Positions 1 to 64,000 of a stretch of 64,000 nucleotides of DNA are shown piece after piece. A model generated the notes under the pieces. The model did no database searches. It saw nothing but the letters and a program-made list of their open reading frames with translations, and was not told the origin of the DNA. Position numbers and translations under genes: made by a program. How positions within the stretch are numbered: position 1 is the stretch's first letter; every line of letters starts with the position of its first letter. The stretch comes from Limnohabitans sp. Its GTDB lineage: Bacteria; Pseudomonadota; Gammaproteobacteria; Burkholderiales; Burkholderiaceae_C. Location of the stretch: the NCBI GenBank assembly GCA_018882835.1, contig VERE01000009.1, positions 1 through 64,000 on the forward strand, in the 5' to 3' direction.

Positions 1-3000
1 AACAAATTCGACGGCGTCTTCGGCATCTGGTACGGCAAAGGCCCCGGCGTGGACCGCTGCTCCGACGTCTTCAAGCACGCCAACATGGCGGGCACCACGG
101 CCTGGGGCGGTGTCTTGGCCGTGGCGGGTGACGATCACGTGGCCAAAAGCAGCACCGCTGCCCACCAAAGCGACCACATCTTCAAAGCCTGCGGTACCCC
201 GGTGTTCTTTCCAGCCAGCGTGCAAGACGTGCTGGACTACGGCGTGCACGGCATCGCCCTGAGCCGCTTTGCCGGCATCTGGTCAGGCATGAAAACCATT
301 CAAGAGGTGGTGGAGTCCAGCGCCACCGCCATGATCGACCCCGAGCGCGTCCAAGTGGTCCTTCCCGAATTCGCGCTGCCCCCTGGCGGCATTCACATCC
401 GTTGGCCAGACGACCCCCTCACCCAAGAAGCACGGCTGTTTGAATACAAGAGTTACGCTGCCCTGGCCTACATTCGCGCCAACAAACTGAACCACAACGT
501 CATCGCTGGCCGCAACGACCGGTTTGGTCTGATGGCCAGTGGCAAGGCCTACAACGACACCCGCCAAGCCCTGCTCGACCTCGGCCTGGACGATGCGACC
601 TGCCAGCGCTTGGGCATCCGCTTGCACAAAGTGGGTGTGGTGTGGCCGCTGGAAGCGCACACCACCCGCGAATTCGCCACCGGTCTGCAAGAGATTTTGG
701 TGGTGGAGGAAAAGCGTGCGTTCATGGAGTACCAAGTCAAAGAGCAGTTGTACGACTGGCGCGACGATGTGCGCCCTCATGTGCTGGGCAAGTACAACGA
801 GGTGGACGGCCAGGTCTCGGGCGGCGAATGGGCCCAGGCCAACCCGACCGCCAACACGCTGCTGCGCGCCAATGCCGAGTTGAACCCGCCGCTGATCGCC
901 AAAGCCATTGCCCAGCGTCTCCATAAAATGGGCATCGATGCAGACACCGCCGCGCGCATGGATGCGCACCTGGCCATCCTGCGAGCCAAAGAGCAATCGC
1001 TTCAAGTCATCGAGGTCAAGGCCGACCGCCAACCCTGGTTTTGCTCGGGCTGCCCCCACAACACCAGCACCAAGGTGCCCGAAGGCTCGCGCGCCATGGC
1101 GGGCATTGGCTGCCATTTCATGAGCGTCTGGATGGACCGCAGCACCGTGGGCTTCACCCAAATGGGCGGTGAAGGCGTGCCGTGGGTGGGCCAACAGCCC
1201 TTCAGCAACGACACCCACATGTTCAGCAATATTGGCGACGGCACCTACTTTCACAGTGGCTTGCTGGCGGTGCGCCAAAGCGTGGCGGCGGGCGTGAACA
1301 TCACCTACAAAATTCTCTACAACGATGCCGTCGCCATGACGGGCGGCCAGCCCGTCGGTGAGCGCCCCGAAGGTCACACCCCCGTGCAGATCGCGCAAAG
1401 CATGCGTGCCGAAGGCGCGCAAAAGATCACCATCGTGACCGATGAGCCTGAAAAATACCAAGGCGTGCGTGACCTGCCCGCAGGCATCGAGATTCAGCAT
1501 CGCGACCGTCTCGATGCCATTCAGCGCGAGTTCCGCGAGATCAAAGGCTGCACGGTCATCATCTACGACCAGACCTGTGCCACCGAAAAGCGTCGCCGCC
1601 GCAAACGCGGCACCATGGTGGACCCGGCCAAACGCGTGGTCATCAATGAGGCGGTGTGCGAAGGCTGCGGCGACTGCAGCGTGCAAAGCAATTGCCTGAG
1701 TGTGGAACCACTGGAAACCGAATTCGGGCGCAAACGCACCATCAACCAAAGCACCTGCAACAAAGACACCAGTTGCCTCAAAGGCTTTTGCCCCAGCTTC
1801 ATCACCGTCGAGGGTGGGCAGCTCAAGAAAAAAGCCAAGGCCCAGACGGCATCACCGTTCACGCTGGGCGCCTTGCCCGAGCCCGCGCCGATGTCCCTGG
1901 CGCAACCTTGGGGCATCATCGTGGCGGGTGTGGGTGGCACCGGGGTCATCACCATTGGGCAGCTGTTAGGGATGGCGGCGCACATTGAAGGGCGCGGCAT
2001 TGTCACCCAAGACTCTGCGGGCCTGGCGCAAAAAGGGGGCGCCACCTGGGCCCACGTCTACATTGCCGAACATCAGGATGCGATTCGCACCACCCGCGTC
2101 AGCATGGGCGCCGCCGATCTGGTGATTGGCTGCGACCCGATCGTGTCGGCGGGCAAAGAAACCTTGCAGCGCATGCGCGCGGGCCGCACCCGCGTGGCCC
2201 TCAATGGCTACAGCACACCGACGGCCGCCTTCGTGAAGAACAGCGGCTGGCAAAACCCCTCCGAGGCTTGCGTGGCCGACATCGGCAACGTCATTGGCGC
2301 GCAAGAGCACGCGGGCAACCTGGGCGTGTTCGATGCCAACGCCGTGGCCACCCAATTGATGGGTGACACCATCTTCATCAACCCCATGATCCTGGGCTAC
2401 GCCTGGCAAAAGGGCTGGGTGCCGCTGGGGCGGGAGGCCTTGTTGCGCGCCATCGAACTCAACGAGGTGGCCGTGGAGCAAAACAAACAAGCCTTTGAAT
2501 GGGGTCGACAGTGCGCGCACGACTGGCACCGTGTCGAGGCCTTGCTCAAGCCAGCCCAAGTGATCGAGTTCAAAAAGCGCAGCAGCCTGGAAGACCTGGT
2601 CAAGCGCCGCGTGGCCTACCTGAGCGATTACCAAAATGCCGCCTACGCCGAGGAGTACCGCGCCCTGGTCAGCCGAGTTCAGCAAGCAGAAGCTGCCCTG
2701 GGCAAAACCACCCTGAGCGAGAGCGTGGCCCGCAACCTGTTCAAGCTGATGGCCTACAAAGACGAGTACGAAGTGGCGCGCCTGCATGCCGATCCCGCCT
2801 TTCAGCAACGCATCCGCGACCAATTTGAAGGCGACTTCCAGCTCAAGTTCCATTTGGCTCCCCCCTTGCTGGCCAAAACCAACGACAAGGGCGAACTCGT
2901 CAAGCAAAGCTACGGTCCCTGGATGCTCAGCGTCTTTGGCCTGCTGTCGAAATTCAAAGGCCTGCGCGGCACCGCACTCGATGTGTTTGGCAAAACCGAA

Positions 3001-3231
3001 GAGCGCCGCATGGAGCGGGCCCTGATCGTGCAATACCGCCAAAGCCTGGAAGAAGTGTTGAAGTCATTGAATGCCAGCAACCATGCCCTGGCCATCGACA
3101 TTGCGCAGATTCCAGAGCAAATCAAAGGCTTTGGTCACGTCAAAGCCCGCAATGCAGCGGCGGCTCAATCCCAATGGGCGCGCCTCATGGGCCAATGGCG
3201 CGACCCTTTGCAGCAAGCCAAGGCTGCCTGA
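1..3231 (+). CDS. Indolepyruvate ferredoxin oxidoreductase family protein (fused multidomain), 5' truncated by window edge
   Basis: Frame open from base 1 (NKFDGVFGIWYGKGPGVDRCSDVFKHANMAGT); Cys-rich cluster CEGCGDCSVQSNCLS...CNKDTSCLKGFCPSF; GVGGTGVITIGQLLGMAAH nucleotide-binding-like segment; thiamine-enzyme style NIGDGTYFHSG. Confidence 0.93.
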   Translation, partial: NKFDGVFGIWYGKGPGVDRCSDVFKHANMAGTTAWGGVLAVAGDDHVAKSSTAAHQSDHIFKACGTPVFFPASVQDVLDYGVHGIALSRFAGIWSGMKTIQEVVESSATAMIDPERVQVVLPEFALPPGGIHIRWPDDPLTQEARLFEYKSYAALAYIRANKLNHNVIAGRNDRFGLMASGKAYNDTRQALLDLGLDDATCQRLGIRLHKVGVVWPLEAHTTREFATGLQEILVVEEKRAFMEYQVKEQLYDWRDDVRPHVLGKYNEVDGQVSGGEWAQANPTANTLLRANAELNPPLIAKAIAQRLHKMGIDADTAARMDAHLAILRAKEQSLQVIEVKADRQPWFCSGCPHNTSTKVPEGSRAMAGIGCHFMSVWMDRSTVGFTQMGGEGVPWVGQQPFSNDTHMFSNIGDGTYFHSGLLAVRQSVAAGVNITYKILYNDAVAMTGGQPVGERPEGHTPVQIAQSMRAEGAQKITIVTDEPEKYQGVRDLPAGIEIQHRDRLDAIQREFREIKGCTVIIYDQTCATEKRRRRKRGTMVDPAKRVVINEAVCEGCGDCSVQSNCLSVEPLETEFGRKRTINQSTCNKDTSCLKGFCPSFITVEGGQLKKKAKAQTASPFTLGALPEPAPMSLAQPWGIIVAGVGGTGVITIGQLLGMAAHIEGRGIVTQDSAGLAQKGGATWAHVYIAEHQDAIRTTRVSMGAADLVIGCDPIVSAGKETLQRMRAGRTRVALNGYSTPTAAFVKNSGWQNPSEACVADIGNVIGAQEHAGNLGVFDANAVATQLMGDTIFINPMILGYAWQKGWVPLGREALLRAIELNEVAVEQNKQAFEWGRQCAHDWHRVEALLKPAQVIEFKKRSSLEDLVKRRVAYLSDYQNAAYAEEYRALVSRVQQAEAALGKTTLSESVARNLFKLMAYKDEYEVARLHADPAFQQRIRDQFEGDFQLKFHLAPPLLAKTNDKGELVKQSYGPWMLSVFGLLSKFKGLRGTALDVFGKTEERRMERALIVQYRQSLEEVLKSLNASNHALAIDIAQIPEQIKGFGHVKARNAAAAQSQWARLMGQWRDPLQQAKAA

Positions 3232-3233
3232 AC

Positions 3234-3626
3234 TCAGTGCGCCGCGTGGAAGTCTTGCGGCTGTAATTCAATCGCCTCGCCGTGGGGCGTGCGTTCGGCC
3301 GCCGCCTCCCAGGCGTGCTCGAGCGCATGCAGCTGCTCGGCGGTACCGATTTGCTTGCGCAGCACCATCTGCTCCAAGGCATCGAGCCAGTGCTGGTAGT
3401 ACTGTGAGCCGTCGTCCTCGGCCGCACCCTTGATTTGGAGCGTCAAGGCGGCCGCCCACTCGGGCCAGGTGAACAAGCCTTGCGCGTGCAGATGCACCGT
3501 CATGGCAAAGGCTTGCGCTTGCCACGGCTCTGAGAACACCGGTGCATCGGTGGCCTGGGGTGGCAAGGGCAGGCCTTCACGACAATGCGCCGCAATTTCA
3601 GCCAGTGTGGCACGCGGGTCGCTCAT
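3234..3626 (-). CDS. Nitrile hydratase accessory/activator protein
   Basis: [18 protein letters not shown]...EPWQAQAFAMTVHLHAQGLFTWPEW; start overlaps stop of NHase beta; similar to beta-subunit N-terminal region. Confidence 0.85.
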   Translation of the reverse strand: MSDPRATLAEIAAHCREGLPLPPQATDAPVFSEPWQAQAFAMTVHLHAQGLFTWPEWAAALTLQIKGAAEDDGSQYYQHWLDALEQMVLRKQIGTAEQLHALEHAWEAAAERTPHGEAIELQPQDFHAAH

Positions 3627-4306
3627 CCGGGCATCTCCAGGGGCGTCAAGTAACTTTCCCAGGCGTCCACACTCACTTGCACTTGGGCATCTGCTGCCGG
3701 TCCCCACAGCTCGCGTGCGTCAAACACGACGGCGTACAGCCACTCGCCTTCGTTGCTGTCAGCGACCTGCACGGCGGCCGCATGGCGGTCTGGCAAAACA
3801 TGCACGCCGTGGACTTTCACGACAGTTCCCACGTGGCCGCGAACATAGCGTGGCAAGCGGGTGTGGCCCATGGGGTGCTGGTTGAGCGCACGCACACGCT
3901 GGCCCTCGGCAAAGCGGGCTGGCTGGCGAACAGGCCGCTCGGCCGGGGTGCCTTGGGCCAGCGCCGCATCCACCTTCGCGCCAGCCAATGGCTTGACAGC
4001 GGGCAGTCCGGGCTGGGTCAGCTGGCCGGTGGTGATTTCTTGGTGCGTGGCCAAACCACGCGCAACCATCATGTTTTCCAGGGCATCCAGCCAGATTTGG
4101 TAATAGCTGTTCTGCAAGTAGCGCTGGGGCGGCAAAGACTCGCGCGCGCTGCGCGCCTGGTCAATGTTCCACTGGCCTGTGGCCCCCATGGCCACGGTCA
4201 GTGCCAGGGCCTGGCGCTCCCAGTCGGCATGGAACACCGGCTCATGGGGCTCGGGCTGAACCGGGCCATAGCCTTGCATGCCCCCCATGTCATGCACGCC
4301 GTTCAT
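3623..4306 (-). CDS. Nitrile hydratase beta subunit
   Basis: [16 protein letters not shown] start typical of NHase beta; C-terminal [27 protein letters not shown]. Confidence 0.93.
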
Positions 4307-4956
4307 GCCGTCACCGCCGCATCTTGCGCGCGCAGGGGCAAGCCGGTGCCAATCATGCTGTCGCGGGTGACCAGTTGGGCGAGTTGTTCTTGTGTCCAGC
4401 CTTGCGTGCCTTGGGGCCGCTGGGGCAAGACCAGGTAGCGAATTTCCGCCGTCGAGTCCCACACCCTGAATGTGGTGTCCGCCGGCACGCTGACGCCAAA
4501 ATCGGACAGCACACCACGCGGGTCCATCACCGCCTTGCTGCGGTAGGGGGCGCTTTTGTACCACACCGGCGGCAAGCCCAGCACCGGCCAGGGGTAGCAG
4601 CTGCACAGGGTGCAGACCACCATGTTGTGAACGGTCTCGGTGTTGGGCACCACCACCATGTGCTCGCCCTGGCGGCCGCTGTAGCCCATGGCGGCGATGG
4701 CGGCGGTTGCATCCCGCAGCAGCCACTCCCGGTAGTCAGGCTCTGACCAGGCCCGTGCCACGACCCTGGCGCCATTGTGAGGACCCACTTCTGTTTCATA
4801 GGTTTCAATGATGCGGTCCAAGGCGGCGGGGTCGACATAGCCTTTGTCGGTCAGCAAGGTTTGCAAGGCACGGACACGGACATCCATGTCACTCAAGTGG
4901 GAGTGGTCGTGGTTATGTGACGACACAGAGTCCCCAGGGGCAGAAGGTTTGCTCAT
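4303..4956 (-). CDS. Nitrile hydratase alpha subunit (Co-type metal motif VCTLCSC)
   Basis: [23 protein letters not shown] metal-binding motif; EPDYREWLL; His-rich N-terminus HNHDHSH. Confidence 0.95.
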
Positions 4957-5064
4957 GGCTAAATGATAGGCCAGAGCGCCCCGAATACAATGCCGGATTG
5001 TCCCAAGTCTTGCACTGCCCCGCCGTCGGGTGGGCTGACGGGGTCTGATTCACAGGAGAATTTT

Positions 5065-5397
5065 GTGTTCATTTCATCCGCTATCGCCCAAACCGCTCCC
5101 GCCCCCGCCGCCGGCGGCGACATGGCCTCGTCCCTCATGAGCATGCTGCCCTTGGTGCTGATGTTCGTGGTCTTGTATTTCGTCATGATCCGGCCCCAGA
5201 TGAAGCGCCAGAAGGAGCACCGCGCGATGATTGACGCCTTGGCCAAAGGCGATGAGGTGGCCACTGCCGGCGGCTTGCTGGGCAAAGTGACCAAGCTGGG
5301 TGACAGCCACCTGGGCGTGGAAATCGCCGCCGGCGTTGAAGTTCAACTGCAGCGCAGCGCTGTGGTCCAAGTTCTGCCCAAGGGCACCCTGAAGTAA
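5065..5397 (+). CDS. yajC: Preprotein translocase subunit YajC
   Basis: GTG start after AGGAG; MLPLVLMFVVLYFVMIRPQMKRQKEHRAMIDALAKGDEVAT; immediately upstream of secD. Confidence 0.95.
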   Translation: MFISSAIAQTAPAPAAGGDMASSLMSMLPLVLMFVVLYFVMIRPQMKRQKEHRAMIDALAKGDEVATAGGLLGKVTKLGDSHLGVEIAAGVEVQLQRSAVVQVLPKGTLK

Positions 5398-5447
5398 GCA
5401 TCGGCGTCGGCAAGCTCCGACGTCTGACGCGCAATGCTGGACGCGCC

Positions 5448-7328
5448 ATGAATCGTTACCCGGTTTGGAAATACGCGATCATCGTGATCGCTTTGTGGGT
5501 GGGCAGCTTGTACACGCTGCCCAATTTCTTTGGCGAGGCCCCGGCGGTCCAGGTCTCGGCGGGCAAGCCGGCCGTCAAGGTGGATGCCAGCGTGCAAGCC
5601 AAAGTGGAAGAAGCCCTCAAGGCTGCTGGCTTGACGGCGTCTGCCCTGACCTTGGAACAAGGCTCGCTCAAAGCCCGTTTTGACAGTACCGAAAGTCAGA
5701 TCAAGGCCAAGGATGCCATCCAGCGCGCGCTGGTTCCCGATCCCAATGAAGCCTCGTATGTGGTGGCGCTTAACCTGTTGTCGCGTTCGCCACAGTGGCT
5801 CAGCGCCTTGAATGCCGCCCCCATGTACCTGGGACTGGATTTGCGCGGTGGCGTGCACTTCATGCTTCAAGTGGACATGCCCGCGGCCTTGACCAAAAAG
5901 GCCGAGTCTTTGGCGGGCGACATCCGCACCAGCATGCGTGAAAAGAATTTGCGCCACGGCGGAATCAGCCGCAATGGACAAGCGATCGAAATTCGTTTTC
6001 GCGACACCAGCACCCTGGAAGCCGCCAAGCGCCTGATCCAGGACCAGTTTGCCGACCTGCAGACCACCGAGGCGGCCGAAGGCAGTGACTTCAAATTGAG
6101 CGCCACGCTCAAGCCCGAATCCGGCCGCCGCGTGCAAGACCAGGCGCTGAAGCAAAACATCACCACCTTGCACAACCGCATCAACGAGTTGGGCGTGGCC
6201 GAACCGGTGATTCAGCAACAAGGCCTGGACCGCATCGTGGTGCAGCTCCCTGGCGTGCAAGACACCGCCAAAGCCAAAGACATTTTGGGCCGCACAGCGA
6301 CGCTGGAAATCCGCATGGTGGACGAAAGCAGTGAAGCCCGTGCAGCCGAGCTAAGCAATGGCATGGTGCCTTTTGGCACAGAACGCTATCTGGAGCGCAA
6401 TGGCCAGGCCGTGGTGGTGAAAAAACAGGTCATCCTCACCGGCGAGAACCTGACCGATGCGCAACCCGGCTTTGACAGCCAGACCCAGGAGGCCGCGGTG
6501 CATTTGACGCTGGACGCCAAAGGCGCCCGCATTTTCCGCGACATCACACGGGACAACGTCGGCAAGCGCATGGCCATTTTGCTGTTTGAAAAAGGCAAAG
6601 GCGAAGTGGTCACGGCGCCCGTGATTCGCAGCGAAATTGGTGGCGGCCGCGTGCAAATTTCTGGCCGAATGACCACCGTGGAAGCCAATGACGTGGCCTT
6701 GCTGCTGCGCGCAGGCTCCCTGGCAGCACCCATGGAGATCATCGAAGAGCGCACCATTGGCCCCAGCCTGGGCGCAGAAAACATTGCCAAAGGCTTCAAC
6801 AGCGTGACCTGGGGTTTCCTGGCCGTGGCCGCCTTCATGTGCCTTTACTACATGCTGTTTGGCGTGTTCTCCAGCGTGGCGCTGGCAGTGAACCTGTTGC
6901 TGCTGGTGGCCGTGCTGTCCATGCTGCAGGCCACATTGACCTTGCCCGGCATGGCGGCCATGGCCCTGGTGCTGGGCATGGCGATTGACGCCAACGTGCT
7001 GATCAATGAGCGTGTGCGCGAAGAGCTGCGCAATGGCGTGTCGCCACAAGCGGCCATCCATGCAGGCTATGACCGCGCCTGGGCCACCATCCTGGACTCC
7101 AACGTGACCACCCTGATTGCCGGCCTGGCTTTGCTGGCCTTTGGTTCCGGCCCGGTGCGCGGCTTCGCCGTGGTGCATTGTCTGGGCATTTTGACCAGCA
7201 TGTTCTCGGCAGTATTCTTCTCGCGTGGATTGGTCAACCTCTGGTATGGCCGACAAAAGAAACTGAAAAGCGTGTCCATTGGCACAGTGTGGCGCGCCCC
7301 GGGCTCGGCCCTGGCGAAAGAAGAATAA
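5448..7328 (+). CDS. secD: Protein translocase subunit SecD
   Basis: LGLDLRGGVHFMLQVDM; GMAIDANVLINERVREELRNG; yajC-secD-secF order. Confidence 0.97.
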   Translation: MNRYPVWKYAIIVIALWVGSLYTLPNFFGEAPAVQVSAGKPAVKVDASVQAKVEEALKAAGLTASALTLEQGSLKARFDSTESQIKAKDAIQRALVPDPNEASYVVALNLLSRSPQWLSALNAAPMYLGLDLRGGVHFMLQVDMPAALTKKAESLAGDIRTSMREKNLRHGGISRNGQAIEIRFRDTSTLEAAKRLIQDQFADLQTTEAAEGSDFKLSATLKPESGRRVQDQALKQNITTLHNRINELGVAEPVIQQQGLDRIVVQLPGVQDTAKAKDILGRTATLEIRMVDESSEARAAELSNGMVPFGTERYLERNGQAVVVKKQVILTGENLTDAQPGFDSQTQEAAVHLTLDAKGARIFRDITRDNVGKRMAILLFEKGKGEVVTAPVIRSEIGGGRVQISGRMTTVEANDVALLLRAGSLAAPMEIIEERTIGPSLGAENIAKGFNSVTWGFLAVAAFMCLYYMLFGVFSSVALAVNLLLLVAVLSMLQATLTLPGMAAMALVLGMAIDANVLINERVREELRNGVSPQAAIHAGYDRAWATILDSNVTTLIAGLALLAFGSGPVRGFAVVHCLGILTSMFSAVFFSRGLVNLWYGRQKKLKSVSIGTVWRAPGSALAKEE

Positions 7329-7339
7329 GGAACACGAGC

Positions 7340-8290
7340 ATGGAATTCTTCAAAATCCGTCGCGACATTCCGTTCATGCGCCATGCCCTGGTGTTCAACG
7401 CGGTATCGTTCGCCACCTTTTTGGCCGCAGTCTTTTTCCTCTTCAGCAGGGGACTGCACCTGTCGGTGGAATTCACCGGCGGCACCCTGATGGAGGTCAG
7501 CTACAGCCAGCCTGCCGACCTGAACCAGGCGCGCGAGCGCATTGCGGCTTTGGGCTACAACGATGTCCAAGTGCAAAACTTTGGCACGGCACGCGATGTG
7601 CTCATTCGCATGCCGGCGGTCAAGGGCGTCAGTTCTGCCCAGCAAAGTGACAAAGTGCTGGCGGCCCTGAAAGAGGGCGATGCCAGCGCCGAATTACGGC
7701 GCACTGAGTTTGTCGGCCCCCAGGTGGGCGACGAGCTGGCCGCCGATGGCCTCAAAGCCCTGGCCTTTGTGGTGGTGGGCATCATGATTTACCTGGCTTT
7801 CCGCTTCGAGTGGAAATACGCGGTGGCGGCCATCATTGCCAACTTGCATGATGTGATCATCATTCTGGGCTTCTTCGCTTTCTTCCAATGGGAATTCTCG
7901 CTGCCTGTGCTCGCCGCTGTGCTGGCCGTGCTGGGCTATTCGGTGAACGAGTCGGTGGTGATCTTTGACCGGATTCGGGAGAACTTCCGTCGCTACCGCA
8001 AAATGGAAACGGTAGAAATCATTGACAACGCCATCACGTCCACCATCAGCCGCACCATCATCACCCACGGCTGTACACAATTGATGGTGCTCTCCATGCT
8101 GCTGTTTGGGGGGGCCACCTTGCACTACTTTGCCCTGGCCCTGACGATTGGCATTTTGTTCGGCATTTATTCGTCGGTGTTCGTGGCCGCCGCCATCGCC
8201 ATGTGGCTGGGGATCCGCCGCGAAGACCTGATCAAGCCGGTGAAAAAAGAAGGCGACCCCGACGACCCTAACGCGGGCGCAGCTGTCTAA
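7340..8290 (+). CDS. secF: Protein translocase subunit SecF
   Basis: VEFTGGTLMEV; VLGYSVNESVVIFDRIRENFR; follows secD. Confidence 0.97.
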   Translation: MEFFKIRRDIPFMRHALVFNAVSFATFLAAVFFLFSRGLHLSVEFTGGTLMEVSYSQPADLNQARERIAALGYNDVQVQNFGTARDVLIRMPAVKGVSSAQQSDKVLAALKEGDASAELRRTEFVGPQVGDELAADGLKALAFVVVGIMIYLAFRFEWKYAVAAIIANLHDVIIILGFFAFFQWEFSLPVLAAVLAVLGYSVNESVVIFDRIRENFRRYRKMETVEIIDNAITSTISRTIITHGCTQLMVLSMLLFGGATLHYFALALTIGILFGIYSSVFVAAAIAMWLGIRREDLIKPVKKEGDPDDPNAGAAV

Positions 8291-8394
8291 ACCCGAAAAG
8301 CTTGTTTCCTCACGTCATCTCCAGGGCCGCGAGGCGATCTTTTTTTACTGAGGGTTGTCATTACCTCCGAGAGGGCCTCGCAAAGAGGGGGATG

Positions 8395-8895
8395 TCAGTG
8401 GGCAACCCGGTCGGAGTCGTCGCACAACTCGTCAAGAATCAGTGCGTCAGGCTCTAACCCGGCGCTCCAGTAGACCATCAGGACGATGATTTTCAAATCG
8501 TCGATGGACACGGGGTGGCCCGGCACTGCCATCGCTCGGTCCACCACGATTTCTCGCATGTGGGGCGGCAACACCCCGGCGGACTCCAGGAAGCTCACAA
8601 AACCCAGGCAGGCTGCCCCCAAGTGGTCTTGCTCGGCAACCGAGTAAACGCGCAAGCTGTGCACTGACTGGGCTTGCGTGGCCTTGCCCGCTGCCTCTAC
8701 TTGAGACAAGTCGATGAGTTGGGTGTTGTGTGAGGCCAGATCCAGACCCGCCAGCCATTGCAGGGCCTGCTCGATCTCTTCGGGCTCAAAGCCAGCTGCG
8801 CTGAGCTTTCGTCCCAGTTGCTGCAACTCGGGACAAGCATCCCCACGCCAGTAGTTTTCGTAAACGTACACGAGGACTTCAAACATGGGTCTCAA
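8395..8895 (-). CDS. smg: Smg family protein (DUF494)
   Basis: MFEVLVYVYENYW...ACPELQQLGRKLSAAGFEPEEIEQALQWL; adjacent to dprA. Confidence 0.92.
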   Translation of the reverse strand: MRPMFEVLVYVYENYWRGDACPELQQLGRKLSAAGFEPEEIEQALQWLAGLDLASHNTQLIDLSQVEAAGKATQAQSVHSLRVYSVAEQDHLGAACLGFVSFLESAGVLPPHMREIVVDRAMAVPGHPVSIDDLKIIVLMVYWSAGLEPDALILDELCDDSDRVAH

Positions 8896-8908
8896 TATAA
8901 CTGGTTTT

Positions 8909-10024
8909 TCAAAGTCTGTGCAAGCGCTGAAAAAAACCGCCGGGCAAGCGCGCCACTTCGCCGGTCAACTCCAGACTCAACAGGCCTGCCTGCAACGCGG
9001 GGATGGCCCATTCCGTTCGTTGTGCCAAGACTTCGATCGTTACCGGATCGAAGCCGACCGCTGACAGCAGTACGGATGGGCTTGCCGCCTGGGGCTCTTT
9101 CGCAGGCGCTGACGGTACGGCATGAGGCATGGGCGCCAATTCCTCCAGCACATCCTCCATCGACTCCACCAGCTTGGCGCCCTGTCGAATCAGGGCATGG
9201 CAACCTCGCGCCTGGGCCGAGTGAATCGAGCCAGGAATCGCCATGACCTCGCGCCCTAATTCCAGGGCCAGTTTGGCCGTGATCAAGGAGCCCGACTTGA
9301 GGCTGGCTTCCACCACCAGCACAGCAGAACTCAAGGCTGCGATCAAGCGGTTGCGTTGCGGAAAATGGTGTGCCATGGGTGCCGTACCGGGAGGGTACTC
9401 GCTGACCAACAGGCCCCGCTGCGCAATTTGCTGCGCCAAGCCGACATTGCGCTCCGGATAGACCCGGTCCAGGCCTGTGCCAACCACCGCCAAAGTCGGA
9501 CAGCGGTCATTCGGGACCGTCGCCTCCAGCGCCCCTTGGTGGGTTGCGGCATCGATCCCCCAGGCCAGGCCGGACACAATGGCATAACCGGCTTGCGCCA
9601 GGTGGCGCCCGAAGGCGCGCGCATTCTCCAATCCTTGCGGCGTGGGATTGCGGCTGCCCACCAAAGCCAAAGCAGGCGCTATCGCTTGGCTCAGCTGACC
9701 CTGTGCGTACAGCAACAGGGGCGGGTCTGACAGGGCAAGCAAGCTCTGCGGGTATCTTTCATCGCCCCAGGTCCAGACAGCATGCGACACCCCTGGCGCG
9801 GAATGGCTCAGCCACCCTGTCACCCTGGCCTCCAAGGCAGCCAGACTGGAGGGCTCCCCAAGCAGGGCCTGGGCCAATTCGGGCCGCAGACACTGGCGCA
9901 ATTCACGCTCCGATTGTTGAAAGATCGCTGCCGGGGAGCCATAGCGCCGCAGCAAGCCAGCCGCTGCCTGGGCACCCACCCCAGGCGTCACTTGCAGACG
10001 AAGCCATCCGTGTAAATCATTCAT
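8909..10024 (-). CDS. dprA: DNA-processing protein DprA
   Basis: ALVGSRNPTPQGLENARAFGRHLAQAGYAIVSGLAWGIDAATHQGAL; start set at MNDLHGWLRL (an upstream in-frame ATG exists at 10048). Confidence 0.95.
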   Translation of the reverse strand: MNDLHGWLRLQVTPGVGAQAAAGLLRRYGSPAAIFQQSERELRQCLRPELAQALLGEPSSLAALEARVTGWLSHSAPGVSHAVWTWGDERYPQSLLALSDPPLLLYAQGQLSQAIAPALALVGSRNPTPQGLENARAFGRHLAQAGYAIVSGLAWGIDAATHQGALEATVPNDRCPTLAVVGTGLDRVYPERNVGLAQQIAQRGLLVSEYPPGTAPMAHHFPQRNRLIAALSSAVLVVEASLKSGSLITAKLALELGREVMAIPGSIHSAQARGCHALIRQGAKLVESMEDVLEELAPMPHAVPSAPAKEPQAASPSVLLSAVGFDPVTIEVLAQRTEWAIPALQAGLLSLELTGEVARLPGGFFQRLHRL

Positions 10025-10152
10025 GCCGACTCCCTGATGAATCCGCATGCTAGGCGGGACGTGTCGCCGACAGAGAGAGTTACGCCACCAGAATCTGGAA
10101 GGGCTTGTGGCAAGTGCGCAAAATTCACCGGCAAAACGGGGACAATAGCGGC

Positions 10153-10659
10153 ATGGCTTTGCTCCCCATCCTCAGTTACCCAGACCCTCGCCTGCACACC
10201 GTCGCCCAAGCGGTCAAGGCGGTGGATGACCGCATTCGCGGCCTGATCAGCGACATGCTGGAAACCATGTACGAAGCCAATGGCATCGGCCTGGCGGCAA
10301 CACAGGTGAATATTCACGAACGGCTGATCGTCATCGACGTGTCCGAAGAACGCAATCAGCCGATGGTGCTGATCAACCCAGAAGTGCTCTGGCTGAGTCC
10401 CGAGCGTGTTCGCGGAGATGAGGGCTGCCTGTCGGTACCCGGCATTTACGATGGCGTCGAGCGCGCGCGCGCCGTCAAAATTCAGGCGCTGGATGGCGCA
10501 GGCCAGCTGCGCACCATCGAGGCCGAAGACCTGCTGGCCGTTTGCATTCAGCACGAGATGGATCACTTGTTGGGCAAGGTCTTTGTCGAGTACCTGTCGC
10601 CCCTCAAGCGCAACCGAATCAAAACCAAGATGCTCAAAGCGCAACGCGCGGAGCGCTGA
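10153..10659 (+). CDS. def: Peptide deformylase
   Basis: [51 protein letters not shown]. Confidence 0.97.
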
Positions 10660-10664
10660 AGCCC

Positions 10665-11627
10665 ATGCGCCTGATTTTTGCCGGCACGCCGGAGTTCGCT
10701 CGTGAGGCCTTGGCCCAGCTGCATGCCGCAGGCCATGAAATCGTCCTGGTGCTGACTCAACCCGATCGACCGGCGGGGCGCGGCATGAAGCTGCAAGCCT
10801 CCCCCGTCAAGCAATGGGCGCAAAGCCATGAGCTCCCCGTTTGTCAGCCCCTGAGCTTGCGGCTGGATGGCAAATACCCCGAAGACGCGCGACTGGCGCA
10901 GCGCGCGCTGCAAGCGGCCAAGGCCGATGCGATGGTGGTGGCTGCCTATGGCCTGATCCTGCCGCAATGGGTGTTGGATTTGCCCAGGCAGGGCTGCCTC
11001 AACATTCATGCGTCCTTGTTGCCGCGCTGGCGCGGCGCAGCGCCGATTCACCGCGCCATTGAAGCCGGCGACAACCACACCGGCATCACCTTGATGCAAA
11101 TGGATGCCGGCTTGGATACCGGCGACATGCTGGCTCTGCACACCGAGGCCATTCTGGCGCACGACACCACGGCCAGTTTGCACGACCGCCTGGCTGTAGC
11201 CGGGGGTGCGCTGATGGTTCAAGCACTGCAAAATCTTGAAAGCCTGCAACGCACACCCCAACCCACGGAAGGGGTCACGTATGCCCACAAGATCGAAAAA
11301 CACGAGGCCGTCCTGGATTGGTCGCTGGCAGCGACCACCTTGGATCGGCGCATCCGTGCCTTCAACCCTTTCCCAGGCGCCCACAGTGCTTTGAATGGCG
11401 AGGTTCTGAAAATCTGGGCGGCAGAAGTGTTGCCTTTTGCCAAGTCATCGGCAGCAAGTGGCACCTTGGTTCACATCGGGCCCGAAGGCCTGGATGTCGC
11501 CACCGGCGAGGGGGTCCTGCGGCTGACCCAGCTTCAACGCCCAGGCGGCAAGCGCCTGAGTGCCGCCGAGTTCTTGCGGGGCCAGCCCCTGCAAGCGGGT
11601 GGGCGGTTTGACCTGCCCGCCCACTGA
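10665..11627 (+). CDS. fmt: Methionyl-tRNA formyltransferase
   Basis: [38 protein letters not shown]; follows def. Confidence 0.97.
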
Positions 11628-11644
11628 CAACGGCTGACCCATCC

Positions 11645-12382
11645 ATGTTTTTTCTCGCTGAAAACTACCGCCATCCTGCATTCCGGGAAGGCGTGCGAGA
11701 TTTTTCTGGCTTGGCATTGGGTATTGCCGCTTGGGGGCTGATGACCGGCGTGACCATGATGAAGTCTGGCATGTCGCTCACAGAATGCGTGCTGATGGGC
11801 GTCCTGGTGTTTGCAGGCAGCTCACAATTGGCCGCGATCCCCCTGTTGGTGGCCGATGCGCCGATGTGGATAGTGCTGGCCACCGGCTTTTGCGTGAACC
11901 TTCGGTTTGTCGTGTTCAGCGCCCACTTGCGTCCCTACATGATGCCCTGGCCCCGCTGGAAGCGACTGGTGCTGGGCTACATGACCGCCGACCTCAGCTA
12001 TGTGCAATTCGTCAAGCGCTTTCCACATCCCGCCAACGACCCCGCCGAGCAGCAATACCAATTGGCTTACCTGGCGGGCAATACCGGCCTGAACTGGCTC
12101 AGCTGGACCACGGCGGGCCTGATCGGCATTGGCCTGGCCCAGGTAATTCCCACCGAATGGGGCCTGGGCTTTGCAGGGATCCTGGCCCTGGTAGGCCTGA
12201 GTTTCTCTCTGGCAAGCTCGAAACTGCGGGCTGTGGCTGGCACGGTTGCCGGGGCAGCGGGAGTGGCGGCGGTTGCACTGCCATTGAAGCTGAACATTCT
12301 GGTGGCCATTGCCGTGGCGGTCACGCTGTGCATGGTGTTGGAGAAGCTGCCCCGTGCAACACCGGAGCCGCCCCATGAGTGA
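11645..12382 (+). CDS. azlC: AzlC family branched-chain amino acid exporter, large subunit
   Basis: GLALGIAAWGLMTGVTMMKSGMS...VFAGSSQLAAIPLL; followed by overlapping AzlD. Confidence 0.88.
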   Translation: MFFLAENYRHPAFREGVRDFSGLALGIAAWGLMTGVTMMKSGMSLTECVLMGVLVFAGSSQLAAIPLLVADAPMWIVLATGFCVNLRFVVFSAHLRPYMMPWPRWKRLVLGYMTADLSYVQFVKRFPHPANDPAEQQYQLAYLAGNTGLNWLSWTTAGLIGIGLAQVIPTEWGLGFAGILALVGLSFSLASSKLRAVAGTVAGAAGVAAVALPLKLNILVAIAVAVTLCMVLEKLPRATPEPPHE

Positions 12383-12716
12383 AACTGAAAAGCTCTTCAC
12401 CATTGTGGCCCTGGCAGGCATCACTGTGCTGACCCGCTGTTTCTTTTTCCTGTCCGATCGGCCCTGGCACTTGCCCCATTGGGCGCAACGGGGCCTGCAA
12501 TACGCGCCGATTGCGGCGCTGACTTCGGTGGTGTTGCCTGAAATCGTGGTAACGCAAGGCCACTTGATCACCACCTGGCAAGATGCGCGACTGTGCGCCG
12601 CCGTGGTGGGCGCCGCCTATTTCTTGACCCACCGTCACCATCGCCAAGCGGTGCTGGGCACGATGGTGGTGGGCATGACGGTCTACCTGCCCTTGCACGT
12701 CGGTCTGGGGTGGTAA
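12375..12716 (+). CDS. azlD: AzlD domain-containing protein
   Basis: MSETEKLFTIVALAGITVLTRCFFFL...APIAALTSVVLPEIV; 8-bp overlap with azlC. Confidence 0.85.
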   Translation: MSETEKLFTIVALAGITVLTRCFFFLSDRPWHLPHWAQRGLQYAPIAALTSVVLPEIVVTQGHLITTWQDARLCAAVVGAAYFLTHRHHRQAVLGTMVVGMTVYLPLHVGLGW

Positions 12717-12793
12717 GCATGGCCTCGTTGTCAGGCTTTGCAAGTCATGACTTTTAAAATCAAGCCAATCTTCTTTTCTCCACACAAGCCATC

Positions 12794-13993
12794 ATGAATG
12801 TTCTTCGTTTTTCTGATTTGTGCGCACAAGGCAAAGTCTCAGGCCAGCGCGTGTTCATCCGTGCCGACCTGAATGTTCCCCAGGACGATGCGGGGCACAT
12901 CACCGAAGACACCCGCATTCGCGCCTCGGTGCCCTGCATTCAAATGGCCTTGGACGCGGGGGCCGCCGTCATGGTGACCAGCCATCTCGGGCGCCCGACC
13001 GAGGGCGAATTCAAGCCGGAAGACTCGCTGGCACCTGTGGCGCAACGCCTGTCTGAGTTGCTGCATCGCGATGTGCCGCTGGTGAGCCAGTGGGTGGACG
13101 GCGTGCAAGTGCAGCCGGGCCAATTGGTGCTGCTGGAAAACTGCCGTGTGAACCCGGGCGAAAAAAAGAACAACGAGGCACTGGCCCGCAAGATGGCCGC
13201 CTTGTGCGATATTTTTGTGAACGATGCCTTTGGCACCGCACACCGTGCGGAAGGCACCACTTATGGCATCGCCCAGTTTGCGCCCATCGCCTGCGCGGGC
13301 CCCTTGCTGGCCGCTGAAATCGACGCCATCACGCGCGCCCTGGCCGCTCCCAAGCGCCCGCTGGCCGCCATCGTGGCCGGCTCCAAGGTCTCCACCAAGC
13401 TGACCATCCTGAAAAGCCTGGCGAGCAAAGTGGACCAATTGATTGTGGGCGGCGGCATCGCCAACACCTTCATGCTGGCCGCTGGCTTGAAAATCGGCAA
13501 AAGCCTGGCCGAGGTAGACCTGGTGGACGAAGCGCGCGCGGTCATGGCGGCGATGAAGGCGCGCGGCGCCGATGTGCCCATCCCCACGGACGTGGTGGTG
13601 GCTGAGCGCTTCGCCGCCGATGCGACGGCACAGGTCAAGCGGGCAGACCAAGTCGGGGACGATGACCTGATTCTGGATATTGGCCCCGAGACAGCGGCGC
13701 GACTCGCAGCCCAGTTGCAGCAAGCAGGCACCATTGTCTGGAATGGCCCGGTCGGGGTGTTTGAATTTGACGCTTTTGCCCAAGGCACGCAAGCGATTGC
13801 CAAAGCGATCGCCGCCTCAGACGCTTTCAGCATTGCCGGTGGTGGTGACACCTTGGCAGCCATTGCCAAATACGGTATCGAGAAACAGGTGGGCTACATC
13901 TCCACCGGCGGCGGGGCTTTTCTGGAAATTCTGGAAGGCAAGACGCTGCCTGCCTTCCAGATTCTGAGCGAGCGCGCGGCTCAGTCAGCCTGA
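12794..13993 (+). CDS. pgk: Phosphoglycerate kinase
   Basis: [53 protein letters not shown]. Confidence 0.98.
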
Positions 13994-13999
13994 AACCGC

Positions 14000-15085
14000 T
14001 CAGGCCGGCAAGGCGGCAGGCTGACTCGTCGCCCGGCCTTTGTAATCGGTCCAGCAACGACGCGAAAAGTCGTACAGCTTGCAATGACGGGCCGTCTGGA
14101 AATACCAGCGCCAGGAAAAGCGCTGGATGATGATGCGCTCGGGCAACATGTCCTCGAGTTTGGCCTGGGCTTGCTTGAGTTTGTACAACGGAATGCTCAT
14201 GTCCACGTGGTGGGCCGTGTGCTCCATGATGTGGTGCATCAAGGCGCCAATGCGGAACGGAAAGGTCAGGTGAACCGTGGTCGACACAAAGGGCTGCGCC
14301 TTGGACCAGGCACTGCGCTCGTCATGCCAGGACACTTTGACATGGGTATGGTGCACATACACCACGAAGCCAATCATGGCGCACCAGAACAAGAAAGGCA
14401 CGACCACGCCGCACAGCAAGACCGTCAGAACCGACTGCTCAAAGGCCAGGGCCGCCGCTGTCATCACGCCGATCCAGACCAAGCCAAAGGCAGACACCAA
14501 GAGGTTGTCTTGAATGAAAATGGGGCGGCGCGTCGGCATGTGCTTGCGGTTGGGAAAGAACATGCGGTTCCACCAAATTTCGATCATGTAGTACAAGCCC
14601 GGCGCCCAGCCGCTTCGGTAGATTCGGTCAAACAATTTGCCCATCGGCGTCAAGGCCTGGTACTCCTGCTGCGTCAGGGGAGCCCACACAAAGTCAAAGC
14701 CCTTGAGGTTGGTGTACCCATGGTGCACCACGTTGTGCCCCACATCCCACAGGCTGTAGGGGGTCAGGGAGGGCAGGAAGGCAATGCGGCCGATCCACTT
14801 GTTCAGGTTGCGATGCGGCGTCAGGCTCTGGTGGCAAGCGTCATGGCCAATGATGAACAGACGACCAATGACGAAGCCTGCAGCCAAGCCACACAGCAAC
14901 TTGGCCCATAGGGCATCCAGCATGACGGTGCCCGCCAGCAGCAGGGCCCAGACGGCAAAGTCGAGCAGCATCAAAGCGATGGCATAAACCGTCGTGCGCT
15001 CGGCCAATGGAATCAACCATTCGCGGATGATTTTGCGATGCGGAAGGGGTTCACCAGGAGGAATAGGTTTATCTAAAGTATTCAT
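14000..15085 (-). CDS. Fatty acid desaturase family protein
   Basis: Histidine boxes GHDACHQS, GHNVVHH, HHIMEHTAHHVD; hydrophobic helices. Confidence 0.9.
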   Translation of the reverse strand: MNTLDKPIPPGEPLPHRKIIREWLIPLAERTTVYAIALMLLDFAVWALLLAGTVMLDALWAKLLCGLAAGFVIGRLFIIGHDACHQSLTPHRNLNKWIGRIAFLPSLTPYSLWDVGHNVVHHGYTNLKGFDFVWAPLTQQEYQALTPMGKLFDRIYRSGWAPGLYYMIEIWWNRMFFPNRKHMPTRRPIFIQDNLLVSAFGLVWIGVMTAAALAFEQSVLTVLLCGVVVPFLFWCAMIGFVVYVHHTHVKVSWHDERSAWSKAQPFVSTTVHLTFPFRIGALMHHIMEHTAHHVDMSIPLYKLKQAQAKLEDMLPERIIIQRFSWRWYFQTARHCKLYDFSRRCWTDYKGRATSQPAALPA

Positions 15086-15223
15086 CAAGAGCAAGCGTCG
15101 GTGACGTTTCAAAAGGGGGAAATTGCCCCACAGCTGTGATTATCCCAGTTACGCTTGCCATTGACTGCTGATCCACCTCAATGGGCCTGAATTTTTGAGG
15201 GTTCGCTCCAGAGTTGTCTGTGA

Positions 15224-15889
15224 TTACCAACGCAAAGGCAGTGATTTACATACAAAATACTGCCTTTCCGCCTCTCTTTGGACATAGCCGCCCACGATCA
15301 GGTCCTTCAGCAAGCGACTGACCATTTCACGGCTACACCCAATTTGTTGTGCCATTTGGGCGTGCGTCTGACGATCGCGAAGCTGCAATCGCCCATCCGC
15401 CAAAGCCAGCGTGTTGCGCGTGAGCAATTCGCACAAGCGCCCATAGGTGTCCAAAAACAAAACTTGCCGCACGGTTCGGTTCGCCTGACGTGCTCTTTCC
15501 GTGACGCGATGCAGTAAGTCCAGCGCAAATTCCGGCTCTTCATGAATGAACGCCATGACCTTTTCCCGGGTGAGCAGGGCGCAAGTGGTGGTTTGCAAGG
15601 CCTCGACCGATGCCGACCGACTTTTGTGATGCAAAGACATTTCGCCCACGAACTGGCCCGGGCCACAAATGCCATGGGTCATTTCGCGGGGTTTGGGCCC
15701 CCCCGAAGTCACGTAAACACGAACGCGGCCAGACAGCAAAATAAACAGGTCATCGCCCTCTTGGTCTTCCTCCATCAAGTGGGCGTGTCGCCTGAAAACA
15801 CGTAACTCGCCGCGCCGCGCCAGTGCCTCCAAGCGAGGCTCTGCAAGGGCTGAGTAAAGGCTGCTGGCATCTGGTCTGAAAAGGCTCAT
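15224..15889 (-). CDS. Crp/Fnr family transcriptional regulator
   Basis: Cyclic-nucleotide-binding-like domain (LFILLSGRVRVYV, FVGEMSL) plus HTH QIGCSREMVSRLLKDL; start chosen at MSLFRPDAS with GGGAGA RBS. Confidence 0.92.
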   Translation of the reverse strand: MSLFRPDASSLYSALAEPRLEALARRGELRVFRRHAHLMEEDQEGDDLFILLSGRVRVYVTSGGPKPREMTHGICGPGQFVGEMSLHHKSRSASVEALQTTTCALLTREKVMAFIHEEPEFALDLLHRVTERARQANRTVRQVLFLDTYGRLCELLTRNTLALADGRLQLRDRQTHAQMAQQIGCSREMVSRLLKDLIVGGYVQREAERQYFVCKSLPLRW

Positions 15890-15951
15890 GAATGTCTCCC
15901 AAGCAAAAGACAATGGTGAGCTACATGCGATCCCAAAGGTGTGTACCGTGC

Positions 15952-15966
15952 TCACAAATCTTGTGA
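15952..15966. promoter_or_regulatory. Palindrome TCACAA-ATC-TTGTGA, candidate regulator operator
   Basis: Perfect 6-bp arms upstream of the Crp/Fnr-type gene. Confidence 0.5.
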
Positions 15967-15978
15967 TGGCTAATCTCT

Positions 15979-15994
15979 AAAGTGACCTCACTTT
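15979..15994. promoter_or_regulatory. Palindrome AAAGTGA-CC-TCACTTT, candidate operator
   Basis: Perfect 7-bp arms, 12 bp from the first palindrome, upstream of the small ORF. Confidence 0.45.
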
Positions 15995-16015
15995 TGCACG
16001 ACACTGGAGGCTCGC

Positions 16016-16198
16016 ATGGACAAAGCACCCCCTCTCTCCTCAGCCCCGTACAGCGCCGACCCTTCACCGGCGGTGGTCACAGCGCAAGCGCGGCGGGCAT
16101 GGGTGGCCGACTTTGTGCCGATCAGCGACAGTGACCCTGGCCTGCAAGCAGCCCTGCGACAGCTTCAATGGGCTTTGGAAACAGAAAAGCAAAACTGA
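16016..16198 (+). CDS. Small hypothetical protein (60 aa)
   Basis: ATG preceded by TGGAGG RBS-like sequence; divergent from Crp/Fnr gene; no recognised domain. Confidence 0.5.
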   Translation: MDKAPPLSSAPYSADPSPAVVTAQARRAWVADFVPISDSDPGLQAALRQLQWALETEKQN

Positions 16199-16246
16199 GC
16201 GTCAGCACCGTTTCGCCTGAGAGGCTTTCATGTGAGAATGTTCGCC

Positions 16247-17698
16247 ATGAAAAGCACACTACGTCCCCCTCGCCGCTCCACCAAAATTGTTGCAACCCTC
16301 GGCCCAGCATCCAGCGACCCAGCCTTGCTCGAAGAAATGATTCGCGCTGGGGTGAACGTCGTGCGGCTGAACTTCAGTCACGGCAGCGCGCAAGACCACA
16401 TCGACCGCGCCCAACGCGTGCGCGACGCTGCCCAGCGCGCCGGGCGTGAAGTGGCCATCATGGCGGACTTGCAAGGGCCCAAAATTCGCGTCGGAAAATT
16501 TGCTGAAGGCAAGGTCCAGCTGGAAACAGGCGCCAAGTTCGTGTTGGATGCCTCGCGCACCGAGCCCGGCGACATTCACGGCGTCGGACTGGACTACAAG
16601 GAATTGCCGCAGGACGTCAAACCCGGCGACGTGCTGCTGCTCAACGACGGCTTGATCGTCTTGACGGTCGATGCTGTGCGAGGCGAGCAGGTGCACACCC
16701 AAGTCACCATCGGGGGCGAGCTGTCCAACAACAAAGGCATCAACAAAAAAGGCGGCGGCTTGACGGCGCCGGCACTGACCGCCAAAGACATGGAAGACAT
16801 CAAAACGGCCATGAGCTTTCAAGCCGACTACGTGGCCGTCAGTTTCCCCAAAAACGCCACAGACATGGAAATGGCGCGCCAGCTGGCCAATGTGGCGGCG
16901 GCCGAGTTCAAGCACAAGCCGGGGCTGATTGCCAAAATCGAGCGCGCCGAGGCCATTCCCCAACTGGAACAAATTCTGCGCGCCAGCGATGGCATCATGG
17001 TCGCCCGCGGCGACCTGGCAGTAGAGGTGGGCAATGCCGCTGTACCTGCGCTGCAAAAGCACATGATCCGACTGGCGCGCGAGCACGACAAGGTCGTCAT
17101 CACGGCCACACAGATGATGGAAAGCATGATCACCAACCCGGTGCCCACGCGCGCCGAAGTCAGTGACGTAGCCAACGCCGTGCTGGACGGCACCGATGCG
17201 GTCATGTTGAGCGCCGAAACAGCCGCCGGCAAATATCCCCTTGAAACCGTGCGTGAAATGGCCCAGATTTGTGAAGCCGCGGAGGCAGCAGAGCAAGTAG
17301 AGCTGGATGCCGACTTTACAGGCAAGCATTTCAACCGCATCGACCAGACCATTGCCATGGGGGCGCTGTTCACCGCCCACCATCTTGACGCAAAGGCCTT
17401 GGTGGCACTGACAGAATCGGGCTCCACCGCGCTGTGGATGAGCCGCCACCGCATCCACATTCCCATCTACGCATTAACCAGCAAATTGAGCACCCAGCGC
17501 AAAATGGCGCTTTACCGCAATGTTCGGCCTTTGCTCATGGACACCAGCGCCGACCGGGACACGGCACTTGAGCAAGCCGAGAGCCACCTGAAAAAAAGAA
17601 ACATCGTGCAGAAGGGCGACGTTTATGCCATCACCTGCGGCGAGCCCATGGGCTCGCCAGGCGGCACCAACATGCTCAAGATTTGCCAAGTTTCCTAA
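16247..17698 (+). CDS. pyk: Pyruvate kinase
   Basis: RRSTKIVATLGPASSDPALLEEMIRAGVNVVRLNFSHG; GIMVARGDLAVEVG; ITATQMMESMI. Confidence 0.98.
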   Translation: MKSTLRPPRRSTKIVATLGPASSDPALLEEMIRAGVNVVRLNFSHGSAQDHIDRAQRVRDAAQRAGREVAIMADLQGPKIRVGKFAEGKVQLETGAKFVLDASRTEPGDIHGVGLDYKELPQDVKPGDVLLLNDGLIVLTVDAVRGEQVHTQVTIGGELSNNKGINKKGGGLTAPALTAKDMEDIKTAMSFQADYVAVSFPKNATDMEMARQLANVAAAEFKHKPGLIAKIERAEAIPQLEQILRASDGIMVARGDLAVEVGNAAVPALQKHMIRLAREHDKVVITATQMMESMITNPVPTRAEVSDVANAVLDGTDAVMLSAETAAGKYPLETVREMAQICEAAEAAEQVELDADFTGKHFNRIDQTIAMGALFTAHHLDAKALVALTESGSTALWMSRHRIHIPIYALTSKLSTQRKMALYRNVRPLLMDTSADRDTALEQAESHLKKRNIVQKGDVYAITCGEPMGSPGGTNMLKICQVS

Positions 17699-17715
17699 AC
17701 CATGGCGGTCCAAGC

Positions 17716-17733
17716 CCCGGCTTGTCAGCCGGG
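17716..17733 (+). terminator. Hairpin CCCGGCT-TGTC-AGCCGGG after pyk (no clear U-tract)
   Basis: 7-bp perfect stem 18 nt after pyk stop. Confidence 0.4.
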
Positions 17734-17755
17734 TGTCGGGCTGCGCTCGCTAAAA

Positions 17756-17790
17756 TCGAGGAAGTTACAAACCGGTTACCAACTTCTCGA
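17756..17790. promoter_or_regulatory. Long interrupted dyad in the fba leader
   Basis: TCGAG(G)AAGTTaca-AACCGGTT-accAACTTCTCGA, 13 bp before the fba ATG. Confidence 0.5.
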
Positions 17791-17803
17791 TAGGACTTTC
17801 CTC

Positions 17804-18868
17804 ATGGCTCTCGTTTCAATGCGCGAATTGCTGGACCATGCCGCCGCCAATGGCTATGGCATCCCGGCCTTCAACGTCAACAACCTCGAACAAGTCCAGG
17901 CCATCATGGAGGCTGCCAAGGAAACTGGCGCCCCCGTGATCATGCAAGCCAGCGCAGGCGCCCGCAAATACGCTGGCGAGACCTTTTTGAAATACCTGAT
18001 TCAATCGGCGGTCGAGTCCTATCCCGAGATTCCAGTGGTGATGCACCAAGACCACGGCCAAAGCCCCGATGTCTGCCAAGGCGCCATCAACCTCGGCTTC
18101 AGCTCCGTCATGATGGACGGCAGCCTGATGGCCGATGGCAAGACCATTGCCAGCTACGACTACAACGTGGACGTGACCCGCAAGGTTGTGGACATGGCCC
18201 ACCAACTGGGCGTGACCGTGGAAGGCGAGCTGGGCTGCCTTGGGTCTCTGGAAACCATGAAGGGCGACAAGGAAGATGGCCATGGCACCGACGCCACCAT
18301 GACACGTGAGCAATTGCTCACTGACCCGGAACAGGCCGCCGACTTTGTGAAGAAGACACAGCTGGATGCCTTGGCCATTGCCATCGGCACCAGCCATGGC
18401 GCTTACAAATTCACCCGCAAGCCCACCGGCGACATCCTGGCGATTGACCGCATCAAGGAAATCAACCGTCGCATTCCCAACACCCACCTGGTCATGCATG
18501 GCAGCTCCAGCGTGCCCCAAGACCTGCTGGCCAAAATTCGCGAGTTCGGCGGCGACATGAAAGAAACCTACGGCGTGCCGGTCGAGGAAATTCAACACGC
18601 CATCAAGTTCGGCGTGCGCAAGATCAACATCGACACCGACATTCGCTTGGCCATGACTGCGGCCATCCGCGAGTTTTTCGTGAAAAACCCGTCCAAATTT
18701 GACCCGCGCGAATACCTGAAGCCGGCCCGCGAAGCCGCGAAAGCCATCTGCAAGCAGCGCTATCTGGAGTTTGGCTGCGAGGGCCAGGGCGCCAAAATCA
18801 AAGGCGACAGCTTGCAAGTGGTGGCGGGCAAGTACGCCAGCGGCGCGCTGGCACAAGTGGTGAATTAA
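17804..18868 (+). CDS. fba: Class II fructose-bisphosphate aldolase
   Basis: [56 protein letters not shown]. Confidence 0.97.
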
Positions 18869-18902
18869 GTCAGCGCGCAGACGTCCAAGAGCGATAATGC
18901 GA

Positions 18903-18928
18903 GGCCCGTTGAGTGCAACGGGCCTTTT
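18903..18928 (+). terminator. Rho-independent terminator after fba
   Basis: GGCCCGTTGAGTGCAACGGGCC followed by TTTTG. Confidence 0.85.
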
Positions 18929-18941
18929 GCATTGAGACCCC

Positions 18942-19838
18942 ATGCCCAGCAGCCTTCACACGTCTTCCATCCAGTCTTTGCCCCTGCTTGCCCGGGGCAA
19001 GGTGCGCGACAACTATGCGGTCGGCAGTGACCGCATCTTGATGGTGGCCAGCGATCGGATCAGTGCCTTTGATGTGATCATGGGTGAGCCGATTCCTGGC
19101 AAGGGGCGCTTGCTCACGCAAATGGCGTTGTTCTGGTTTGACAAGCTGGGCCATATCTGCCCCAACCACCTGACTGGCGAGACCCCCGAAAGCGTGGTCA
19201 CACCCGATGAAGTCGCGCAAGTACAGGGGCGTGCCATGCTGGTGAAGCGGCTGCAACCCATTCCGGTGGAGGCGGTGGTACGCGGCTACTTGGCCGGCAG
19301 CGGCTGGCAGGAGTACCAGGCCTCGCGCTCGGTGTGTGGCGTTGCCCTTCCCGAAGGCTTGCGCAATGCCAGCAAACTTCCAGCGCCTATTTTCACGCCT
19401 GCCGCCAAAGCGGCTGTGGGCGAGCATGACGAAAACATCACCTATGAGCGTGTGGTGGAAATGATCGGCCCGAGCCTGGCCGAAAAAATCCGAACCATCA
19501 GCATCGCTTTGTATGAGACCGCGCGTGACATCGCCGCCGAAAAAGGCATCCTCATCGCAGACACCAAGTTCGAGTTTGGCTTGGACTCGCAGGGGACCCT
19601 GGTGCTGATGGACGAGGTGTTGACCCCGGACTCTTCACGCTACTGGCCAGCAGACACCTACCAAGAAGGTGTCAACCCGCCCAGTTTTGACAAACAGTTT
19701 CTGCGCGATTGGCTGGAAACCGCCCAGGTTCAAGGACGGCCGTGGAGCAAATCGCCCCCCGCCCCCCGCTTGCCGCAGTCGGTGATTGAAAGCACCGCCG
19801 CCAAGTACCAGGAAGCCTGGACGCGGCTCCAGGACTGA
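18942..19838 (+). CDS. purC: Phosphoribosylaminoimidazole-succinocarboxamide synthase
   Basis: [55 protein letters not shown]. Confidence 0.97.
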
Positions 19839-20795
19839 TCAGTTCAGTGCCATGCTGAGCTTGCGGCGGTACTGAGACACCAGCTCCGCCTGAGGGTCCT
19901 GCTGTGCACGGCTGGCGCCAGCCAATTCGATGCCGCCGGCCGTTTTTCCGCTGGCTTCCTCCGAAGCTTTGGGCTTGGGTGGTGTCATCAACTCCAAAAT
20001 CGCCACATAGGTCTTGCGGGGCGCTTGCTCTTGCCAGGCTTTGTCGCGCATGATGATCTCCAGCAACTCATCCATCGCCGCTGGCCATTCGCCGGCCGCC
20101 AGTAACAGCCGGGCTTTGGCAAACCGCGTCTCGAAGTCGCGCTTGTTCTGCGCAATCAGGGCGTCAAACTGTTCCAGCGTCCAGCCACCGCGCTCGTCGG
20201 TGGTGGCAAATTGCAGCGACTGCAACCAGTGCTTCAAGGCATCAAAACGAAGTTGCAGGGGAATTTGCGCCAAGGCAGGCGCAAGCGCGGCCTGGGCTGT
20301 TTCCAGATCCCCCGTGGAAATCAACAACTTGACGTAGTCAAAACGGGCATCGTCATTGGCCGGATTGATGGCCAAGGCCTCCTGCAATTTGCCAAGGGCC
20401 GCTTCGGCATCGCCCGCCGCCATCAATTCTTCGGCTTCGGCGGTTTCCGCTTGCGCAACCAACTCACCCTCCGATGGCAGGTGCTTGTCGAGAAACTCAC
20501 GCACCTTGCCTTCTGGCAAGGCGCCCATGAAGCCGTCCAGCGGCCGCCCGCCCTTCATCAGCACGCAGGTCGGGATGCTGCGAATGCCAAAGGCGCCTGC
20601 CAATTGCTGTTCATCGTCCGAGTTGATCTTGACCAGCTTGAAGCGCCCGCCGTAGTCGGCCTCCAGCTTTTCCAGGACCGGGCCCAAAGACTTGCAGGGG
20701 CCGCACCAGGGCGCCCAGAAATCAACCAAAACAGGCGTCGTCATGGAGGCGGCGACCACTTCGGTCTCAAAATTTTCAACAGTGACATCAATCAT
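19839..20795 (-). CDS. Thioredoxin-domain/TPR protein, CnoX (YbbN)-like
   Basis: VLVDFWAPWCGPCKSLGPVLEKLE followed by TPR-like region (AEEAL...LQEALAINPANDDARFDYVKLLI). Confidence 0.9.
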   Translation of the reverse strand: MIDVTVENFETEVVAASMTTPVLVDFWAPWCGPCKSLGPVLEKLEADYGGRFKLVKINSDDEQQLAGAFGIRSIPTCVLMKGGRPLDGFMGALPEGKVREFLDKHLPSEGELVAQAETAEAEELMAAGDAEAALGKLQEALAINPANDDARFDYVKLLISTGDLETAQAALAPALAQIPLQLRFDALKHWLQSLQFATTDERGGWTLEQFDALIAQNKRDFETRFAKARLLLAAGEWPAAMDELLEIIMRDKAWQEQAPRKTYVAILELMTPPKPKASEEASGKTAGGIELAGASRAQQDPQAELVSQYRRKLSMALN

Positions 20796-20860
20796 GGGGC
20801 ATAACTCCGGGCGAAACCTTAAAATTCAAGCTTACTCGCAGCCTTTAGCAGGCCCTTCAC

Positions 20861-21355
20861 ATGACCCAACCGCAAGTCGGTGTTGTCATGGGCTCCCAAT
20901 CCGATTGGGACACCCTACAACACGCAACCCTGATTCTCCAGGAATTCCACATCCCCTTTGAAGCGCGTGTGGTTTCGGCGCATCGCATGCCTGACGACAT
21001 GTTTGCCTATGCCGAGGCCGCCGAAGATCGGGGGCTGCGGGCCATCATCGCGGGTGCCGGCGGCGCAGCCCACCTGCCCGGCATGTTGGCTGCGAAAACC
21101 GTGGTGCCCGTTCTGGGCGTTCCGGTCGCGAGCAAACATCTGCAAGGTGTGGACTCGCTACACAGCATTGTGCAAATGCCCAAGGGAATTCCGGTCGCCA
21201 CCTTTGCCATTGGGCAAGCCGGTGCCGCCAATGCTGCCTTGTTTGCCGTGGCTTTGCTGGCCCATGACCAACCCGCGTTGCGTGCGCAGTTGCACGCGTT
21301 TCGCACACGTCAGACCGAGCAGGCCCGCGCCATGCACCTGCCTCCCAAAGCATGA
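20861..21355 (+). CDS. purE: 5-(carboxyamino)imidazole ribonucleotide mutase
   Basis: [49 protein letters not shown]. Confidence 0.97.
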
Positions 21356-22557
21356 GTGCGTTGCTCCCCCTGCTCCCTGGCCAGACCCTTGGCGTCATGG
21401 GGGGCGGCCAATTGGGTCGCATGTTCGTGCAGTCCGCACAACGCATGGGCTACCGCACGGTAGTGCTCGATCCCGATGCCGATAGCCCCGCCGGACGGGT
21501 CAGCGAGACGCACCTGCAGTTCTCCTATCTGGCGCCAGAAGGCTTGCGCCAGTTGGCAGCGCTGTGCAGCGCCATCACCACTGAGTTCGAGAATGTCCCA
21601 TCGCAAGCTTTGGCCGAGTTGGCACAACATCGACCCGTCGCGCCAGGCGCTGAAGCGGTCGCTATCGCTCAAGACCGGGCACGGGAAAAAGCGCACTTTC
21701 TGAAATGTGGCGTTCCCGTTGCACCCCACCAAGTGATTTCAAATGCCGAGCAAATGGCCAGCGTTCCTGCTTCGCTGTTCCCTGGCATCTTGAAAACCAC
21801 TCGGCTTGGCTACGATGGCAAAGGCCAAATCCGGGTATCGCATGCCAGCGACTTGCCGGCGGCATGGCAAACGCTTCAAGGCAACGCCACAACGCCTGTG
21901 ACTTGCGTGCTTGAAAAAATGTTGCCCCTCGCGGCAGAGTGCTCTGTCATCGTGGCACGCGGCGCCGATGGCCAGCAAGTCCACCTGCCGATTCAGCGCA
22001 ATTTGCACCGCGAAGGCATTCTGGCCCTCACCGAGGTTTTCCCGGGTGGCATCGATGCCATCTTCAGCCAGCAAGCCATTGCCGCAGCCCAGGCCGTGGC
22101 AGCGGGCTTGGACTATGTTGGCGTGTTGTGCGTCGAATTTTTCTTGCTCGCGCCCGGCCCTGACCGAGACGCCTTGGGCCCGCTGGTGGTGAATGAAATG
22201 GCGCCCCGCCCGCACAACAGTGGCCACTACAGCCAGGACGCTTGCGATGTGTCGCAGTTTGAGTTGCAGGTGCGTTGCATGGCGGGCTTGCCATTGACAG
22301 CCCCGCGCCAGCACAGTCCGGCTTTGATGCTGAATCTTTTGGGGGATTTGTGGTTTCGACACGCTGAAGGCGCACCCACAGAGCCCCCTTGGCAGCGCGT
22401 GCTCGCATTGCCCGGGACACACCTGCATCTTTATGGCAAAAGCTCGGCGCGCCGCGGTCGCAAAATGGGTCATTTGAATGTCACCGGCGCCAGCCCCGAA
22501 GCGGTTCGCGCGACAGCGCTGCAAGCCGCAGGCCTGCTGGGCATCGCCCCCTTTTAA
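21352..22557 (+). CDS. purK: 5-(carboxyamino)imidazole ribonucleotide synthase
   Basis: [40 protein letters not shown]; overlaps purE stop. Confidence 0.97.
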
Positions 22558-22562
22558 ACGCC

Positions 22563-23591
22563 ATGATTCTGCCCGGCGACGCACCTGCCTCCATTGACCA
22601 AGCCGCACAAGCTTTGGCAAACGGTGAATTGGTCGGCTTTCCCACAGAGACGGTGTACGGCTTGGGTGCGGATGCCGCCAACGAAACCGCCGTGGCCAAA
22701 ATTTTTGCAGCCAAAGGTCGGCCCAGCGACCACCCTCTGATTGTTCATGTGGCCCATGCGCAGGGCGTGCATGACTTTGCCTGTGATATTCCTGAATTCG
22801 CCAGCCAGCTGATGGCTCAGTGCTGGCCCGGCCCCTTGACCTTGATCTTGCCTCGACGCGAAGGGGTTGGCATGGCCACCGCAGGTGGCCAAAACGCTAT
22901 TGGCATACGCTGCCCCAGTCACCCCGTTGCTTTGGCCTTGTTGAAGGCCGCGCGGGCTTGGGGCGTTTTGGGTGTGTCAGGCCCCAGCGCCAATCGGTTT
23001 GGCCGCGTGAGTCCCACCACAGCGCAGCATGTTGCCAGCGAGTTTGACCCTGGCTTGCTGATTTTGGATGGCGGCCCCTGCCCCGTAGGCATTGAGTCCA
23101 GCATTGTGGACTGCACACGCGAAGTGCCCGTGTTGTTGCGACCGGGGATGTTGTCACAAGCGCAGCTTTCTTTGGCCTGTGGTCAAACAGTTTTGACACA
23201 GGCAGCATATGAAGGCAACGATGCTGTGGGCTCGGCACCCCGGGCCTCCGGCATGTTGGCCTCGCACTATGCCCCGAATGCCAAAGTTCGATTGCTGTCC
23301 CTGCTGGCCATGCAGCAAGCAAGGCCTGGTCCGGGACTCAAGATTGGCATCTGGGCCCGGTCACCGATCAGCCAGCTGCCCCAAGGTGCTTTCGTCCGCG
23401 TCATGCCAAACGACCCTCAGCCTTGTGCCCGTACATTGTTTGCCCAATTGCGTGAATTTGAAGCCCTCGGGGTTGCAGAAATCTGGGTTGAGCCCCCGCC
23501 CATGACGGCCGAATGGGATGGTATCCGCGACCGTTTGGCACGCGCCGCTGTGCCAACACAGGCACAAGCGGACACAAGCTCGTTAAACTAG
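22563..23591 (+). CDS. L-threonylcarbamoyladenylate synthase (Sua5/TsaC family)
   Basis: GELVGFPTETVYGLGADA; KGRPSDHPLIVHV; SGPSANRFGRVSPTTAQHV; C-terminal Sua5-like extension. Confidence 0.95.
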   Translation: MILPGDAPASIDQAAQALANGELVGFPTETVYGLGADAANETAVAKIFAAKGRPSDHPLIVHVAHAQGVHDFACDIPEFASQLMAQCWPGPLTLILPRREGVGMATAGGQNAIGIRCPSHPVALALLKAARAWGVLGVSGPSANRFGRVSPTTAQHVASEFDPGLLILDGGPCPVGIESSIVDCTREVPVLLRPGMLSQAQLSLACGQTVLTQAAYEGNDAVGSAPRASGMLASHYAPNAKVRLLSLLAMQQARPGPGLKIGIWARSPISQLPQGAFVRVMPNDPQPCARTLFAQLREFEALGVAEIWVEPPPMTAEWDGIRDRLARAAVPTQAQADTSSLN

Positions 23592-23612
23592 TCAGAATTG
23601 TTGGAGATAACG

Positions 23613-24599
23613 ATGGGCAAGAAAATTTGGTGTCAGTGGGCTCAACGCGTGTCCTTGGCCACGGCATTCACACTGTTGGCAGCTTGCGGTTCAAGTTCCA
23701 AATACGACGAATTCATCCCCACTCGCATCATCTCGGCCGGCGATCAACTGAGTTATCTTGGCAATGGCACGCTCACGCCAGCTTACAGTGATCGGTTCAC
23801 CGTGAACAACTTGGCCGGCGGCACGACCACCAACAACTGGGTCTTGCAATTGGCCGCCAGCTATGGTCTGAGCACCGACCTGAGCGCCGCAAACCCGGCC
23901 GTGGTGGGGACCGCAGACCCCGTCTCCAACAAGGTGTCGAACCTCGAAGCCCGAATCGCAACAGTCACGCCTCGCAGTGGTGACATGCTGGTGGTGAACG
24001 GTGGGATGGCAGACATCATTGCCTTGGCGGAAGCCGTCGCAACGGGCGCCAAGACAAGCGCGCAAGCACTTTCAGAGATTGCGACAGCCGGGTCGGATTT
24101 GCAAGCGATCTTGTTACGGCAACTCAGCCATTACAAGAACATTTTGGTCATCAACGCCTATGACCTCAAAGAGAGCCCCTATGCGCGCACCCGTGATCTC
24201 ACAGCTGCTTCACCTGCCATCTCTCAATCATCTTTCCAACAGCTTTTGCATGACATGACCCGTGCTTTCAATACGGCCTTGATCCGTAACGCAGGCACTT
24301 TCACCAGCGGCTCTGGTATTCGTTTGTTTGATGCTGAAACCTTGTTCTTGAACGCCAACCTCTACAACGTTGGCATCACCGCCAGCGGTCTCAGTACGGG
24401 CACCTGCGCCAGTTTTGCGACGTCCACGGGGACAGACAACAACAGCAGTCGCGTCGCTTGTACAACGTCTGCTGCTGCTTTAGTAAATACAAGTTACGAC
24501 ACGAATCTTTATGCAGATACCAAATTTCCAACCCCTGCAGCCCATCGATTTTTAGGTTCACAGGCTTACGCTTTCTTGCGAAGTGTCAAAGGTTGGTGA
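23613..24599 (+). CDS. Putative lipoprotein with degenerate SGNH/GDSL-hydrolase-like fold
   Basis: Lipobox LLAAC; GDQLSYLG in place of GDSLS; VNGGMADI in place of GGND; C-terminal FPTPAAHRFLG resembling the HPTxxAH region. Confidence 0.6.
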   Translation: MGKKIWCQWAQRVSLATAFTLLAACGSSSKYDEFIPTRIISAGDQLSYLGNGTLTPAYSDRFTVNNLAGGTTTNNWVLQLAASYGLSTDLSAANPAVVGTADPVSNKVSNLEARIATVTPRSGDMLVVNGGMADIIALAEAVATGAKTSAQALSEIATAGSDLQAILLRQLSHYKNILVINAYDLKESPYARTRDLTAASPAISQSSFQQLLHDMTRAFNTALIRNAGTFTSGSGIRLFDAETLFLNANLYNVGITASGLSTGTCASFATSTGTDNNSSRVACTTSAAALVNTSYDTNLYADTKFPTPAAHRFLGSQAYAFLRSVKGW

Positions 24600-24650
24600 G
24601 CGATCTATCCCGGGAAACCTGAGGCGCAACAGCTCATCTCCCTGGGATCA

Positions 24651-26075
24651 TCACCGCCCCGCCCAATCCATCAATGCATCCAAAACAGGCCTCCCCGCAG
24701 AAGCCTGCGGGTGATTGACGATGGCCACCAACACCCAACGTTGACCATCCTGCCCGACCACATAGCCCGCCACACCGATCACGTCCCGCAAGCTGCCCGT
24801 TTTCAAATGTGCACGGCTTTGAGTCTGACTGCGCCGCAAGGTACCGTCCTGACCGGCTACCGGCAAAGAGGCCATCAGGTCGGGCATGACGGGAGAGCGC
24901 CACATCACTTGCAGCAAGCGCGCCAGTGCAGCTGGCGTGATGCGCTCCTCTCGGCTGAGTCCTGAACCATTGTCCAAAACCGGAGGGGCCATGGCCACGC
25001 GCTCACGCCACCAGCGGTTCACAATGTCTTGCGAGCTGCCCTGCCTGCCCAGGCCTTGTTGTTGCAGGCTGAGGGTCAGAAAAAGCTGCTGCGCCATCAC
25101 GTTGTTGCTGTATTTGTTGATGTCCCGCACCACCTCGGCCAGCGGTGCCGACTCATGCCAGAAAACCGGTTTGAGTTGGGTCGGAACCACGCCATCGCGC
25201 ACAACGCCGCGCAACTGACCGCCCATTTGCTGCCACATGCCCAAGATCGCACGCGGCGCAAATTGGGTCGGGTCAGCATAGGCCACTGGCCAGAGCTTTT
25301 CACCACATGATGCCGGATAAGCCCCGCTGAATCGCGGCTTCAGAGGGTCAGAAAAGTCTGCCTTGACCGCACTGCGGTAGTCACCACACTCGCCTGGGGT
25401 CAAGGGCAATTGGGAGGGAAATTGAACACCCGACAATGGCGGCTCCGTGTGAATCCGAACCTCTTGGGCGAAGCGATCAGGCACCCAGTGAATGAGCAGC
25501 GACTTGAAATTGATCAGCAAAGCATCCGGCGTCGCGTTGTAGGGCCGCAAGGGCTCACCGTCAAAGCTGCCTGGGTCACGCCATGGAACCTCAAAAGCAG
25601 AGCGGTCCAGAACGATGTCACCTTCAATGCGTTGAATGCCCAGGCCTTGCACCCGGCGCATGAGTTGCCACAATTTCTCCACGCCCAAACGGGGGTCGCC
25701 CTGGCCGCGCAGGTACAGGTTGCCCTGCAAGACCCCGTCACGTACCACCCCCTCCACATACACAGGCGTGCGCCATGTGAACGAGGGGCCCAACAGTTCC
25801 AAGGCCGCACTGGTGGTGACCAACTTCATCAAGGAGGCCGGGTTCACGCTCACATCGGCGCGGTGGCTCAAGCGAGGAGGGGGCGGGTTCTTGCCTCGGC
25901 TTGCTTCTTCTACGGGAAGCACCTGCACGCTCAAAGCCTCGCGCGGCAACTTGCTGCGCGCCAGCGCAGCCGAAACCTCCGCAGGCAACTCGCCTGCCGG
26001 TGCAGCCCACGCCAAGCCACACCCATGCCACAACAGATAAAGCCCTAAAAAGAGGTAATGGCGCGCAGCGGACAT
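24651..26075 (-). CDS. dacB: D-alanyl-D-alanine carboxypeptidase/endopeptidase (PBP4-type)
   Basis: VNPASLMKLVTTSAALELLGPSFTWRT (SxxK); YSNNVMAQQLF; HLKTGSLRDVIGVAGYV (KTG); N-terminal signal peptide. Confidence 0.94.
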   Translation of the reverse strand: MSAARHYLFLGLYLLWHGCGLAWAAPAGELPAEVSAALARSKLPREALSVQVLPVEEASRGKNPPPPRLSHRADVSVNPASLMKLVTTSAALELLGPSFTWRTPVYVEGVVRDGVLQGNLYLRGQGDPRLGVEKLWQLMRRVQGLGIQRIEGDIVLDRSAFEVPWRDPGSFDGEPLRPYNATPDALLINFKSLLIHWVPDRFAQEVRIHTEPPLSGVQFPSQLPLTPGECGDYRSAVKADFSDPLKPRFSGAYPASCGEKLWPVAYADPTQFAPRAILGMWQQMGGQLRGVVRDGVVPTQLKPVFWHESAPLAEVVRDINKYSNNVMAQQLFLTLSLQQQGLGRQGSSQDIVNRWWRERVAMAPPVLDNGSGLSREERITPAALARLLQVMWRSPVMPDLMASLPVAGQDGTLRRSQTQSRAHLKTGSLRDVIGVAGYVVGQDGQRWVLVAIVNHPQASAGRPVLDALMDWAGR

Positions 26076-26104
26076 GCCCAGATTATCCGGATAATCTGGG
26101 CATG
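26073..26104. promoter_or_regulatory. Perfect 32-bp palindrome containing both divergent start codons
   Basis: CATGCCCAGATTATCCGGATAATCTGGGCATG, self reverse-complementary across all 32 bp. Confidence 0.85.
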
Positions 26105-26851
26105 CGCCAGACGAGCCCCTCAGCCGTGGCCAGCCTGAACTGGTTGGCCTTCGACACCAGCACCGACGTTTTGTCGGTGGCGGTGCAACGGGGTGCGCAA
26201 ATTTGGCACAGCCATGGACCGGGTGGGGCTCAGGCCTCGGCCACCTTGATCCCCACCGCCCTCGCGTTGCTGACGCAGGCTGGCTTGTCCTGTCAGGCGT
26301 TGAACGCCATTGTGTTTGGCCGCGGTCCGGGCTCTTTCACAGGCTTACGTACGGCATGTGCCGTCGCCCAGGGCCTGGCACATGGGGCCCAAGTGCCCGT
26401 GATGGCGCTGGACACCTTGTTGGCTATCGCGCAAGCCCATCAGCCAGCACCGGGTCAATCGGTGCGGGTGCTGGCCGTGCTGGATGCCCGCATGGGCCAA
26501 CTCTATGCCGCCGCTTACCACTGGCAAGACAACCAATGGCACACCGATCAACCGCCAGGCTTGTACGACCCCGACGACCTTCGACTGCCAGACAGTTGGC
26601 GTGACGACCCCTCGGTGGTGTTGGCGGGCAGCCCCGTGCCTGAACATGCCCAGGCCTTGAGCGTCGCACTTCAGCGACCTTGGCTGTGCCAGGCAACTTC
26701 ACCTTCCGCACTCAATTTGATAGCGCTGGCCCCTGCCGCATGGGCGGCGGGCATGGCCATGCCCGCGCAAGAAGCCTTGCCTTTGTATTTGCGCGACAAG
26801 GTGGCCCAGACCACGGCGGAGCGCGCCGCACTGCAAGATGCCAAAGCTTGA
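26102..26851 (+). CDS. tsaB: tRNA threonylcarbamoyladenosine biosynthesis protein TsaB
   Basis: LAFDTSTDVLSVAVQRG; FGRGPGSFTGLRTACAVAQGLAHG; followed by rimI. Confidence 0.95.
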   Translation: MRQTSPSAVASLNWLAFDTSTDVLSVAVQRGAQIWHSHGPGGAQASATLIPTALALLTQAGLSCQALNAIVFGRGPGSFTGLRTACAVAQGLAHGAQVPVMALDTLLAIAQAHQPAPGQSVRVLAVLDARMGQLYAAAYHWQDNQWHTDQPPGLYDPDDLRLPDSWRDDPSVVLAGSPVPEHAQALSVALQRPWLCQATSPSALNLIALAPAAWAAGMAMPAQEALPLYLRDKVAQTTAERAALQDAKA

Positions 26852-27320
26852 GCCCTTGTCCGGTACACCGGCCCTAGAGGCGCGGTTTGAGGCTTTGACA
26901 GAAAACCAGGTCGAGGCCTGGCTGGACATTGAAAAAGGTGCTTACTCACATCCTTGGACGCGAAAAAATTTTTTGGACTCCCTTACATCTGGCTACAACT
27001 GCCAGGGCTTGTGGGGCGGCGATGAGTTGATCGGCTATTTCGTGGCCATGCTGGGGGTGGAGGAAACCCACTTGCTGAATTTGACGGTGGCGCCGAGCCA
27101 CCAAGGCCAAGGCTGGGCCAAGCTGATGTTGGAGGCGCTGGCGCTTTGGTCTCGGGGCAAAGGCGCCCACTGGCTCTGGCTGGAGGTGCGGGCCAGCAAC
27201 GCCCGGGCCTTGTCGGTGTATGCTGCCCATGGTTTCCGAAGAGTCGGCGACCGCAAAAACTATTACCCCTTGGCCACCGGCAAACGCGAGGATGCCATTG
27301 TGATGAGCCTGCCCCTATGA
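26838..27320 (+). CDS. rimI: Ribosomal-protein-alanine N-acetyltransferase
   Basis: GNAT: LLNLTVAPSHQGQGWAKLMLEAL; LEVRASNARALSVYAAHGFRRVGDRKNYYP. Confidence 0.93.
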   Translation: MPKLEPLSGTPALEARFEALTENQVEAWLDIEKGAYSHPWTRKNFLDSLTSGYNCQGLWGGDELIGYFVAMLGVEETHLLNLTVAPSHQGQGWAKLMLEALALWSRGKGAHWLWLEVRASNARALSVYAAHGFRRVGDRKNYYPLATGKREDAIVMSLPL

Positions 27321-28165
27321 CCTTGCTGCTGGACCCCCGTCAACGCGCCATGCTGGCCGAGATGGGCGTGCGCACCGATTTTTTGCCAGCAGCATCCAGT
27401 GACGTTCCCGCTGCAGGTGCCTCCGCCGAAGTGGCCCCAGCCAAGGTTCATCGGTCTGAGACCCGGCACCAGCCGGCAACGCCACAAGCACCCAGCAGTC
27501 CCTCGGCGCACCCCCTGGCCAGCCTGGCCGCGAGCGCTGTAAGCGAAATGGATTGGGACGCGTTAGCGCAGTCGGTGCGCGAATGCCAAGCCTGCGGACT
27601 GTGCAAAACCCGCAAGAACACGGTGTTTGGCGTGGGCGCCCCTGCTGCAGGCCCGGGCCTGGCGCCGCGCGCAGATTGGCTGATTGTGGGCGAGGCTCCT
27701 GGCGAAAACGAAGACCTTCAAGGGGAACCCTTTGTGGGCCAGGCCGGGCGCTTGCTGGACAACATGCTCAAGGCGCTGGGCCTGTCTCGGCAGGCCCAGG
27801 GCGCCCCGGAGGCTTCGGTCTACATTTTGAACGTTCTCAAATGTCGACCCCCTGGCAACCGCAATCCGCAACCCGAAGAGCTCCTTCAATGCGCGCCCTT
27901 CCTAGAGCGACAGGTGGCCTTGTTACAGCCCAAAATCATTGTGGCCATGGGGCGTTTTGCGATGCAGTCCTTGCTGAAAGATACCGTGCCACAGGTGGAA
28001 AGCATGCCACTGGGCAAGCTGCGCGGCCAAATCTACAGCTATCGGGGTATCCCCGTTGTCGTGACTTACCACCCCGCTTACCTGTTGCGCAGCCTGGCGG
28101 AAAAAGCCAAGGCCTGGGCAGACCTATGCCTTGCCCTCAGCCGTGCGCGTCGGCCACAAGACTGA
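27317..28165 (+). CDS. Uracil-DNA glycosylase, Fe-S type (family 4-like)
   Basis: CQACGLCKTRKNTVFGVG; LIVGEAPGENEDLQGEPFVGQAGRLLDNML; VLKCRPPGNRNPQPEE; TYHPAYLLR. Confidence 0.93.
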   Translation: MTLLLDPRQRAMLAEMGVRTDFLPAASSDVPAAGASAEVAPAKVHRSETRHQPATPQAPSSPSAHPLASLAASAVSEMDWDALAQSVRECQACGLCKTRKNTVFGVGAPAAGPGLAPRADWLIVGEAPGENEDLQGEPFVGQAGRLLDNMLKALGLSRQAQGAPEASVYILNVLKCRPPGNRNPQPEELLQCAPFLERQVALLQPKIIVAMGRFAMQSLLKDTVPQVESMPLGKLRGQIYSYRGIPVVVTYHPAYLLRSLAEKAKAWADLCLALSRARRPQD

Positions 28166-29017
28166 GGCAATCGCCACCACGATCAGCGCTACGGCGGCCC
28201 AGTCTTGCCAGTGCAATTTTTCCTGCAGCCACCAGGCGCCACTGAAAACCCCCAAAATCGGAATGAACATCACACTGAGGGTGGAGGCCACCGGTGGCAG
28301 ATGGCGTGCCAAGGAAAGCCAGGCCGCTTGTGAAAACACGAACACGCCAAAGGCGTTGTAAAGAATGGCGCCCATCTGTGGGGTGCTGGGCATTTTCCAG
28401 CGGCTGGTCTCAAAGGCCAGCGCAAACAAGGCCATGAACACCAGCGTGAACGTCACCATCCAAAAGGCAATGGTCAGGGTCGGCACGGTCATGCGGGTGC
28501 GGCGCATCAACTGTGTGCCGTAGGCCCAGGCCACGGCAGCGAGCAAGGCCAGCAAAACCCCCAAGGGTTTGCCGCTGAGGTGGGTGAACTCATGCCACAA
28601 CAACAAAAAAACACCCAGCGCGGCGGCAGCCACCCCCATCCAGGCTCTGGCCGACAGCGCCGATTGAAACAACCAGACCCCGAGCAGCGCCGAAAAGATG
28701 GGCATGGTGTAACCCAGGATGGCGGCGCGCCCGCTGGACAAGTCTTGCAAGGCAATGATGATGGTCACATGCCAGACCAGCATGTTGTAAAAGGACAGCC
28801 AGGCCAGCTCACGCCATTCGCCACGCGGAACGCGGAAAGGGATTTTTTTCAGATACAGCAGCAGGGCCAGAAACGGCAGGCCCAGCGCCATGCACAGGGT
28901 TCGAAAGGTCAAAGGCGGAAAACCGGTCACGCCCAACTTCATGACGGGCCAGTTCAGCCCCCAGATCAGGGTCAGGACAACCAAAAGGAGCCACTGCTGG
29001 CGGGTCAAAGACTGCAT
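28124..29017 (-). CDS. EamA/DMT-superfamily transporter
   Basis: Ten-helix profile; LTLIWGLNWPVMKLGVTGFPPLTFRTLC. Confidence 0.9.
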   Translation of the reverse strand: MQSLTRQQWLLLVVLTLIWGLNWPVMKLGVTGFPPLTFRTLCMALGLPFLALLLYLKKIPFRVPRGEWRELAWLSFYNMLVWHVTIIIALQDLSSGRAAILGYTMPIFSALLGVWLFQSALSARAWMGVAAAALGVFLLLWHEFTHLSGKPLGVLLALLAAVAWAYGTQLMRRTRMTVPTLTIAFWMVTFTLVFMALFALAFETSRWKMPSTPQMGAILYNAFGVFVFSQAAWLSLARHLPPVASTLSVMFIPILGVFSGAWWLQEKLHWQDWAAVALIVVAIASVLWPTRTAEGKA

Positions 29018-29082
29018 GGGGCCATGTTAATGCGGATCGACTTCTCTGGCTGGCACCTGTGCGGCAGTCCTAAAATGGCGTC

Positions 29083-29928
29083 ATGACCTTTCTTGACATG
29101 CTGCGCGATGCCGGCGCGACAAACCAGTCCATGCTGTGCGTGGGGCTGGACCCGGAACCCTCCCGCTTTCCCGCCGACATGAAGGGAAACGCCAACAAGA
29201 TTTACGATTTTTGCGCGCACATCGTCGACGCCACAGCCGACTTGGTCAACGCCTTCAAGCCGCAAATAGCCTACTTTGCAGCGCACCGGGCGGAGTCGCA
29301 ACTGGAGCGGCTGATGCAGCACATTCGCCGGGTGGCGCCCCACGTGCCCATCATCCTGGACGCCAAACGCGGCGACATCGGCTCAACTGCCGAGCAATAT
29401 GCAATCGAAGCGTTTGAGCGCTACGGCGCCGATGCCGTGACCCTCTCGCCGTTCATGGGGTTTGACTCTGTTGCTCCTTACCTGAAATACCAGGGCAAAG
29501 GCGCCTTTTTGTTATGCCGCACCTCCAACCCTGGCGGCGATGATTTGCAAAACCAGCGCCTGTCCTCGGTGGCAGGCGCACCGCTTTTGTATGAACACGT
29601 CGCAGGTCTGGCGCAAGGTCCCTGGAACCTGAACGGGCAACTCGGCCTGGTGGTCGGGGCGACTTACCCTGCGGAAATTGACCGTGTGAGGGCGCTGGCC
29701 CCCACCTTGCCCTTGCTGATTCCGGGGGTTGGTGCGCAAGGTGGCGATGCCATCGCGACCGTCAAAGCGGGCTTGCGCGCCAACGGGCCCATCATCGTGA
29801 ACTCTTCACGTGCGATTCTTTATGCCGCCTCGGATACCCAGTATGCGGATGCTGCCCGGCGCGAAGCCCAAAAAACGCGCGAAGTGCTTCAGCAGGCCGC
29901 GGCACAAGCCAGCACCTTTTTGAGATAA
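29083..29928 (+). CDS. pyrF: Orotidine 5'-phosphate decarboxylase (PyrF type 2)
   Basis: [54 protein letters not shown]. Confidence 0.96.
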
Positions 29929-32867
29929 CGGCCGGTATGGCTGTGGGGCATGGCGGCAATTTGCTCGGGTGTTCCCACGCCCACCACGGTACCGCCGCCG
30001 TCACCGCCTTCCGGGCCCATGTCGATCAGCCAATCGGCTGTCTTGATCACATCCAGGTTGTGCTCAATGATGACCACCGTGTTGCCCGCATCACGCAACT
30101 GGTGCAGGACCTTCAACAACAGGTCGATGTCGGCAAAGTGCAAGCCGGTCGTTGGTTCGTCCAGGATATAGAGCGTGCGGCCGGTGTCCCGCTTGGACAA
30201 CTCCAGGGCCAGCTTGACGCGCTGGGCTTCGCCGCCTGACAAGGTCGTGGCAGCCTGGCCCAGCTTCAAATAACTCAGGCCCACATCCATCAAAGTCTGC
30301 AACTTGCGTGCAATCGCGGGCACCGCGTTGAAAAACTGCAGGGCGGCCTCCACCGTCAAATCCAGCACCTGGGCAATGTTGCGGCCCTTGTACTGAATTT
30401 CCAGGGTCTCGCGGTTGTAGCGCTGGCCGTGACAAACATCGCAAGGGACATACACGTCGGGCAAAAAGTGCATCTCCACTTTCACCACGCCATCGCCCTG
30501 GCAAGCCTCGCAGCGGCCGCCGGCCACGTTGAATGAAAAGCGCCCGGGGCCATAGCCGCGCTCGCGCGCGGTGGGCACTTCGGCCATCAGTTCGCGAATG
30601 GGCGTGAACAGGCCGGTGTAAGTGGCCGGATTGCTGCGGGGCGTGCGTCCGATGGGCGATTGGTCAACGTTGATAACCTTGTCGATTTCCTCCAGGCCCG
30701 TCAGCGCCTCATGCGGCGCCGGCTCCTCGTGGGCGCGGTGAATCTGGCGGGCCGCTGCGGCATACAAGGTGTCGTTGATCAAGGTGGACTTGCCCGACCC
30801 CGAAACGCCTGTGACACAGGTCATGAGACCCAGCGGAATGTCCACCGACACCTGGCGCAGGTTATTGCCGCAGGCTTTTTCGATGTGCAGACGCTGGTAA
30901 CCCGAGGCGTCAAAGGCTTCAGGCGCGGCCGTGTCACCCGTGCCGTTGCGCGCGAACACAGAGCGCGGAAAAACTTTGGAGGACTTAGCCAGCGCCTCAT
31001 TCAAGGGCAGCCAAGGATGACGCTGGGTCGGCACGGCAATACGCAAGGCGCCACTCAGATAGCGCCCGGTCAAAGAACTTTCAGAGGCTTGCACTTGCTG
31101 CGGCGTACCCTGCGCCGTCACGCGCCCACCATGGACGCCGGCACCTGGCCCCATGTCGACACAGTAATCGGCAGCGCGGATCATGTCTTCGTCATGCTCG
31201 ACCACCAACACGGTGTTGCCCAGATCGCGCAAATGCTTCAAGGTGCCGATCAGCCGGTCGTTGTCGCGCTGGTGCAAGCCAATGCTGGGCTCGTCCAGCA
31301 CATACATGACCCCCGTCAGCCCCGAGCCAATTTGAGAGGCGAGCCGTATGCGCTGGGCTTCGCCGCCAGACAAAGTTTCAGCACTGCGTGCCAGGCTGAG
31401 GTAATTGAGTCCGACATCGTTGAGAAACTTCAAACGTGCGGAGACTTCGCGCACCACCTTGTCGGCAATTTCTGCTTTGGCGCCTTGCAGCTTCAAGGTT
31501 TGAAAATAGCGCAAGCATTCGCCCAAGGTCAGATGGCTGATGTCGTACAGGCCGCGCGCCTGATCGCCCTCGCCCAGGCGCACATGCCTTGCTTCGCGCC
31601 GCAAACGTGAGCCGCCACAGGCTTCGCAAGCCTGGGTGCTGCGGTAACGTGCCAAATCTTCGCGCACCAAGACCGAGTCGGTCTCACGGTAACGCCGCGC
31701 CATGTTGGGCAAGATGCCTTCGAAGGGATGCTTCTTGGTTTGCTTGCGCGCCCCCGAGGGGCCCGCGTCGATCGCATAGCTGAAACGGATCTCTTCCTCG
31801 CCAGAACCATGCAGGATGGCGTGCTGGATGGCAGGGGCGAGGTCTTCAAACGGGGTGTCCAACTCGAACTTGTAATGCTTGGCCAAAGCCTCCAGCATGG
31901 CAAAGTAGTAGGCGTTGCGGCGGTCCCACCCCTTGATGGCGCCACTGGCCAGGCTCAAGGATGGAAAGGCCACCACGCGCGCCGGGTCAAAGTAGTCCTG
32001 ATGCCCCAGGCCATCGCACGAGGGGCAGGCGCCCACCGGCGAGTTGAATGAGAACAGGCGCGGCTCCAGCTCGCTCAGCGAATAGCTGCACACAGGGCAG
32101 GCAAAGCGCGCATTGAAAAGATGCTCTTGGCCCGTGTCCATTTCCACCGCCAGCGCTCGGCCTTCGGCCAACCGCAACGCAGCCTCAAAACTTTCCGCCA
32201 GGCGTTGCTGCATGTCAGGGCGCACTTTTAAGCGGTCCACCACCACATCCACATCATGTTTTTCGTTTTTCTTCAGCTCGGGCAGGTCGTTGAAGTCAAA
32301 CACCTCCTGGCCAACGCGAAAGCGCACGTAGCCCTGTGCCTGCAAATCGGCCAGCAGCTCACTGAACTCGCCTTTGCGCGAGCGGGCGATCGGGGCCAGC
32401 ACCATCAACTTGGTGTCTTCGGGCAGAGACAGCACCGCGTCCACCATTTGTGCCACGCTTTGGGCTTGCAATGGCAAGCCGTGGTCGGGGCAATAGGGCG
32501 TGCCTGCGCGCGCAAACAGCAAGCGCAGGTAGTCATGGATTTCGGTCACCGTGCCCACCGTGGAGCGAGGGTTGTGGCTGGTGGCCTTTTGCTCGATGGA
32601 AATTGCGGGGGACAGGCCTTCAATCAGGTCGACGTCGGGCTTGTCCATCAGTTGCAAAAACTGGCGGGCGTAAGCAGACAAACTTTCGACATAGCGACGC
32701 TGGCCTTCGGCATACAAGGTGTCAAAGGCCAGGCTGGATTTGCCCGAGCCCGACAAACCGGTGATCACCACCAGCTTGTTGCGCGGCAAATCGAGGTCGA
32801 TGTTTTTCAGGTTGTGGGTGCGCGCACCCCGAATACTGAGCGTCGTCAGCGCTGCAGGGGATGCCAT
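29889..32867 (-). CDS. uvrA: Excinuclease ABC subunit A
   Basis: [48 protein letters not shown]; two ABC signatures LSGGEAQR; zinc fingers. Confidence 0.98.
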
Positions 32868-33016
32868 GGCTTGGGCCAGATAAGTGCCGTCAGAGGGTGC
32901 GTTCACAATTGAAGCGTCAAAAGAGCAACCTGCCATGATAGCCAAGTCGTGACGCTTTTCCAAACTCTCCCAAGCATGGGCGACAATAGGCGATTGCCCC
33001 GACTCTTCGTTTCCCT

Positions 33017-34258
33017 GTGTCCGACACCCCGGTTGAATCCCATCGCATGAACGCCCTGGAGCGTCGCGCCAGCTTTTCCCTGGCGCTCATTTACGCCCTG
33101 CGCATGCTGGGTTTGTTCATGGTGCTGCCGGTCTTCACGCTGGAAGCCCGTCACTATGAGGGGGGCAATGACCCCACAGCCGTGGGCTTGGCCCTTGGGC
33201 TGTACGGCTTGGTCCAGGCTGTGTTGCAAATTCCCTTTGGACTGGCCGCTGACCGGTTTGGCCGCAAACGCGTCATCGTGGCCGGACTGATGCTGTTTGC
33301 GCTGGGCAGCGTGGTTGCGGCACTGGCCACGAGCGTCGCTGGACTGGCCTGGGGGCGCGCCTTGCAGGGGGGCGGTGCGATTTCGGCAGCGGTCTCGGCC
33401 TTGTTGGCAGACCAAACCCGCGAAAGCGTCCGCACCAAAGGCATGGCCTTGATTGGCGCCAGCATTGGCCTGATGTTCGCCTTGTCCCTGGTGGTCGGGC
33501 CGTTGCTCTCCGCGTGGGGTGGGCTTCCCGGTATTTTTTGGATCACCAGCGTGTTGGCTGTCGCTGGTATTGCCGTTGTTTTGTGGTGGACTCCCGCCGA
33601 AGTGCCTGGCCCGCCCGACACAATGCACAGCAGCAGCGTCACGGTTTGGGCCATCTTGCGCCTGCCCGATTTGGCACGCCTCAACTTGGGCGTTTTCATC
33701 CTGTACACCGTTCAACTGGCCACCTGGGTGGCCGTACCGGCCCTGCTGATTCAAGCCGGGGTGGAAAAGTCGCTGCACGGCTGGGTCTATCTGCCTGCCG
33801 TCTTGTTGTCCTTTGTGGTCATGGGTGCCACCTTGTTCCCGATGGAGCGCCGAGGCCGCTTGCGCTCCCTGTTTTTGGTGTCCATCGGCTCGGTCATGCT
33901 GGTTCAGTTCGGCCTGATTTGGCAATCCATGGGTTCTCCCTCTCTGGCCGTCATTGGCTTCTTACTGTTTGTCTTTTTCTGTGGCTTCAATGTGCTGGAA
34001 GCCAGCCAACCCAGCCTGGCCTCGCGCTTGGCGCCCGCCGCCACCCGCGGCACCGTGCTGGGCATTTACAACACGCTTCAGTCACTTGGGATTTTTGCCG
34101 GCGGCGCTTTGGGCGGCTGGCTGGCCAAGTCGCAAGGGGCACAAGGCCTGTTCATGGCGTGTGCCGTGTTGATGGCCTTGTGGCTGGTGGTGGCCTGGGG
34201 CATGGCCCCGCCGCGGCCCACCGCGCCGCATTTGGCAACGGATCACACCCAATCCTGA
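33017..34258 (+). CDS. MFS transporter
   Basis: [34 protein letters not shown]; 12-TM profile. Confidence 0.92.
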
Positions 34259-34309
34259 ACTTTTTGGGCTGTCAGGCCGCATAATTCAGTCTTCATCACG
34301 AGGCACATC

Positions 34310-34783
34310 ATGGCATCCGTCAACAAAGTCATCCTGGTCGGCAACTGCGGCCGCGACCCCGAAATTCGTTACCTGCCTTCCGGACAGGCCGTGGCCAATG
34401 TCAGCGTGGCCACTTCCAGCCGCCGCAAGGATAAAAATTCTGGCGAAATGATTGAAGACACCCAGTGGCACCGCGTCACTTTTTACGACCGCTTGGCCGA
34501 AATTGCCGGTGAGTACGTCAAAAAAGGGCGTCCCATTTATGTGGAAGGCCGTCTGAAGTACGGCAAATACACCGATCAGTCCGGCGTCGAGAAAAACACG
34601 GTCGACATCATTGCCACCGAACTCCAGTTGTTGGGCGGCCGCGAAGGCATGGGCCAGCCATCCGGGGGTGAGGAGGGCGGCAGCCCGGCACGTGCGCCGG
34701 CACCACGCGCGGCAGCGCCTGCCGCCAGCCGGACCCCCGCCAAGTCAGGGTTTGACGACCTCGACGACGATATTCCGTTCTGA
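34310..34783 (+). CDS. ssb: Single-stranded DNA-binding protein
   Basis: [36 protein letters not shown]; acidic tip DDLDDDIPF. Confidence 0.98.
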
Positions 34784-34795
34784 GCAACCGTTTTT

Positions 34796-35914
34796 CTACA
34801 AAGCCCAGGGACCTGCTGTCAGGTCCACGGCCACGCCTGTCTGGGCAGCGTGTTCGGCGGCCAAGCCGATGACCACAGCCTTCAGGCCATCGTTGAGGCT
34901 GACCTCCACCTTGCCGCCAGAGCGCACCACCTCCAAGAATTTTTGATGCTGGTAGAAGGTGGAGCCGTTGTGGTCGCCGGCTGCCAAAAGCTGCGGGTCT
35001 ACTGGCACCTCCAAGGTACGTGGTCCCGGCGGGTGACGCGGGCTCACCACCACCTGCGCCACCGGCGCTGCCCCCAGCACGTCCTCTCGCCAAAACCGCG
35101 TGGGGCCAGGCACTTTGCATTCAAGCTTCCCCTTGGGTCCGACCAGGCTGATTTCCTCCTGGTAACGCGCCCCTTCGGCAAACATGCACAACTCCAGCAT
35201 GGCCCGCCGCCCGCGCGGAAAATCCAGCACCACATAGGCGTTGTCCAAAATATCTGGCCGCCCTTGTGCGTAGACCTCATCCAAGTGGTTGTGGTTTTGC
35301 CCCCCCGAGGCAAACAGCCGCACGGGGTCGTCTTGCATCACCAGGCGCATCAAGTCAAAAAAATGGCAGCACTTCTCCACCAGGGTGCCACCGGTGTTGC
35401 TGGCAAACCGATTCCAGTCCCCGACTTTTTCTAAAAATGGGTACCGATGCTCCCGGATGCTGAGCATCACCGTGCCACCGGTCTCCCGTTGTGCGTGCGC
35501 TTCGGTCAAAAAGCGTGCAATGGGTGGCATGTAGCGGTACTCCATCGCTGTCCAGATGGGGCAGGGGTAAGTGGAAGCAAGCGCTCTCAAGGCGCCCACT
35601 GCGGCCAGATGGGTACAGGCTGGCTTTTCGACCAGAATGGGCAAAGGCCGCGTGTTGGCGATCTCGGCCAACTGTTCGGCATGACAGTGGTTGGGGCTGG
35701 TGATCACCAGCGCATCCAGCGTCGGATAAGCCAGCAAGGCCTGCAATGAATCGAGGAAAACCGCTTGCGGCACCAAGGCTTGCGCGCGAAGGCGCATGGC
35801 GCTGTCGGGTTCGAAAATGGCGGCGACTTCGGCCTCCGGCAACAATGCCAAATTGCGCAAGTGCTCCTGGCCCATCATGCCGCAGCCCACCATGCCATAA
35901 CGTGTTTTCTTCAT
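34796..35914 (-). CDS. Gfo/Idh/MocA family NAD(P)-dependent oxidoreductase; candidate NAD-dependent sulfoquinovosidase-like enzyme (hypothesis)
   Basis: YGMVGCGMMGQEHLRNL Rossmann motif; VEKPACTHL; NTGGTLVEKCCHFFDLMRLVM. Confidence 0.9.
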   Translation of the reverse strand: MKKTRYGMVGCGMMGQEHLRNLALLPEAEVAAIFEPDSAMRLRAQALVPQAVFLDSLQALLAYPTLDALVITSPNHCHAEQLAEIANTRPLPILVEKPACTHLAAVGALRALASTYPCPIWTAMEYRYMPPIARFLTEAHAQRETGGTVMLSIREHRYPFLEKVGDWNRFASNTGGTLVEKCCHFFDLMRLVMQDDPVRLFASGGQNHNHLDEVYAQGRPDILDNAYVVLDFPRGRRAMLELCMFAEGARYQEEISLVGPKGKLECKVPGPTRFWREDVLGAAPVAQVVVSPRHPPGPRTLEVPVDPQLLAAGDHNGSTFYQHQKFLEVVRSGGKVEVSLNDGLKAVVIGLAAEHAAQTGVAVDLTAGPWAL

Positions 35915-35930
35915 GCTTTGCACTTTCTCT

Positions 35931-36677
35931 TTAAGACCAGCGCGCGGTGTAGCGCGCAAGGCTGGGGTCGAACCAAGTGGTCGAGACTTCCTCCAGGCCC
36001 CCTTGCATGGACCAGGATTGACGCTCAACCTGCGCGCAGTTGCTTCCTGCTGACAAGCGAAACAGGCTCGGCGCCCACGAAGGCACCCTGCCCACGCCCA
36101 CATGATCTTCGACTTTTGAAATCCAAAAACCCAATTCGCTTTGGTAGAACTGGTAAAGCGCTTCCCCCAGGTCCTGCATTTGCAGGCCCTCCCGGTGGCG
36201 CGCATCAAACCAAATTTCTTCTAAAGCGACCGGCAAGTGGTTCAGGCAGCGCAGCCGTCTCAAACGGTAGCAGTGCTCACTGCCTGCATCGGCAAACGGT
36301 GAAAATCGCACGGGGCGACGCATGCGTTGCAAGTCCAGCACCAGCGCGGTCGGCAAGCCGCCGCCTCGCAGCAGTTCCAATCTGAAAAATTCGTAAATGC
36401 TGGTCCCGGCAGCCTTGGCCAGCGCCCCCTCGCGCACATAGGTGCCTGAGCCTTGCCGACGCTCCAGCATGCCGCGCGACACCAACTCGGCCAGCGCCTT
36501 GCGCACCGTTCCAACAGCCGCACCCAAGGACTGGGAAAGCTCTGACTCCGTCGGCAAGCGGTCTCCCACGCGCCAGTGCCCGGCGGCAATTTCACGCGAG
36601 ATCAGCTCGGTGATCCGCATGTACAGCGGCAAAGGCTTGGCAGGAATGGCCACAGAGGAAAGCTTGTTATCGGTCAT
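35931..36677 (-). CDS. GntR family transcriptional regulator (HutC/UTRA type)
   Basis: LYMRITELISREIAAGHWRVGDRLPTESELSQSLGAAVGTVRKALAELVSRGMLERRQGSGTYV. Confidence 0.93.
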   Translation of the reverse strand: MTDNKLSSVAIPAKPLPLYMRITELISREIAAGHWRVGDRLPTESELSQSLGAAVGTVRKALAELVSRGMLERRQGSGTYVREGALAKAAGTSIYEFFRLELLRGGGLPTALVLDLQRMRRPVRFSPFADAGSEHCYRLRRLRCLNHLPVALEEIWFDARHREGLQMQDLGEALYQFYQSELGFWISKVEDHVGVGRVPSWAPSLFRLSAGSNCAQVERQSWSMQGGLEEVSTTWFDPSLARYTARWS

Positions 36678-36755
36678 GAAAGGTCACCGCAATCAACGGC
36701 ACAAGGGCTGCGGCCCACCAGTGTAGTCAGAAACTTGCGCCAAAGAAAGGATTGC

Positions 36756-36784
36756 TTGACGAATTCATACATGATTCCTACACT
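36756..36784 (+). promoter_or_regulatory. Candidate sigma-70 promoter for the LLM monooxygenase gene
   Basis: TTGACG, 17 nt, TACACT in the divergent intergenic region. Confidence 0.55.
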
Positions 36785-36822
36785 TCATTTTTATCTTCAG
36801 AACTGCCTCCAGGAGTTTCCCC

Positions 36823-37977
36823 ATGAGCATCGTCCCGATCAAGAGTGGCGCATTGGATGCCGCCGAAGTGGCGTGGTTCGCGCCTTTGTGCTCCGACGAT
36901 TACCGTCATCTGGGCGTGCCGGAGGGCGACTTTCGCAGCAGCTGGGAGAACACATCGGCCATCGCGCAAATGGCTGACCGGCTGGGTTATCGCAACATCC
37001 TGTGCCCCTCGTCTTACCAAGTGGGACAGGACACCCTGACCTTTGTGGCGGGCATGGCGCCATTGGCAACTCGGATGAATTTTTTAGCCGCCATTCGGTG
37101 TGGCGAAGTCCAGCCCATCATGCTGGCGCGCACCGTGGCCACCCTGGACCACATGCTCAAGGGGCGCCTGATTCTGAACGTGATCTCCTCTGATTTTCCG
37201 GGGGAAACGGCATCTAACGAATACCGCTACCAACGCTCCTGGGAAGTTGTCGAAATCTTGAAGCAAGCCTGGACCCAAGATGAAATCAATTTCGAGGGCC
37301 AAATTTACAACTTCAAGGGTTTGTCCACAGACCCGGTCAAGCCTTACCAAACAGGCGGCCCGTTGCTGTACTTTGGCGGCTACTCCCCGGCGGCCGTCGA
37401 TTTGTGCGCCGCCCATTGCGATGTTTACCTGATGTGGCCCGAAACCGAAGACGCGCTGGCCAACCACATGCGAACGGTGCACGCACGCGCCCAGCACTAC
37501 GGCCGCGTGATCGACTATGGCTTGCGGGTGCACATGATCGTGCGAGACACGGAACAGGAAGCCAAAGACTATGCAGAGGAATTGGTCAGTCAACTCGACG
37601 ATGAGATCGGGCGGCAAATCCGCGCGCGGGCGCTGGATGCCAAAAATTTTGGCGTCTCTTTACAAGCCAAGAATTTGGCGATGGCCGATTCTTCAGGATA
37701 CATCGAGCCCCACCTTTGGACCGGCATTGGCCGGGCGCGCTCGGGCTGCGGTGCAGCCCTGGTAGGCAGTGTCGACCAGGTTTTAAGCAAAATAGAACGC
37801 TATATGAAAATGGGCATTCGGGCCTTCATTTTTTCAGGTTATCCTCATCTGCAAGAGTGCGAGATTTTCGGCACCAAGGTGCTGCCTCACCTCAAAACCT
37901 GTTCCATGCCTGAAGTGTATGGACGGGTTCCCTCCCAAACACCCGCCACGCCTTTGGGCATTGGCCTTCGCCGTTAA
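36823..37977 (+). CDS. LLM-class flavin-dependent monooxygenase, alkanesulfonate monooxygenase (SsuD)-like
   Basis: C-terminal LWTGIGRARSGCGAALVGSVDQVLSKIERYMKMGIRAFIFSGYPHLQECEIFGTKVLPHL matches the SsuD-family pattern; LILNVISSDFPGE. Confidence 0.92.
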   Translation: MSIVPIKSGALDAAEVAWFAPLCSDDYRHLGVPEGDFRSSWENTSAIAQMADRLGYRNILCPSSYQVGQDTLTFVAGMAPLATRMNFLAAIRCGEVQPIMLARTVATLDHMLKGRLILNVISSDFPGETASNEYRYQRSWEVVEILKQAWTQDEINFEGQIYNFKGLSTDPVKPYQTGGPLLYFGGYSPAAVDLCAAHCDVYLMWPETEDALANHMRTVHARAQHYGRVIDYGLRVHMIVRDTEQEAKDYAEELVSQLDDEIGRQIRARALDAKNFGVSLQAKNLAMADSSGYIEPHLWTGIGRARSGCGAALVGSVDQVLSKIERYMKMGIRAFIFSGYPHLQECEIFGTKVLPHLKTCSMPEVYGRVPSQTPATPLGIGLRR

Positions 37978-37979
37978 GC

Positions 37980-38885
37980 ATGAACACGACCGTCCAACTT
38001 CACCCCTCCCTGCCCGCCTTCAGCCGCATCGTCTATGGCGCTTGGCGCATGAACGATGGCGCCGGCAGCACGCCAGCCCAAGCGCTGGAAAAAATAGAGC
38101 TGTGCCTGGACCAGGGGATCACCACCTTTGACCATGCTGACATTTACGGCAACTACAGCTGCGAGCAGCTGTTCGGTGATGCGCTGCGGCTTAAGCCCGC
38201 CTTGAAATCCCGGATGCAACTGGTCAGCAAGTGCGACATCATGTTGTTGTCGGACAAATTTCCAGAGCGGCGCGTGAAGTACTACGACACCAGCGCGGCC
38301 CACATCGAAGCCAGCGTTGACAGCTCTTTGCGCAAGTTGGGGGTGGAGCGCTTGGATGTGTTGTTGATCCATCGCCCCGACCCATTCATGGATGCTGCCG
38401 AAACCGGTGACTGCCTGGATCGGCTGGTGCAGGCCGGCAAGATTGGTGCAGCGGGTGTGTCCAACTTCAAAGCCTGGGACTGGAGCCTGTTGCAATCTTT
38501 CATGAAGACCCCGCTGGTCACGCAACAACTGGAAATCAGCCTGCTGGAACGCGCCGTGTTTCTGGATGGCACTTTGGCCCAGTGCCAACAAAACAAGGTT
38601 CACCCCATGGCCTGGTCGCCGTTGGCGGGCGGTCAGTTGTTCGGCCAGAGTGCCGCTGCGCTTCGGGTACAGCCCGCTTTGGAGCGGCTGGCCAAGGCGT
38701 TCGGCGTCGCCCCCGACGCGGTGGCGGTGGCCTGGTTGCTGGCGCATCCGGCAGGCATCCTGCCCGTCATGGGCACCAATCACCCCGCCAGAATCCGGGC
38801 ACTTTCAGACGCATGGCGTGTCAAGATGGACCGCGAAACCTGGTTTGAGCTCTGGACCCTGGCGGCTGGGCAAGAGGTGCCATGA
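37980..38885 (+). CDS. Aldo/keto reductase, YdhF-like
   Basis: SRIVYGAWRMND; GITTFDHADIYGNYSCEQLFGDAL; LDVLLIHRPDPFMDAAE; GVSNF; starts 2 nt after the LLM stop. Confidence 0.93.
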   Translation: MNTTVQLHPSLPAFSRIVYGAWRMNDGAGSTPAQALEKIELCLDQGITTFDHADIYGNYSCEQLFGDALRLKPALKSRMQLVSKCDIMLLSDKFPERRVKYYDTSAAHIEASVDSSLRKLGVERLDVLLIHRPDPFMDAAETGDCLDRLVQAGKIGAAGVSNFKAWDWSLLQSFMKTPLVTQQLEISLLERAVFLDGTLAQCQQNKVHPMAWSPLAGGQLFGQSAAALRVQPALERLAKAFGVAPDAVAVAWLLAHPAGILPVMGTNHPARIRALSDAWRVKMDRETWFELWTLAAGQEVP

Positions 38886-38954
38886 GTAGTCTCCCGCAGA
38901 CATCCTGCACCGGGTTGCGCGTATGCTAGCGCCTCTTGCAGGCAAAGGGGAGCC

Positions 38955-40028
38955 ATGGCCCACGTTGAGTTGAAACAGGTTCAGAAAAGTTACGACGGCC
39001 AAAATACAGTCGTGCACAGCGTTGACCTGGAAATACGCCATGGTGAGTTTGCCGTCTTGGTGGGCCCTTCGGGGTGTGGCAAATCCACCCTGTTGCGCAT
39101 GGTGGCCGGCCTGGAAACTGTCACGGCCGGCGATATTCTGATCGATGGCCAACGCGTCAATGACTTGCCCCCGCGGCAGCGGGACATCGCCATGGTTTTT
39201 CAAGACTACGCGCTGTACCCGCACAAGAACCTGTTTGAAAATATGGCTTTTGGCCTGCGGCTTCGCAAAGAGCCCGAAAGCATCATCCGACAGCGCGTGA
39301 TGGAAGCGGCCGAACTGCTCAAAATCGACCATTTGCTGGATCGGCGACCCGGCGCCTTGTCGGGCGGGCAACGCCAGCGCGTCGCCATTGGCCGGGCCAT
39401 CGTCCGGCAACCCAAGGTCTTCCTGTTTGACGAGCCCTTGTCCAATTTGGATGCTCAGCTGCGAGGCGAGATGCGCGCCGAGATCAAAAAGCTGCACCAG
39501 CGTCTGGGAGCCACGATCATTTATGTCACGCATGACCAGGTGGAGGCCATGACCTTGGCCGACAGAATTGCGGTCATGCAGGGCGGGCACAAAATTCAAT
39601 ACGACACACCCCACGCCATTTACAACCATCCCTGCGCGGTGTTTGTCGCCGGATTCACGGGCTCTCCACCCATGAACCTGCTGAAAGCCGAATGCACCCC
39701 CTCTGGGGTAAAAATTGCCGATCAGACCTTGACGTTGCCGGCCCATCAGCTGGCACGTTTGGCCGGCCGCCAACAAGTGGTGGTGGGCATCCGTCCGGAA
39801 AACCTTCAGTTGCAAACCATTGCAACCGATGGCATCGCCTTTCATGTTTCCCTGTCACTGCTGGAGCCCCTGGGGGCGGAAACCCTGGGCTTGTTTCAAA
39901 TAGGCTCACAAGAGTTGACAGCGCGCTTGTCCGCGCGCTTTCAGCAGCTCGCGGGCAGCTTATTGACGCTGCACACCCACACCGATCACCTTCACCTCTT
40001 TGATGCCGCGACGGGCCAGGCACTTTGA
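38955..40028 (+). CDS. Carbohydrate ABC transporter ATP-binding protein (UgpC/MalK type)
   Basis: VLVGPSGCGKSTLLRMVAGLE; ALSGGQRQRVAIGRAIVRQPKVFLFDEPLSNLDAQLR; C-terminal TOBE-like region. Confidence 0.95.
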   Translation: MAHVELKQVQKSYDGQNTVVHSVDLEIRHGEFAVLVGPSGCGKSTLLRMVAGLETVTAGDILIDGQRVNDLPPRQRDIAMVFQDYALYPHKNLFENMAFGLRLRKEPESIIRQRVMEAAELLKIDHLLDRRPGALSGGQRQRVAIGRAIVRQPKVFLFDEPLSNLDAQLRGEMRAEIKKLHQRLGATIIYVTHDQVEAMTLADRIAVMQGGHKIQYDTPHAIYNHPCAVFVAGFTGSPPMNLLKAECTPSGVKIADQTLTLPAHQLARLAGRQQVVVGIRPENLQLQTIATDGIAFHVSLSLLEPLGAETLGLFQIGSQELTARLSARFQQLAGSLLTLHTHTDHLHLFDAATGQAL

Positions 40029-40069
40029 GAACAATCAGGCCCTCTTTCACAAAACACAAGGAGATTGTG

Positions 40070-41335
40070 ATGAAGCTTAAAACTCTGACCCAATGGCTGT
40101 CCGCCGCCCTAGTGGTGGCTGGCCTCAGCGGCCAAGCGGCCATGGCCGAGACCAAAATTCGTGTTTTTTCTGGCGGCCAAAATCAACGCCCTGACCTGAT
40201 GCGCAAGTTGTTCGACGCTTACCAAGCACAGAACCCGGGCACCACCATTGAAATTGAAACAGGTGGCGCCACCAGTGAGTTGCAACGGCAGTACCTGAGC
40301 ACGGTCCTGAATGCCAAAGACACGGCGATTGACATCTACATGATCGACATCGTCAACCCTTCACAGTACTTCAACGCGGGCTGGCTGGAGCCGTTGGACA
40401 GCTATGTGGGGGGAGCCGCCGCCCTCAAGCCCTATTTGCCGGTTTACTCGCAGGCCAATCTGGTCAACGGCAAAGTGGCCGCATTGCCCGCTTTTGCGGA
40501 CGCCATGTTCATGTACTACCGCAAGGACTTGCTGGAAAAACATGGGGTGAAAGAGCCCAAAACCTGGGACGAGCTGACAGCCGCTGCCAAGAAGATCACC
40601 GAGGCCGAAAAAAATCCAAGCCTGCAGGGCTTGAGCATTCAGGGCGCCCCCATTGAAGGCGCTGTCTGCACCTTCTTGTTGCCGTACTGGAGTCAGGGCA
40701 AACAATTCAACGATGCCAGCGGCAAGCTCACGCTGGACAAAGAAGCTGCCACCAAGGGCCTGGACATGTGGCTGAAGATGGTCGATGCAGGCGTGCTGAA
40801 AAAGAACATCGCCGAAGTCACCACCCCCGTCACCGTCAATGAGTTCAAGGCGGGCCAAGTGGTGTTTGCCATCAACTGGGGCTTTGCCTGGGACGTGTTC
40901 AAAGATGCCGCCGACAGTCAGGTCAAAGGCAAAGTGGGTGTCATGCCCTTGCCTGCCGTAGCCGGCGGCAAGAGCGCCACTTGCGTGGGCGGCTGGCAAT
41001 GGGCGGTCAGCGCCTTCAGCAAAAACAAACCTGCCGCTGCACAGTTGGTCAAGTACATGAGCACGCCGGAGGCCAGCAAATTCCTGGCGCGTGAAGGCTC
41101 GCTGCTGCCTGTGTTTCAAAGCGTCTACACCGATGCCGAGGTGCTCAAGCAGGCCCCGTGGTTCAAAGATGCGGCCAACGTCATCATCGCTGGGCAAGCA
41201 CGCCCGATCAGCAGCCAATATGGGCAGGTCAGCGACGTGGTGCGAACCAACACCAATGCTGCCTTGGCACGCACCAAGACACCGACAGAAGCCGTCAATG
41301 ACATTGAAGGCCGCCTGAACCGCGTCATGCGCTGA
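40070..41335 (+). CDS. Carbohydrate ABC transporter substrate-binding protein
   Basis: Signal peptide ending AAMAET; family-1 SBP features (YLSTVLNAKDTAIDIYMIDI; FADAMFMYYRKDLLEKHGV). Confidence 0.93.
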   Translation: MKLKTLTQWLSAALVVAGLSGQAAMAETKIRVFSGGQNQRPDLMRKLFDAYQAQNPGTTIEIETGGATSELQRQYLSTVLNAKDTAIDIYMIDIVNPSQYFNAGWLEPLDSYVGGAAALKPYLPVYSQANLVNGKVAALPAFADAMFMYYRKDLLEKHGVKEPKTWDELTAAAKKITEAEKNPSLQGLSIQGAPIEGAVCTFLLPYWSQGKQFNDASGKLTLDKEAATKGLDMWLKMVDAGVLKKNIAEVTTPVTVNEFKAGQVVFAINWGFAWDVFKDAADSQVKGKVGVMPLPAVAGGKSATCVGGWQWAVSAFSKNKPAAAQLVKYMSTPEASKFLAREGSLLPVFQSVYTDAEVLKQAPWFKDAANVIIAGQARPISSQYGQVSDVVRTNTNAALARTKTPTEAVNDIEGRLNRVMR

Positions 41336-41343
41336 GCCTTCGC

Positions 41344-42231
41344 ATGCTCAAAGCCCTGCGCGATCCCTCAGAAAAAGTGCTGGCGTGGCTGCTGCTCACG
41401 CCTGCCTTTTTGCTGATCGCGCTGATCGTCGTTTACCCGGTGGTCAAGCTGATTTACAACAGCTTCTTTGACTTGCGCTTGAGCGGTGGCGCCAACCTGG
41501 GGCAATTTGTCGGTTGGCTCAATTACCAAGACGCGCTGAAAGACGCCGACTTTTGGCATGCCACGCAAAACACCTTGTGGATCACGCTCATCACGGTGCC
41601 CGGCGCCTTGCTGGTCGGTTTGGGCTTGGCTCTGCTGGCCAACCTGCCATTTCAACGCAAATGGCCGGTGCGGCTGGCCCTGCTGTTGCCGTGGGCCTTG
41701 CCACTGAGTTTTTGCGGTTTGATTTTTGCCTGGTTCTTCAACACCGACTACGGCATCGTCAACGATGTGTTGCGCCGCCTGGGCCAACATGAAACCACCA
41801 TGTGGCTGCTTCAACCGAACTGGGCGTTTGCTGCCATTTGCCTGACCATCATCTGGAAGACCAGCTCCTTCATGGCCCTGATCCTGCTGGCTGGCTTGCA
41901 AATGATTCCGCGCTCCTTGTATGAAGCCGCCGAGGTTGATGGCGCCACACGCTGGCAACAGTTCTGGCAAATCACCTTGCCGTTGTTGGTGCCCAGCATC
42001 GTGGTCGCCCTGATCTTCAGAACGCTGACGGCGCTGCAAACGTTTGATATCCCTTACACCATGACCAAAGGCGGGCCCGGCAACAGCACGGAAACCCTGG
42101 CCATGTTGATTCACAAAACCACCATCGACTACCTGGATCTGGGTTACGGGTCCACGCTGGCGGTTTTCATGTTCCTGATTTCCATGGCGGTGACGGCTGT
42201 TTACCTTCGCCGTGTAGGACAAACAGCGTGA
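41344..42231 (+). CDS. Carbohydrate ABC transporter permease (MalF/UgpA type)
   Basis: EAAEVDGATRWQQFWQITLPLLVPSI permease loop. Confidence 0.94.
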   Translation: MLKALRDPSEKVLAWLLLTPAFLLIALIVVYPVVKLIYNSFFDLRLSGGANLGQFVGWLNYQDALKDADFWHATQNTLWITLITVPGALLVGLGLALLANLPFQRKWPVRLALLLPWALPLSFCGLIFAWFFNTDYGIVNDVLRRLGQHETTMWLLQPNWAFAAICLTIIWKTSSFMALILLAGLQMIPRSLYEAAEVDGATRWQQFWQITLPLLVPSIVVALIFRTLTALQTFDIPYTMTKGGPGNSTETLAMLIHKTTIDYLDLGYGSTLAVFMFLISMAVTAVYLRRVGQTA

Positions 42232-43067
42232 CCACGGCCTCCCCTCTCTGGACTGGCGCACGCTTGCGCATGGCCGCAGCGGCACTGATTGTGGTCAACG
42301 GTTTTTTCCCCGCCGTATGGATTTTGCTGACCTCGCTCAAAAGCGAGTCGGAGCTGGTGCGCAAACCCATCACCTGGCTGCCACAGGCCCCCACGCTGGA
42401 CAACTATGTTCACGCCTTCACCGCGCAGCCCCTGCTGCACTACTTGGGTAACAGCTTGATGGTGGCCAGCTTGTCCACCGTGCTTTCCTTGCTGGTGGCC
42501 GCGTGCGCGGCCTATGCCATTGCGCGCCTGAACTTGCGCTACCGGCAATGGATTCTGACGGCCATCGTGGCCTCCAGCATGTTTCCGCTGATCAGCCTGT
42601 TGGTGCCCATTTTTGAAACCATGCGCAGCCTGAACCTGCTGAACAGTTACCTCGCCCTGGTCTTGCCCTACACCGTGCTGAACTTGCCGGTCTGCACGCT
42701 GGTATTGGTCAGTTTTTTCCAAAGCATTCCCAAAGATTTAGAAAACGCCGCCATGATCGATGGCTGCTCCCGATTGGGCGCCCTGTGGCGCGTGGTCATC
42801 CCCTTGAGCGCGCCTGGAGTATTCACGGCGGGCATCCTGGCTTTCGTCAATGCCTGGGATGAGTTCTTGCTGGCTTTGTCCTTGAACGCGAGTGCGGCCA
42901 TGCGCACCGCCCCTGTGGGCATTGCCTTGTACCAAGGCGAATATTCTTTCCCCTGGCCCTTGATCAGTGCCGCACTGGTGATCACGATTGTGCCGGTGGC
43001 CTTGCTGATCGCCCTGTTTCAAGAGCGTGTCATTGGCGGCCTCACGCAGGGCGGGCTGAAGGGCTAA
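42228..43067 (+). CDS. Carbohydrate ABC transporter permease (MalG/UgpE type)
   Basis: ENAAMIDGCSRLGALWRVVIPLSAPGV permease loop; 4-bp overlap with preceding permease. Confidence 0.94.
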   Translation: MTTASPLWTGARLRMAAAALIVVNGFFPAVWILLTSLKSESELVRKPITWLPQAPTLDNYVHAFTAQPLLHYLGNSLMVASLSTVLSLLVAACAAYAIARLNLRYRQWILTAIVASSMFPLISLLVPIFETMRSLNLLNSYLALVLPYTVLNLPVCTLVLVSFFQSIPKDLENAAMIDGCSRLGALWRVVIPLSAPGVFTAGILAFVNAWDEFLLALSLNASAAMRTAPVGIALYQGEYSFPWPLISAALVITIVPVALLIALFQERVIGGLTQGGLKG

Positions 43068-43085
43068 GTCGCCGTTCGCGGGCGC

Positions 43086-43955
43086 TCAGGCATGAACTGG
43101 CGTGACCTGAATGCTCATGTCGATGGTCATGGATTCACCTGGCTGTAAAACCCTCAAGCCCAGCTCTTGCGCCTGGTAGCCCTTGCCTGCGGTGAGCAAG
43201 TTCATGGCGTTGTTGACATGGCTGACGGGCTCGATGGCCACAAAATCACGGGTGTCGTTGGTGAAGACCACCAGATGCTTCACGCTGGAGCGAAGCTCGG
43301 TGTGCAACTGCTCATCGCGCAAATGGACCACGCCCGTCCACCCGTCAAAGCAATGGTCCACCTCCAGAAAGTTGCAGTCGGCGTCCAGCCCTGAAACCGG
43401 TTGCCTGTGCGTGGGCAACTTGTCAGCGCCCATTTCCCACCGCCCCGTGGCGGCCATGGCGATGCGGCTGCGCGCACGTTTCACAAAATACGGATGCCAG
43501 CCCAAGCCCACTGGTGCAGGCTTGCTGTCCTGGTTGGTGATGGACAAAGTTTGGCTTAAGCGCGAGCCGTCCAGCGAAAAAGTCTGGGAGGCATCGAAGG
43601 CAAAAGGCCAACTGCTGTCGGCGCGGTGCTCATAAGCCAGCAAGGCGAATTGCGGGGTCTGCTCCAACACACTCCAGGGCCGTTGCCAACCTACGCCATG
43701 AATGGCATGCGGCTCGCTGCCGTTGTTGCGCACCAAAGGATGGCTTGTCCCTTGCCACTGAAGCGTTGCTTGGCCAATGCGGTTGGAGAAGGGCACCAAA
43801 GGATAGCTGCCCGACTGCCTAGCCTGCGTCAGTTGCGCGCCAGCGACAGAGCGCAATACTGGGAGGTCGCCAAACCACAAGCCCGCGACACAGCCTCCCA
43901 GGTCAGGGCGGATGTCACATCGCAGTTGCGTGCTTTCAAGGGTCAGGGTGGGCAT
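43086..43955 (-). CDS. Aldose 1-epimerase family protein
   Basis: SYPLVPFSNRI; LVRNNGSEPHAIHGVGWQRPW; PVGLGWHPYFVK. Confidence 0.9.
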   Translation of the reverse strand: MPTLTLESTQLRCDIRPDLGGCVAGLWFGDLPVLRSVAGAQLTQARQSGSYPLVPFSNRIGQATLQWQGTSHPLVRNNGSEPHAIHGVGWQRPWSVLEQTPQFALLAYEHRADSSWPFAFDASQTFSLDGSRLSQTLSITNQDSKPAPVGLGWHPYFVKRARSRIAMAATGRWEMGADKLPTHRQPVSGLDADCNFLEVDHCFDGWTGVVHLRDEQLHTELRSSVKHLVVFTNDTRDFVAIEPVSHVNNAMNLLTAGKGYQAQELGLRVLQPGESMTIDMSIQVTPVHA

Positions 43956-44057
43956 GGTTTCTCCCTTTGTCAGAGTCACCATTGTGCGCTCAAAAAAAAC
44001 AGCCCACGGAGCCGTGGCTCGGTGGGCTGAAGTCCAAGGGAGAACTTGATCTGTCAA

Positions 44058-45566
44058 TCAGCGGTTGTAGGCGCTTTCACCGTGTGAGCTGATGTCCAGC
44101 CCCTCGCGCTCTTCCTCTTCGCTGACCCGCAAGCCGAGGAGCAGGTCTACCACTTTGTAGGCGATGAAGGAAACCACACCCGACCACACCAGGGTGGTGA
44201 GCACGGCCTGCAACTGAATCCAGACTTGGCCTGCAATGGAATAGTCTGGGTTGACGGCGTTGGCCACGTAATCGTAGACGCCGGTGCCACCCAGGGAGGG
44301 CGCCGCAAACACGCCCGTCAGCAAGGCACCCAAAATGCCACCCACGCCGTGCACGCCAAAGACGTCCAGAGAGTCATCGGCACCCAACAGGCGCTTCAGA
44401 CCGCTGACGCCCCACAGGCACAGGAAGCCTGCCAGCAAACCGATCACGATGGCACCCATGGGGCCCACGAAACCGCAAGCCGGGGTGATGGCAACCAAGC
44501 CCGCCACTGCACCCGAAGCGGCACCCAGCATCGAGGCCTTGCCTTTGCTCAGGGCTTCACCCGCAATCCAGCTCAGCGTGGCAGCTGCGGTGGCCACCAG
44601 AGTGTTCACGAAGGCCAGCGCCGTCACGCCATTGGCTTCCAGGTTGGAGCCGGCGTTGAAGCCGAACCAGCCCACCCACAGCAGGGCTGCGCCCACCATG
44701 GTCAGTGTCAGGCTGTGCGGTGCCATGGACTCGCGGCCATAACCCGTGCGCTTGCCGATCACATAGGCGCCCACCAGGCCTGCCACCGCCGCGTTGATGT
44801 GCACCACGGTACCGCCAGCGAAGTCCAGTGCGCCTTTGGCCCACAACCAACCTGCAGCTTCCGTCACTTTGTCCAAAGAGGCGGCATCGGTGATGGCGTC
44901 CGGGCCGTCCCAGTACCACACCATGTGAGCGATCGGCAGGTAGCTGAAGGTGAACCACAGCGCACAGAACAGCAGCACAGCCGAGAAGCGCGCACGCTCC
45001 GCAAAAGCACCCACGATCAGTGTGCACGTGATGGCAGCAAAGGTGGCCTGGAAGGCAGCAAAGGTGTACTCAGGAATCACTACGCCCTTGCTGAAGGTCG
45101 CAGCGATCGAGTCCGGCGTGATGCCTTTGAAGAACAGCTTGTCCAGCGAGCCGATGAACGGGTTGCCCGCAGTGAAGGCAGCGGTGTAGCCATACAAGAC
45201 CCAGAGAACGTAAATCAGCGAAGTGACAACAAACACCTGCATCAGGATGGACAGCATGTTCTTGCTGCGCACCAGGCCACCGTAGAACAGCGCCAAGCCA
45301 GGGATGGTCATCAGAATCACCAACACGGTGGCAACCGTCATCCAGGCGGTGTCGCCTTTGTTCGGAACCGGTGCTGGCGCGGCTTCGGCCGCGGCAGGTG
45401 CTGCAGCGGCGGGTGCCGCTGCTGGCGCGGCAGCTTTGGCTTCAGCAGCTGGTGCTGCGGCAGTGGGGGCTGAGGCAGCGGGCGCCGGCGTGGCCTGCGC
45501 CATGACTGCACCGGCCCCTAGAAGCAAGCTGAATCCCAATGCGAGGGAGGCGAGTAATTTTTTCAT
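44058..45566 (-). CDS. amtB: Ammonium transporter with Ala-rich N-terminal extension
   Basis: NKGDTAWMTVATVLVILMTIPGLALFYGGLVRSKNMLSILMQ; FGVHGVGGILGALLTGVFA; Ala/Pro-rich segment after signal sequence. Confidence 0.96.
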   Translation of the reverse strand: MKKLLASLALGFSLLLGAGAVMAQATPAPAASAPTAAAPAAEAKAAAPAAAPAAAAPAAAEAAPAPVPNKGDTAWMTVATVLVILMTIPGLALFYGGLVRSKNMLSILMQVFVVTSLIYVLWVLYGYTAAFTAGNPFIGSLDKLFFKGITPDSIAATFSKGVVIPEYTFAAFQATFAAITCTLIVGAFAERARFSAVLLFCALWFTFSYLPIAHMVWYWDGPDAITDAASLDKVTEAAGWLWAKGALDFAGGTVVHINAAVAGLVGAYVIGKRTGYGRESMAPHSLTLTMVGAALLWVGWFGFNAGSNLEANGVTALAFVNTLVATAAATLSWIAGEALSKGKASMLGAASGAVAGLVAITPACGFVGPMGAIVIGLLAGFLCLWGVSGLKRLLGADDSLDVFGVHGVGGILGALLTGVFAAPSLGGTGVYDYVANAVNPDYSIAGQVWIQLQAVLTTLVWSGVVSFIAYKVVDLLLGLRVSEEEEREGLDISSHGESAYNR

Positions 45567-45589
45567 GATGTGTGTCTTTCTCGTGGGGC

Positions 45590-46736
<1,147 letters not shown>

Positions 46737-46780
46737 GCGTTTCTCCAAGGAAATTAAATCGATAGGTCCTAGCCCGTCAA

Positions 46781-46796
46781 AGCAGGGTTCGTGCCA
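46781..46796 (-). promoter_or_regulatory. Sigma-54 (RpoN) promoter for porin-glnK-amtB
   Basis: Minus strand TGGCACGAACCCTGCT; 15/16 match to TGGCACRNNNNTTGCW with correct GG-N10-GC spacing. Confidence 0.85.
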
Positions 46797-46871
46797 ATCG
46801 CGTTAGGTGCTTGTGCTAGGGGGCGAAATGATCCCGTCGCGCGTTAGTGTTGAAAATGGGGCATCTTCGGC

Positions 46872-46886
46872 GCACAAGTATGGTGC
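46872..46886. promoter_or_regulatory. Candidate NtrC-binding site
   Basis: GCACC-ATACT-TGTGC (minus strand), one mismatch to GCACC-N5-GGTGC, about 80-100 bp upstream of the sigma-54 element. Confidence 0.6.
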
Positions 46887-46941
46887 ATTTCTGGTTTGTT
46901 TGCGCGTGGCCTACCGTTTATGCACCAAAAAAGGATGTCTC

Positions 46942-48471
46942 ATGAGCTTCGCATCTCTCCAAAGCCGTGCCTTGCTGGGCTTTCAAGCCCAGCGGGTCCG
47001 TGTGGAAGTGCATTTGGCCAACGGATTGCCCAGCTTCACGCTGGTTGGGCTGGTGGACACCGAGGTACGGGAAGCCCGAGAACGGGTGCGCTGCGCCATT
47101 CAAAATTCGGGGCTGAATTTTCCAGCCAACAAACGCATCACCGTGAATCTCGCGCCGGCTGATTTGCCCAAAGACTCCGGCCGCTTTGATTTGCCGATTG
47201 CGTTGGGCATCCTGGTCGCCAGCGGACAATTACCCTCAGACGGCATGTCGGCGTATGAGTTTGCGGGCGAGTTGTCCTTGGCCGGCGACCTTCGCCCGAT
47301 CCGCGGTGGGCTGGCCATGAGCCTGGCACGCCATGCCGAAACAACCCAACTGAATTGGGTGTTGCCGGCGGAAAGCGCTGAAGAGGCCGCCTTGGTGCCG
47401 ACCGCCAAGATCTACAAGGCTTTGCACTTGAGAGATGTCGTCCATCACTTTTTGAACCCGGCCAGCGCCGCCGAGCCCACCCCTGGCTGGTCCAGGTTGG
47501 CACCGCCTGAGTGCCAACCGCAAGCCCCTGACTCTTTGGACTTGGCGGATGTGAAAGGCCAGAGTTTGCCCAAACGGGCGCTAGAAATTGCGGCTGCGGG
47601 CGGTCACAGCGTGCTGCTGATCGGGTCTCCGGGCACGGGGAAATCCATGCTGGCGACGCGTTTCGCGGGCCTGCTGCCCCCCATGACGCTCGAGGAAGGG
47701 CTGGCGTCTGCGGCGGTGGCCAGCCTGGCAGGTCGCGAAATCCTGTCCCAATGGTTGCGACGCCCCACTCGCAGCCCACACCACTCGGCAACCGCTGCGG
47801 CCTTGATCGGCGGCGGCTCGCCGCCGCGTCCTGGAGAAATTTCCTTGGCACACCATGGCGTGCTGTTCCTGGATGAATTGCCGGAGTTCCCCCGGGCTGC
47901 CTTAGAGGCGTTACGCGAGCCCCTGGAAACAGGTCACATCACCATTTCGCGCGCAGCACGCCAAGCGGAGTTTCCCGCCCAGTTCCAACTGATTGCAGCC
48001 ATGAACCCCTGCCCATGCGGTTACCTGGGCGCGACCCGCCCTGCCTGTCGCTGCACCCCTGATCAAGTGGCGCGCTACCAAGGCCGCTTGAGCGGCCCCC
48101 TGCTGGACCGCATTGACCTGCATGTCACGGTGCCTTTGCTGCCTTCAGAAGTTCTGATGCAAAGCCCGGCCGGCGACAGCTCGGCTTCGGTGCAACAACG
48201 CAGCACCTGCGCACTTGCGCGCGCCCTGCAGCGCCAGGGCAAACCAAACCGGGCGCTTGCAGGGCGTGAACTGGACGACCTGCAACTCAGCCCCGAGGCC
48301 CGCCAAGGCTTGCACCAAGCCGCCACACGCTGGGCCTGGTCAAGTCGCAGCACGCATCGCACGCTCAAAGTGGCGCGCACCATTGCCGATTTGTCCGGCA
48401 GTGAGGCCATCGACTGGACCCACTTGGCCGAGGCGCTGCAATACAGGCCCCTCCCCACGTCTGCAGCCTGA
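46942..48471 (+). CDS. comM: YifB/ComM family Mg-chelatase-like AAA ATPase
   Basis: GLPSFTLVGLVDTEVREARERVRCAIQNSGLNFP; LLIGSPGTGKSMLATRFAGLLPPM; AMNPCPCGYLG. Confidence 0.95.
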   Translation: MSFASLQSRALLGFQAQRVRVEVHLANGLPSFTLVGLVDTEVREARERVRCAIQNSGLNFPANKRITVNLAPADLPKDSGRFDLPIALGILVASGQLPSDGMSAYEFAGELSLAGDLRPIRGGLAMSLARHAETTQLNWVLPAESAEEAALVPTAKIYKALHLRDVVHHFLNPASAAEPTPGWSRLAPPECQPQAPDSLDLADVKGQSLPKRALEIAAAGGHSVLLIGSPGTGKSMLATRFAGLLPPMTLEEGLASAAVASLAGREILSQWLRRPTRSPHHSATAAALIGGGSPPRPGEISLAHHGVLFLDELPEFPRAALEALREPLETGHITISRAARQAEFPAQFQLIAAMNPCPCGYLGATRPACRCTPDQVARYQGRLSGPLLDRIDLHVTVPLLPSEVLMQSPAGDSSASVQQRSTCALARALQRQGKPNRALAGRELDDLQLSPEARQGLHQAATRWAWSSRSTHRTLKVARTIADLSGSEAIDWTHLAEALQYRPLPTSAA

Positions 48472-48494
48472 GGGCTTGCTCCGATAATTGCAGG

Positions 48495-49709
48495 ATGGTC
48501 CGGTCCACCGCGTCTCACGATACCCCCCACGATGCCTCCATGGTGTTTTGGCTATCGGTTTGCCAACTGATCAGCTGGGGCAGTGTTTTTTATGGTTTCG
48601 CGGTGTTCCTGGCTCCGCTGGAGCAAGCCCTGCAAATGGGGCGCGCTGAATCCTCCTTGGCTTTCAGCTTGGCGCTGTTGGCCGAAGGGTTGATGGCCTT
48701 TGCCATCGGGCGATGGATCGACCAAGGGCATGAACGTGCCGTCATGACCTTGGGCTCGCTGTGCATGGGCCTGGCATTGTGGCTGCTCAGCCTGGTACAG
48801 CACACACTGGCTTTCTATGCGGTTTGGTTGCTGCTGGGCGTGGGCATGGCTGCCACCTTGTACACCCCCGTGTTTGCAGTGGTGACGCGTCGCTTTCCAA
48901 CGGATTTCCGGCGGGCCATCATCACCATGACATTTTTAGGGGGCTTGGCCAGCACCGTCTTCATTCCCTTGATGGCGTGGTTGATCGATGCATTGGGTTG
49001 GCGACATGCACTGTGGGTGTTGGCCGCCCTTCACCTGGTGGTCTGCGCACCGCTGCATGCCCACTTGCTCAGAAATGCCCCCAAGACCAGCCTGCGCGTG
49101 CAAGGCGAGGTCGAGGCCGAACCCTTGAGCCGGTATTTGCGTGAGCCTACCTTCTGGCTGCTCGGCGTGTTTGTGGTCATGCTGATGGGTGTCACCTCGG
49201 CTTTGCCGCCGCACATGGTCAGCCTGTTACGAGAGTCCGGCCTGAGTGAAACATGGGCCATCGCCATTCCCGCCAGCATTGGCATCTTGCAAGTGCTCGG
49301 GCGCTTGTGGCTTTATGTCTACGAGCGACGTCTGGACGTACACCAGGCCAACCGCTGGATTCCCTGCCTGATTCCCTTAGGGCTGCTGATCTTGATGGTC
49401 AGCAACGGTCACTTGACGGGCGCTTTGCTGTTTGTGCTTTTGTATGGGGTCGGCAATGGTTTGCTGACCATCGTCAAGGGCACCGCCATGGCGGAATACG
49501 TGAGCCGGGCCCACATGGGCAGCCTCAATGGCGCGTTGGGCCTTCCGCTGGCGCTGTCACGGGCCAGTGCACCCCTCGTCATGGGACTGCTGTGGTCCGC
49601 TGAGGCCGGCTATTCCCTGGGCTTGACCGTGTTGCTGCTGGCATGCCTGGTGGGTGTTGCAGCACTCTGGTGGGCACAGGCCCGCGCCTTGCACCAGCGC
49701 AGACAGTGA
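48495..49709 (+). CDS. MFS transporter
   Basis: 12-TM profile; WLLLGVGMAATLYTPVFAVVTRRFPTDFRRAI. Confidence 0.9.
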   Translation: MVRSTASHDTPHDASMVFWLSVCQLISWGSVFYGFAVFLAPLEQALQMGRAESSLAFSLALLAEGLMAFAIGRWIDQGHERAVMTLGSLCMGLALWLLSLVQHTLAFYAVWLLLGVGMAATLYTPVFAVVTRRFPTDFRRAIITMTFLGGLASTVFIPLMAWLIDALGWRHALWVLAALHLVVCAPLHAHLLRNAPKTSLRVQGEVEAEPLSRYLREPTFWLLGVFVVMLMGVTSALPPHMVSLLRESGLSETWAIAIPASIGILQVLGRLWLYVYERRLDVHQANRWIPCLIPLGLLILMVSNGHLTGALLFVLLYGVGNGLLTIVKGTAMAEYVSRAHMGSLNGALGLPLALSRASAPLVMGLLWSAEAGYSLGLTVLLLACLVGVAALWWAQARALHQRRQ

Positions 49710-49712
49710 GCC

Positions 49713-52430
49713 TCAGAGGTTGGGCGCCAGCATGCGCTGCAAATCATCCACCGCCACCCCTTGGCGCTGGGCCAGATCTTTCACCTGGTCCGGTCCCACG
49801 CGCCCCACGTTGAAATAAGTGCTCTGTGGGTGGCTCAAATAAAAACCGCAGACACTGGCCGCGGGTGACATCGCCAGGCTTTCGGTGAGCGACATGCCGA
49901 TTTCCTCGCAGCGCAACAAGCTGAACATGTCACGCTTCACGCTGTGGTCTGGGCAAGCCGGGTAACCGGGCGCAGGCCGAATGCCCTGGTAAGCCTCTTT
50001 GATCAAGGCTTCGTTGCTCAGGTTTTCGTCTGCGGCATAGCCCCAGAGGTCTTTGCGCACGCGCTCGTGCATGCACTCGGCCAAGGCCTCTGCCAGCCGG
50101 TCGGCCAAGGCCTTGAGCATGATGGCGCTGTAGTCATCATGGTCGTCGTTGAAGTATTTTTCTTTGGCCTCCACGCCAATGCCCGCCGTCACCGCAAACA
50201 CGCCGACATGATCGGCCACGCCCATGGGTGCGACAAAATCGGACAGACAGCGGTTGGGGCGTCCGGCGGGTTTCTCGGTTTGTTGGCGCAGGCCATGCCA
50301 GGTCAGGGCCGGCGCCGTGCGTTGCGCGTCTTGCCACAAAACGATGTCATCTCCCTGGCTGTTGGCAGGGTACAAGCCCATGACCGCCTGCGCCGTCAGC
50401 CAGCGTCCTTCGATCAATCGCTTCAACATGCGGCGCCCATCGCTGAGCACGCGCACAGCCTCGGCCCCCACCACCTCGTCTTTCAAAATGGCGGGGTACG
50501 GCCCGGCCAGGTCCCAGGTTTGGAAGAATGGGCCCCAGTCGATGAACCTTTCAAGCTCGGCCAGATCAAAGTTCTTGAAAACCCGACGGCCAATGAATTT
50601 CGGTGCGGGCGGGACATAGGCTTGCCAGTCCATGGGTGTGGCATTCGCGCGCGCCTGCGCCAAGCTCAGCAGGGGCGTCTGCTTCTTGTTCGCGTGAAGT
50701 TGCCGCACCTGCTCGTAATCGGCCTTGATGTCGGCGATGTACTGGCTGGCCTGCTCGGACAACAAGTTCTGCGCTACGCTGACGCTGCGCGAGGCGTCTG
50801 GCACATAAACCACCGGGCCTTCGTAATGCGGCGAAATTTTCACCGCCGTATGCACGCGGCTGGTGGTGGCGCCACCAATCAACAAAGGAATTTTGCGCAG
50901 CCGGAAGTGGTCATCCTTTTGCATCTCGGAGGCCACCACCTGCATTTCTTCCAAACTGGGGGTGATCAATCCCGACAGGCCGACGATGTCAGCGCCCTCC
51001 ACTTTGGCGCGCGCCAGAATTTCATGGCAAGGCACCATCACGCCCATGTTGATGACTTCAAAGTTGTTGCATTGCAACACCACAGTGACGATGTTTTTGC
51101 CAATGTCATGCACATCGCCCTTGACGGTGGCAATCACAATCTTGCCCTTGGTGCGCACCTCTTGGCCCGCCGCTTCCTGCTGGCGTTTCTCTTCTTCGAT
51201 GTAGGGTATCAGGTGGGCCACGGCCTGCTTCATCACCCGCGCGCTCTTGACCACTTGCGGCAGGAACATCTTGCCCTGGCCAAAGAGGTCGCCCACGATA
51301 TTCATGCCGTCCATCAAGGGGCCTTCAATCACATGCAAGGGGCGGCCCCCCTTGGCCAGCACTTCGCGGTAAGCCGCCTCCGTGTCTTCCACAATGAACT
51401 CTGTGATCCCTTGCACCAGCGCATGCGCCAGTCGCTGCGACACCGACACCGGCGCCTCGGGCGTGCCGCGCCAGGCATATTTCTGGCTCTCGTCTTTGGC
51501 CGCGCCCTTGGCCGACTCGGCAATTTCCACCAAGCGCTCGCCAGCGTCAGGGCGGCGGTTCAGCACCACATCTTCGACACGCTCGCGCAAGCCGGGCTCG
51601 AGGTCGTCATAGACCCCGACCATGCCGGCGTTGACAATGCCCATGTCCATGCCGGCCTGAATCGCATGGTAGAGAAAGACGGTGTGAATGGCCTCGCGCA
51701 CCGGGTCGTTGCCCCGGAAGCTGAACGACACATTGGATACCCCACCAGACACCTTGGCGCCCGGCAGGTTGTGCTTGATCCAACGGGTGGCTTCAATGAA
51801 GTCCACCGCATAGTTGTTGTGCTCTTCAATGCCGGTGGCAATGGCAAAAATATTGGGGTCAAAAATGATGTCCTCGGCCGGAAAACCCACCTCGTCGACC
51901 AGGATGTTGTAAGCCCGCTCACAGATTTCAATCTTGCGCTGGAAGGTGTCTGCCTGGCCTTGCTCATCAAAGGCCATGACCACGGTGGCCGCGCCGTAAC
52001 GGCGGATCAACCGGGCTTGACGTTTGAACTCGGCCACGCCTTCCTTCATCGATATGGAATTGACAATGCCCTTGCCCTGAACGCAACGCAGGCCGGCCTC
52101 AATCACGCTCCACTTGGAGCTGTCAATCATGATGGGCACGCGCGCAATGTCGGGCTCGGAGGCAATCAGGTTGAGGAAGCGCACCATGGCCGCCTGGCTG
52201 TCAAGCATGGCCTCGTCCATGTTGATGTCGATGACTTGTGCGCCGTTTTCCACTTGCTGGCGCGCCACCGCCAAAGCTTCTTCGAACTGGCCGTTCAAAA
52301 TCATGCGGGCAAAGGCTTTGGAGCCGGTAACGTTGGTGCGCTCGCCAATGTTGACAAACAGGCTGTCGGCGCCAAGCGTCACCGGCTCGAGGCCAGAGAG
52401 TTTCATCGGGGGAAGGGCGGGTCGGGTCAT
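49713..52430 (-). CDS. metH: Methionine synthase, C-terminal portion (pterin-binding, cobalamin-binding, AdoMet-activation domains)
   Basis: [69 protein letters not shown]. Confidence 0.96.
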
Positions 52431-52454
52431 GGGCTCACCTGGAAAAGTCACGTC

Positions 52455-52526
52455 AGGCGAGCGTCGTTGCGAAACAAGCCCCAAGCCTGACCCGTGCCGA
52501 ACAGCGGGCTGCAACGCTCCTTGGGA
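52455..52526 (-). ncRNA. S-adenosylhomocysteine (SAH) riboswitch
   Basis: Minus strand CCCAAGGAGCGTTGCAGCCCGC...GTCAGGCTTGGG...CGCAACGACGCTCGCC; matches the SAH aptamer pattern (GAGGAGCGyUGC..CAGGCUCG..CAACGGCGCUC) with P1 compensated to CCCAAG/CTTGGG; lies directly upstream of metH C-terminal ORF. Confidence 0.88.
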
Positions 52527-52546
52527 GATTTGATTTTAACAGCGGC

Positions 52547-53590
52547 TCAGCCCGCTTCGCGGTAGAACGGGCCTGCCGACAAGGCCCGAATCGGCAAGCC
52601 ATGCACGGCCTGGCCAATGGCGCCAATGTGCTCTGGCGTGGTGCCACAGCACCCGCCCACGATGTTGACCAAGCCTTCGGCGGCGAACTCATGCAACAAA
52701 CGGCTGGTAACTTCGGGCGTTTCATCAAAGCCGGTGTCGCTCATGGGGTTGGGCAAGCCTGCGTTGGGATAGCAACTGATGTAAGTGTCAGCCGCCACCT
52801 TGGCCAGCTCTTGCAAATAGGGGCGCATCAGCGCGGCCCCCAAGGCGCAATTCAGACCCACCGCCAAGGGTTGCGCGTGACGTACCGAGTGCCAGAACGC
52901 AGTGACTGTCTGGCCCGACAAAATGCGACCCGAGGCATCGGTGACCGTGCCACTGATGAACAAGGGAAGCCGCTCGCCGCTGGCTTCGAAGTATTCGTCA
53001 ATCGCAAACAAGGCTGCTTTGGCATTGAGGGTGTCAAAGATGGTTTCCACCAGCAAGGCATCGACGCCGCCTTCCACCAAAGCTTGCACCTGGTCGTAGT
53101 AGGACTTCCGCAGTTGCTCGAAATCCACATTGCGGGCGCCCGGATCGTTCACATCCGGGCTGATGCTGGCGGTCTTGGGGGTCGGGCCCAGGGCGCCCAC
53201 CGCAAAACGCGGTTTGTCGGGCGTGGAGAATTTGTCGCAGGCGGCCCTGGCGAGCCGGGCAGAGGCCAAGTTCATGTCACGCACCCACTCTGCCATGTCG
53301 TAGTCATCCTGGGCAATTGTGGTCGCACCAAAGGTGTTGGTTTCAATCAGGTCTGCGCCCGCCGCCAGGTAGCCCTCGTGAATGTCACGAATGATGTCGG
53401 GGCGTGTCAGGCTCAACAACTCGTTGTTGCCTTTGACGTCTTTGTGAAAACTCTGAAACTGCTCGCCACGGTACTGCGCCTCGGTCAGCTTGAAGCGCTG
53501 GATCATGGTGCCCATGGCACCATCGAGCACCAGGATGCGCTGCGCAAGCAAATGGGGAAGTTCTTTGGCGCGGGTATAGGAGACGTTCAT
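52547..53590 (-). CDS. Methionine synthase, N-terminal homocysteine S-methyltransferase domain (separate ORF)
   Basis: [59 protein letters not shown]. Confidence 0.95.
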
Positions 53591-53624
53591 GGGGGGATTG
53601 TAAGAAGGTGGACAATAAGCCCCC

Positions 53625-54017
53625 ATGCAACACCTGCTTCCCCGCGAATCCTGGGCTTTGATGCAAGCCGACCCTGAGGTCTTGATGATCGACATCCGCA
53701 TGGAAATTGAATCCATGTATGTCGGCCGCCCGCCTGGCGCGCACAATATTCCCTGGTACGAATACCCCGATTTCACACCCGATCCTGCCGGATTTTGTAG
53801 CAGCGTAGAAGCCGAGGCCGGCAGCAAAGATCGCCCCATTTTGTTGCTGTGCCGAAGTGGCCAACGCTCCGTCGATGCTGGCAACGCCCTCGAGGCCGCT
53901 GGCTTTCGACGGGTGATCAACGTCCTGCACGGCTTTGAAGGCGACTTGAATGCCGCGTTTCATCGCTCGAGCGTGAACGGCTGGCGCTTTGACAAGCTCC
54001 CTTGGGAGCAAATGTGA
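53625..54017 (+). CDS. Rhodanese-like domain protein
   Basis: [26 protein letters not shown]; active-site loop LLCRSGQRS. Confidence 0.92.
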
Positions 54018-54084
54018 TTTCGGCGCCAGCCGCTGCGGTACTGGCGCACATTTGGAAACGCAGGATGGCCGTGACAATCGGCGC

Positions 54085-55992
54085 ATGACTTTGTCAGAAG
54101 CCCCCTCCCCCGCATTGCGCACGCTGAACGAGGTGTTCGGCTACCCCGCGTTTCGCGGTCCGCAGCAAGCCATCATTGAGCACGTCTGTGCGGGTGGTGA
54201 TGCCCTGGTGCTGATGCCTACCGGCGGTGGCAAATCGCTTTGCTACCAAATTCCGGCCCTGGTTCGCCAACAGGCTGGGCTGGGCGTGACCGTGGTCATC
54301 TCTCCACTGATCGCCCTGATGCACGACCAGGTTGGCGCGCTGCATGAGCTCGGCGTCGAAGCAGCGTTCCTCAACTCCAGCTTAAGCGGCGAAGCAGCCT
54401 ACGCCGTCGAGCAGCAACTGCGCCAGGGCAACATGACCTTGTTGTACGCCGCGCCCGAGCGTGTGACAACGCCGCGCTTTCAGGCCATTCTGGACAGCCT
54501 GCTGGCGCGCGGCCAGTTGAGTTTGTTTGCCATTGACGAGGCCCACTGCGTCAGCCAATGGGGCCATGATTTCCGACCAGAATACCGCGTGCTGACCCTG
54601 TTGCATGAGCGCTACCCCAGTGTGCCGCGCATGGCGCTGACGGCCACGGCCGACACAGTGACGCGCGCCGACATCATCGAGCGCTTGGAATTGCGCTCGG
54701 CCGCACAGTTTGTCAGCAGCTTTGATCGGCCGAACATTCGGTACACCATCGTTGAGAAGCGCGAACCGTTTCAGCAGCTCTTGCGCTTCATTGCCTCTGA
54801 ACACCAGGACCCTGCAGGCCACGACAGCGGCATTGTGTATTGCCAGTCACGCAGACGGGTCGAAGAAGTTGCAGCGCAGTTGCGCGAGGAGGGCATGCAT
54901 GCCTTGGCTTACCACGCCGGCATGGATGCCAAACTTCGCCAACAGAACCAGGACCGCTTCTTGCGGGAAGAGGGCTGGATCATGGTCGCCACCATTGCCT
55001 TTGGCATGGGCATCGACAAGCCCGATGTACGCTTCGTGGCGCATCTGGACATGCCCAAAAACATGGAAGGCTATTACCAAGAAACCGGTCGCGCAGGCCG
55101 TGACGGCCAAAGCGCCAATGCCTGGATGTGTTACGGCCTGCAAGACGTGGTTCAGCAAAGGCGCATGATCGACGAGGGCCCGGCGGACGAGGTTTTCAAA
55201 CAAGGCCTTCGCGAAAAGCTCGACGCCTTGTTGGCCTTGGCTGAGGCCACCGACTGTCGCCGCGTGCGCTTGCTGCATTATTTTGGCGAAACCTATCACC
55301 CCAGCGAGGCACAGGGCTCACAGAGCGTGCAGAGGCTGCGTTGCATGAACTGCGATAACTGCTTGCAACCGCCAGCGGTATGGGACGGCACCGACGCTGC
55401 GCTCAAGCTCTTGTCCACCATCTACCGCATCCATCGCATGCATGGCATGCAGTTTGGCGCCGCTCACTTGATGGACATCGTGCGCGGCAGGCGCTCCGAC
55501 AAAGTGATGCAACACGGCCATGATGCCCTCAGCACGTTTGGGCTGGGGGCAGAGTACAGTGAAGTGCAGCTTAGGGGGGTGGTGCGACAGCTGTTGGCCA
55601 TTGGCGCGCTGGGGCTGGACGCACAGGCCTTCAACACCCTGTACCTCACGGAAAAGTCAAAGGCTGTGCTCAAGGGAGAACTGAAAGTGTCTTTGCGCGA
55701 GGCGCTTCGCTTGCCTCGCATCGTCAAGCCCCGTGAAGCCGGCGCACGCCAGACGTTGCCGCTGGACCCGGGCGGCCAGCAACGCATGCTGGCCTTGAAG
55801 GCCTGGCGCAGCGAGGTCGCGCGGGCGCACAATTTGCCCGCTTATGTCATTTTTCACGATGCCACTCTGGAAGCCATTGCGCATCGCGCTCCTCAAAGCT
55901 TGGGTGATTTGCAGGACATCAGCGGCATCGGCGCCAAAAAACTGGCCGCTTATGGCGAAGAAGTCTTGCGGGTTGTAGCATTGGGCGCATGA
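54085..55992 (+). CDS. recQ: ATP-dependent DNA helicase RecQ
   Basis: [50 protein letters not shown] zinc region; HRDC domain. Confidence 0.97.
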
Positions 55993-56402
55993 GCACGCAC
56001 GACCTGTCGACCCTGCAGCAAGCCCTGTCCGATTACTTTGCGCCGTGGGTGCAGGCCTTGAACCTGCAAGTGGTTTCTGCCAACACCAGCAGCGTGGTCG
56101 TGCGAATGCCCAGCAGCAAGCAGCTGTCCAGGGTGGGCGACATGTTGTGCGGGCAAGCCATGATGGCAGCCGCAGACACGGCGATGGTGTTGGCGCTGAT
56201 TCAACATTTCGGCGGCTTTCGCCCCTGCACCACCGTTCAGCTCAGCAGCAGTTTTCTCAAGCCTTTGTCCCAACAGGACGCTTTGATCGAGGCCCGCGTC
56301 TTGCGGGCCGGCAAGTCCCTGGCCTTTGGCGAAATTGACCTGCGGGGCGCCGAGGATGGCAAAACAGCCAGCCGATTCACCACAACCTACGCGCTGCTCT
56401 GA
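55989..56402 (+). CDS. PaaI family hotdog thioesterase
   Basis: [26 protein letters not shown]...[12 protein letters not shown]; 4-bp overlap with recQ. Confidence 0.88.
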
Positions 56403-56490
56403 GCCTGTCGGCGAAACCGCCACCCAGGCGCCAAACCACGTCCGGCAACCGACCCCTTTGGGGAACCAAAACTTGATATCGTATAAAACT

Positions 56491-56505
56491 ATGCAAGTTT
56501 TGCAT
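56491..56505. promoter_or_regulatory. Palindrome ATGCAA-GTT-TTGCAT upstream of pckG
   Basis: Perfect 6-bp arms adjacent to an AT-rich ATATCGTATAAAAC segment. Confidence 0.45.
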
Positions 56506-56602
56506 GGAATCGTCAGGTAACTTTGTGGGCTGATTCATAAAATTGTCATCCCGCGCCTTCCGCCATCCTTCAAAGCTTGGAATGGGGTGCGGCAAAAGTG
56601 AG

Positions 56603-56647
56603 TTGAGGTCAGGCGTCTGCCACAGCGTCTGCGGGGCCTGACCTCAA
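56603..56647 (+). promoter_or_regulatory. Leader stem-loop upstream of pckG
   Basis: TTGAGGTCAGGC-N21-GCCTGACCTCAA, perfect 12-bp arms, followed by CCAATTTTTG and then the pckG RBS. Confidence 0.7.
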
Positions 56648-56672
56648 CCAATTTTTGACTTAGGAGCTCCCG

Positions 56673-58523
56673 ATGAACGCACCCGCCATGCAAGGCCTTG
56701 CCTTGAATACGCCTGCTTATGTGAAAAATGCCAAGCTGATTGCCTGGGTTGCCGACATGGTGGCCTTGTGCAAGCCAGAAGCTGTTTACTGGTGTGACGG
56801 CAGCGAAGAAGAATACGCCCGCCTGTGCCAGCAATTGGTCGACGCAGGCACCTTCAAAAAGCTGAACCCCACCAAGCGCCCGAACTCCTTTTTGGCCTGC
56901 TCGGATCCCAGCGATGTGGCCCGCGTGGAAGACCGCACTTACATCTGCTCGGCGAAAAAAGAAGACGCCGGCCCCACCAACAACTGGATGGCACCCGCTG
57001 AAATGCGCGCCACGCTGCACCCCCTGTTTGATGGCTGCATGAAGGGCCGCACGCTGTATGTGGTGCCGTTTTCCATGGGCCCGCTGGGCAGCCCGATTGC
57101 CCACATCGGCATCGAGTTGTCGGACAGCCCCTATGTGGCCGTCAACATGAAAATCATGACCCGCATGGGCAAAGCCGTGTTTGACGTGATGGGCACGGAC
57201 GGGGAGTTCGTGCCTTGCGTGCACACCGTGGGCGCGCCTCTGCAGGCTGGCCAAAAAGACAGCGCCTGGCCCTGCAACAAAACCAAATACATCGTGCACT
57301 ACCCGGAAACCCGTGAAATTTGGTCTTATGGCTCGGGCTATGGCGGCAATGCCTTGCTGGGCAAGAAATGTTTTGCGTTGCGCATCGCTTCCAACATGGG
57401 CCGCGACCAAGGCTGGCTGGCCGAACACATGCTGATCCTGGGCGTCACCAACCCCCAGGGCAAGAAATACCATGTGGCCGCGGCTTTCCCCAGCGCCTGT
57501 GGCAAAACCAATTTCGCCATGCTGATTCCACCCGCAGGCTTTGAGGGCTGGAAAGTCACCACCATTGGCGACGACATCGCCTGGATCAAGCCTGCCGCCG
57601 ATGGCCGTCTGTATGCCATCAACCCGGAAGCCGGCTACTTTGGCGTGGCTCCTGGCACCAACACGCTGACCAACCCCAATTGCATGGCCAGCCTGGACAA
57701 GAACGTGATCTTCACCAACGTGGCCCTGACCGACGATGGTGATGTGTGGTGGGAAGGCATGGGCGATGCCCCGGCCCATTGCATCGATTGGCAAGGCAAA
57801 GACTGGACCCCCGCCATTGCCAAGGAAACGGGCGCCAAGGCGGCCCATCCGAACGCCCGCTTCACCGTCGCCGCCGTGAACAACCCGGCGCTGGACAACG
57901 CCTGGGATGACCCCAAAGGGGTGGCCATCGACGCCTTCATTTTCGGCGGCCGCCGCTCCACCACCGTGCCCCTGGTCACCGAAGCCCGCAACTGGGTGGA
58001 AGGTGTCTACATGGCGGCCACCATGGGTTCGGAAACCACCGCTGCCGCCACGGGCGCCCAGGGCGTGGTGCGGCGTGACCCGTTTGCGATGTTGCCTTTT
58101 GCGGGCTACAACATGAGCGATTACTTCCAGCATTGGCTGAACCTGGGCCAGCAACTGACCCAGTCGGGCGCTGCACTGCCGCGCATTTACACCACCAACT
58201 GGTTCCGCAAAGGCGAAGATGGCAAGTTTGTGTGGCCCGGCTACGGCGAGAACATGCGCGTACTGAAGTGGATGATCGACCGCATCGAAGGCTCGGCCCA
58301 GGGCCAGGAACACATTTTTGGCATCAGCCCTTCCTACGAGGAGCTCAACTGGACCGGCCTGAATTTCACGGCGGATCAGTTCAAAACGGTGACCAGCATC
58401 GACAAAGCGGCTTGGCAAGCCGAATTGAAGCTGCACAGCGAGCTCTTCGAGCAATTGGCCTACCACTTGCCCAGCGCCTTGACGGCGACCAAAGCCGAGT
58501 TGGAAAAACGTCTCGCGGCTTAA
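56673..58523 (+). CDS. pckG: Phosphoenolpyruvate carboxykinase (GTP)
   Basis: [53 protein letters not shown]. Confidence 0.97.
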
Positions 58524-58562
58524 GCCTCACACATCCCGCTAGAAACGGCATGGAGGCCTTGT

Positions 58563-58982
58563 TCAGGCCTCGCTGGCGGCCTGCGCGCGCTGGATGTCGG
58601 CCATCACGCGCGGATCGATCTGGGCGTATTGCCACATCAATGCCGTCTGGCGGGCTTCATGGCGGGCTTGGTTCCAGCGCAGCAGGGCTGGGCGCAAGCC
58701 ATGCGAGAAACGGCGCACGGGCTGGGCCAGCAATGCGAGACCCGCAAAGGCCACCAGCCACAAGGCAATCCAAGCTGCCAGCAAATGGCCATCGGTCCAT
58801 GTTTCAATGACCTGGTTGGCCACCACAACCAAGGTCGAGACCCAGGCCGCCAGCAGCAATGAGGCCAAGCCGCGGGCGCCCTCAAACGACTGCGTGGCTT
58901 GCTTGAAGCTCTCCACAGCGTGTTCTGCGCGCACCACACCGGGGTGCTGGACGGGGTAATCGGTGTGAACAAAAGCGGTCAT
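58563..58982 (-). CDS. Hypothetical small membrane protein
   Basis: 139 aa with two hydrophobic segments (LASLLLAAWVSTLVVVANQVI; LLAAWIALWLVAFAGLALLA). Confidence 0.75.
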   Translation of the reverse strand: MTAFVHTDYPVQHPGVVRAEHAVESFKQATQSFEGARGLASLLLAAWVSTLVVVANQVIETWTDGHLLAAWIALWLVAFAGLALLAQPVRRFSHGLRPALLRWNQARHEARQTALMWQYAQIDPRVMADIQRAQAASEA

Positions 58983-59064
58983 TTGAAGTCCTTTCAGTGT
59001 CAGCGCAGACAAACTGCATGCCTTCAAATATAGGGTTATCACTAATATTCTTCAAATTATGTTT

Positions 59065-59080
59065 AATGATGTGTATCATT
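59065..59080. promoter_or_regulatory. Palindrome AATGAT-GTGT-ATCATT, candidate LysR operator
   Basis: Perfect 6-bp arms in the AT-rich divergent intergenic region. Confidence 0.45.
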
Positions 59081-59090
59081 CATAAAATCA

Positions 59091-60074
59091 ATGAATAGCC
59101 CTCGCCCCATCAACTTCCGTACCCTGGATCTGAATTTGCTCCGGGTGTTTGATGTGGTGATGTCGGAGCGCAGCCTGACCCGCGCTGCCATGCTGTTGGC
59201 CCTGACCCAACCCGCCGTCAGCAATGCCTTGCGGCGTTTGCGGGACACTTTGGGAGACCCTTTGTTGCAACGCCAGGGGCAGGGCCTGGCACCCACGCCA
59301 CGGGCCTTGGCTTTGTGGCCTGTGGTTCGCGAGGCCTTGCAGCAGCTGGAGCGCACACTGACGCCCGGCGAGTTCGACGCAGCCCATGCCCACTCAACCT
59401 TTGTGATCGCCATGGCCGATGCCACGGCCGCCGAATTGATCCCGGGTTTGTCCGATATTCTTGAAAAAGAGGCCCCAGCCGTGGCTTTGCGCGTCTTGCC
59501 CTTGACCACGCGCGATCCACGCAACCTGCTGGCGCAAGAAAGTGTGGATTTGGCCGTTGGTTATTTTCCTGCTGTACTGGCCGACTTGACCGCCAAAGCC
59601 CAAGCGGGAGAACCGATCGGGGTAGACCATCACCGGTTGTTCCAGGGAGAATACGTTTGTGTCATGCGACGCAACCACCCGCTGGCCCAAAGGCCTTTGA
59701 CGCTGGATGCTTACTGCGCTGCGCGCCATCTGCTGGTGAGCTTTTCAGGTCGGCCATTTGGTTTCGTAGACGAAGCGCTGGCTGCTATGGGGCGGCAACG
59801 CCACATCGTGCTCACCGTCAATCAATTTGCCACCGCAGGCCGGGTGGTGGCGCAATCCAATCTATTGACGGTGTTGCCCAGGCATTTCTTGCGCGTGACG
59901 GGCATGTTGGCGTCCTTGCACGTGCAAGAGCTGCCGTTTGATGTGCCGAAAATTCACATCGACATGCTGTGGCGCCGACACACACGGGATGCCAGCGCCC
60001 ATCACTGGTTGCGCGATGCCGTGCTGCGCGCCTCGCGGGGCGCCTGGGCTCAAACCTTGACCGGGCCGGCCTGA
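59091..60074 (+). CDS. LysR family transcriptional regulator
   Basis: NFRTLDLNLLRVFDVVMSERSLTRAAMLLALTQPAVSNALRRLRDTLGDPLLQRQGQGLAPT. Confidence 0.95.
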   Translation: MNSPRPINFRTLDLNLLRVFDVVMSERSLTRAAMLLALTQPAVSNALRRLRDTLGDPLLQRQGQGLAPTPRALALWPVVREALQQLERTLTPGEFDAAHAHSTFVIAMADATAAELIPGLSDILEKEAPAVALRVLPLTTRDPRNLLAQESVDLAVGYFPAVLADLTAKAQAGEPIGVDHHRLFQGEYVCVMRRNHPLAQRPLTLDAYCAARHLLVSFSGRPFGFVDEALAAMGRQRHIVLTVNQFATAGRVVAQSNLLTVLPRHFLRVTGMLASLHVQELPFDVPKIHIDMLWRRHTRDASAHHWLRDAVLRASRGAWAQTLTGPA

Positions 60075-61627
60075 CCCCGCTGCACTTGAAACACTGCCTG
60101 GGTCGTCAAACTGTCCCGCGTGCCTGCAGGAAAGGGCGTGGTTCTGAATTCGGCGCGCATGGCCTCCGGGCTGACATCGAGCAAGGTGTAGCCGCGCTCG
60201 TCGGCACGCGCGTGCAGCAAATCCGGGTTGCTGCTGCGGATCAACGACAGTGGGCCTTCGGACAAGCCTCGCGAGGTAATGGAGGTCGTGACAAACTCAG
60301 TGGCCAAAGGCGGTGATTGGCTGTCGTTGGCCTGCATTCGCAGCGGTGCGGCCACATTCATGTGCACATCGCCGCCCAAAGTCACCACGTCTTGCAAGCG
60401 CGCATCGGCAATGGTTTGCAACAGACGTTGCCGCGCCAGCGGGTAGCCATCCCAGGCGTCTGTGTAGGTGGTGCGCCCCATTGGCGTGTCCACACGGGTC
60501 GAGCTGATCTGGGTGGCTTGCGCCAGTATTTTCCAGCGCCGGGTGGAGGCACTCAAGCCTTCGGCAAGCCACCGCTCCTGGGCCTGGCCTAACATGCTGC
60601 GTGCAGGGTTGTCCAGTTCGGCGCAAGTGGTCACCACCCGACCCCCACCTTTCAGCGGGTCGGGGCACGCCTGCGGGTCGCGGTATTGACGGCAGTCCAG
60701 GGTCCACAAATCGGCCAGCTGGCCCCAGGCCCAGCGATCATGCAAACGCATGGAAGCCTTGTACGGGCTGGTGGGATCCGGCCCCAGCAACAAGGGTTGG
60801 TGCTCGAAATAGGCCTGGTAAGCCGCCGCACGGCGGGCCAGGAAAACGACCGGGTCGGTGTAACGCGCATCTTGGTTGTTGGCGTAATCGTTGACAACCT
60901 CATGGTCATCCCACATCAACACCCAGGGATGGGCCGCATGGGATGCCTGCAGCAAGGGGTCGCTTTTGTACTGGGCGTAACGCTCGCGGTAGGCTGGCAA
61001 GGTCATGGGCTCGCCCCCCGTGTGCTGCCGTACCGCATACCGTGGGTTGGAGCTTTCGTAAATGTAGTCGCCGACAAACAACACGAAGTCCAGCGACTGC
61101 GCCGCAATGTCGCGGTGGGCAATGTATTGCCCCTGCTCGAAATGCTGGCAGGATGCCAGCGCAATGCGCAACTGTTTGACGGCGGCGTCTGGCAAAGGCG
61201 CGGTGCGGGTGTGGCCCACCCGGCTCAGGGCATCGCCACAGCGAAAGCGGTACCAATAATCGCGGCCGGGTGCCAGCCCCTGCAAATGCACATGCACGCT
61301 GTGGCCCCGGGTGCCATCGGTGACTTGTTGTCCCTTGAACAACGGTCGCCGCAAGGCTTCGTCGGCAAACACTTCCCATTCGACCTTGAGGCTTTCTTCG
61401 GTTTGCGCGCTCAGGCGACGGTCTTCATCGCTGACCAGCAAGCGCGTCCATAACAGGACGGCATCGGGCCGCGGCCGGCCACTGGCAACGCCCAAACTGA
61501 AGGGGTTGTTTTTCCAGGGTCGGGCTTGGTCTGCAGGCTGGGTCAACGCCCGCTGCCAGGGCGCCAGGGCCAGGGCCAGGGCTCCCGCTTGAAGTTGTCG
61601 CTGAAACGCGCGGCGGGACAGAGTCAT
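60050..61627 (-). CDS. Alkaline phosphatase D family protein (PhoD-like)
   Basis: Twin-arginine start [70 protein letters not shown]. Confidence 0.93.
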
Positions 61628-62757
61628 GCTGTGGCTTTCTCAAGGTCAAGGGTTTGCGCTGCAGCAATCACGCCCCCGCCCAGGCAGACGTCGCCCTGGT
61701 AGAGCACCGCGGACTGGCCCGGGGTGACGGCCCACTGGGCATCGGGAAAATGCAAGGCCATCGTCTGCGGGGCGGGAAATTGCAGATCGCAAGGCGCATC
61801 GGTTTGCCGGTAACGTGTCTTCGCGGCCAGGGTTCCGGGTGAGGGCGGCTGGCCAGCAACCCAGCTCAGGTCGTCCACGCTCACCTGGTGTGACAGCAAC
61901 CAAGGGTGATCGTGCCCTTGCACCACATACAAAGTGTTGTTCTTCACGTCTTTGCGCGCGACAAACCAGGGAGCGTGTTCACCACCCCCGCGCTGTGCGC
62001 CCTTTTCCTTGACACCGCCAATGCCCAAGCCTTGTCGTTGGCCCAGCGTGTAAAAGCTGAGACCCACATGGCGCCCCAGCACACGGCCGCGCTCGTCTTT
62101 GACAGGGCCGGGTGCCTGGGCAATGTAACGGTTCAAAAACTCGCGAAACGGGCGCTCGCCAATGAAACAAATGCCGGTTGAGTCTTTCTTGCGCGCATTG
62201 GGCAAGCCGATGTCGGCGGCGATGCGCCGCACTTCGCTTTTGTGCAACTCGCCCACCGGGAACAGGGTTTTGCCAAGTTGCGCCTGGTTCAGTCGGTGCA
62301 GGAAATAACTTTGGTCCTTGCCCGGGTCCAGCCCCTTGAGCAACTCAAAGGCTCCTTCTTTTTCACGCACGCGCGCGTAATGGCCGGTGGCAATTTTTTC
62401 GGCACCCAGCCGCATGGCATGGTCTAGAAAAGCTTTGAATTTGATTTCGGCGTTGCACAAAATGTCCGGATTGGGGGTGCGGCCGCCCTGGTATTCACGC
62501 AAGAACTCGGCAAACACGCGGTCTTTGTAGTCCGCCGCAAAGTTGACGTGCTCGATCTCGATGCCGATGACGTCGGCCACCGCCGCAGCGTCGACGAAGT
62601 CAATGTTGGAAGAGCAATATTCGCTGTCATCGTCATCTTCCCAGTTCTTCATGAAGATACCGATGACCTCATGGCCTTGCTGCTTGAGCAGCCAAGCGCT
62701 GACCGCGGAATCCACCCCGCCACTGAGTCCGACGACGACACGTTGTTTGCTTGCCAT
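61624..62757 (-). CDS. mnmA: tRNA-specific 2-thiouridylase MnmA
   Basis: [75 protein letters not shown]. Confidence 0.97.
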
Positions 62758-62828
62758 GGCTGGATTATCCCGCGCGCGCAAGCTGGCCGCCTGTGAGGTG
62801 TGCACAGGCAGCGGATCGCATCAAACGA

Positions 62829-64000
62829 TCAGTTGGCGAATGCGGCAATGCCGGTTTGTGCGCGCCCCAAAATCAGGGCGTGGATGTCGTGCGTGCCCTC
62901 GTAGGTATTGACCACCTCCAGGTTCACCAAATGGCGAGCGACGCCAAACTCGTCGCTGATGCCGTTGCCACCCATCATGTCGCGCGCCAAGCGCGCGATG
63001 TCCAGCGCTTTGCCACAAGAGTTGCGCTTGAGAATGGAGGTCACTTCCACCGAGGCCGAACCATCGTCTTTCATGCGGCCCAGGCGCAGGCAGCCTTGCA
63101 GGCCCAGAGCGATGTCGGTTTGCATGTCGGCCAGCTTCTTCTGGATCAGCTGGTTGGCCGCCAGGGGGCGACCAAATTGCTTGCGGTCCAGGGTGTACTG
63201 GCGGGCGGTGTGCCAGCAGTACTCGGCAGCCCCCAGGGCACCCCAGGCAATGCCATAGCGCGCGCTGTTCAGGCAGGTGAAGGGGCCCTTGAGTCCCTGC
63301 ACTTCGGGGAAGGCGTTTTCTTCGGGCACGAAGACGCCGTCCATCACGATCTCACCGGTGATGGAGGCGCGCAAGCCCACCTTGCCATGAATCGCCGGGG
63401 CGCTCAACCCCTTCATGCCCTTTTCCAGCACAAAGCCGCGGATCGGACCGACCTGGCCGCTTTCGCTGACTTCCTTGGCCCAGACCACAAACACGTCGGC
63501 GATCGGGCTGTTGGAAATCCACATCTTGTTGCCCTTGAGGCTGTAGCCGCCCGGCACTTTCTGAGCGCGGCTGGCCATGCTGGCCGGGTCCGAACCGTGA
63601 TCGGGTTCGGTCAAGCCAAAACAACCAATCCATTCACCGGTGGCCAACTTGGGCAAGTATTTCTGCTTTTGGGCCTCGGTGCCGAATTCGTTGATCGGCA
63701 CCATCACCAGTGAAGACTGAACGCTCATCATGGAGCGGTAGCCAGAGTCCACGCGCTCCACTTCCCGCGCAATCAAGCCATAAGCGACATAGTTCAGGCC
63801 GGGTCCGCCGTACTGGGCAGGGATGGTGGGACCGAGCAAGCCCAACTCCCCCATTTCACGGAAGATGGTCGGGTCGGTGGACTCGTGACGAAAGGCATCG
63901 CGCACGCGCGGCATGAGTCGGTCGGAGCAATAGGCCTGGGCCGCATCGCGAATCATGCGCTCTTCTTCGGTCAATTGCTGGTCCAGCAGAAAAGGGTCTT
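62829..64000 (-). CDS. Acyl-CoA dehydrogenase (glutaryl-CoA dehydrogenase-like), 5' truncated by window edge
   Basis: [67 protein letters not shown]; frame open to the window end ([15 protein letters not shown]). Confidence 0.93.

Follow-up and report, generated by a model that had tools for sequence, protein, structure and literature searches.

Genes at the locus

The interval 34,796-35,914 of the window (the whole 64,000-nucleotide stretch of Limnohabitans sp. DNA that was analysed) corresponds to exactly one gene on the minus strand which, read from the letters, runs from an ATG at 35914 to its stop and encodes 372 aa. The translation contains both YGMVGCGMMGQEH and VEKPACTHL as well as a Rossmann motif, GCGMMG, in the NAD-binding domain of a two-domain fold, and it matches the Pfam GFO_IDH_MocA model and both C-terminal domain models above cut-off. 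We took ATG 35914 as the start because the resulting N-terminus aligns with those of the relatives; a longer frame from TTG 36208, which overlaps the GntR gene, was discarded as an artefact of the ORF listing. A preliminary description of this DNA had placed a Rossmann-type Gfo/Idh/MocA enzyme here, adjoining the regulator of a monooxygenase cluster, and the coordinates, motifs, Pfam matches and GntR neighbour agree with it. The features of the locus are as follows.

34796..35914, minus strand: very probable GH188 NAD-dependent sulfoquinovosidase (SqgA-like), 372 aa; assigned from sequence scores, residues, tree and model
35931..36677, minus strand: GntR/UTRA regulator (SmoD-like), from Pfam; the GH188 gene follows it after 16 bp, read in the same direction
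36763..36783, plus strand: operator-like motif ATTCATACATGATTCCTACAC, between a -35-like TTGACG and a -10-like TACACT, upstream of smoC
36823..37977, plus strand: SmoC, luciferase-like, flavin-dependent sulfoquinovose monooxygenase; 631 bits to 7olf and 622 to 7oh2
37980..38885, plus strand: SmoB, a 6-dehydroglucose reductase of the aldo-keto reductase type, matching Pfam Aldo_ket_red; 7bby and 7bbz at 336 bits, the next entry at 231
38955..40028, plus strand: SmoE-type ABC transporter ATPase, from family models
40070..41335, plus strand: SmoF-type sulfoquinovosyl-glycerol-binding protein; 453 bits to 7nbz (SmoF), next 207
41344..42231, plus strand: SmoG-type ABC permease, from family models and relatives
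42228..43067, plus strand: SmoH-type ABC permease, from family models and relatives
43086..43955, minus strand: aldose-1-epimerase, probable sulfoquinovose mutarotase, from Pfam; related bacteria have homologues beside GH188 in their sulfo-ED clusters

The smoC gene is divergent from the GntR gene, and the mutarotase gene is convergent with the importer genes. Alkanesulfonate monooxygenases proper scored at most 216 bits against the SmoC of the window. The entries 7olf/7oh2 and 7bby/7bbz carry generic depositors' names, and we take them to be the sulfo-SMO enzymes SmoC and SmoB, respectively; 7nbz was deposited as the sulfoquinovosyl-glycerol-binding protein SmoF. SmoC requires the flavin reductase SmoA. 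No smoA gene was found in the window cluster, where the ATPase gene begins 69 bp after smoB (38885-38955). It is missing also from L008 and L123, apparently one and the same related cluster, and adjoins smoB in most relatives. A genome search located the flavin reductase closest to a relative's SmoA on another contig (C77, 41% identity), and other flavin reductases are also encoded elsewhere, with candidates on C66, C23 and C79. Sulfo-SMO clusters are recognised by a co-located SmoC monooxygenase and SmoB reductase, SmoA being accessory and not required (PMC13372026), and the window cluster carries SmoC and SmoB together.

The motif ATTCATACATGATTCCTACAC consists of two near-direct repeats, and a like sequence occupies the same place in relatives. 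When the whole genome was searched with it, allowing up to 3 mismatches, the smoC site alone was matched. The motif is a candidate operator for the GntR protein, which may control the cluster.

The 34,796-35,914 protein belongs to family GH188

In a sequence search of solved structures, the protein scored 503, 382 and 377 bits against the three GH188/SQase entries (8ZN9, 8QC3 and 8QC2), and 51 bits against the best other Gfo/Idh/MocA structure, a gap of more than 300 bits. The residues of ArSqgA that contact sulfoquinovose (SQ), a sulfur sugar of plants, are K107, Y136, R166, L170, K172, E189, H193 and H321 (PMC10755693), and all eight are identical in the window protein. The sulfonate triad of ArSqgA, Arg166/Leu170 (backbone)/Lys172, corresponds to R157/L161/K163, and its catalytic and SQ-contacting residues Lys107, Tyr136, Glu189, His193 and His321 correspond to K97, Y126, E180, H184 and H315. 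This eight-residue pattern is kept in every row of the clade to which the window protein belongs, and in none of the ten outgroup Gfo/Idh/MocA proteins, paralogues from the same genome included.

In a maximum-likelihood tree, in which bootstrapping had not fully settled and the outgroup branches are long, the window protein grouped within GH188, together with ArSqgA and 8ZN9 and away from the outgroups; the GH188 rows lie on one side of a branch with support 93/88. Within the family it belongs to a betaproteobacterial set of nine rows (support 99/97), its nearest rows being other Burkholderiales. For the AlphaFold model (pLDDT 92.7), the top 12 Foldseek matches were all GH188 crystal structures, with a TM of 0.94 (0.87 for one partial chain) and an rmsd of 1.3-1.6. 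Inositol, glucose-fructose and other enzymes came lower in the list; their query TM did not exceed 0.78, and their rmsd was 3-6.

The genome collection yielded 80 relatives, and in 56 of them the locus extends at least 8 kb to either side of the gene. SmoC lies near GH188 in 51 of these 56 loci, SmoB in 50 and a GntR regulator in 52, and a YihQ-type GH31 in none of the 56.

It could be argued that the gene encodes an ordinary inositol, glucose-fructose or other Gfo/Idh/MocA sugar dehydrogenase that lies beside the cluster by chance. The fold superfamily is indeed the same, and the best NCBIfam match is the myo-inositol 2-dehydrogenase model TIGR04380 (iolG). That match, however, reaches 93.8 bits, far under the curated cut-off of 355; the paralogues lack the sulfonate triad and the E/H pattern, and a SmoC neighbour that recurs in 51 of 56 relatives speaks against chance. 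On the structure scores, the TIGR04380 shortfall, the residues, the tree and the model comparison, we rejected inositol or glucose-fructose dehydrogenase identity and regard this explanation as extremely improbable. The preliminary description had put forward GH188 membership as a possibility, with an ordinary sugar or inositol dehydrogenase as the main alternative, and had pointed to a tree, the sulfonate-binding residues and a structural model as checks; scores, tree and model support the proposal, the residues are present, and GH188 structures with bound SQ can be superposed on the model. From sequence, model and gene context we conclude, with high confidence, that the gene encodes a GH188 sulfoquinovosidase of the SqgA type, which would cleave the glycoside for a sulfo-SMO pathway.

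The GH188 gene as the probable sulfoquinovosidase of the genome

The Limnohabitans sp. genome (98% complete, 107 contigs, 5% estimated contamination) contains a single GH31 by whole-genome search, on contig C10 (L121:5969-8104), with none on the contig of the window (C22), and the search found no second GH188. Nor does a GH31 occur among the ORFs of positions 24000-48000, in agreement with the earlier observation that none lies near the gene. The GH31 on C10 could in principle be the working SQase, making the window GH188 redundant, and in several Burkholderiales its orthologues (1028-1148 bits) do lie within a GH188/smo cluster or close to one. Its closest families, however, are maltase-glucoamylase and MalA-type alpha-glucosidases, with just 97 bits to YihQ. 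In the alignment to YihQ it retains the catalytic D405 and D472, but not the sulfonate-recognition residues Q288, R301 and W304, and it sits on its separate contig with a sugar ABC operon of its own. Family match and missing residues led us to reject it as an SQase, and we consider such a role most improbable. Because this single GH31 lacks the YihQ sulfonate residues, the window GH188 is, as judged by homology, the only SQase candidate found in this 107-contig assembly, and the earlier wording that GH188 replaces GH31 here seems apt.

A non-SQase GH31 and a second sugar ABC operon occur together in or near the GH188/smo clusters of L014, L018, L022, L127 and L129, and also of L010, L013 and L077.

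Proposed pathway

ArSqgA acts through transient oxidation at C3, deprotonation at C2, elimination of the aglycone, addition of water and re-reduction at C3 (PMC10755693). By homology transfer from ArSqgA/FlSqgA, we infer the same chemistry for the window enzyme. The SmoEFGH-type transporter would bring in sulfoquinovosyl glycerol, and the GH188 enzyme, with bound NAD+, would hold its sulfonate through R157, K163 and the backbone NH of L161, a triad that would be the source of specificity. C3 of SQ would be transiently oxidised by NAD+, with H184 and K97 at the C3 hydroxyl; Y126 would then remove the C2 proton so that glycerol is eliminated, with H315 near C1. Addition of water followed by re-reduction of C3 would yield free SQ with zero net redox change. 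The mutarotase could equilibrate the SQ anomers, after which SmoC would cut the C-S bond to give sulfite and 6-dehydroglucose, and SmoB would convert the latter to glucose.

The enzyme might instead be a true GH188 whose natural substrate is the glycoside of another sulfosugar, or a beta- or lipid-linked SQ, in place of SQ-glycerol. The sequence does not reveal the substrate, and GH188 enzymes act on alpha- and beta-SQ glycosides alike (PMC10755693). The binding protein of the importer, however, is closest to SmoF, and the neighbours SmoC and SmoB are of SQ-pathway types, so that we judge a different substrate unlikely and SQ-glycerol the probable one.

Comparison with known systems

The closest solved structure discussed here, 8ZN9, was deposited as "Oxidoreductase, putative" in an entry titled for novel marine sulfoquinovosidases; it is 64% identical to the window protein over 360 aa and shares its active-site residues and fold. 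In the tree 8ZN9 falls with a Roseobacter sequence, and the window protein with betaproteobacterial ones. A Nat. Commun. paper on marine sulfoquinovosidases is the probable source of 8ZN9. ArSqgA of Arthrobacter sp. U41 (8QC3, 8QC5, 8QC6), the type enzyme of GH188 (PMC10755693), is 50% identical, superposes with a TM of 0.94 and has the same SQ-contacting and sulfonate residues. Its homologue in Arthrobacter AK01 lies in a sulfo-EMP cluster, whereas the window gene lies in a sulfo-SMO cluster.

The sulfo-SMO cluster of Agrobacterium, which comprises SmoA-I, shares with the window SmoC, SmoB, a SmoEFGH-type importer and a GntR-type regulator. In the window cluster, by contrast, GH188 substitutes for SmoI, the GH31 SQase; there is no SmoA, and a mutarotase is additional. 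A nearer counterpart is the cluster of Rubrivivax pictus (L008; L123 is apparently the same), which has the gene order of the window, GH188-GntR and SmoC-SmoB-SmoEFGH, likewise without SmoA, and whose GH188 is 68% identical to that of the window; in contrast to the window, no mutarotase was found in the available stretch of L008.

GH188 was founded in 2023, and has been found in sulfo-EMP, -ED, -SFT, -SMO and -SDO clusters that lack a GH31 SQase (PMC10755693). Since GH188 was reported in sulfo-SMO clusters in that study, the window gene is a further member of a known family in a known type of cluster. What the analysis adds is a function where generic family models say just Gfo/Idh/MocA oxidoreductase, and one more Burkholderiales genome that can probably use SQ-glycerol beyond free SQ. 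Among the papers searched, none mentions sulfoquinovose and Limnohabitans together, and one contains both sulfoquinovose and Comamonadaceae. This 2026 ISME J. survey found Comamonadaceae labelled by 13C-SQ (PMC13372026), and clusters of the GH188/sulfo-SMO kind are a candidate explanation for that labelling.

A second GH188 clade and a possible mosaic origin

The related loci also include betaproteobacterial sulfo-ED clusters with a distinct, Tyr-type GH188. This second clade, from the same bacterial family (L099-L119, L130-L140), is about 41-48% identical to the window GH188, and in 21 of 21 of its sequences Tyr replaces Leu at the position of ArSqgA L170. A Tyr variant of GH188 is known from actinobacterial, EMP-like clusters (PMC11465081); these enzymes and the betaproteobacterial clade (L099-L119) belong to the same family as the window GH188 but have Tyr for Leu at the sulfonate backbone position. 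The second-clade clusters that were examined at length are of the sulfo-ED type, with an IlvD/EDD dehydratase, an HpcH aldolase, an SDR and a SmoEFGH-like importer, and part of the loci also have an SGL lactonase and a mutarotase. Near the GH188 of L099-L119 lie an importer and a mutarotase of the types seen in the window, but in sulfo-ED clusters.

The importer and mutarotase of the window resemble their counterparts in these betaproteobacterial sulfo-ED clusters, and the window SmoF groups in a tree with that of L140, from a sulfo-ED cluster (81% identity, support 99/96). A tentative reading, to which we give somewhat less than even weight, is that the window cluster is a mosaic, in which a sulfolytic core of GH188, GntR, SmoC and SmoB acquired the importer and mutarotase of a betaproteobacterial sulfo-ED cluster, smoA was lost, and SmoC is served by a flavin reductase encoded elsewhere. 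In a concatenated SmoEFGH tree, a single SMO clade was not rejected (AU p = 0.16), and because this result keeps such a clade, the sulfo-ED origin of the importer and mutarotase stays a suggestion. If the mosaic reading were true, import and hydrolysis would be modular front ends that SQ pathways exchange with one another.

Two gammaproteobacterial GH188 genes, from Marinomonas (L072) and Reinekea (L075), have no SmoC nearby, and their loci may be sulfo-SDO clusters; the representative clusters shown in PMC10755693 include one from Marinomonas ushuaiensis.
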